The translations under genes and the position numbers were made by a program. DNA of 38,291 nt from Oscillospiraceae bacterium (GTDB taxonomy: Bacteria; Bacillota; Clostridia; Oscillospirales; Ruminococcaceae), in assembly GCA_022766825.1 (NCBI GenBank), contig JALEQE010000170.1, positions 1 through 38,291 of the forward strand, read 5' to 3'. The notes below the pieces were generated by a model. The model saw only the letters and a program-made list of their open reading frames with translations. It did no database searches and was not told where the DNA came from. Below, piece by piece: positions 1 to 38,291 of this stretch (within the stretch, counting starts at the first letter, position 1; each line of letters begins with the position of its first letter).

Positions 1-448
1 CGAACACCCGCGCCTCGACTGCCTCCGCGCCGCCTACGGATTTTCCGCAAAGGTCGGTGTCGAACAGTTCGGAGATATCCCCCTCGACAATCGTGTCGCA
101 GTCGAGATAAAGCACGCGGTCATACGCTGCGAAAAGTTCGCCGAGAATCGCTAAGCGGTAGTTGGTTTCTGCGGTTATGTAGGCGTGGGTTGCGTCCTTA
201 ACCCTCTCGCGGAAATCGGTCATATCAACAAAACGAACCGAGCAGTTCGGGAAATGCTCCCCTACCCGCCGGAGTAGGTCACGGCTTTCCTGCGAGATGT
301 CGCTGTGAAGTACCACTATGTCGTACACACGGCTCTTATCCGCATTGCACAGCAGCGAATACATGCACACCGCAAGCGGCGGCGCGTAATTCTCGTTACA
401 GGCGAAGCAGATGTTCACCGGAGAATACGCCGGTTTTATGCTCTGCAC
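1..448 (-). CDS. Glycosyltransferase family 8-like protein, N-terminal part only (truncated by the window edge)
   Basis: Manual reverse-strand translation from a GTG at 448: VQSIKPAYSPVNICFACNENYAPPLAVCMYSLL...YLDCDTIVEGDISELFDTDLCG; GT8-like N-terminus and DxD-type motif. Exact start uncertain. Confidence 0.75.
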   Translation of the reverse strand, partial: MQSIKPAYSPVNICFACNENYAPPLAVCMYSLLCNADKSRVYDIVVLHSDISQESRDLLRRVGEHFPNCSVRFVDMTDFRERVKDATHAYITAETNYRLAILGELFAAYDRVLYLDCDTIVEGDISELFDTDLCGKSVGGAEAVEARVF

Positions 449-590
449 TATATCACATTCTTTCTTAATATTGCTATAAATAATTATTTTTTTATATTAT
501 AACACATTTCCAAAGATTTTGTCAATATAAATTTCACAATAATTTATAAAAATGGAATTATCCGTGTTTAATTCCGTATTATCTCAATAT

Positions 591-618
591 AAAAAACGCG
601 CCGAAACCAATCGGCGCG
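591..618 (-). terminator. Intrinsic terminator of the permease transcript
   Basis: Stem CGCGCCGA/TCGGCGCG; on the minus strand followed by TTTTTT, just downstream of the stop at 627. Confidence 0.8.
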
Positions 619-626
619 CTGTAATT

Positions 627-2219
627 TTATACTTTTCTTGTTCTTCTTTTGGTGAAATGTTTGATAAGCGCGATAATTCCTTTGAGCGCGAGATTAACCG
701 CGAGAATAGCAACGGAAACGAACGCCGCCGCTTCAAGCTGCATTTGCGCCTCGAACTGATTTATCATCAGCGCAACGGGTCTTGTGAAAGCGTTTGCCAG
801 GAACGATACCGCCGAAATCGTCATCATACAGTTTACAAAGAAATAAGAGAACGATTCCAAAATCGTGGATTTAAGAGTGGGAACAAAAACATCAAATATC
901 ATATGCAGTCGGCTAACGCCCAAAGTCGCCCCGACAGCCTCCAAATCGCCGCTCAATTTGCTCATACTGTTGTAGAACAGCAGATACGGCGACGAAAAGA
1001 AGTGAATACTGTTTACAAGTATAAGGATTGCGAACGTTCCGTAAATGAACGAGCCTTTGAACGCAAGTACATACGAAAGACCGAGTACCATACCCGGAAT
1101 AGCAAGCGAGGTTATCGAAAGCAGGTGCAAAATCCGTGTGGATTTTGACGGAACGCGGGAAGTAAGATACGCGCTTATAAACGCGATTACCGTACCGAGT
1201 ACCGACACACCGAGCGCGATAATAATCGAGTTTCCGAGATAACTCATTGCGCCCTTATCGACGGTAGCTTCGATATTGTGCCAGGTAAAGGACATATCAA
1301 TCGGGTACTTTTGAGCGAACGTCAGCTGAACAAACGAGAATATCGGATAAACCACCGCGGCGGAAACAAGCGCGGGAATTATTGTCGCTATCGTGTCGCG
1401 TAAAGGACTTTTCTCGATTTTGAACGGCTTTGTAACAACCAAATTGGCTCTGTTTTTGCAGAAAATATCCGCTAAGAACGCAAGTACCGCGGGTATAAGC
1501 AATAATGTGCCGAAAACCGCTCCCTGGTCGAAATTCAACCGCCCGATAACTTCCTCATACATAATTACGGGCAAAGTCTTGTAACTGCCGCCCACCATAA
1601 GCGGAACGCCGTAATCCGTCACAATCATTGTGAATGTCGCGAAAAACACGTTGATAAGCGGTTTTCGCAGATACGGAAGCGTTATCGCGGTAAGTCGGCT
1701 AGCTTTCGGTATTCCAAGAACTGCCGCCGCCTCATACGGCGCGGCGTTTTCGTATTGCAGTATATCGCATATCATCAGATACGCCACGGGGAACGAATAC
1801 ATAACGCTCCCGATTACAATGCCCCAAAATCCGTACAGACCGTTCGACAGTCCGAGCAAACGAGTGATTTTTCCGTTCGCGCCGAACAATATAACAAGTC
1901 CCATACCGTGCGAAATTGACGGCACGAGCATCGGCAGAATAAGCAGAACGCGGAACAGAGGTTTCAGCTTTGCGCGCGTTCTCATCATACACCAGGCGAG
2001 AACGAAAGCGAGCGTTACGGAAATGACCGTTGCAGTCAGAGATACGACAACCGAATGAACGATACTGCTGCCGACCAGCGGACTTGAAAAAATCTTCTTT
2101 AAATCGGCGTCTTTCAGCTTGAAAAGCAAGGTACAAAGCGGGTAAATAACAGCCGCCAGGAAGAACACGGCGATAAGCAGTTTAGACGCGCTAGTACCAA
2201 AAGTACGTTTTTTTATCAT
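627..2219 (-). CDS. ABC transporter permease, two fused permease domains (iron / 2-aminoethylphosphonate-type)
   Basis: 530 aa with two sets of TM helices and two EAA-like regions (YEAAAVLGIPKASRLTAITLP; LEAVGATLGVSRLHMIFDVFVP). Overlaps the ATPase by ATGA. Confidence 0.85.
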   Translation of the reverse strand: MIKKRTFGTSASKLLIAVFFLAAVIYPLCTLLFKLKDADLKKIFSSPLVGSSIVHSVVVSLTATVISVTLAFVLAWCMMRTRAKLKPLFRVLLILPMLVPSISHGMGLVILFGANGKITRLLGLSNGLYGFWGIVIGSVMYSFPVAYLMICDILQYENAAPYEAAAVLGIPKASRLTAITLPYLRKPLINVFFATFTMIVTDYGVPLMVGGSYKTLPVIMYEEVIGRLNFDQGAVFGTLLLIPAVLAFLADIFCKNRANLVVTKPFKIEKSPLRDTIATIIPALVSAAVVYPIFSFVQLTFAQKYPIDMSFTWHNIEATVDKGAMSYLGNSIIIALGVSVLGTVIAFISAYLTSRVPSKSTRILHLLSITSLAIPGMVLGLSYVLAFKGSFIYGTFAILILVNSIHFFSSPYLLFYNSMSKLSGDLEAVGATLGVSRLHMIFDVFVPTLKSTILESFSYFFVNCMMTISAVSFLANAFTRPVALMINQFEAQMQLEAAAFVSVAILAVNLALKGIIALIKHFTKRRTRKV

Positions 2220-2977
2220 TGTGCGCCCCCCGCGTATTTCATAAGCGACGCTATCTTCTTGTTCAGATTGTCGATAACAAAGCTCTTAACATAATCATCG
2301 GCAGGGTGAGCGAGTATTTCCTGCGGAGTTCCTATCTGATGAATTTTCGCGTTGCCCATAACCATTATACGGTCGCTCATCGCGAACGCCTCTTCCTGGT
2401 CGTGCGTTATGTAAATCATCGTGGTGTGCATTTCGTTCTGTATGCGTTTGAGTTCCTCGCGCAAGGATAGACGCGTCGCGGCGTCAAGCGCGCTCATCGG
2501 TTCATCGAGAAGTATTATTTTCGGAGAAAGCGCAAGCGTTCTCGCAATTGCCACACGCTGCATTTGTCCGCCCGACAGCTCCGAGGGGTATTTGTTGATA
2601 TGTTCGGAAAGCCCCACTTGTTCAATAAGGCGCATAGCCGTTTCGTGGGCCTTTGATTTCAGTTCGGGACGGAATTTCATCGCATATTCCACGTTGCGCA
2701 GAACTGTCATATTCTCGAACAGCGCGTAATTCTGAAATACAATTCCCATTTCACGCTTATCGGGAGAGGCTTTTGTTATGTCTTTTCCGTCAAGCGTTAT
2801 CGTACCCGAATCGGCGCGGACAAGTCCGATTAGGATACGCAAGAGTGTGGTTTTTCCGCAGCCCGACGGTCCGAGTATCGACAAAAACTCTCCGCCCTCT
2901 GCCTCAAAATTTATATCGCACAGCGCTTCCTTGCCGTCAAATTTTTTATTGAGATTTTTAACTACCAATGATTCCAC
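2216..2977 (-). CDS. ABC transporter ATP-binding protein (PotA/FbpC/PhnT-type)
   Basis: Walker A GPSGCGKTT, signature LSGGQMQR, Walker B ILLDEP. Confidence 0.92.
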   Translation of the reverse strand: MESLVVKNLNKKFDGKEALCDINFEAEGGEFLSILGPSGCGKTTLLRILIGLVRADSGTITLDGKDITKASPDKREMGIVFQNYALFENMTVLRNVEYAMKFRPELKSKAHETAMRLIEQVGLSEHINKYPSELSGGQMQRVAIARTLALSPKIILLDEPMSALDAATRLSLREELKRIQNEMHTTMIYITHDQEEAFAMSDRIMVMGNAKIHQIGTPQEILAHPADDYVKSFVIDNLNKKIASLMKYAGGAQ

Positions 2978-3004
2978 AGAACCGCTCCTTTATTATAACT
3001 AATA

Positions 3005-3035
3005 CAATACCGCACACAATTCCTGTACGGTATTG
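3005..3035 (-). other. Hairpin between the SBP gene and the ATPase gene
   Basis: CAATACCG (3005-3012) / CGGTATTG (3028-3035), intergenic, downstream of the SBP stop on the minus strand. Confidence 0.6.
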
Positions 3036-3054
3036 CTTATCTATTTATTTGTTA

Positions 3055-4047
3055 TTAGTGATTCCACTTATCGAGAAGAGCCTCTTTCTTGCTCATATCG
3101 GTGATTCCGTCCATATTGCCGTAAGGAACATCTTTCGGGAAGCTCTTCAACTCGCAAGCCGCCTGATTTTTGAAAATCTTTTCGGGCATATACAGCTTTT
3201 TGTCTTCGGGTATTACATCACTTACGATATACTTGAACACCTTCATAATATCTTCGTCTTTTTCTTTGCCCGCGATAACCGCGCTTGAATAAGTTGTATA
3301 AGGCGCGCCTTCTTTAAAGAACGTAATTGTAAAATCCGAACCCTTGTCGATTTCTTTCGCCGCCTGGAAAGTCATTCCAAGACCGATAGCCGCCTCGCCC
3401 TGTATCAAAGCCTTAACGGGACCCGAACCGGAAGACGTGAAACCTTGACCCGAAATATTCTCCGCGAGCTTATCGAAATACTCAAAAGCCTTATCTTCGC
3501 CGCGTTCGTTTACCATATTCAACAGGAAAATATATCCCGTACCCGACGACTTGGGGTTGGGCATAGAAACAAGTCCCTTGTATTCGGGTTTGAGCAAATC
3601 GTCATAAGAAGTTGGAACGGGAACACCCTTTTCATCAAGCAATTTCTTGTTGATGATAATAGCGCCGCTCATCAGAGCTTCGGGAACATATTTTTTGCTC
3701 TCGGGAACATAATCATCAACAAACACACTAAAATCGATATCGTCAAGCGTGGCAAGATTGTCACTGACTTTTTCGGCGGAAAGTGATTCCATCTCATAAA
3801 TGATATCAATATCGGAATCTTTACCCTCCGCAGCTACCTTTGCCGCTAAATCGCCGGTAGTGATATATGAAACCTTTATATCATATTCGGGGAATTTCTC
3901 GTCAAGCATTTTCTGAATGTTTTCGTTTCTGTAATCCTCAGCGGCGGAATAAACATTTATCGTTTTCTTCTTCCCGCTGCCGCAGCCTGTAAACATACCG
4001 CAACACATTACAGCCGCCATAACTCCTGCAATAATTCTTTTTTTCAT
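3055..4047 (-). CDS. ABC transporter extracellular solute-binding lipoprotein (family 1-like)
   Basis: Lipoprotein signal MKKRIIAGVMAAVMCCGMFTGCGSG, then INVYSAAEDYRNENIQKMLDEKFPEYDIKV; adjacent to ATPase and permease; RBS aaggag. Confidence 0.88.
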   Translation of the reverse strand: MKKRIIAGVMAAVMCCGMFTGCGSGKKKTINVYSAAEDYRNENIQKMLDEKFPEYDIKVSYITTGDLAAKVAAEGKDSDIDIIYEMESLSAEKVSDNLATLDDIDFSVFVDDYVPESKKYVPEALMSGAIIINKKLLDEKGVPVPTSYDDLLKPEYKGLVSMPNPKSSGTGYIFLLNMVNERGEDKAFEYFDKLAENISGQGFTSSGSGPVKALIQGEAAIGLGMTFQAAKEIDKGSDFTITFFKEGAPYTTYSSAVIAGKEKDEDIMKVFKYIVSDVIPEDKKLYMPEKIFKNQAACELKSFPKDVPYGNMDGITDMSKKEALLDKWNH

Positions 4048-4067
4048 AGCTATACTCCTTTTTGAAA

Positions 4068-4958
4068 TTATACGTTGTAGGTTTTATCTATTTGTTTCAG
4101 TTCTCGGAACGTATCGATTTCGACAATATCGTTTTCCTTGAACGGAACGATTTCAATTTTATAATTCCCGCGGAACATTGTGTTAGGAACTTGTTCCCAG
4201 AACATTTCCTTGCCGCCCGGCGCGAGATAAGCCGTTCGTATATCTTCCGCCAAACGCGCGCCGTCCGAGGAATTGATGTAATACACGCCGTACATCTGAT
4301 AGCAATTCAGTCCGCCGAGTTTCTGCTCGTCAATACAGCCGTCCTTTTCGGTAACGCACCAATCGTCGGTTCTGTCTTTCCAAATTCCCAAAACGTTGGA
4401 ACTGTAATTGTATCTTCTGATAATCTTTGGATTTGAAACAAGCAAGTCCGATTCTAGAATGTAAGCGTCCTGCATAAGGAAACGCGCCGCCATAGCGGAG
4501 GAAATATTGTTTGCCTCGTTATACGACGGATTTTCGATAAACTTAATCATCGGGTACTTGTAAAGCAGTTGGTCGAACTGTTCCGCCAAATATCCGCGGA
4601 CTATGTATATCTCGCTTATTCCCGCTTCGAGGCAAGCGTCAAGCATTGAATCGATAATGCGTTTTCCGTTTACTCTTACAAGCGGTTTCGGCGTATTGAG
4701 CGTTATCGGAACAAGTCTTGAACCGAAACCCGCCGCAATGAAAATCGCTCGTTTCGCGCGATACGGTTCGAGAGCTTTTATTCCTTCATCGGTTATCTTT
4801 CCGTCCTTGATAAGCCCCTTCTCGGTCAGTGTTTTGCAAACGCGGTTTATCGTGCTGAGCGAATGGTGAGACGCTTCCTCGATTTTACGCTGAGTAAGTG
4901 TTTTATCCGCTTCGGCAAAACAAACAAGCACGTCAAATTCTTTGTGTGTCAATTCCAT
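4068..4958 (-). CDS. N-terminal winged HTH fused to sugar-phosphate / phosphocholine-type nucleotidyltransferase (LicC/PntC-like)
   Basis: N-term MELTHKEFDVLVCFAEADKTLTQRKIEEASHHSLSTINRVCKTLTEKGLI (wHTH), then AIFIAAGFGSRLVPITLNTPKPLVRVNGKRIID (NTP-transferase signature). Confidence 0.85.
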   Translation of the reverse strand: MELTHKEFDVLVCFAEADKTLTQRKIEEASHHSLSTINRVCKTLTEKGLIKDGKITDEGIKALEPYRAKRAIFIAAGFGSRLVPITLNTPKPLVRVNGKRIIDSMLDACLEAGISEIYIVRGYLAEQFDQLLYKYPMIKFIENPSYNEANNISSAMAARFLMQDAYILESDLLVSNPKIIRRYNYSSNVLGIWKDRTDDWCVTEKDGCIDEQKLGGLNCYQMYGVYYINSSDGARLAEDIRTAYLAPGGKEMFWEQVPNTMFRGNYKIEIVPFKENDIVEIDTFRELKQIDKTYNV

Positions 4959-5016
4959 TTAATCACCTTTGTTTCACGGCGCAAAAATCGCGCCTGTATT
5001 GATATCAACGAAACAC

Positions 5017-5045
5017 ATTATAACACACACTTTTGTTTTTGTCAA
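5017..5045 (-). promoter_or_regulatory. SigA-type promoter for the wHTH-nucleotidyltransferase operon
   Basis: Minus strand TTGACA-N17-TATAAT, exact consensus hexamers. Confidence 0.8.
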
Positions 5046-5231
5046 TAGTTTTTGTACCATTTATGTAAAATTTTACAGTAAAACGAAACATTTTGCAAAC
5101 TTTGAGCGAGTATTATTATAACCGCAATTCTCCGCAATATAAAGCCGCGTATGCTTGTTTTACGCAAACACACGCGACACAACAATATACAATTTCCACA
5201 AGCGAACCTGTTTCAACAAGCACAAGTTTGT

Positions 5232-5699
5232 CTATTTTTCAGACAGAATTACAACAGCATTTGCGCCTATTCCTTTTCCCGAAAGACCCAAACCTTCCTC
5301 GGTTGTTGCCTTGACAGAAACGCGGTTTATTTCGCACCCGAATGCCGCCGCAAGATTTTCGCGCATTTTTTGTATATACGGCGCGAGTTTCGGTTTTTCA
5401 GCGATAATCGTTATATCAAGATTTCCGAGAACATAACCGCTCTCGGTCATTTTCCCGATAACCTCGCGCAAAAGTCCCATACTGTCCGCGCCCTTGTATT
5501 TCGGGTCGCTGTCGGGGAACAGATGCCCAATATCGCCCAAAGCAAGCGCACCGAGTATCGCGTCCATAAGCGCGTGCACGGCAACGTCGGCGTCCGAATG
5601 TCCGAGAAGGCCGAGTTCATACGGAATTTCAACTCCGCACAGGACAAGCCGCCTGTTCTCGGTTAGGCGGTGTACGTCATAGCCGAAACCTATTCTCAT
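5232..5699 (-). CDS. ispF: 2-C-methyl-D-erythritol 2,4-cyclodiphosphate synthase
   Basis: [12 protein letters not shown]...[33 protein letters not shown]; start placed at internal Met of the listed ORF; 4-bp overlap with ispD. Confidence 0.95.
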
Positions 5700-6394
5700 A
5701 TGATTTTCACCGTCCGCTTGTTGCGGTAAACAGCCTCCGCCGCAATTAAATCCTCGGGACGGGTTATTTTCATATTGCACCCGCCGATTTCGGTTATTTT
5801 CACATACTCTCCGCAAAGTTCAAGAATACTGCTGTCATCGGTCGCGTTTTCCGCCGCCTTTTGGTCGACTTTTTCAAGGCACGACAAATACAGCTTTTTA
5901 AGGAACACCTGCGGCGTCTGCGCGTAATACAAATTCGCGCGCGGCGGCGTACTTTCGATAAATCCGTTACTGCTTACCGCTTTTATCGTGTCAACCGCTC
6001 GAATAGCCGCGATTGCCGCCTTGTATTTCTCCGCGTCAGCGAACACTTTTTCAATATCGTCAGTTTCTATAAGCGGACGCGCGCCATCGTGTACGGCGAT
6101 ATAATCCGCCTTTGCCGACACGGACGGAATACAGTTCCTTACGGACTGCATACGGGTTTCCCCGCCCGCGACAACCGCCGTAAGCTTTGTCACGCCGAAA
6201 TTACGCGCAAGCTTTTCATAGCGCGCGGTATCATCGGCGGGCGCGGCAATAATTATCTCGCCGACCTTTTCCGACTTGTTAAATTTCAGCGCGCTCATCA
6301 CAAAAACAGGCGTATCGCCGATTTTTTCAAGCTGTTTGTTTACACCGTTCATTCGCGCGGAAGAACCCGCCGCGACTATTATAACGGATACCAT
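5696..6394 (-). CDS. ispD: 2-C-methyl-D-erythritol 4-phosphate cytidylyltransferase
   Basis: [21 protein letters not shown]...VHDGARPLI; adjacent to ispF. Confidence 0.95.
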
Positions 6395-6422
6395 AATTCA
6401 TTCACCAAACCTTATATCTTAT

Positions 6423-7553
6423 TCAATTTGAAAAATTTCCGTGGAACTTGAAATAATTCAGTTCATCACTGAGATTTTTCATCAGTTTGCGGATTTTAGG
6501 CTCGTTCACATTGCCCGTAAACTCTATATAGAACATATAATCGTTGGGATATTTCATTTTAACGTCAATCGGCAACGGCTTTGACTGAATTTTAGTCATA
6601 GAAAGTCCGTTCACGGCGAACTTCGTAAGCAGTCTGTAAAGCGCGCCCGAAATATTCGGTATCGACAGCGAAACCGCAATCTTATCCGCTTTTTCATAAA
6701 CCTCGATATTCTTTGAAATGCAGATAAAACGCGTGGAATTGTTAGGGTCGGTCGCGATATGCTTTCTGACAACGTCAATGCCGTGCATTTCGGCACATTC
6801 CTCGGAGCAGATACAACCTAATTCGCCGCTTGGGTTTTCCGCCACCATTTTTGCCGCCGAAGCATTGTTGTGATACGGGATAACGGTCAAATTGCCGCGC
6901 TCTCCGATATATTCCGCGCATTGACGTATTGCCTGCTCGTGACCGAAAAGTATCTTAATATCGTTTTCCGAAACTCCCTTTTTCGCCGCCAAAACGTGCG
7001 CACACTCAACCGTTGTTGTGCGGCAGATATACACATTATGCCGTTCCAAACGGTCCATATTCGCGGTAACTTCTCCCGCCGTTGAGTTTTCAACGGGAAT
7101 TATGCCATAATCCACATCGCCGTTTTCCACAGCGGAGAACACCTCGTCAAATGACGCGTAATAGCTTATGTTTCCGTTATCGAACAGTTGTCTCGCCGCC
7201 GCGTGTCCGTAAGAGCCTTCAATTCCCTGCACCGCGACAGATGGACGCGGTTTTGCCTCTTTTATATACGGAATCTCGACATCGGGCGTTATCTCGTTAA
7301 TCTGAGATACCTTGGATATATCCATTATATTCATAAACAGGAACGCCGCGCTTTTCCGCAGTTCCTCGGGAGTGTTTTTCTTCACCGCGTCGATTATCGC
7401 TTTCTCACGGTCACTCTGAAACACAACCATATTATTGGCGGCTTTGTATTTCGCGACATCTGTCGCAAGGTTCATACGCTCCAAGAACAAATCAAGAATT
7501 TTATCGTCTATTTTGTCGATCTTTGCCCTTATCTCGCTCAAATCCATCATCAT
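6423..7553 (-). CDS. pheA: Bifunctional chorismate mutase / prephenate dehydratase
   Basis: N-term chorismate mutase (LSEIRAKIDKIDDKILDLFLERM), PDT domain (VAVQGIEGSYGHAAARQLF; GIIPVENSTAGEV), C-term ACT-like domain. Confidence 0.92.
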   Translation of the reverse strand: MMMDLSEIRAKIDKIDDKILDLFLERMNLATDVAKYKAANNMVVFQSDREKAIIDAVKKNTPEELRKSAAFLFMNIMDISKVSQINEITPDVEIPYIKEAKPRPSVAVQGIEGSYGHAAARQLFDNGNISYYASFDEVFSAVENGDVDYGIIPVENSTAGEVTANMDRLERHNVYICRTTTVECAHVLAAKKGVSENDIKILFGHEQAIRQCAEYIGERGNLTVIPYHNNASAAKMVAENPSGELGCICSEECAEMHGIDVVRKHIATDPNNSTRFICISKNIEVYEKADKIAVSLSIPNISGALYRLLTKFAVNGLSMTKIQSKPLPIDVKMKYPNDYMFYIEFTGNVNEPKIRKLMKNLSDELNYFKFHGNFSN

Positions 7554-9289
7554 ACCCCCGCAACATAAACCGTAACGGTTTCGCCTTCACTTACGTTGAT
7601 TATATCGCCGACGTCTTTACTGCACTTTACCACATAGCCTTTTCTCACACCGTCAACGTGCGTTTCAACTTCTTCTATGGAATATTTTATGTTCAGAGAG
7701 GTCAGCTTTGCCACATAATCCGAACTGCTTTGTCCGTTATAATCGGGCAGTGCCACCGCGCTTGAACCTTTGCTTACCGTAACGCTTATCTGCGTTCCTT
7801 TCGGAACCATAGTACCCTCTGCGATAGATTGGTCGTACATCAGTCCCGCGCGGTGTGTCTCGGAATATTCGTATGTCGGAACGAACGTAAACAATCCCTC
7901 AAAACGTGAAACCGTACTGTCATAGCGGCGCTCGGTGAAATCCGGAACTTTAACAAGATCCTCCGGCTCGGAAACGCTTGTTTCCGAAGAAGCGGCGTCG
8001 CTTACGGATGAATTAGGCTCGGAACTGTCCGCAACTGTTTGCGAAGAAGTATCCGATGACGTTCCCGCGCCGTTTGCGACAGCGCTTGTCTGCGAAGAAA
8101 CGCCGCTTTCGGACGATGTTACAGACGGAGTTTCGGGAGTAAATACTCCGGACAAAGAAAGTGCAAGCGCCACCGCAAACAATATCAGCGTCGCACCTGC
8201 AATTATCAGCACGGAAAGAGTTTTTCTGCGCTCTTTGATCTGTTTTTTCATCCGTTTCTGTTCCTTGGGCGACATACTGTTCTGCGAATTTTTGTCAGCC
8301 GTTGTTTTAGAAGCGTTCTCATCGGATGAAAACCTGGGCGGCGCAAAAAGACTGCTTACAAAATCGCTGATATCGCGTATTCTCTGATCCTGAGAAAACG
8401 TCATACCGTGCATAATTACTTTCGATACATTTGCGGGAACATTCCTGTTCACAAGCATAGGTTCGGGCATATCCGCGATTTTGTCAGAGCCGGCGTCAAA
8501 CGGTGTTATTCCCGTCAGGACGCGATACAGCACCGCCGCAATTCCGTACACATCCGTCCAAGTGCCGTTCATTTCGTCACTGGTGTACTGTTCGGGCGCG
8601 GCATACCCGTTGTATATTTCACACGTCAGCTCGGTATTTGTGGTTCGCGCCGCGGAAATGCAGAAGCCCGTGAGCTTAAGTTTCATTTTATCCGTAACAA
8701 ATATCGTCTGTGGAGAAAGTCCGCGGTGGATTATCCCTGCGCGATGAACAAGAGAAAGCGTGGTGAACACCGGCGGGAAAAGTTCCTTAACCTGATCCCA
8801 TGTAAGACCGCCCGAAGAGTTCGCGAGGAAAGTTTTAAGCGAGATACCGTTAATGAACTCAAACACGGCATAGCAGGTGTTGTTTTCGCAGAATACATCA
8901 AGCACCGCCTGAATGTGCGCCATATCGCTGAGCTTCATAAGAGTGCGGTTCAGGTCCTCAAACTCGGACAAATTCGTCTTGTAGAGAGGACTGTTCTGCG
9001 AATTGACCGAGATAACGGTTTCGCCTTTTCTTCTCGAACAAAGCGTGTCGGGCATAAATTCCTTTATTGTAACCTTTGTTTTCGCGGCAGTATCATAACC
9101 TATGTAAACAGCTCCCTCGCCGTTGTACGACAGCAATCGCCCGACAATATAGCGATTGTTCAAAAGCGTTTTCGGCGCAAGATAGGTCGGGATATACGGG
9201 TCATCATCGTTGTAGCCGCATAGCTTGCACGGACCGTCATACGTTTTATCGTTCATACAGCCCATACAAAGTGTGGTTTCGGTCAGCAT
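7550..9289 (-). CDS. Zinc-ribbon / protein kinase-like (probable pseudokinase) / TM / two PASTA-like repeats
   Basis: CMGCMNDKTYDGPCKLCGY; kinase fold with HRD replaced by HRG (IIHRGLSPQTIF) and DFG replaced by TGF (LKLTGFCIS); TM segment; C-terminal PASTA-like repeats (VPKGTQISVTVSKGS; VSEGETVTVYVAGV). ATGA overlap with pheA. Confidence 0.85.
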   Translation of the reverse strand: MLTETTLCMGCMNDKTYDGPCKLCGYNDDDPYIPTYLAPKTLLNNRYIVGRLLSYNGEGAVYIGYDTAAKTKVTIKEFMPDTLCSRRKGETVISVNSQNSPLYKTNLSEFEDLNRTLMKLSDMAHIQAVLDVFCENNTCYAVFEFINGISLKTFLANSSGGLTWDQVKELFPPVFTTLSLVHRAGIIHRGLSPQTIFVTDKMKLKLTGFCISAARTTNTELTCEIYNGYAAPEQYTSDEMNGTWTDVYGIAAVLYRVLTGITPFDAGSDKIADMPEPMLVNRNVPANVSKVIMHGMTFSQDQRIRDISDFVSSLFAPPRFSSDENASKTTADKNSQNSMSPKEQKRMKKQIKERRKTLSVLIIAGATLILFAVALALSLSGVFTPETPSVTSSESGVSSQTSAVANGAGTSSDTSSQTVADSSEPNSSVSDAASSETSVSEPEDLVKVPDFTERRYDSTVSRFEGLFTFVPTYEYSETHRAGLMYDQSIAEGTMVPKGTQISVTVSKGSSAVALPDYNGQSSSDYVAKLTSLNIKYSIEEVETHVDGVRKGYVVKCSKDVGDIINVSEGETVTVYVAGV

Positions 9290-9344
9290 AGCTTTCTCCT
9301 TAATATAGTTATATATTCTCTGTCCCCAAAAAGTCTACTTCAAT

Positions 9345-9373
9345 AATATACACCAAAAAACTCAAAATGTCAA
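9345..9373 (-). promoter_or_regulatory. SigA-type promoter for the kinase-like/pheA/ispDF operon
   Basis: Minus strand TTGACA-N17-TATATT. Confidence 0.7.
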
Positions 9374-9535
9374 GGACTGTGACGGCTTTGTAACCTTTTT
9401 TGACGTATTTATTACAAATTTGTAACCTTTTTCTATTTTTTTAAATCAAAGCAAACAGCGGGTATATTCTTTTTGTGCATTGTGACCGCTGACAAACGGC
9501 GCGTCTGCACCGCAGGAAATATTATCCGAAAACAC

Positions 9536-9564
9536 TTGCAAAAACGAACAGAATGTGGTATAAT
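9536..9564 (+). promoter_or_regulatory. SigA-type promoter for the zinc-ribbon protein gene
   Basis: TTGCAA-N17-TATAAT. Confidence 0.7.
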
Positions 9565-9618
9565 ACATATACGGGCAATTTCACCCTGTATCCGATATAT
9601 CGAAAGGAGTTTTTGACA

Positions 9619-10029
9619 ATGAGTTTTTTGGACGATGTAATCACCACCACTAAAAATGTTGCGGCAACAGCCGGCAAAAAGACAGACGAGGCAATCAAGA
9701 TCTCCAAGCTGAAAATCAAATCCTCACAGCTTAACAACGACATAAAGAATAAGTATGAGAAACTCGGCGCGTTGGTTTACGAAATGGCAAAATCGGGAGA
9801 AAAGGACACCGAGGCTTTCGACGCGGCTATTGCGGAAATTGATACAGCGAAGACGGAGCTTGCCGATATTGAGAAACAGCTTGATGAGCTGAAAGGCAAA
9901 GTTGCCTGCCCGTCCTGCGGACTTAAAACGGACAACGACAATACTTTCTGCCCCAAGTGCGGCGCAAAGCTTCCTGAAAAACCCAAAGAGGAAGAAAAAC
10001 CTGTCGTTGACGAAAACAAGGAAGACTAA
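9619..10029 (+). CDS. Coiled-coil zinc-ribbon protein
   Basis: Start at ATG 9619 after RBS gaaaggag; C-terminal CPSCGLKTDNDNTFCPKCGAKL. Confidence 0.85.
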   Translation: MSFLDDVITTTKNVAATAGKKTDEAIKISKLKIKSSQLNNDIKNKYEKLGALVYEMAKSGEKDTEAFDAAIAEIDTAKTELADIEKQLDELKGKVACPSCGLKTDNDNTFCPKCGAKLPEKPKEEEKPVVDENKED

Positions 10030-10043
10030 TTTAAGGCAACACC

Positions 10044-10068
10044 GGAGAGCTTCGGCTCTCCTTTTTTT
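10044..10068 (+). terminator. Intrinsic terminator
   Basis: GGAGAGC-TTCG-GCTCTCC followed by TTTTTTT. Confidence 0.92.
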
Positions 10069-10162
10069 GTAATTGAATGGGGATTTTGCCGAAATTGCGG
10101 TATAAAATTGTGACATATTTCACAAAAAATTACGAAAAATTGCCGCTTGTTGAAAAATCAAG

Positions 10163-10191
10163 TTGCCAAAACAGAAAATATATGCTATAAT
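10163..10191 (+). promoter_or_regulatory. SigA-type promoter for the TrpX-like operon
   Basis: TTGCCA-N17-TATAAT. Confidence 0.7.
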
Positions 10192-10276
10192 ATATGATGT
10201 AGTTTGGTGCTTTGGGGCATTAAACCGCAAAATACTTTTAATAAATACAAACAGGCAAAAGACAAAGGAGAAGAAA

Positions 10277-11395
10277 ATGAAATTCAAAAAGATTATGGCG
10301 GCAGCGGCAGCTTCAATGATGCTCTGCTCAATGACCGCGTGCGGCAACAATACAAGCAGCACGACTTCCACAACAAATAACGCAAACACTGGCACGACAA
10401 ACTCAAGTGTGACTTCCACAACCGATTCCAATACCTCATCGGCGGCGGAGTCCAAGACGGAAAGCACAGCGGCTGATTCATCTGCTGCAACAAGCGACAC
10501 AAGCACTGCTACCGTTGACCTCGGCGACAAGGTGTTCAACATAGGTATCTGCCAGCTTTTGGAGCACCCCGCTCTTGACGCGGCTACAAAGGGCTTTGAA
10601 GAGGCTCTTACCGAAAAGCTCGGCGAAGACCACGTTAAATTCGATTTCCAGAACGCGCAGGGCGAGGCTACAAACTGTGCAACAATCACAAACAAATTCG
10701 TTTCCGCAAACGTTGACCTCATTATGGCTAACGCAACAGCGGCGCTCTCATCGGCAGTTTCCGCAACCGAAACAATCCCGATAGTAGGTACATCCATCAC
10801 AGCTTATGATGTTGCTTTGGGCGGCTCTGACTGGAAAGGCAAGAACGTTACGGGAGCGTCCGACCTTGCTCCGCTCGACCAGCAAGCGGCTATGCTGAAG
10901 GCTATATTCCCCGATGCGAAGAAAGTCGGCATTCTCTACTGCTCCGCAGAGCCTAACTCACAGTATCAGGCAGAGGAAATCGCAAAGTATTTCAAGGAAG
11001 ACGGTATCGAAACCAAGGAATACACCGTTGCGGATTCAAATGAAATTCAGGCTCAGACGCAGGCTGCAGTAAACGAGTGCGATGTTATCTACATTCCGAC
11101 CGATAACACAATCGCGAACGCTGCTGAAACAGTTAAGAACGTTGTAGTTCCCGCGAAGAAACCCGTTGTTGCGGGCGAAGAGGGCATTTGCAGCGGCTGC
11201 GGCACAGTTACTCTGTCAATCAGCTACCACGATATGGGTTACGCGGCAGGCGAAATGGCATACGATATTCTTGTAAACGGTAAGAAAGCGGGCGACCTCG
11301 AAATCGGTTACTCTCCCGTTACAAAGAAGTACAATCAGGAAATCTGCGACGAACTCGGTATCACCGTTCCTGACGATTATACTGCAATTGAGTAA
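10277..11395 (+). CDS. ABC transporter substrate-binding lipoprotein (ABC_sub_bind / TrpX-like)
   Basis: Lipoprotein signal MKFKKIMAAAAASMMLCSMTACG, Ser/Thr-rich linker, then VFNIGICQLLEHPALDAATKGFEEAL typical of this family; RBS aaaggag; start placed at 10277. Confidence 0.9.
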   Translation: MKFKKIMAAAAASMMLCSMTACGNNTSSTTSTTNNANTGTTNSSVTSTTDSNTSSAAESKTESTAADSSAATSDTSTATVDLGDKVFNIGICQLLEHPALDAATKGFEEALTEKLGEDHVKFDFQNAQGEATNCATITNKFVSANVDLIMANATAALSSAVSATETIPIVGTSITAYDVALGGSDWKGKNVTGASDLAPLDQQAAMLKAIFPDAKKVGILYCSAEPNSQYQAEEIAKYFKEDGIETKEYTVADSNEIQAQTQAAVNECDVIYIPTDNTIANAAETVKNVVVPAKKPVVAGEEGICSGCGTVTLSISYHDMGYAAGEMAYDILVNGKKAGDLEIGYSPVTKKYNQEICDELGITVPDDYTAIE

Positions 11396-11421
11396 TCAAT
11401 AAACCACATAAACACAAGCAG

Positions 11422-11445
11422 CGGGGAGCGGTATTCCGATCCCCG
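11422..11445 (+). other. Intergenic hairpin (attenuator-like) after SBP gene
   Basis: CGGGGAGCGG-TATT-CCGATCCCCG, one internal mismatch; weak T-tract follows. Confidence 0.6.
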
Positions 11446-11452
11446 TTACTTT

Positions 11453-11717
11453 AAGGTAGCACCGCATAATTATTGTCGTGCGATTGCGCAGTCAGATTTA
11501 TAGTGCGTTCGCCTTTTGTGCGGCACGTCCTGTGCCGCTTGGGCGAACGCCTTCCGACTTCGTGTCGGCGTCAGATTGTACAATGAGGACGACGCAAGGC
11601 TGTATGCCTTACAAGGACGAATTGTGCAAGATGACGGAAAATATGCAAGCAAAGCGCGAGACGACGGCAACGTCGTCTGAGCAAAGGCGTTAGCCGTTAA
11701 TTGTGCGGTGTTGCCTT
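11453..11717. repeat. Copy 1 of a ~265-bp dispersed inverted-repeat-bounded structured element
   Basis: Ends AAGGTAGCACCGCATAATTA / TAATTGTGCGGTGTTGCCTT; ~125 bp of left part nearly identical to reverse complement of 38023-38291; nested hairpin GCGTTCGCC..GCGGCAC..GTGCCGC..GGCGAACGC. Confidence 0.85.
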
Positions 11718-11750
11718 AAATTAATGCAATAATTGCGATTGGAGAAATAA

Positions 11751-12755
11751 ATGAACACGCTCACCACATTTGTAAACTCTCTTCCGGGAAATATCTCGCA
11801 GGGGCTTATTTGGGGTATTCTGGCAATCGGCGTTTTTATCACTTATAAAATACTTGATTTTGCCGATTTAAGCGTTGACGGCTCAATAGGCACAGGCGGC
11901 GCGGTTGCAGTAATGCTTATCACAAACGGCGTTCCCGTTCCTGTGGCATTGCTTTGTTCTTTTGTATCGGGCTGTCTTGCGGGACTTGCGACAGGTCTTA
12001 TGAACACTCTGCTGGGCATACCGGGAATATTGGCGGGTATTTTGACACAACTTGCGTTGTATTCAATCAATCTGGATATTATGGGACAGTCAAACCGTCC
12101 TGTAAGCGTTGACAAATACGACTTGATTGTTTCGCAAAGATATGTTATGACGCAGGGAAACGAAATAACGAGCGTTGTAATTCAAGTGTTGAAAATAGTC
12201 GCGATTGTTGCTTTTATTATCGCTGTTCTGTATTGGTTCTTCGGCACGGAATACGGCTTTACAATCCGCGCTACGGGCTGCAACTCAAATATGGCGAGAG
12301 CGCAGGGTATCAACACGAAAAAGTCAACGGTAATCGCACTTGTGCTTTCCAACGGACTTGTCGGACTTGCGGGCGGACTGCTTTCACAGTATCAAGGCTT
12401 TGCGGACGTAAATATGGGACGCGGCGCAATCGTTATCGGACTTGCCGCCGTAATAATCGGTGACGTTTTGGGAACGATTATTTTCAGAAAGCATTTCAAC
12501 TTTGTCGCAAAACTTGCGTTTACGGTAGTGGGTTCTGTCATTTACTTCCTTGTATTGCAACTGGTAATGCTGACGGGACTTCCCTCGGCGAATACCAAAC
12601 TTTTCTCGGCTGTTATCGTTATGATATTCCTTGCGGTGCCGTATCTTAAAAAAGCGGCGAAAACATCATTCAGGCGAGCGGGAAAAAACGCCGAAAAAGT
12701 CACAATCACCACAATTGATGAGAAAGGAGCGACAGACAATGCTGACACTCACTGA
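11751..12755 (+). CDS. ABC transporter permease (TrpY-like, branched-chain-type)
   Basis: 334 aa multi-TM protein between SBP and ATPase genes; GFTIRATGCNSNMARAQGINT motif. Confidence 0.88.
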   Translation: MNTLTTFVNSLPGNISQGLIWGILAIGVFITYKILDFADLSVDGSIGTGGAVAVMLITNGVPVPVALLCSFVSGCLAGLATGLMNTLLGIPGILAGILTQLALYSINLDIMGQSNRPVSVDKYDLIVSQRYVMTQGNEITSVVIQVLKIVAIVAFIIAVLYWFFGTEYGFTIRATGCNSNMARAQGINTKKSTVIALVLSNGLVGLAGGLLSQYQGFADVNMGRGAIVIGLAAVIIGDVLGTIIFRKHFNFVAKLAFTVVGSVIYFLVLQLVMLTGLPSANTKLFSAVIVMIFLAVPYLKKAAKTSFRRAGKNAEKVTITTIDEKGATDNADTH

Positions 12756-13548
12756 CATCAGAAAAACCTTTAATGCGGGCACAATCAACGAGAAGAAAGC
12801 GTTGAACGGCGTTACTATCGACCTCGACGACGGTGATTTTGTTACGATAATTGGCGGCAACGGCGCGGGAAAATCCACCACGCTTAATGCAATCGCGGGT
12901 GTATGGCCTGTTGACAGCGGTTCTATCGTCATTAACGGGAAAAACGTTACGGGACTTTCCGAACACAAGCGAGCGAAGTTTATCGGGCGCGTATTCCAGG
13001 ACCCGATGACGGGTACGGCGGCTACAATGGAAATACAGGAAAATCTTGCTCTCGCGAAACGCAGAGGAAATCCCCGCGGACTGAAATGGGGCATTACAAA
13101 GCGTGAACGTGAAGAATATCACGAGTTACTGAAAACGCTTGATTTGGGACTTGAAGACCGTATGACTTCAAAAGTTGGTTTGCTTTCGGGCGGACAGCGA
13201 CAGGCGCTGACCTTGCTTATGGCAACGCTCAAAAAGCCGGATATTCTGTTGCTTGACGAACACACCGCCGCTCTTGACCCGAAAACCGCCGCGAAAGTAT
13301 TGGAACTTTCGGACAAGATTATCGAAGAAAATCACCTCACGGCTATGATGGTTACGCACAATATGGAAGCGGCAATCAAGCACGGAAACCGTCTTATTAT
13401 GATGAACAACGGTAGAATTATCTATGATGTAAAAGGCGAAGAAAAGAAAAAGCTGACCGTGAATATTCTGCTTGAAAAATTCGAACAGGCAAGCGGTTCA
13501 AAGATGAACAACGACCGTATTCTCCTATCAAAAGGCGAAACGGATTAA
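12739..13548 (+). CDS. ABC transporter ATP-binding protein (TrpZ-like)
   Basis: MLTLTDIRKTFNAGTINEKKALNG; Walker A GGNGAGKST, LSGGQRQ, LLLDEHTAALDPKTA; start at 12739 after RBS. Confidence 0.9.
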   Translation: MLTLTDIRKTFNAGTINEKKALNGVTIDLDDGDFVTIIGGNGAGKSTTLNAIAGVWPVDSGSIVINGKNVTGLSEHKRAKFIGRVFQDPMTGTAATMEIQENLALAKRRGNPRGLKWGITKREREEYHELLKTLDLGLEDRMTSKVGLLSGGQRQALTLLMATLKKPDILLLDEHTAALDPKTAAKVLELSDKIIEENHLTAMMVTHNMEAAIKHGNRLIMMNNGRIIYDVKGEEKKKLTVNILLEKFEQASGSKMNNDRILLSKGETD

Positions 13549-13555
13549 ATTATTT

Positions 13556-13586
13556 AAGCCGCAAAGTAAAATTCGCGGCTTTATTC
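13556..13586 (+). terminator. Probable intrinsic terminator
   Basis: AAGCCGC / GCGGCTT stem followed by T-rich sequence, just after stop at 13548. Confidence 0.65.
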
Positions 13587-13691
13587 AATCGTTATATTAA
13601 CAATACCGCACAGAGATTATAAAGTTTTTTTATCAAGCAGAGTTCCAAACCCCGCAGAAATAGAAGAATTACTCAGAAAACAATAAAACAA

Positions 13692-13722
13692 CAAAAAATT
13701 GCCCTCGTAATCCGAAGGCAAT
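13692..13722 (-). terminator. Probable terminator of the deacetylase gene
   Basis: ATTGCC / GGCAAT stem with T-tract on the minus strand, immediately downstream of the deacetylase stop. Confidence 0.7.
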
Positions 13723-13748
13723 TCTTTTATAATCAAAAGGCTGAAAAA

Positions 13749-14795
13749 TCACTTTACAACCCCGTCTGCCTGCGAAACAACCGAATTGGACGTAACAGTG
13801 CTTGTATCGGTTGAAGTCACATCGGAAGTGCTGTCGCTTTCATTGATACGCGCCATAACCTCCTGCGCGTACGGTTGCAATTCTTTCGGAAGAGCGTTCA
13901 CATCGCCGTTCTTCAACGCTGTGCGAGCCTGTTCTATCTGCTGTTCCGAAAGTCCCATCGCGGACAGTTTATCCGAATACTGTGCAATAACCTCCTCTAC
14001 CCTTTCATCGGATATTTTCACTGTTTCCGCGGCCTGAGGGATTTGCTTTCCGTCAGAATCGATTGTGTAATTATCCTTGAATATCAGATCTTTTACGGTG
14101 ACAAATTCGTATCCTTGGGATTTCAGTTCGCCGAGTATATCAGGCAACGCTTCGGTTGTGTTTTCAAGATCGTTATGGAAAAGAAGTATCGAGCCGGGTT
14201 TTACGCCTTTAAGCACTTTTTTCTTGATATCCGATGCGGACGGCTTTTTCCAGTCAACGCTGTCAACGTCCCACTGAATTACTTTCATTCCCATACCGTC
14301 AAGCGTTGTGATAAGACTGTCGTCATACTCACCGTAAGGAGCGCGGTAAAGCGTTGGTTCTTCGCCCGTCAGCATTTTGATTTTGCGGGTACATTCACGG
14401 GTATCGGCAATCAGGTCGTTCACATTCATTCCGAGAACGTGCGGGTGTTTATCCGAGTGATTTTCTATTTCGTGACCCGCGTCAAAAAATTTCTTCACAT
14501 CATCTGGATAACGGTCGCACCAATCACCCGTTACGAAAAACGTTGCTTTCGCGTCGTTGTCCTTAAGTATACTGATAAGTTCATCGGTGTTGGAGTTCTC
14601 CCATGCTACGTCGAATGTCACCGCGATTTTCTTTTTGTCACATTCGACGGAATAAATAGGCAAGAGCCGTTTCGCGGCGCGAGATCCGACAGAAGTCGCC
14701 GCCAGAGTTATTCCTACAGCAACGGCAACCACGACAAATAACGCAATCGCAATTACACGTTTTATTTGTTTTTTTGTAAAAGTAACCGATTTCAT
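13749..14795 (-). CDS. Polysaccharide deacetylase family protein (PdaA/PdaB-like), membrane-anchored
   Basis: N-terminal TM; KKIAVTFDVAWENSNTDELISILKDNDAKATFFVTGDW; HEIENHSDKHPH; RAPYGEYDD; C-terminal Ser/Thr-rich tail. Confidence 0.88.
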   Translation of the reverse strand: MKSVTFTKKQIKRVIAIALFVVVAVAVGITLAATSVGSRAAKRLLPIYSVECDKKKIAVTFDVAWENSNTDELISILKDNDAKATFFVTGDWCDRYPDDVKKFFDAGHEIENHSDKHPHVLGMNVNDLIADTRECTRKIKMLTGEEPTLYRAPYGEYDDSLITTLDGMGMKVIQWDVDSVDWKKPSASDIKKKVLKGVKPGSILLFHNDLENTTEALPDILGELKSQGYEFVTVKDLIFKDNYTIDSDGKQIPQAAETVKISDERVEEVIAQYSDKLSAMGLSEQQIEQARTALKNGDVNALPKELQPYAQEVMARINESDSTSDVTSTDTSTVTSNSVVSQADGVVK

Positions 14796-14826
14796 ACTGT
14801 TCCCTCCATAATATAGTGATTACTGC

Positions 14827-14916
14827 TCTATAAATATGTTACAGCGGGGACAAATATGACAAGCGTAAAAAATGCCGTACACGCTTTCACGCATACGGCA
14901 TTTTCGGAATTTAGGT
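14827..14916. repeat. 90-bp direct repeat copy A (contains terminator-like hairpin)
   Basis: 88/90 identical by eye to 16102-16191. Confidence 0.9.
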
Positions 14917-15057
14917 GAAACCACATAATTATTGCCATAAAAAGGCTTGTGAAATAACGTTTCATAGAAACACACAATACGACAAAAAATTCACGCGTGC
15001 GTTTTTCGCAAATTTCCGTGCATTTTCATACATTATGTTCCAGACACATATAACAGA

Positions 15058-15111
15058 AATTAACCGCTCCCAAAGCCCTGGATCGGCTCGGGGATCTGTT
15101 TTACATCTATA
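15058..15111. repeat. ~55-bp direct repeat copy A (decayed terminator)
   Basis: AATTAACCGCTCCCAAAGCCCTGGATCGGCTCGGGGATCTGTTTTACATCTATA, closely matching 16053-16107. Confidence 0.85.
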
Positions 15112-15192
15112 TTTAGCGGTTTGACATCAGATGTGTATATTCGACGCCAAGTGTATCATATTGTCTATAATTATTGTAGAGGCATTTTTTCA

Positions 15193-15221
15193 TTGACTTT
15201 TTTCAGGAATTGTAGTATAAT
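15193..15221 (+). promoter_or_regulatory. SigA-type promoter of the zeta-kinase-like module
   Basis: TTGACT-N17-TATAAT. Confidence 0.8.
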
Positions 15222-15259
15222 AAAATTGAAAACAACCATTGCGAAAGGAGTTTGATTAC

Positions 15260-15496
15260 ATGAGTGATATTAAAATCAGAAGGACAACGAAATATTCCGT
15301 TAAAGTAATATCCTCTGATAATTCAAGCAATGAGGTATCTCCGGTAGACGCAGAAATGGACGCAAGAGCAAAACAGGCTGTAAAATCTGCTATAGAGAAA
15401 GCTAAATTCTGCAAAAAACCTGTCGCGCACTATGATGCTGTTACCAAGCGCACTTATTTGGAGTATCCTAACGGAGAAAAGCGTTATGTCGACTAG
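15260..15496 (+). CDS. Small protein (78 aa), candidate antitoxin/partner of the downstream zeta-like kinase
   Basis: RBS gaaaggag upstream; MSDIKIRRTTKYSVKVISSDN...; stop overlaps start of the next gene by 11 bp. Confidence 0.7.
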   Translation: MSDIKIRRTTKYSVKVISSDNSSNEVSPVDAEMDARAKQAVKSAIEKAKFCKKPVAHYDAVTKRTYLEYPNGEKRYVD

Positions 15497-16037
15497 AAAA
15501 CCAATGATACTGGTGCTTGCCGGTCCTAACGGCTCAGGGAAAAGCACAATTACTCAGTACTTTGAAAAGGTCGGAGAGTATACGAATGCTGACGATGTGG
15601 TATCAGCTACGGGAATGAGCAACGAGGAAGCCGCAACTTTTGTGGATAACAAGAGATATCACGCCATTAAAATGAAACAGGACTTTACATTTGAAACAGT
15701 CTTATCTTCCCAATACAAAATGGATATTCTCAGAAAAGCAAAAAGCGAAGGATATTTCATCAAATGCATTTTCGTACTGACTATCGATCCGCTTGTCAAT
15801 GTAGCCAGAGTAGAAGCAAGAGTTGCATCCGGTGGTCACGATGTTGATAAAGAGAAGATAAAAAGCCGATACTACAAGTCGCTGGCAAATATAAAAGAAC
15901 TGATGACTTTATGTGATATTCTTCATGTTTATGACAACACGATTGAACCTGTTAGAATCATACGAAAACACAAGGAAGATGTTACTGTTTTTCCGAATGA
16001 ACTGTGGACAGAGGATATGATTTTAAATCTGCTTTAA
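15486..16037 (+). CDS. Zeta-toxin-like P-loop kinase / COG4185-type ATPase
   Basis: MSTRKPMILVLAGPNGSGKSTITQYF (Walker A), FTFETVLSS, VEARVASGGHDVDKEKIKSRYYKSLANI. Confidence 0.82.
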   Translation: MSTRKPMILVLAGPNGSGKSTITQYFEKVGEYTNADDVVSATGMSNEEAATFVDNKRYHAIKMKQDFTFETVLSSQYKMDILRKAKSEGYFIKCIFVLTIDPLVNVARVEARVASGGHDVDKEKIKSRYYKSLANIKELMTLCDILHVYDNTIEPVRIIRKHKEDVTVFPNELWTEDMILNLL

Positions 16038-16052
16038 ACGTTCCTAGTAACG

Positions 16053-16107
16053 AATTAACCGCTCCCCAAAGCCCTGAATCGGCTCGGGGAGCGGTTTTAC
16101 ATCTATA
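16053..16107. repeat. ~55-bp direct repeat copy B
   Basis: AATTAACCGCTCCCCAAAGCCCTGAATCGGCTCGGGGAGCGGTTTTACATCTATA. Confidence 0.85.
16057..16098 (+). terminator. Intrinsic terminator of the zeta-kinase-like module
   Basis: Perfect 11-bp stem AACCGCTCCCC / GGGGAGCGGTT followed by TT. Confidence 0.8.
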
Positions 16108-16191
16108 AATATATTACAGCGGGGACAAATATGACAAGCGTAAAAAATGCCGTACACGCTTTCACGCATACGGCATTTTCGGAATTTAAGT
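16102..16191. repeat. 90-bp direct repeat copy B; hairpin serves as probable terminator of the hydrogenase operon (minus strand)
   Basis: AATGCCGTA / TACGGCATT stem with T-tract on the minus strand; immediately downstream of the HydA stop at 16199. Confidence 0.85.
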
Positions 16192-16198
16192 CACTTGA

Positions 16199-17938
16199 TT
16201 ATCTGTACAGATCCTTGGGTGAATAACTTGTATGAAGAATTTCGTGCGCTTTGTGAGAATTGGGTTCGCCGAAAAACTCCTTGTACAGCGCCTGTATATC
16301 GGGGTTTTCGTGAGAACGGCGCAACGGTTTCTTTTCGTCGATACCGTAAAGCACCTTTGCGCGCTCTGCGGGAATATCGGTAAAGTTGCGAACGCTTGCG
16401 GGCTGAATAATCTGTCCGCCGCCGTTTACACAGCCGCCCGGACACGCCATAATCTCGATAAAGTCATAGCTTGCCTCGCCCGCTTTGACTTTTTTGAGCA
16501 GTGCTTTCGCGTTTGCAAGTCCGCTTGCGACAGCAACACGAACAGTCTTATCACCAACATTGTACGTTGCCTCTTTGATACCCTTAACGCCGCGAACTTC
16601 CGTAAACTCAATCGGCGCGTCGTTGTTTTCGCCCGTGAGTTTCCATACGGCGGTACGCAAAGCCGCCTCCATAACGCCGCCGGTTACACCGAAGATAACT
16701 CCCGCTCCTGTGCTTGTTCCAAGCGGAGAATCGGGCTCTTCATCGGGCAAATCACGGAACATAATTCCCTCTTTTTCGATAAGACGAGCAAGTTCGCGCG
16801 TTGTTATCGTAATATCGACATCAGGAATACCTGCCGCGTCTTGATCTTTGCGTATTTTCTCAAATTTCTTCGCGGTACACGGCATAACCGAAACGGAAAC
16901 AATATCCTCGGGGTTCTTGCCGAGTTTCTGCGCATAATATGTCTTTACGACAGCTCCGAACATCTGCTGCGGCGACTTGCAGGTTGACAAATTCGGAATA
17001 AACTCGGGGAAGTAGTTTTCGCAGAAGCGAACCCAACCCGGCGAGCAAGAAGTAATCATCGGCAAAGTTCCACCGTTCTGAACTCTGTCAAGGAATTCGT
17101 TAGCCTCTTCCATTATAGTAAGGTCGGCGGAGAAGTTTGTATCGAACACTTTATCAAAGCCAAGTCTGCGCAAAGCCGCAATCATCTTGCCTTCAACGTT
17201 TGTTCCGACAGGATAGCCGAACGCCTCGCCCAACGACGCACGAACAGCGGGAGCGGGCTGAACTACAACCATCTTTGTGGGATCTGCGATTGCGTCAAGG
17301 ATCTTATCCGTATCGTCCTTTTCGGTAAGCGCACCGGTAGGACAAGCCGTAATGCACTGTCCGCATGATACGCAGGCGGTTTCCGCAAGTCCCATTTCAA
17401 ACGGAGAAGAAATATTTGTCGCAAATCCGCGCTCATTCGCGCCGATTACGCCAATACCCTGCGTAATTCCACAAGCCGCAACGCATCTGCGGCAGAGTAT
17501 GCACTTTGAGTTATCGCGAATCATATGCGCCGCAGAATCATCAATTTCCACGGCGGGGTTTTCGCCCGCAAACTTGTTTTCGTCAATTCCGTATTCATAG
17601 CACAATGCCTGAAGTTCGCAGTTTCCGCTGCGCTTACAGCTGAGGCACTCTTTTTTGTGATTACTGATAATCAACTCCAAAGTGGTCTTGCGGCTTTCGA
17701 GTACTTTCGGGGAATTTGTGGTGATTTCCATTCCCTCGTTTACGGGATAAACGCAGGACGCAACCAATGTACGCGCGCCTTTAACCTCAACAACGCAGAT
17801 ACGGCATGCACCTATCGCGTTAATATCTTTCAGATAACACAGCGTGGGAATTTTAATACCCGCGTAACGAGCCGCTTCAAGAATAGTGCTGCCTTCGGGA
17901 ACGGAATAATCCACGCCGTTAATTTTAATATTAACCAT
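16199..17938 (-). CDS. hydA: [FeFe]-hydrogenase catalytic subunit (HydA / HndD-like)
   Basis: 2Fe-2S N-term, 4Fe-4S motifs, H-cluster motifs TSCSPGW, MPCTAKK, MACPGGCVNGGGQ. Confidence 0.95.
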   Translation of the reverse strand: MVNIKINGVDYSVPEGSTILEAARYAGIKIPTLCYLKDINAIGACRICVVEVKGARTLVASCVYPVNEGMEITTNSPKVLESRKTTLELIISNHKKECLSCKRSGNCELQALCYEYGIDENKFAGENPAVEIDDSAAHMIRDNSKCILCRRCVAACGITQGIGVIGANERGFATNISSPFEMGLAETACVSCGQCITACPTGALTEKDDTDKILDAIADPTKMVVVQPAPAVRASLGEAFGYPVGTNVEGKMIAALRRLGFDKVFDTNFSADLTIMEEANEFLDRVQNGGTLPMITSCSPGWVRFCENYFPEFIPNLSTCKSPQQMFGAVVKTYYAQKLGKNPEDIVSVSVMPCTAKKFEKIRKDQDAAGIPDVDITITTRELARLIEKEGIMFRDLPDEEPDSPLGTSTGAGVIFGVTGGVMEAALRTAVWKLTGENNDAPIEFTEVRGVKGIKEATYNVGDKTVRVAVASGLANAKALLKKVKAGEASYDFIEIMACPGGCVNGGGQIIQPASVRNFTDIPAERAKVLYGIDEKKPLRRSHENPDIQALYKEFFGEPNSHKAHEILHTSYSPKDLYR

Positions 17939-17959
17939 AACTTTTTACTCCTTTCCCAA

Positions 17960-19834
17960 TCATATCTTCTGAATCGCGCCGAACTTACAGTTGGAAGCGC
18001 AGACGCCGCACTTAATGCACTTGTTCGTGTCTTTCGTGAACGGACTTCTCAACTCGCCGCTGATAGCTCCGACAGGACACTTTTTCGCGCAAAGCGAACA
18101 GCCCTTGCACACTCTCGGATCGATATAATATGCGAGCAAGCTCTTGCACACGCCTGCGGGACATCTCTTGTCCTTAACGTGAGCAATATACTCGTCACGG
18201 AAATAACGCATGGTGGACAGAACAGGGTTGGGCGCAGTCTGACCCAGACCGCACAGCGCGTTGTCCTTGATGTAATAGCAGAGCTTTTCGAGCTTGTCGA
18301 GGTCTTCCATAGTAGCCTTGCCCTCGGTTATCTTTGTGAGAATTTCGTACATTCTCTTTGTACCGATACGGCACGGCGTACATTTACCGCAGGACTCGTC
18401 AACGGTAAATTCGAGGAAGAACTTCGCGATATCAACCATACAGTTGTCATCGTCCATTACGATAAGTCCGCCCGAACCCATCATAGAACCGATTGAGATA
18501 AGGTTATCATAATCAATCGGAATATCCAGATACTGCGGAGGAATACAACCGCCGGACGGACCGCCCGTCTGAGCCGCCTTGAACTTCTTTCCGTTGGGAA
18601 TACCGCCGCCGATATTCTCGATTACGGTACGCAATGTTGTACCCATAGGAACTTCAACAAGTCCCGTATTGTGGATTTTGCCGCCCAAAGCGAAAACCTT
18701 TGTTCCTTTGGATTTCTCGGTACCCATAGAAGCGAACCACTCGGGACCGTTCAGAATTATCTGACAGACGTTCGCGTAAGTCTCAACGTTGTTCAAAACG
18801 GTAGGCTTGCCGAACAAACCCTTTACTGCGGGGAAAGGAGGACGGCAGCGCGGTTCTCCGCGGTTGCCCTCGATAGAAGTCATAAGCGCGGTTTCCTCGC
18901 CGCAAACGAACGCGCCCGCACCAAGTCTCAATCCAAGATGGAAGCTGAATCCCGTACCGAAAATGTTGTCACCCAACATTCCCGCTTCTTCGGCTTGCTT
19001 TATCGCAATTTCCAAACGCTCAACAGCTATCGGGTATTCCGCGCGGACGTATATGTAACCCTGATTTGCGCCGATAGTATATCCCGCGATCGCCATTGCC
19101 TCGATTACGCTGTGCGGGTCGCCTTCAAGCACGGAACGATCCATAAACGCTCCGGGGTCTCCCTCATCGGCGTTACAGCAAACGTACTTCTGCTCATTCT
19201 GCGATTGTTTCGCGAACTGCCACTTGCGTCCCGTGGGGAATCCCGCACCGCCGCGTCCGCGAAGTCCCGATTTCAGCATAACATCGATAACATCATCGGG
19301 CGTCATCGTCGTGAGCACCTTATAAAGTGCCTGATAACCGTCGCGCGCAATATACTCTTCGATATGCTCGGGCGAAATAAGACCGCAGTTACGAAGTGCA
19401 ACGCGGTGCTGATGCGCGTAGAATGAGGTTTCATTCAGCGATTTGATATGGTCGCCGTCTACGGTTTCCGCATAAAGGTACTTCTTAACGGGTACACCGT
19501 TTTTGAGATGTGATTCAACGATTTCGGGGATATGCGAAAGCTCGGTTTTGGAGTAGAACGTACCCTCAGGGTATACTATCATAATAGGACCCAATGCGCA
19601 CAGGCCGAAACAGCCTGTCTTTATCACGTTTACCTTACCCTCTAATCCCTGCAGCTTGATTTCCTCTTCAAGCTTTTCGATTATTTTCATAGAGCCCGAA
19701 GAAGTACAGCCCGTACCGCCGCAGACCAGAACGTCCTTAACGCCGTTGTCCTGAGCCTCCACGCGGACGTTTATAACCTCCGCCGCCTTGGCTTTGACGG
19801 CATTAAGCTCGTCTAATGTATTTATTCTATCCAT
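17960..19834 (-). CDS. hydB: NuoF-like flavoprotein subunit of hydrogenase (HydB / HndC-like), N-terminal thioredoxin-like 2Fe-2S and C-terminal ferredoxin domains
   Basis: GLRGRGGAGFPTGRKW; ESCGKCTPCRIG; CKGCSLCAKKCPVGAI and CIKCGVCASNCKFGAI. Confidence 0.94.
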   Translation of the reverse strand: MDRINTLDELNAVKAKAAEVINVRVEAQDNGVKDVLVCGGTGCTSSGSMKIIEKLEEEIKLQGLEGKVNVIKTGCFGLCALGPIMIVYPEGTFYSKTELSHIPEIVESHLKNGVPVKKYLYAETVDGDHIKSLNETSFYAHQHRVALRNCGLISPEHIEEYIARDGYQALYKVLTTMTPDDVIDVMLKSGLRGRGGAGFPTGRKWQFAKQSQNEQKYVCCNADEGDPGAFMDRSVLEGDPHSVIEAMAIAGYTIGANQGYIYVRAEYPIAVERLEIAIKQAEEAGMLGDNIFGTGFSFHLGLRLGAGAFVCGEETALMTSIEGNRGEPRCRPPFPAVKGLFGKPTVLNNVETYANVCQIILNGPEWFASMGTEKSKGTKVFALGGKIHNTGLVEVPMGTTLRTVIENIGGGIPNGKKFKAAQTGGPSGGCIPPQYLDIPIDYDNLISIGSMMGSGGLIVMDDDNCMVDIAKFFLEFTVDESCGKCTPCRIGTKRMYEILTKITEGKATMEDLDKLEKLCYYIKDNALCGLGQTAPNPVLSTMRYFRDEYIAHVKDKRCPAGVCKSLLAYYIDPRVCKGCSLCAKKCPVGAISGELRSPFTKDTNKCIKCGVCASNCKFGAIQKI

Positions 19835-19860
19835 AGTCGGATTTTCCTTTCTATGTAATA

Positions 19861-20355
19861 TCAGTTATATTTCTCAAGTATCTTGTCCACATCGTCCACG
19901 GTAAGTCTGCCGTAAACGTCCTCGTTTACCGTAAGAACGGGCGCAAGTCCGCAAGCGCCTATACAACGGCAAGCGTCAAGCGAGAATTTTCCGTCGGGCG
20001 TGATTTCTCCGCTTCCGATTCCGAGCTTTTCCTGAAGCTTGTTGAAAATATTGCCGGAACCCTTGACATAGCAAGCCGTTCCCAGACAAACAGATATCTT
20101 GTACTTTCCTTTGGGGTTTATTGAGAACTGCGCGTAGAATGTAACAACACCGTACACTTTCTCAAGCGGGATCTCCATTGCGTCCGCTATCATTGTCTGC
20201 ACTTCGATGGGAAGATAGCCGTAAATTTCCTGTGCTTTCTGAAGTATCGGCATAAGTGCGCCCGGTTCGTCCTTATGTTCGGCGATTACCGCACGGAGCC
20301 GCTCCTCCTGTTCGGGCGTTCCCGAAAAGGGAACAGCGCTTTTTTTCAAAGCCAT
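19861..20355 (-). CDS. hydC: NuoE-like subunit of hydrogenase (HydC / HndA-like)
   Basis: Start at 20355 after AGGAGG; KISVCLGTACYVKGSGNIFNKL; CRCIGACGLAPVLTVNEDVYGRL. Confidence 0.92.
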   Translation of the reverse strand: MALKKSAVPFSGTPEQEERLRAVIAEHKDEPGALMPILQKAQEIYGYLPIEVQTMIADAMEIPLEKVYGVVTFYAQFSINPKGKYKISVCLGTACYVKGSGNIFNKLQEKLGIGSGEITPDGKFSLDACRCIGACGLAPVLTVNEDVYGRLTVDDVDKILEKYN

Positions 20356-20494
20356 ATTATAGCCTCCTAATGTGGATTTACCGTGTATATACGACACGAT
20401 ATATTACCATATAATTATAACATAAATTTACATAAAAATCTATAATATTACCTGATTTCCTCGGTAGAATTTACATCGTTCTTTTTGTTTATTT

Positions 20495-20576
20495 TGCACA
20501 AAACGACCTGACTTTAATATCTGTTCTTGTTACGAATATGATGTTTTGTGCATAATTATAATATGATACAGTCAGG
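20495..20576. promoter_or_regulatory. Two interleaved inverted repeats in the divergent intergenic region
   Basis: TGCACAAAAC (20495-20504)/GTTTTGTGCA (20543-20552) and CCTGACT (20507-20513)/AGTCAGG (20570-20576). Confidence 0.6.
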
Positions 20577-20738
20577 CAATGAATACGGATTTCGGAAAAT
20601 TATTTCTTATCACGGAATAATTACCAAAAAACACGTTTTCTGCGAACGATGCGGCTGTTAAACCGACCATTTGAAAGCTGTTTTTTTGTAAAGAATGACG
20701 AAAATAAACGTTTTCTATGGATTTATGCAACTTTTTTG

Positions 20739-20767
20739 TTGACAATATGTAAAAAATGTGATAAATT
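20739..20767 (+). promoter_or_regulatory. SigA-type promoter for the FAD-protein/xpt operon
   Basis: TTGACA-N17-TAAATT. Confidence 0.6.
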
Positions 20768-20808
20768 TATATTGTATTGTCACGAATAAAATGAAAGGCA
20801 AATTATAA

Positions 20809-22206
20809 ATGAAATATGATGTTGTAATTGTCGGCGCGGGTCCCGCGGGAATTTTTACCGCGATTGAAATGGTTCGCAAAGGCTCAAAAAAGAAAATACT
20901 GATAATTGAAAAAGGCGTTTCCGTTGAAAACCGCAGATGCCCGAAAAGCAAAACAAAAACTTGTATGAACTGCAAGCCGTATTGTCATATAACAACGGGA
21001 TTTTCGGGCGCGGGAGCTTTTTCGGACGGCAAGCTGTCGCTGTCAAGCGAAGTCGGCGGCAATCTCCCGGAGCTTATCGGCGACCTGAAAGCGCAGGAAA
21101 CAATCGAATATACCGACAAAATATATCTGGAATTTGGCGCGGATACACGCATTGAAGGCATAAGCAACCCCGATAAAATCCGCGAGATACGCAAAAAAGC
21201 CATTATGGCAAACCTGAAACTCGTTGACTGCCCTATCCGTCATCTCGGCACGGAAATGGCGCAGCAGTTGTATCTGAAAATCGAAAAGTACCTCATTGAC
21301 AGCGGCGTAGAGATTCTTTTCAGTAAAAACTGCGATGATATCATCATCGAGGACGGCGTTTGCAAGGGCGTTGTAATTTCCGACAGTAAGGACGGAAAGA
21401 ACAGCGAAACCATTTACGGCAACGAAATCGTTGTCGCGACAGGCCGTAAAGGCGCGGACTGGCTTGAAAAAGTCTGCGAAACGCATAATATCGAACACCG
21501 TCCCGGCACGGTTGACGTCGGCGTGCGCGTGGAAGTCCGCAACGAAATTATGGAAGAGATAAACGAGGTTTTGTATGAATCAAAGCTTATAGGTTATCCC
21601 CTGCCGTTCAAGAATAAGGTGCGCACGTTCTGCCAGAATCCGGGCGGTTTTGTAAGTCAGGAAAATTATGACAACGATTTGGCGGTTGTAAACGGTCACA
21701 GCTATAAGGAGCTTAAATCTCCCAATACAAACCTCGCGATACTTTGTTCTCACAACTTCTCGGTACCGTTCAATCAGCCGATTGAATTTGCTCAGAAAGT
21801 CGGCGAACTTACCAATATGCTCGGAAACGGTCATATAATGGTTCAGCGTTTCGGCGATATTCTCGACGGAAAACGCACCTGGGAAAAGGAGCTTTCGTTC
21901 TCCAACGTAAAGCCGACGCTCCCCGACGCGGTCGCGGGCGATATTACCTCCGCAATGCCCTACCGTACAATGACTAACATTATCAACTTCATCAAAGCAG
22001 TTGATAACGTTGTTCCCGGTTTCGCGAGCCGCGAAACGCTGCTTTACTCCCCCGAACTCAAATTTTACAGCAACCGTATCAAAATGGACGAGCATTTCAA
22101 CACGAATATCAAAGGCTTGCACTGTCTCGGAGATTCAAGCGGTTGGACAAGAGGTCTTATGATGGCGTCCGTTATGGGCGTTCTCATGGGCAGAGAACTT
22201 ATTTGA
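20809..22206 (+). CDS. FAD-dependent oxidoreductase (COG2509-like, uncharacterised)
   Basis: MKYDVVIVGAGPAGIFTAIEMVRKG dinucleotide-binding motif; C-terminal GLHCLGDSSGWTRGLMMASVMGV. Confidence 0.88.
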   Translation: MKYDVVIVGAGPAGIFTAIEMVRKGSKKKILIIEKGVSVENRRCPKSKTKTCMNCKPYCHITTGFSGAGAFSDGKLSLSSEVGGNLPELIGDLKAQETIEYTDKIYLEFGADTRIEGISNPDKIREIRKKAIMANLKLVDCPIRHLGTEMAQQLYLKIEKYLIDSGVEILFSKNCDDIIIEDGVCKGVVISDSKDGKNSETIYGNEIVVATGRKGADWLEKVCETHNIEHRPGTVDVGVRVEVRNEIMEEINEVLYESKLIGYPLPFKNKVRTFCQNPGGFVSQENYDNDLAVVNGHSYKELKSPNTNLAILCSHNFSVPFNQPIEFAQKVGELTNMLGNGHIMVQRFGDILDGKRTWEKELSFSNVKPTLPDAVAGDITSAMPYRTMTNIINFIKAVDNVVPGFASRETLLYSPELKFYSNRIKMDEHFNTNIKGLHCLGDSSGWTRGLMMASVMGVLMGRELI

Positions 22207-22228
22207 ATGACTTCGGAGGTATGACAAA

Positions 22229-22804
22229 ATGCAGCTTTTAGAAGAACGGATAAATAAAGACGGTGTTGTGAAAGAGGGCGGCGTTCTTAAAGTAGACAGC
22301 TTTCTCAATCACCAAATCGACATCGACCTTTATAATAAAATAGGAAAGGAGTTTCGCAGACTCTTTCCTGATAAAGGCATAAACAAAATATTGACAATCG
22401 AGGCTTCGGGAATAGGAATCGCTTGTATAACGGCGCAGTATTTTCACTGCCCCGTGGTGTTCGCCAAAAAGGCGCAGAGTATAAACATTGACGGCGAGGT
22501 CTATTCCACAAGCATTGACAGCTTTACTCACAAGCGCACATACAATGTCATTGTCAGCAAGCGTTTTATAACGCCCGATGACAATATACTTATCGTGGAC
22601 GATTTTCTCGCGAACGGTTGCGCTCTGCTCGGACTTATCGATATCGTTCAAAGCGCGGGTGCCAAAATCGCGGGCGCGGGTATTGTAATTGAAAAGGGAT
22701 TTCAGAAAGGCGGAGAGCTTGTACGCTCAAAGGGCATTCACGTTGAGTCGTTGGCGATTGTCGATGATATGAGCGTTGAAAACGGCTGCACTTTCAGACA
22801 TTGA
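22229..22804 (+). CDS. xpt: Xanthine phosphoribosyltransferase
   Basis: MQLLEERINKDGVVKEGGVLKVDSFLNHQID; PRPP motif ILIVDDFLANG. Confidence 0.95.
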   Translation: MQLLEERINKDGVVKEGGVLKVDSFLNHQIDIDLYNKIGKEFRRLFPDKGINKILTIEASGIGIACITAQYFHCPVVFAKKAQSINIDGEVYSTSIDSFTHKRTYNVIVSKRFITPDDNILIVDDFLANGCALLGLIDIVQSAGAKIAGAGIVIEKGFQKGGELVRSKGIHVESLAIVDDMSVENGCTFRH

Positions 22805-22855
22805 CGATTTTTACGGCTATGCCGTTTAAATAAAATTTATATGGAGGACAACTAA

Positions 22856-24061
22856 ATGAAGAAGAAGTTACTCGCCGCTTTAATGGCGGCAACCTGTCTG
22901 CTCGCGGGCTGTTCAAACGGCTCTACAAGCAGCACGACAAGCACATCAAGAACGACAAGCGAAACAAGCACGTCTGCGGCAAGCACTGCAGAGAGCAAGG
23001 ACGCTTCCGCACCCGAATCAGCGACAAGCGGTACGGAGTCTACGGCTCAGACAACTTCCGGCGCAAACACCGTAGTTGCAGGATTTGTTTACATCGGCAA
23101 AATCGACGACGGCGGCTACACACAGGCTCACGACGCGGGAAGAAAAGCTATTGAGGCTATGGGCGTTGAAACCCACTATCTTGAAGACGTTAAAGAAACC
23201 GTTTCCGACACCGAAGAGGCAATAAGAACACTTATTGAACAAGGTTGCAACCTTATCTACACTAACTCTTTCGGCTTTATGGAAGGCACTGTTGAAATGG
23301 CAAAGGAATATCCCGATGTCAAGTTCGCACACTGCTCCGGCTATCAGAGAGCGGACAACCTTTCCACATATTTTGGCAAGGTTTATCAGGCTCGTTACCT
23401 TTCGGGTATAGTTGCCGGTATGAAAACAAAAGCAAATAAAATAGGCTATGTTGCCGCAAAGGGTATTCCCGAGGTTATTCGCGGTATCAACGCATTTACA
23501 CTCGGCGTTCAATCCGTTAATCCCGACGCTACCGTTGAAGTAAGATTTACCGATACCTGGTATGATCCCGCTGTTGAAAAGCAGGCGGCTATCGAACTTC
23601 TGAACAACGGCGTTGATGTTATCGCACAGCACCAGGATACAACAGCTCCGCAGGTTGCGGCACAGGAAAAGGGCGCTTTCTGCATAGGCTATAACTTCCC
23701 GACTTCCGACGCGGCTCCCAACGCTTATCTTACGGCTGCTTGCTTTAACTGGCCGCAGTTCTACACCGATGACGTTCAGAGAGCAATTGACGGCACTTGG
23801 TCTTCAAGAGCATACTGGGAGGGTCTTGCTTCTAATATGACTTACCTTGACAAGCTCACCGACCTTTGCGAAGAAGGTACACAGGAAAAGGTTGACGAAG
23901 CGCAGAAAAAGATTATTTCTGGCGAACTCGAACCGTTCACAGGCCCGCTTTACGATCAGGACGGCAACCTCAAGGTTGAGGACGGCGTAAAGATGACCGA
24001 CGATGAAATCTGGAATATGTCTTGGTTCGTTAAGGGCGTTGTAGGCACTATTCCTCAATAA
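22856..24061 (+). CDS. BMP-family (PnrA-like) ABC transporter substrate-binding lipoprotein
   Basis: Lipoprotein signal (LLAGCSNG), Ser/Thr-rich linker, VVAGFVYIGKIDDGGYTQAHDAGRKAIE. Confidence 0.92.
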   Translation: MKKKLLAALMAATCLLAGCSNGSTSSTTSTSRTTSETSTSAASTAESKDASAPESATSGTESTAQTTSGANTVVAGFVYIGKIDDGGYTQAHDAGRKAIEAMGVETHYLEDVKETVSDTEEAIRTLIEQGCNLIYTNSFGFMEGTVEMAKEYPDVKFAHCSGYQRADNLSTYFGKVYQARYLSGIVAGMKTKANKIGYVAAKGIPEVIRGINAFTLGVQSVNPDATVEVRFTDTWYDPAVEKQAAIELLNNGVDVIAQHQDTTAPQVAAQEKGAFCIGYNFPTSDAAPNAYLTAACFNWPQFYTDDVQRAIDGTWSSRAYWEGLASNMTYLDKLTDLCEEGTQEKVDEAQKKIISGELEPFTGPLYDQDGNLKVEDGVKMTDDEIWNMSWFVKGVVGTIPQ

Positions 24062-24132
24062 ATAAGACATTTTCAACGATAAAAACAGATCCGGGCAGTA
24101 CATTATATTAAAAAAATGTATTGCCTGATTTG

Positions 24133-24172
24133 TTTTTTCAAAGAGCGGCAGAAATACCGCTTTTTGAAAAAA
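24133..24172 (+). other. Strong intergenic hairpin between BMP gene and ABC ATPase gene
   Basis: TTTTTTCAAAGAGCGG / CCGCTTTTTGAAAAAA, 16-bp stem with one G-T pair. Confidence 0.75.
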
Positions 24173-24210
24173 CTTATCAACATAACGACTTCGCAAAACA
24201 GGAGGTCTGA

Positions 24211-25734
24211 ATGAGCGAACCTTATATAAAACTCGAAAATATATGCAAATCTTTCGGTACAGTCAAAGCGAACAACAACGTTTCCATTGACGTGAACAAA
24301 GGCGAGATACTCGCTTTGCTGGGCGAGAACGGTTCGGGAAAAAGTACGCTTGTAAATATGCTGAGCGGAATTTATCAGCCCGACAGCGGCTCAATTTACC
24401 TTGACGGAAAACTCGTATCGTTCAAATCGCCGAAAGACGCGATAGCGTCAGGTATCGGAATGGTACATCAGCATTTCAAGCTGGTTGATGTTTTCACGGC
24501 GGCGGAAAACATCATAATGGGCAAGCAAAAAAACGTTTTCCTGAGCAAAAAGCGTATGAATGAGCAAATAGCTCAGCTCAATGAGAAATACGGTCTTTCC
24601 GTTACACCCGATAAAAAAGTGTATGATATGTCGGTCAGCGAAAAGCAGTCCGTGGAAATTATGAAAATACTTTATCGCGGCGCGGACGTACTAATTCTCG
24701 ATGAACCGACAGCGGTACTTACTCCGCAGGAAATCGACGCGCTTTTCGATATACTCCGCAAAATGAAAGCGCAGGGCTGTTCGATAATAATTATCACGCA
24801 CAAAATGGCGGAGGTACTGAGCATTTCCGACAGAGTAACCGTTTTGCGAAAAGGCGAGTGTATCGCGACGGTGAACACCGCCGAAACAACTCCGCAGAAA
24901 CTTACCGAAATGATGGTCGGAAGCGCGGTGTCGCTTGAAATAGAACGCCCGACAACAACGCTTTCCGAAAAGCCTCTGCTCTCTGTAAAAAATCTGCTTC
25001 TGAAGAACATTGATGATGTTCCCGTAATAAACGATATGTCGTTTGACGTGTACGGCGGCGAAATAGTCGGCGTTGCGGGTATCGCGGGCAGCGGTCAGAA
25101 AGAACTGTGCGAGGTTATCGCGGGACTTTGCAAAGCAAACGGCGGCGACATTCTGTTTGACGGCGGCAGTATATTGGGACTTTCTCCGCACGCCATACTG
25201 AAAAAAGGTATAAGTATGAGCTTTGTTCCCGAGGACCGTCTTGGAATGGGTCTTGTCGCGGGAATGAGTATCACCGATAACGTTATACTGAAATCGTACA
25301 ACAAAAACCCAGGTCCGTTTATTGACAAAAAATACGCCAAGTCATTGGCTCAGCAGATAGTAAAGGATTTTGACATATCAACCCCGTCTGTAAATCACCA
25401 GGTTAAAAAACTATCGGGCGGCAACATTCAGAAGGTATTGCTTGGCCGTGAGATATGGCTCAGTCCGCGCGTCCTTATTACAGCGTATCCCGTCCGCGGA
25501 CTGGATATAGGTGCATCGTACAATATTTATCACATACTCAACGAGCAGAAGAAAAAAGGCGTTGCGGTGCTGTTTATCGGAGAGGATCTTGATGTGCTGA
25601 AAAGCATTTCGGACAGGCTTATGGTTATCCACAACGGAGAGATAATTGATATTGTCGATCCCGAAACGGTTACAAAAGAGGACATCGGTCTTATGATGCT
25701 CGGACATAAAAAAGAGGAGGGTGACGCCGTATGA
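24211..25734 (+). CDS. ABC transporter ATP-binding protein (NupA/RbsA-like double NBD)
   Basis: Walker A LGENGSGKSTL; Walker B VLILDEPTAVLTPQE; second NBD LSGGNIQKVLLGREIWLSPRVLITAYPVRGLDIGA. Confidence 0.93.
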   Translation: MSEPYIKLENICKSFGTVKANNNVSIDVNKGEILALLGENGSGKSTLVNMLSGIYQPDSGSIYLDGKLVSFKSPKDAIASGIGMVHQHFKLVDVFTAAENIIMGKQKNVFLSKKRMNEQIAQLNEKYGLSVTPDKKVYDMSVSEKQSVEIMKILYRGADVLILDEPTAVLTPQEIDALFDILRKMKAQGCSIIIITHKMAEVLSISDRVTVLRKGECIATVNTAETTPQKLTEMMVGSAVSLEIERPTTTLSEKPLLSVKNLLLKNIDDVPVINDMSFDVYGGEIVGVAGIAGSGQKELCEVIAGLCKANGGDILFDGGSILGLSPHAILKKGISMSFVPEDRLGMGLVAGMSITDNVILKSYNKNPGPFIDKKYAKSLAQQIVKDFDISTPSVNHQVKKLSGGNIQKVLLGREIWLSPRVLITAYPVRGLDIGASYNIYHILNEQKKKGVAVLFIGEDLDVLKSISDRLMVIHNGEIIDIVDPETVTKEDIGLMMLGHKKEEGDAV

Positions 25735-26798
25735 TGAGAATACAGATTTCAAAGCGCGCGGGCGTTTCGCGGGTCGCGGATACGCTTATTCGCATAGGCG
25801 CGATCATTGCCTCGTTGTTGCTTGCGGGCGCGGTAATGGCTATTATGGGCTTTAACCCGCTGAATATCTTCTCAAAGATAATCACTTCAACGACATCGTC
25901 CTTTTCGCGCTTTTCCGAAACCATCAACAAAACAATATTGCTTACAACCTTATCGCTTGGTATTGCGGTCGCGTTCAGAATGAAATTCTGGAACATCGGC
26001 GCAGAAGGTCAGCTTTATATGGGTGCGTTCGGCGCGGCGCTCGCGGCGTTTGGTTTCCCCGAATTGCCTATGCCGCTTTTGCTGTTGATTATGGGATTGT
26101 TCGCGTTTATATTCGGCGGGATTTGGGCGATCATTCCCGCGCTGATTAAGATTAAATTCTCAACGTCCGAAACGTTGGTTACTTTGATGATGAATTACAT
26201 CGCTATTCAATTTATATCGTATCTGCAATACGGACCGTGGAAAGATCCCGCGTCACTTGGAGCGGCTAAAATTGCCCGCTTTTCCGACAACGCAATTCTT
26301 CCGAAAGTATTCGGAATCCACGCAGGCTGGATAATCACACTGGTGTTGGTAATTCTCACGACTATTCTGTTAAAGCACACAAAACTCGGTTATCAGATAG
26401 ACGTTCTCGGCGAAAGCGAAACCACCGCTCGTTACGCGGGAATGAACACGGTAAAGATTATGCTCCTTGCCGTTGCAATATCGGGCGGACTTTGCGGAAT
26501 GGCAGGCTTTATGCAGGCGTCCGCCATTGAAAAATCAATAACCGACAGTATGAGCGGCGGTCTGGGATTCACGGCTATAATTACCGCTTGGCTCGCGAAA
26601 CTCAATCCGCCTGTTATGGTAATTGTATCGTTCGCGTTTTCGATGCTTTTGCAGAGCGGAAAATCACTTCAGGTTATGGGTTTACCCTCATCTATAACGG
26701 AAATATTGCAAGGCGTTATCATTTTCTTCGTTCTTGCAAGCGAATTTTTCATCAACTATAAAATATCGTTCCGCAAAACGGCAAAGGAGGCAAAGTGA
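25731..26798 (+). CDS. ABC transporter permease (nucleoside/purine type)
   Basis: Multi-TM; FWNIGAEGQLYMGAFGAAL motif; 4-bp overlaps with both neighbours. Confidence 0.92.
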   Translation: MMRIQISKRAGVSRVADTLIRIGAIIASLLLAGAVMAIMGFNPLNIFSKIITSTTSSFSRFSETINKTILLTTLSLGIAVAFRMKFWNIGAEGQLYMGAFGAALAAFGFPELPMPLLLLIMGLFAFIFGGIWAIIPALIKIKFSTSETLVTLMMNYIAIQFISYLQYGPWKDPASLGAAKIARFSDNAILPKVFGIHAGWIITLVLVILTTILLKHTKLGYQIDVLGESETTARYAGMNTVKIMLLAVAISGGLCGMAGFMQASAIEKSITDSMSGGLGFTAIITAWLAKLNPPVMVIVSFAFSMLLQSGKSLQVMGLPSSITEILQGVIIFFVLASEFFINYKISFRKTAKEAK

Positions 26799-27742
26799 TG
26801 GATATTCTGAATGAAATTTCACTGTTTTTGCAGACTTCCGTCCAGATGGGAACGCATATTCTCTTTGCGATTGTCGGAGGAATAATCTGCGAGCGCGTTG
26901 GTAATATGAACCTCGGTATTGAGGGTATGATGCTTATGGGCGCGGCGGTCGGATTTTCCGTGGCTTGCGCGACTTCAAATCCACTGCTTGCTGTACTTGC
27001 CGCAGGAGCAGCCGGAATGCTGGGCGCGCTTATATATGCGGTTGTTACCGTAACGTTCCGAGGAAATCAGGTCGTTACGGGACTGGTTTTGACGATATTC
27101 GGTACGGGCGTCGCAGGCTTTATCGGAAAATCTGTGTCGGGCAATATTATCCCCGAAAACGTTACAAAAACATTTGCGCCGTATAAAATCCCCGTGTTGA
27201 GCGATATTCCGATAATCGGAAAGGCGCTGTTTGACCAAAGCATTTACGTTCAGTTGGCAATTATAATCGCCATTGCCGCGTTTTTCTATATGAAAAAGAC
27301 AAAGTGGGGACTGAATATGCGAGCGGTCGGAGAAAATCCCGCCGCCGCGGACGCCTCGGGAATAAATGTCACGCTTTACAAATATGTTCACATTCTGATG
27401 GGCGGTTTCCTGTGCGGAATAGGCGGAGCTTATCTTTCTGTCGTATTCCTCACAACGTGGCAGGACAATGTCACCGCGGGCGCGGGCTGGATTGCGGTCG
27501 CGCTGATAATCTTCAGTACCTGGAATCCTCTTAAAGCAATACTTGCGGCTTATCTTTTCGGTATGCTGAAAGGTCTTAACTTTAAAATGCAGGGTTGGGG
27601 CATACAGGTATCTTCACAGCTGCTTGATATGATTCCTTACGCGGCGACTGTAATCGTGCTGATAATCATCACACTGCGCAAGAAAAAGGAGTATCAGCCG
27701 CCAAAATCGCTCGGCAATCCCTACTTCCGAGAGGAACGATAA
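26795..27742 (+). CDS. ABC transporter permease (nucleoside/purine type)
   Basis: Multi-TM; NLGIEGMMLMGA motif; GLNMRAVGENPAAADASGI. Confidence 0.92.
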   Translation: MMDILNEISLFLQTSVQMGTHILFAIVGGIICERVGNMNLGIEGMMLMGAAVGFSVACATSNPLLAVLAAGAAGMLGALIYAVVTVTFRGNQVVTGLVLTIFGTGVAGFIGKSVSGNIIPENVTKTFAPYKIPVLSDIPIIGKALFDQSIYVQLAIIIAIAAFFYMKKTKWGLNMRAVGENPAAADASGINVTLYKYVHILMGGFLCGIGGAYLSVVFLTTWQDNVTAGAGWIAVALIIFSTWNPLKAILAAYLFGMLKGLNFKMQGWGIQVSSQLLDMIPYAATVIVLIIITLRKKKEYQPPKSLGNPYFREER

Positions 27743-27762
27743 CTTTTTACAAATACAAAAAA

Positions 27763-27793
27763 CGGCGCTGTAATAACGGTGCCGCTTTTTTTC
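27763..27793 (+). terminator. Intrinsic terminator of the purine transporter operon
   Basis: CGGCGC / GTGCCG stem followed by TTTTTTT. Confidence 0.75.
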
Positions 27794-27903
27794 TAAGAGC
27801 GAACATTCAGAACAAGCCATATAAAATATCAGCAGTACGGAAAAGAAGTTATCTGTTAATGTAAGGTATTTCCATAATAATTGTATATTTTCCCTCAAAC
27901 CAC

Positions 27904-27932
27904 TTGATTTTTCAGAGAAAATATATTAAAAT
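27904..27932 (+). promoter_or_regulatory. SigA-type promoter for the CheY-like/CheX-like pair
   Basis: TTGATT-N17-TAAAAT. Confidence 0.6.
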
Positions 27933-27984
27933 ATAATTACGGGCTACATGTCCGCATAAAACGCAGAAAGGATTATATGAAGAG

Positions 27985-28347
27985 ATGGCACTGAAAGTAT
28001 TGATATGCGATGACTCGATATTTGTTCGCAAAAAAATGAGAACCGCTATCGAAAGCGCGGGAGTTACCGATATTGTTGAGGCTTCCGACGGACAGCAGGC
28101 GGTTGAGAAGTACAAAGCGGAAAAACCCGACCTTTGTTTTATGGACATTATTATGCCGGTTAAGACCGGAGTTGAGGCTCTGAAAGAAATCCGCGAATTT
28201 GACAAAAACGCAAAAGTGATTATGGCTTCCTCCGTAGGAACGCAGGCAAATCTCAAAGAGGCTATTGTTGCGGGAGCTTATGACTTTCTGCAAAAACCGA
28301 TTGAAGACGCCGCAATCAAGAAGATCATAGACAGAGTCAAAGAATAA
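27985..28347 (+). CDS. Stand-alone response regulator receiver (CheY-like)
   Basis: MALKVLICDDSIFVRKKM; FMDIIMPVKTGVEAL; ASSVG; LQKPIE. Confidence 0.92.
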   Translation: MALKVLICDDSIFVRKKMRTAIESAGVTDIVEASDGQQAVEKYKAEKPDLCFMDIIMPVKTGVEALKEIREFDKNAKVIMASSVGTQANLKEAIVAGAYDFLQKPIEDAAIKKIIDRVKE

Positions 28348-28357
28348 GGAGAACTGT

Positions 28358-29227
28358 ATGTTTACACAATTTTTTGGAAATTATCTGTTAAGCAACAATC
28401 TTGTTACCTGTGAACAGCTTTCGGAAGCTCTTTTCCCCAAAACGCCGCACCGTCTTAAACTTGGAACAATCGCAATAAACGAAGGACTTGTCACAGCAGA
28501 ACAGGTTGAAATCGCACACAGAAAGCAGCAACAGGAAGATAAGCGTATCGGAGATGTTATGGTTGAGCTTGGTTTTCTCACAAGCGAACAGGTTGAACAC
28601 CTTTTCAGTATGCAGCATCCCGCGCACCTTCTTCTCGGTCAGTCGCTCATTGACAACGGCGTTATGACGAACGCTGAATTTGAAAAGGCTCTTGGCGACT
28701 ACAAACGCGAATACAGTATAACCGACGACGATATACGCAACGAAAACGAAATGTCCGTCAAACGCATTATGGAAGATTTCTACGGACTTGCGGACAATTC
28801 ATTGAAATCAAAATATGTTTATCTGCTTTTTAAGAACATAATCCGCTTTATAGGTGATGATTTTATGCCGATAATGAAGGATAAATATACAAACGACGTT
28901 ACGGGTTGTGTAAAGCAGGCAATCGGCGGAAAAGAAAATATCCTCACGGCGTATTATTCCGATGACGCTGCTGCGGCAGGATTTGCTTCTCGTTTTGCAA
29001 AAGAACAGCTCACCGACAACGACGAATATACAAAGGCTTGTATAGGAGAATTTCTCAACCTGCACAATGGTCTTTTCGCAGTAAACGTAAGCAACGATGA
29101 AGGACACGAACTTGAACTGAGTCCGCAGGAATATAACGCTACCGTTCCGTCAGACAAAATTGACAATTCCCTTGTGATTTCCTTGCGATTCGCGTTCGGA
29201 GATGTAGATTTCTTTGTCTGCGTTTGA
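28358..29227 (+). CDS. Protein with MshEN/GspE-N-like repeats and a C-terminal CheX/CheC-like domain
   Basis: LKLGTIAINEGLVTAEQVEIAHRKQQQEDKRIGDVMVELGFLTSEQVEHLF; C-terminal IGEFLN (E-x2-N) followed by P after 21 residues. Confidence 0.65.
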   Translation: MFTQFFGNYLLSNNLVTCEQLSEALFPKTPHRLKLGTIAINEGLVTAEQVEIAHRKQQQEDKRIGDVMVELGFLTSEQVEHLFSMQHPAHLLLGQSLIDNGVMTNAEFEKALGDYKREYSITDDDIRNENEMSVKRIMEDFYGLADNSLKSKYVYLLFKNIIRFIGDDFMPIMKDKYTNDVTGCVKQAIGGKENILTAYYSDDAAAAGFASRFAKEQLTDNDEYTKACIGEFLNLHNGLFAVNVSNDEGHELELSPQEYNATVPSDKIDNSLVISLRFAFGDVDFFVCV

Positions 29228-29283
29228 TTACACAGCTGAATGAAATTATTGATTTATCATCTCTGAATAATATTCCGGATAAT

Positions 29284-29322
29284 AAAAAAGCCGCTCAACC
29301 ATAATGGTTAAGCGGTTTTTTA
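29284..29322. terminator. Bidirectional terminator between CheX-like gene and tRNA
   Basis: AAAAAAGCCGCTCAACCA-TAA-TGGTTAAGCGGTTTTTT. Confidence 0.9.
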
Positions 29323-29323
29323 G

Positions 29324-29400
29324 TGGTACGCCTGAAGGGATTCGAACCCCCGACCCTTTGGTTCGTAGCCAAATACTCTATCCAGCTGAGCTACAGGCGC
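29324..29400 (-). tRNA. tRNA-Arg (anticodon ACG)
   Basis: Minus strand GCGCCTGTAGCTCAGCTGGATAGAGTATTTGGCTACGAACCAAAGGGTCGGGGGTTCGAATCCCTTCAGGCGTACCA; cloverleaf and encoded CCA. Confidence 0.96.
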
Positions 29401-29516
29401 ATATTACTGTTGCCGATATTCCCAACACCAGTAATTATTATAACACTATTTGAGGAATTTGTCAAGGGTTTTTTAAAAATTTTTTCGTATTCTGTTCTAA
29501 TTTCGCCCAAGCTAGT

Positions 29517-30221
29517 CTATATCGACAGTATTTCCTTTTCCTTATCCTCGGTCAATACGCCATTCGTGCGCATACTCGCGAGAACCTGCTCCATACGCTG
29601 ACGCGCGAGTTCGGGCGACTTGTCAAGCGAATACACCGACGGCGCGTTCGGCAACCCTGCCAGCATTGCACATTCGTATTCCGTAAGCTCCGACGGCTTT
29701 TTCCCGTAATAACCCTCCGCCGCGCTCGCAAGCCCGTAATAATCACTGCCGAAATAAATAGTGTTGACGTACAGCTCGAAAATCTCGTTTTTGGAAAGTT
29801 CTTTTTCAAGAGCAAACGCCGCGTACACCTCGGCAAACTTACGCTCAAAATTCTTCGACTGCGTAAACCATAAATTCTTCGTGAGCTGTTGCGTTATAGT
29901 CGAACCGCCTTGGTCAAACGAAAGCGTTTTTATATCATACAGAGCGGAACGCGCAATTGCTTTCATGTCTATTCCGCCGTGTTTATAAAACCGCCTGTCC
30001 TCAACGGAAATTACGGCGTTGACATAAAACTCGGGAATGTCGTCGAATTTCACGAAATCCTCTCGTTCGCGGACTTTTTCCACCGCCTGCGTTATCGAAA
30101 GCTCTTTTTTCGCGTTGTTCCACATAACCGCGCCCTTGATTGCGAACACTCCCGCCACAATCACAAAAAGACCGATTATTATCAGCAGTACACGCAGAAT
30201 AATCTTCAAAACCTTTTTCAT
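29517..30221 (-). CDS. Monofunctional GT51 peptidoglycan transglycosylase
   Basis: VISVEDRRFYKHGGIDMKAIARS; QGGSTITQQLTKNLW; YVNTIYFGSDYYGLASAAEGYYGKKPSELTEYECAMLAGLPNAPS. Confidence 0.93.
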   Translation of the reverse strand: MKKVLKIILRVLLIIIGLFVIVAGVFAIKGAVMWNNAKKELSITQAVEKVREREDFVKFDDIPEFYVNAVISVEDRRFYKHGGIDMKAIARSALYDIKTLSFDQGGSTITQQLTKNLWFTQSKNFERKFAEVYAAFALEKELSKNEIFELYVNTIYFGSDYYGLASAAEGYYGKKPSELTEYECAMLAGLPNAPSVYSLDKSPELARQRMEQVLASMRTNGVLTEDKEKEILSI

Positions 30222-30229
30222 AATCTCAC

Positions 30230-30403
30230 CTAAATATCACTACCATATGCCCCCGTGAACTTTTTTCGCCGTGAACGGATAACCGCTTTCACAAAACTCA
30301 CCGCAGCCCAAATCAATATTACCACAATCAAAAGCGGCGCGCAAATAATTCCCAATATAATTCCCAGAACTATTTTCAATACTTTTATCAGCGATTTTTT
30401 CAT
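30230..30403 (-). CDS. Small membrane protein (57 aa)
   Basis: Manual translation MKKSLIKVLKIVLGIILGIICAPLLIVVILIWAAVSFVKAVIRSRRKKFTGAYGSDI; RBS aaagga; tight spacing with neighbours. Below the ORF-track size cutoff. Confidence 0.65.
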   Translation of the reverse strand: MKKSLIKVLKIVLGIILGIICAPLLIVVILIWAAVSFVKAVIRSRRKKFTGAYGSDI

Positions 30404-30415
30404 AATTACGTCCTT

Positions 30416-32437
30416 TTATTCAGCCGTCTTTTTTCCTCCGACAATTCCGAGATAACTTCTTGAAGTGATTTTGTAAAACAGCACATACAGCAGTGCGAAC
30501 ATAACATAGCAAATTATCGTTACCAAAGCGAATAAGCCCTGATTGTACATTCCGAACAGATTGAGCATCTTAGCTATCATTGGGAAAGCAAACGTCATAT
30601 GTATTCCCGCCGTTACAAGCGGCAAAAAGAATACTTTTAGCACCTGCGAATTTATTGCGGACTTTATCTCACGGCGCGTCATTCCCACTTTGCGAAGTAT
30701 CTCAAACCGCGCCGCGTCCTCAAAGCCCTCGCTTATCTGTTTGTAGTACATAATAAGCGCGGCGGCAAGCGCGAATACGCCGCCAAGCAGTATTCCAAGG
30801 AACAACAGTCCGCCGTACCACCCGTAATATTCTTCCAAAAGAGTTGCTTTTGTGTCCATTTCCCAAGCGACATTTACGTTGAAATCCGTGCTTTTCAGCG
30901 AATTGTACACGGTTGATACTTCACTTATGTTATCGGAAATGTCAAAGCTGTAATCCGTATTGATAAATATGGTTTCGTAATCGGAACCGTGTCCGCGCAG
31001 GGCGTTTAATTCCTGTCTGTACATTTCCCGCAACACATTTGTATCTTTTACAAATATTCTGATATAATCCTCTTCGGTTCTGTAAATTCTTTTGGCGTCG
31101 CTGTCGGGCGCGGTTTCTATCGGGATAACGTTAAACGTAAGTTCGCCGAATTTCATCGTTTTTTTGTTCGCGACACGCTGAACTTTCGGCTCAAACACGG
31201 CAACATCACGTTCTCCGAGCTGTATATTCAATGCCTTGATATTCTCGTCCGCCTCGTCAATCGGCATTATCTCACCATAGAAATTCACCGAGTTGCCGTT
31301 TTCGTCATATATATCAAGCCCCATAACGTATTCGCCGATAACGTGATAAACGTCCAAGTTGTGCGAAACGCTTGCGTTTTTCGCGGTATATCCCATTTTC
31401 TCTATTTTTTCGTTCGTTTTATCGATAATCGTATTTGCTTGCCCGCTGTCGTCGTCATAAATCGTCATTACAATATCGTGCGGATAGCGGTTTTTTACCG
31501 TATCGGGAATACCCACATAAAGCGATACCGTGCTTGAAAGCGTTACCAAAACCATTGTTGACAAGATGCAGATAGACGCAAGTCCCGCTCCGTTTTTCCG
31601 CATACGGAAAGCCATTTGCGAAACCGATACAAAGTGGTTGGTTTTGTAGTAATAGTTCTTGTTTTTCTGCAATATTCTGCACAGAACAACGCTTCCCGTG
31701 ATAAACAGCAGATAAGTCGCAATAATGACGAGGATAACGGCGAGCCAGAATGTCGGCAAAGCCGCGACGGGGTCTTGTATCATCAGAGCGACCGCGTAAG
31801 CAATACCGAGCAGAAGTACGCCGATAACCGTTTGCGGAATGTTGGTGCGAGGCGGTTTTTCGCTGGAGCTTTCGGAATGTAAAAGCTCAATCGGACGGGA
31901 AAAGAACAGCTGCCGCAAGGAATTGAACATAATCATCACGAAAATCGCCGCGAACAGTATAAGTGCCACAATTATCGCTTTAAAATCCACATAAAACGAA
32001 TACGAAACGTCACCGCGGAGTATCTTCGCCGCGAGCATTTCGGCGAGTTTTGAGAACAGAATACCGAACCCAAGTCCCACAACTACGGAAATGACGTAAA
32101 CAAACAGCGTTTCCCAGACAAGAACCTGCGCAATCTGTCCTTTGCCCAATCCAAGGATATTGTACAAGCCAAATTCCTTTTTGCGGCGTTTGATAAGGAA
32201 CGAGTTTGTGTAATATAGGAAAATCATTGAGAAAATTCCCATAACCACCGTACCCATACTGAGTATCATCATCATACCCGTGCCGCCGACCATTTGTTTT
32301 AATATCGGGTTTTCTGACAGGAACATTATAATATAGAAAATCGAAATCATCAGCGACGCGGTGAGTATATAAGGAATATAGGATTTTCCGTTTTTCTTGA
32401 TACCTGTGGCGGCAAGGCGCGTATACAGTCCTATCAT
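30416..32437 (-). CDS. Bce-type ABC transporter permease (FtsX-like)
   Basis: 673 aa, ~10 TM with large extracellular domain; 4-bp overlap with the ATPase gene. Confidence 0.88.
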   Translation of the reverse strand: MIGLYTRLAATGIKKNGKSYIPYILTASLMISIFYIIMFLSENPILKQMVGGTGMMMILSMGTVVMGIFSMIFLYYTNSFLIKRRKKEFGLYNILGLGKGQIAQVLVWETLFVYVISVVVGLGFGILFSKLAEMLAAKILRGDVSYSFYVDFKAIIVALILFAAIFVMIMFNSLRQLFFSRPIELLHSESSSEKPPRTNIPQTVIGVLLLGIAYAVALMIQDPVAALPTFWLAVILVIIATYLLFITGSVVLCRILQKNKNYYYKTNHFVSVSQMAFRMRKNGAGLASICILSTMVLVTLSSTVSLYVGIPDTVKNRYPHDIVMTIYDDDSGQANTIIDKTNEKIEKMGYTAKNASVSHNLDVYHVIGEYVMGLDIYDENGNSVNFYGEIMPIDEADENIKALNIQLGERDVAVFEPKVQRVANKKTMKFGELTFNVIPIETAPDSDAKRIYRTEEDYIRIFVKDTNVLREMYRQELNALRGHGSDYETIFINTDYSFDISDNISEVSTVYNSLKSTDFNVNVAWEMDTKATLLEEYYGWYGGLLFLGILLGGVFALAAALIMYYKQISEGFEDAARFEILRKVGMTRREIKSAINSQVLKVFFLPLVTAGIHMTFAFPMIAKMLNLFGMYNQGLFALVTIICYVMFALLYVLFYKITSRSYLGIVGGKKTAE

Positions 32438-33198
32438 ACGCTCTCACCTCCCGCCGCCATTACGGTGAGCGCATCGGATATTTTGCGGTACATTTGGTCA
32501 ACGGTAGAGTTCGCGCGGTAAATCTGATGAAACACAACTCCGTCGCGAATGAACAGCACTCTCTGCGCGTGAGCCGCCGCTTTTGTGGAGTGTGTAACCA
32601 TAAGAATAGTCTGCCCGTTTTCGTTTATTCTGCCGAACATTTTCAGAAGTTCGTCGGACGACTTCGAGTCAAGCGCGCCCGTCGGTTCGTCCGCGAGAAG
32701 AATTTTCGGGTCGGTGATTATCGCGCGGGCAACCGCCGCTCTCTGTTTTTGACCGCCCGAAATTTCATACGGATATTTGCCGAGTATATCGGTTATTCCG
32801 AGTGCTTTCGCAATAGGTTCCAACTTGCTCTCCATATCCGCGTATTTCATTCCGCGGAGTACAAGCGGCAGGAATATATTGTCCTTTATCGAAAACGTGT
32901 CAAGCAGATTAAATTCTTGAAACACAAAACCGAGGTTATCGCGCCGAAACGCCGACATTTCACGTTCTTTGATTTTTCCGAGGTCGCGGCCGTCAAGGAT
33001 AACGCTGCCCGCTGTCGCTCTGTCAAGCGCGGCGAGAATATTCAAAAGCGTGGTTTTACCCGAACCGCTTTCACCCATTATCGCAATAAATTCTCCCTTT
33101 TCCGCCGTAAACGAAACATTTTTCAAAGCCTCGACTTTGTTGTTTCCGAAACGTCCGACATAGACTTTTTTCAGATTGTTTACTTCCAATAAAGACAT
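32434..33198 (-). CDS. Bce-type ABC transporter ATP-binding protein
   Basis: Walker A GESGSGKTTL; ISGGQKQRAAVARA; LLADEPTGALDSKSS. Confidence 0.93.
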   Translation of the reverse strand: MSLLEVNNLKKVYVGRFGNNKVEALKNVSFTAEKGEFIAIMGESGSGKTTLLNILAALDRATAGSVILDGRDLGKIKEREMSAFRRDNLGFVFQEFNLLDTFSIKDNIFLPLVLRGMKYADMESKLEPIAKALGITDILGKYPYEISGGQKQRAAVARAIITDPKILLADEPTGALDSKSSDELLKMFGRINENGQTILMVTHSTKAAAHAQRVLFIRDGVVFHQIYRANSTVDQMYRKISDALTVMAAGGESV

Positions 33199-33284
33199 AA
33201 TGTTTGCTCCTTAATATTATTTTTTCTGTATTCATTATATCAGAAAGGGGCAAATTTTACCATATCTTTCATCTTACATTTGTC

Positions 33285-33298
33285 TTACAAAAATGTCA
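33285..33298. promoter_or_regulatory. Candidate response-regulator operator upstream of Bce-type ABC genes
   Basis: Minus strand TGACA-TTTT-TGTAA followed by a second TGTAA at 11-bp spacing; -10 TATAAT (minus) at 33234-33239. Confidence 0.5.
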
Positions 33299-33303
33299 CT
33301 CTG

Positions 33304-34299
33304 TCATTCTCGTGTGTCTATATTCGCCGTACGCATATCTATGCGGATTCTCGTACCTGTGTTGTCGGACATAGCCGAAATCCCATGTCCGAGTTTTTCG
33401 CAGATACGTTTGCACAGGTATAAACCGATACCTGTCGCGCGCTTGTCGGAACGTCCGTTGTTCCCCGTGAAACCGCGCTCGAAAACGCGCGGCAAATCCT
33501 CGGGCGCAATGCCGATTCCCGTATCGCTTATCAACAGAACGGGTGTGTCGGGGCTTTCAAGCGAAATCTCAATGCTCCCGCGTTTTGTGTATTTCAGCGA
33601 GTTTGACAGCACTTGTTCAATTACGAAAAGCAAGAGTTTTTCGTCGGTAAGCACATCAACGTTCAGCGGTTCGTAAACAAGCGTCAGTTTTCGGCGGATA
33701 AACTGCTTTGAGAATTTGCGCACCGCCTGTTTCACAATATCGTCAAGCGAGTGCTTTTTGATTACAAGGTCGCTTTCGTCGCTGTCAAGGTGAACATAGC
33801 ACAATGCCATTTCCACATACTGTTCTATTCTCTGCAAGTATTCCGTAAGCTCGTCTTTTTCGGGAAAGTCACAGCTTTGCAGAGCAAGGCTCATCGCGGT
33901 AATCGGTGTTTTTATCTGATGCGCCCACATTGCGAAATATTCGGACGCGTCCTCATAGCGTTTGTCGGCGGCGGATAAAAGTGCGTTTTTCTCGGCGAAC
34001 AGCGTTTCGAGAAGTTCGCGATAACCGCTTTCGCATTCGTTATCTGCGGCGGGCAAACGTTCCAGCGTGAAAAGCACTTCGTTTTGAAGTTCCGACAGCA
34101 GACTGCACTTTTTTCGGAAACGCCAGAAGTCACCGAACGCTGCGGCGGCGGTTATCACGGCGCACACAATAATCGAGTACATAATCGCCGAAAACGGCAC
34201 ATTGTACAACAGCAAAAGCAGTGTAAACGCCACCCCGACAAGCAGAAATACCGCGATTATCCGGCGGCGGCTGTATAAAAAATCAAGGAAAAATTTCAT
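33304..34299 (-). CDS. Intramembrane-sensing histidine kinase (BceS-like)
   Basis: Two N-terminal TMs with very short loop; H-box WAHQIKTPITAMSL; HATPase SNSLKYTKRG, DTGIGIAPEDLPRVFERGFTG. Confidence 0.9.
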   Translation of the reverse strand: MKFFLDFLYSRRRIIAVFLLVGVAFTLLLLLYNVPFSAIMYSIIVCAVITAAAAFGDFWRFRKKCSLLSELQNEVLFTLERLPAADNECESGYRELLETLFAEKNALLSAADKRYEDASEYFAMWAHQIKTPITAMSLALQSCDFPEKDELTEYLQRIEQYVEMALCYVHLDSDESDLVIKKHSLDDIVKQAVRKFSKQFIRRKLTLVYEPLNVDVLTDEKLLLFVIEQVLSNSLKYTKRGSIEISLESPDTPVLLISDTGIGIAPEDLPRVFERGFTGNNGRSDKRATGIGLYLCKRICEKLGHGISAMSDNTGTRIRIDMRTANIDTRE

Positions 34300-35798
34300 T
34301 GTTTCTTTTTCTTCGAGAAAATCGGTTCGCCGCGTCTGCCTTTTGCCCGCCTTGCTTTTTCAAGCTCGGCTTTTTCTTCTTCCGCGCGGCGTTTTGCCGC
34401 CTCAATTTGTTCCAGTTTCGACTTGCTTTTCTCTGCTATGTCGATAAGCATAAGGCGGTTGTTAAAAGACGGCTTGTCAAGCACAATATCAAACAGAGCG
34501 TTCATCAGCTGTTCCGCCTCCTGCTCGTTTCTCGCAAGCCCACGTTCCAGCAGTTCGCGGCGGGAAACCGCAAGCTGACTTATGTCGTAACACTCGTTTG
34601 TGGTAATTATCTCGTTCAGGTCGGAAAGCGACTTACGCAGAGCAACGGTTTGCGGCGGTTCGCTGTCGGCTTTTCTCGCGCGGCTGTCTGCGATTTCGCA
34701 TTGCAAAAGGTCTTTCAGGTCCTGCGGTCCGAGTTCACGGATAAGCGCTTTCAGTTCCTTGCGCTCTTCGGGGATTTTCACATCGTGATGATAAACAAGC
34801 CAGCTTATTTCCTCGCTCAGGTTTTTCGGGAAATTCAGACGGCGCATTATACATTCGGCAAGCAGTCGGCTGCGCTCTCCGTGACCTTTGAAATGCCCTC
34901 TGCCGTTTTTGTCAAGCGACATACAGTCGGGCTTTCCCAGATCGTGGAACAGCATAGCAAAGCGGATTGACGGTTCGGGCAACGAAAATCCCACCGCTTT
35001 GCAGATGTGCGTCCACACGTCAAAATCGTGGTGCGGCGAGCATTGATTACAGCCAATACACGGTTCTATTTCGGGAATTATGTATTTCAATATATCGCCG
35101 TTCTGTTCCAAAGCGCGCGCGGCATATTTTCCCATTACAATACGCTGTAATTCCTCACGGAGAACATCCGCGTCGGCATAGTCAAAGCAAGCAACGTTCG
35201 CGCGCATACAGTTTTTGGTCTGCTCCTCAATCTCGTATTCGTCCTCCGAGCAATAGCGGATAGCCTCCAACAACCTTGACGGGCATATCGAAAAGCTTTT
35301 CGTCATATCATAAATTGTCTGAGCAACGGGCAGACCGCCCACTTTGACGTTCACTGTGACATTCTCGCCTATGGCTACGATTTTTTTCACCTCGTCGCCC
35401 AACAGAGCTCCTTTGCCGTCATATGGGTCGATAAGCCCCTCTTTCGTGGAATACGCCATCGCGTTCATAGTGAAGCCGCGCCGAGCCAGATCCGTTTCGA
35501 GGTCGGGAGCGTAAATGACGCGCGAACCCACAACCTCGCGGCGATACGGCGATACGGCGATAACCATTCCCAGTATCGTCACCATAATCTCGCCACGCGC
35601 CATTCCGTCATCGGAAATACGATAGTCGCGGAACGCGAAAAGAATATCGTTTATTCCTGCGTTTGTTACAATATCAAAATCCTGCGGCGAATTTCCCAAA
35701 ACCATTTCCCGTACACATTCCCCGACAACGTACGCGTCATAACCGGAATTTTCGAGAATATTTATGGCTTCGGTAACTTGCTGCGGCAAAATAATCAT
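34296..35798 (-). CDS. cca: CCA tRNA nucleotidyltransferase / HD-domain protein
   Basis: GYDAYVVGECVREMVLGNSPQDFDIVTNA; RRGFTMNAMAYS; HD motif RFAMLFHDLGKPDC. ATGA overlap with the histidine kinase gene. Confidence 0.9.
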   Translation of the reverse strand: MIILPQQVTEAINILENSGYDAYVVGECVREMVLGNSPQDFDIVTNAGINDILFAFRDYRISDDGMARGEIMVTILGMVIAVSPYRREVVGSRVIYAPDLETDLARRGFTMNAMAYSTKEGLIDPYDGKGALLGDEVKKIVAIGENVTVNVKVGGLPVAQTIYDMTKSFSICPSRLLEAIRYCSEDEYEIEEQTKNCMRANVACFDYADADVLREELQRIVMGKYAARALEQNGDILKYIIPEIEPCIGCNQCSPHHDFDVWTHICKAVGFSLPEPSIRFAMLFHDLGKPDCMSLDKNGRGHFKGHGERSRLLAECIMRRLNFPKNLSEEISWLVYHHDVKIPEERKELKALIRELGPQDLKDLLQCEIADSRARKADSEPPQTVALRKSLSDLNEIITTNECYDISQLAVSRRELLERGLARNEQEAEQLMNALFDIVLDKPSFNNRLMLIDIAEKSKSKLEQIEAAKRRAEEEKAELEKARRAKGRRGEPIFSKKKKQ

Positions 35799-35840
35799 AA
35801 TATCAGTCCTTTATATATATTAACATATTAACTCATTTTA

Positions 35841-35869
35841 ATTATACAACATTTTATGTATAAATTCAA
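35841..35869 (-). promoter_or_regulatory. SigA-type promoter for the cca operon
   Basis: Minus strand TTGAAT-N17-TATAAT. Confidence 0.65.
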
Positions 35870-35909
35870 CCCCTTCTTGAAATTTTAATGAAAAAATCAA
35901 CAAAAACTA

Positions 35910-35938
35910 TTGCATTTTGTGAGGATTTATTGTATAAT
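35910..35938 (+). promoter_or_regulatory. SigA-type promoter for the EF-G paralogue
   Basis: TTGCAT-N17-TATAAT. Confidence 0.7.
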
Positions 35939-35954
35939 AACTATAACGTATTGT

Positions 35955-35971
35955 GACTGTAAGTTACAGTC
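35955..35971. promoter_or_regulatory. Perfect 17-bp palindrome in the 5' leader of the EF-G paralogue
   Basis: GACTGTAA-G-TTACAGTC. Confidence 0.65.
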
Positions 35972-36004
35972 TATGTATAGATAGAAAAACGGGGGTATAT
36001 TTTT

Positions 36005-38023
36005 ATGAAAACATTCACGGCAGATAACATCAGAAACGTCGTTTTGACAGGTCACGGCGGAAGCGGAAAAACCGCGCTTGCCGAGGCTATGCTTTTTAAA
36101 TGCGGACTTACCGATCGTATGGGAAATACGGCAGACGGCAACACGGTCAGCGATTTCGACGCGGAGGAAATCAAACGTAAAATCTCAATCAATGCCTCTA
36201 TTGCCAATATGGTATGGAATGATACCAAAATCAACGTTATCGACGCGCCCGGTCAGTTTGACTTCGCGGGCGGTATGTATGAGGGTATGAGAGCCGCCGA
36301 AAGCGTAATCGTGACTGTAAACGGCAAGGACGGCGTTTGCCCCGGCACGATTAAAGCGTACAAACTCGCCGAAAAGAACAACAAGGCGCGTATGCTCGCC
36401 GTTACCTGTATGGAAGTTGAGAACAGCGACTTTTACCGTGTGTTCACGCAGATGAAAACGATATTCGGTCCGTCTGTTTGCCCGATTGTCGTACCGTATG
36501 ACAAGCACGGATATGTTGAGGCTTACATAAATCTGCTTACAATGAAAGCGTATAAATACGACACGAAAGGCGTTCCGACGGAAGTTGAAATGCCCGCGTC
36601 CGAAAACCGTATTGCGGGACTTCGCGCGGCGATGGCGGAGGCTGTCGCGGAAACAAATGAGGAATTTATGGATAAATTCTTCAACGAGGAGGAGTTCACG
36701 CAGGAAGAACTTGTCAAAGGTATTCACGACGGTATAGCGAGCGGTTCGATAACACCCGTTGTATGTTGCGCAAATGATACTTTGTCGGGCGTTGATATGC
36801 TGCTTGACGCGGTTACGAAAATGTTGCCGTCACCGAACGAGCGCAAACTCGAAAAAATCAACGGCGAGGCTGTCGCTTATGATGAAAACAAGCCGTTTAA
36901 GGGTGTTGTATTCAAGACGGTCGCTGACCCGTTTGTCGGCAAGGTAAGCTATATCAAGGTTGTTCAGGGCAAACTGACTGCGAAAAGCGTTCCCGTTTCC
37001 ACAAGCGGAGCGGAACTGCGTTTCGGTAAGCTTGTAACCGTAATCGGAAAGAAACAGGAGGATATCGCGGAAGTAGCGGCGGGCGATATCTGCGCCGTAA
37101 CAAAGTTGGACGCGAACACGGGTGACACGCTCTGCGACCCTGCGGACTTGTCGGCTCTCGAACCTATGGAATTTCCGAAAGCGAATTATTTCCGCGCCGT
37201 TAAACTTATGGGCGGCGGCGACGAGGGAAAACTCTCGGCGGCTATCAAGCGTTTATTGGAAGAGGACAAAACGCTTGATTATGTGCATAATCACGAAACG
37301 CACGAACGTATTCTCGGTGGTCTGGGCGAACAGCACCTTGACGTTACGGCGGTGAAACTCAAAGCGAAATTCGGACTTGACGTGGAGCTTACCGCGCCGA
37401 AAGTCGCGTATCGCGAGGCTATTAAGAAGAAAGTCACCATTGAAAGCAAATACAAGAAACAATCGGGCGGTCACGGACAGTACGGCCACGTTAAAATCGA
37501 GTTTGAGCCTTATGACGGCGAGGAATTGAAATTCGAGGAGAAGATTTTCGGCGGTTCCGTTCCTAAGAACTACTTCCCCGCGATTGAAAAGGGCCTGCAG
37601 GAATGTTGCGAAAAAGGTTCGCTGGGCGGTTTCCCCGTTGTACGTCTGAAAGCTACTTTACTTGACGGTAGTTATCACCCCGTTGACAGCTCCGAAATGG
37701 CGTTCAAAACTGCGGCGTCTATGGCGTTCAGGGATTGTATGAAGATTGCCGAGCCTTATCTTCTTGAACCGATACAAAGTTTCAGTATAATCGTTCCCGA
37801 TGACAAGCAGGGCGATGTTATGAGCGTTATTTCGAAAAAGCGCGGTTCCGTTCTCGGAATGAACAGTTTCGGTGATGGCACAACCGAGCTTATCGCCGAA
37901 GCCCCCGAGGCGGAAATGCAGGATTTTGCGCCCGTTCTCCGTCAGATTACGCAGGGTTTGGGCGAGTTCACGGCGCAGTTCGCGAGATATGAGGCTCTCC
38001 CCGCAGGTACGGAAATAAAGTAA
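36005..38023 (+). CDS. EF-G-like translational GTPase paralogue (EF-G2-type), with non-canonical G3/G4/G5 motifs
   Basis: GHGGSGKTALAEAMLF (G1), DAPGQFDF (G3), AVTCMEVENSDFYRV where NKMD is expected (G4); C-terminal EF-G domains IV/V present. Confidence 0.9.
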   Translation: MKTFTADNIRNVVLTGHGGSGKTALAEAMLFKCGLTDRMGNTADGNTVSDFDAEEIKRKISINASIANMVWNDTKINVIDAPGQFDFAGGMYEGMRAAESVIVTVNGKDGVCPGTIKAYKLAEKNNKARMLAVTCMEVENSDFYRVFTQMKTIFGPSVCPIVVPYDKHGYVEAYINLLTMKAYKYDTKGVPTEVEMPASENRIAGLRAAMAEAVAETNEEFMDKFFNEEEFTQEELVKGIHDGIASGSITPVVCCANDTLSGVDMLLDAVTKMLPSPNERKLEKINGEAVAYDENKPFKGVVFKTVADPFVGKVSYIKVVQGKLTAKSVPVSTSGAELRFGKLVTVIGKKQEDIAEVAAGDICAVTKLDANTGDTLCDPADLSALEPMEFPKANYFRAVKLMGGGDEGKLSAAIKRLLEEDKTLDYVHNHETHERILGGLGEQHLDVTAVKLKAKFGLDVELTAPKVAYREAIKKKVTIESKYKKQSGGHGQYGHVKIEFEPYDGEELKFEEKIFGGSVPKNYFPAIEKGLQECCEKGSLGGFPVVRLKATLLDGSYHPVDSSEMAFKTAASMAFRDCMKIAEPYLLEPIQSFSIIVPDDKQGDVMSVISKKRGSVLGMNSFGDGTTELIAEAPEAEMQDFAPVLRQITQGLGEFTAQFARYEALPAGTEIK

Positions 38024-38291
38024 AGGCAACACCGCACAATTAACGGCTTACGCCTTTGCCGCACGCTTGCTTGCATATTTTCCGTTATCTTGCCCAAATT
38101 TCGCTTGACCGCATTATCCGCCTTCGGCGGAAAACGCTGCGTCAGCCCGTCTGCGCTCAATTTGTACAATCTGCCGCCGACACGAAGTCGGAAGGCGTTC
38201 GCCCAAGCGGCACAGGACGTGCCGCACAAAAGGCGAACGCACTATAATTCTGACTGCGCAATCGCACGACAATAATTATGCGGTGTAGCCT
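38023..38291. repeat. Copy 2 of the ~265-bp dispersed element (inverted relative to copy 1; reaches window end)
   Basis: Starts AAGGCAACACCGCACAATTAACGGC; right part is reverse complement of the left part of copy 1; ends ...CAATAATTATGCGGTGTAGCCT. Confidence 0.85.

Follow-up and report, generated by a model that had tools for sequence, protein, structure and literature searches.

A modular, structured repeat of gut Clostridia, very probably an IS5-type MITE, inserted in an ABC transporter operon of an Oscillospiraceae bacterium

The BOX elements of Streptococcus pneumoniae (boxA-boxB-boxC) are modular, high-copy MITEs whose terminal repeats are paired and whose inner modules are optional and fold independently, and it has been proposed that they are mobilised via an IS with similar ends (PMC3049150). 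The IS5 family has a described target preference, YTAR (PMC10359306). The influence of such short repeats on their surroundings has been addressed in several systems: Correia/NEMIS and ERIC sequences can sit in mRNAs and influence their processing (PMC10969869), while QMITE1 and QMITE2 of Coxiella burnetii, MITEs of 150-400 bp present in about 50 copies, are a source of small RNAs, and QMITE1 carries sigma-70 promoters (PMC5896051).

Compared with BOX by description, and with membership not claimed, the element reported here would appear to work most like pneumococcal BOX without being BOX. It is likewise modular and present in high copy, with paired ends related to those of an IS and optional inner modules that fold on themselves. 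It differs in its hosts and, as far as the Rfam search shows, in its sequence. Whereas BOX mainly carries tandem boxB, several different modules here occupy several slots, and they turn up again elsewhere in the scaffold, reversed in orientation, and in repeats that are unrelated; the scaffold spans many genera of one class, with covariation. The element shares with the IS5 family and its MITEs a 4-bp YTAR-like duplication and ends common to an IS with an IS5_4 transposase (NF033581), yet, unlike IS5-family MITEs, it has a conserved structured interior and TIR classes that vary among genera around one core. It resembles Correia/NEMIS and ERIC as a short palindromic MITE-like repeat but has other ends; Correia elements duplicate TA, and neither Correia nor ERIC is known to have such module slots. 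QMITE1 and QMITE2 are comparable in size class and copy number but have different duplications, and sigma-70-type promoters were not found here. In broad kind, the element is an IS5-type MITE with a variant architecture. At the gathering threshold, Rfam returned nothing but a tRNA in the window (the whole 38,291-nucleotide contig analysed), and relaxing to E values up to 5 added merely microRNA and lncRNA matches far below their cut-offs. In the searched library, no relevant paper turned up on structured repeats or on MITEs of gut Clostridia, and none contained the terminal sequence in such a context.

The two copies given in the preliminary description, together with their stems, were both found in the window, and their limits (11453-11717 and 38023-38291) could be refined (Table 1). 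Copy 1 is 261 bp long (GGTAGCACC...GGTGTTGCC) and lies between the genes for an ABC substrate-binding protein and a permease, which an ATPase gene follows. Copy 2 measures 266 bp, and the contig stops one base beyond it. As first noted, neither contains a transposase ORF, and the middle is not conserved, copy 1 being composed of M1, M2d and M4 and copy 2 of M1 and M2b. In copy 1, M1 is flanked by direct repeats GTCAGATT (11491-11498 and 11570-11577); it is missing from the module-free scaffolds L352 and L343. Two other repeats were observed in the window. At 10031-10043, TTAAGGCAACACC stands immediately 5′ of a terminator-like hairpin and resembles a truncated left end of the MITE family (a 13-bp match), or is a chance match. 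Separately, 90-bp direct repeats that are 98% identical (14827-14916 and 16102-16191), near which lie a hairpin and another repeat of 43 bp, bracket a gene (15432-16037) matching Zeta_toxin (PF06414), which suggests the duplicated border of an inserted segment.

Table 1. Features of the two copies and of the operon site, in window coordinates
Feature	Position	Strand	Basis or remark
Native intercistronic hairpin, outside the MITE	about 11416-11451	+	Conserved in orthologous operons without the MITE
Left target-site duplication TTAA	11451-11454	.	Family statistics; TTTAAA empty sites at the matching position
Copy 1, complete IS5-type MITE, forward (better-folding) strand on +	11455-11715	+	RNA fold -132.4 kcal/mol, z -10.0
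Left terminal inverted repeat GGTAGCACCGCATAATTA	11455-11472	+	Pairs with right end in fold
Module M1, about 70 nt	11499-11569	+	Nested hairpin 11505-11550 plus CCGAC/GTCGG hairpin 11554-11568
Apical hairpin AAGGC/GCCTT (slot 2, short form M2d)	11596-11610	+	Alignment of copies, fold
Module M4, side hairpin GACGAC/GTCGTC	11660-11677	+	Alignment of copies, fold
Right terminal inverted repeat TAATTGTGCGGTGTTGCC	11698-11715	+	Sequence, genome-wide matches
Right target-site duplication TTAA	11716-11719	.	Family statistics
TAAA flank of copy 2	38021-38024	.	Includes stop codon of EF-G-like gene 36005-38023; opposite flank past contig end
Copy 2, modules M1 and M2b (CCGCC/GGCGG)	38025-38290	-	Sequence, alignment, fold

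The flanks of the element are consistent with transposition. Among 130 distinct insertions with GG..CC ends, 89 have identical 4-bp flanks, against a mean of 41 with shuffled partners, while flank lengths of 2, 3, 5 and 6 bp show no excess of identity over the same 130 insertions. Non-palindromic 4-bp left flanks are repeated directly in 25 cases and inverted in none. The 89 duplications comprise TTAA (64), TTAG (7), CTAA (2) and otherwise AT-rich variants, including TTTA, TTAT and ATAA, and are close to the YTAR preference of IS5. A related IS was located by searching the genus with Pfam PF01609: a complete copy of 1384 bp, which includes a run of N, lies in a genome of the same genus (G002, locus L236) with TTAA on either side. 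Its ends are identical over 16 bp, both starting GGCAACACCGCACAAA, and 15 bp are common to the commonest right end of the MITE. Its transposase passes the NCBIfam model NF033581 (IS5_4) at 284-288 bits, the cut-off being 140. Exact TIRs adjoin all ten transposase loci of the IS5_4 type, whereas the 20 other PF01609 loci examined have none beside them (Fisher p 3e-8). Most of these IS5_4-type copies are broken or partial, and L236 is the sole complete IS recovered with both ends.

These observations strongly support the MITE-like behaviour that the preliminary description had put forward, through the TIRs, the 4-bp duplications, the copy number and the empty sites, and the element is very probably a non-autonomous transposable element of the IS5 family. 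An IS5-family transposase would act in trans on the MITE ends, and movement would proceed by cut-and-paste into TTAA-like intergenic sites. Against this stand three points. The source genome, whose assembly reaches 87% completeness and is interrupted at repeats, yielded neither an IS5_4 transposase nor an autonomous IS; the transposase turns up in far fewer genomes of the class sample than the element does (1 versus 21 of 288); and the case rests on one complete IS containing a run of N, with transposition deduced from sequence. A coding role was rejected, no frame being open in most of the 48 scaffolds. A different route would be that of REP/BIME-type repeats, tagged palindromes of 20-40 bp that are moved via single-stranded DNA by a REP-associated tyrosine transposase (RAYT). 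Such a route would explain a fold confined to one strand, and the element shares with REP/BIME its palindromic character, intergenic location, high copy number and a possible single-strand constraint, one strand folding better; module M2a, moreover, inserts before CG with no evident duplication. The element as a whole nevertheless has 4-bp target duplications and IS5-like ends, unlike REP/BIME, and this route is highly improbable for it, although the mechanism could apply to the inner modules.

The family is abundant and widespread, well beyond the two copies first noted. Contig 13 of a draft genome (1.83 Mb, 202 contigs, about 87% complete) makes up the window. Copy 1 has 56 BLASTN matches in this genome, the nested hairpin of M1 occurs 34 times, and the right terminal repeat matches 108 times with up to 3 mismatches, compared with 0 for a reversed control pattern. 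At least 53 complete members were extracted, 46 of them full-size. Members range from 46 to 360 bp, and their ends pair. The smallest are 46-bp hairpins made of two terminal repeats and nothing else (L339, L340, L346 and L354), two of the four with TTAA duplications. The true copy number is probably higher, since many contigs stop within a copy; indeed, contigs of G000 such as C13, C10, C177 and C200 terminate inside copies, so that the family breaks the assembly. Matches were found in 30 of 43 genomes of the genus, and the exact right-end 20-mer is present in many Clostridia records, among them the isolate Agathobaculum butyriciproducens DSM 100391. A covariance model placed the scaffold in 21 of 288 genomes of the class Clostridia, representing 15 of 179 genera, while the matches of a second model, run on 398 phylum-wide genomes, fall solely in G000 and G077. 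Partial matches covering 18-75% of copy 1 also occur in unannotated faecal bacteriophage scaffolds (MT835572, MT835489, MT836531, MT835885 and MT835480); phages may carry the element, or these phage records may hold bacterial DNA. Since the draft assembly is metagenome-like and many of its contigs stop within copies, an assembly or chance artefact might be suspected. This has virtually no credence and is refuted by the copies in many independent genomes, including that of the A. butyriciproducens isolate, and by the absence of control matches.

Alignment of the 46 full-size copies resolves a 172-nt scaffold with optional hairpin modules in fixed slots. These modules, of at least six kinds, are M1 (70 nt), at least three alternatives in the apical slot (M2a, M2b, M2c, or the short form), M3, M4 and M5/M6, and they make up 24 architectures among the 46 copies. 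Most module pairs that are able to co-occur show all four combinations of presence and absence, several of them also across end types A and B. The swapping of stem modules suspected from two copies was thus right, given this number of architectures and the four-gamete combinations. One hairpin serves two slots in two orientations, M3 being the reverse complement of M2c. In 13 of 43 genomes of the genus, M2a is also present at different slots of related elements, within other repeats and alone; its scaffold slots precede CG, and no clear duplication is evident there. Loci where M2a (GGTCTGTCGGTCAGCCCCTCTGTCACTTCGTGACACCTCCCC...GGGGGAGACC) is dispersed alone or within another repeat are L387, L388, L391, L392, L397, L400 and L403. 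An unrelated palindromic repeat with ends near TACTAATAACC bears M2a-like or M3-like modules at its tip (L231, about 5090-5400; L145, about 7880-8000), and modules are therefore common to unrelated repeat families. It appears likely that modules are acquired at fixed slots, where they would branch from the main stem and leave it intact, and that recombination among the many near-identical scaffold segments would reshuffle them.

The scaffold has a fold of its own. RNA folding gives copy 1 a z-score of -10.0 and copy 2 one of -5.7, while the module-free scaffold L343 forms a single long hairpin from end to end (-94.5 kcal/mol, z -10.8), on which modules become side arms in copies 1 and 2. Across 48 scaffolds of one TIR class, 93.9% of pair cells are standard and 37 of 68 pairs show two-sided changes; the covariation score is 0.317 compared with 0.154 after shuffling, a value reached in none of 500 shuffles. 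When class-level sequences are added, 49 of the 68 pairs covary (0 of 500 shuffles). Compensatory changes, whose lack in the stems would have weighed against the structure first proposed, therefore abound by covariance analysis. The fold belongs to one strand. In all 48 scaffolds the better fold is that of the forward strand, with a mean of -91.9 kcal/mol versus -62.2 for the complement, and this also applies at 12 of 12 class-level loci, one of which is from the source genome. When pairs are defined on the complement, G-T is found in 275 cells and A-C in 31; the other TIR classes give 54 and 7. A constraint on double-stranded DNA or on a cruciform would treat G-T and A-C alike. A simple C-to-T strand bias was considered as the source of the G-T excess and is insufficient, because pairs alternating between A-T and G-T vary too.

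This excess is unevenly distributed among the variants. The G-T to A-C ratio is 22:21 in single-copy variants and 21:4 in variants common to at least 3 copies (Fisher p 0.009, the counts being less independent than this value implies, as the copies are related). With the excess confined to shared variants, either the one-strand fold is kept in spreading lineages or purging is slow. Recent changes in resident copies look neutral, and resident copies would decay after insertion. A cut-and-paste DNA element needs no one-strand fold in itself, which is a further point against the MITE reading as it stands; the fold would most likely be kept since it aids propagation or renders transcripts of the element harmless.

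The same core is found within at least three TIR classes, some class-level matches having ends GGAATCACTGATTAA... or GTAAGYRCTGATCAAATA... around it, and all families keep it to a length of 169-174 nt. When the standard TIR class is compared with the others, the terminal repeats have an identity of 0.57 and the core one of 0.67, a comparison biased by the covariance model having picked those sequences partly by their core. The comparison does show one core set within several kinds of ends. One may then ask whether the one-strand core is the functional unit, a mobile structured RNA for which the TIRs are replaceable docking ends used by different transposases. This proposal is compatible with the MITE reading and goes further. 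The several TIR classes, the constancy of length and the strand asymmetry in both folding and G-T counts speak for it, but it has to contend with a negative promoter scan and a transcription that is only conjectured, with insertions lacking orientation bias, with the ascertainment that partly accounts for the TIR divergence, and with a G-T excess limited to shared variants, which leaves function in resident copies unsupported. We regard it as conceivable and rather doubtful. Equally tentative, and somewhat unlikely, is its fuller form, in which the family would be a mobile structured RNA, about 172 nt long, that extends across the class Clostridia, its conserved one-strand core carried by different transposon ends and acting as a chassis for independently mobile, reshuffled hairpin modules.

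The ABC operon itself offers a direct comparison of occupied and empty sites, made here between species. In 17 of 19 orthologous gene pairs from the genus, the intergenic space is free of terminal repeats. Five of these empty operons have GTTGATTTAAA at the insertion position, the reading there being CCCCGTTGATTTAAA in place of the window's CCCCGTTACTTTAA plus the element. The empty sites that the preliminary description proposed to look for are thus present at the species level. Genome G014 (L312) holds a distinct and much smaller mini-element of 55-60 bp in the same TTAA, behind the operon's native hairpin, and this is an independent insertion. In another orthologue (L296, genome G036), other repeats lie at a similar place between the genes, namely TTTAAGTAGCTAGAGAATAGTTC-like units arrayed in tandem together with further palindromes. 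A GGGGAGCGG..CCCC-type hairpin upstream of the insertion point is kept in most orthologues and in the window, which indicates that the operon owns a native intercistronic stem-loop and that the MITE landed directly 3′ of it.

The position and fold of copy 1 invite the view that it is a host regulatory RNA, a co-transcribed hairpin that is cleaved by RNase III or attenuates transcription, favours the binding protein over the permease and is kept for that purpose. Copy 1 does sit between both genes, its better-folding strand is the mRNA strand, its fold reaches z -10, and Correia and ERIC are known from other bacteria to influence how mRNAs are processed or how abundant they are (PMC10969869). 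On the other hand, nearly all orthologous operons lack the element and most have their own hairpin, and A-C and G-T changes accrue equally in resident copies. A scan of the element for promoters and terminators found no such pattern. Relative to neighbouring genes, as delimited with a simple ORF caller, insertions elsewhere are equally often antisense (22 sense, 26 antisense, 20 convergent and 19 divergent), with none of the orientation bias that an mRNA element would predict. A host regulatory RNA is consequently improbable, and the processing, attenuation or promoter role proposed in the preliminary description is unsupported as a host function. A regulatory role at the ABC operon is unlikely to be a selected function, although a polar or processing effect of copy 1 on the mRNA is possible. 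The TIRs, the duplications, the related IS and the empty sites together point to an IS5-type MITE rather than a selected part of operon regulation, and the best explanation is that its insertion is incidental to the ABC operon.

Because insertions take no orientation to genes, a role in host mRNA is not the obvious reason for which the fold is kept; the retention of the core across many gut Clostridia suggests that the fold is important for the spread of the element. Three features are of real interest: modules used in combination, a one-strand fold that extends across the class, and a single core surrounded by several kinds of ends. MITEs are usually viewed as two ends around expendable filler, whereas the interior of this element is conserved and covarying, a one-strand fold of near-fixed length set in different ends. 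The element family explains why assemblies of such genomes break, and it is one that Rfam lacks. It also makes testable whether a bacterial MITE needs RNA or single-strand structure for its spread, in a system that offers dozens of module combinations within one genome.
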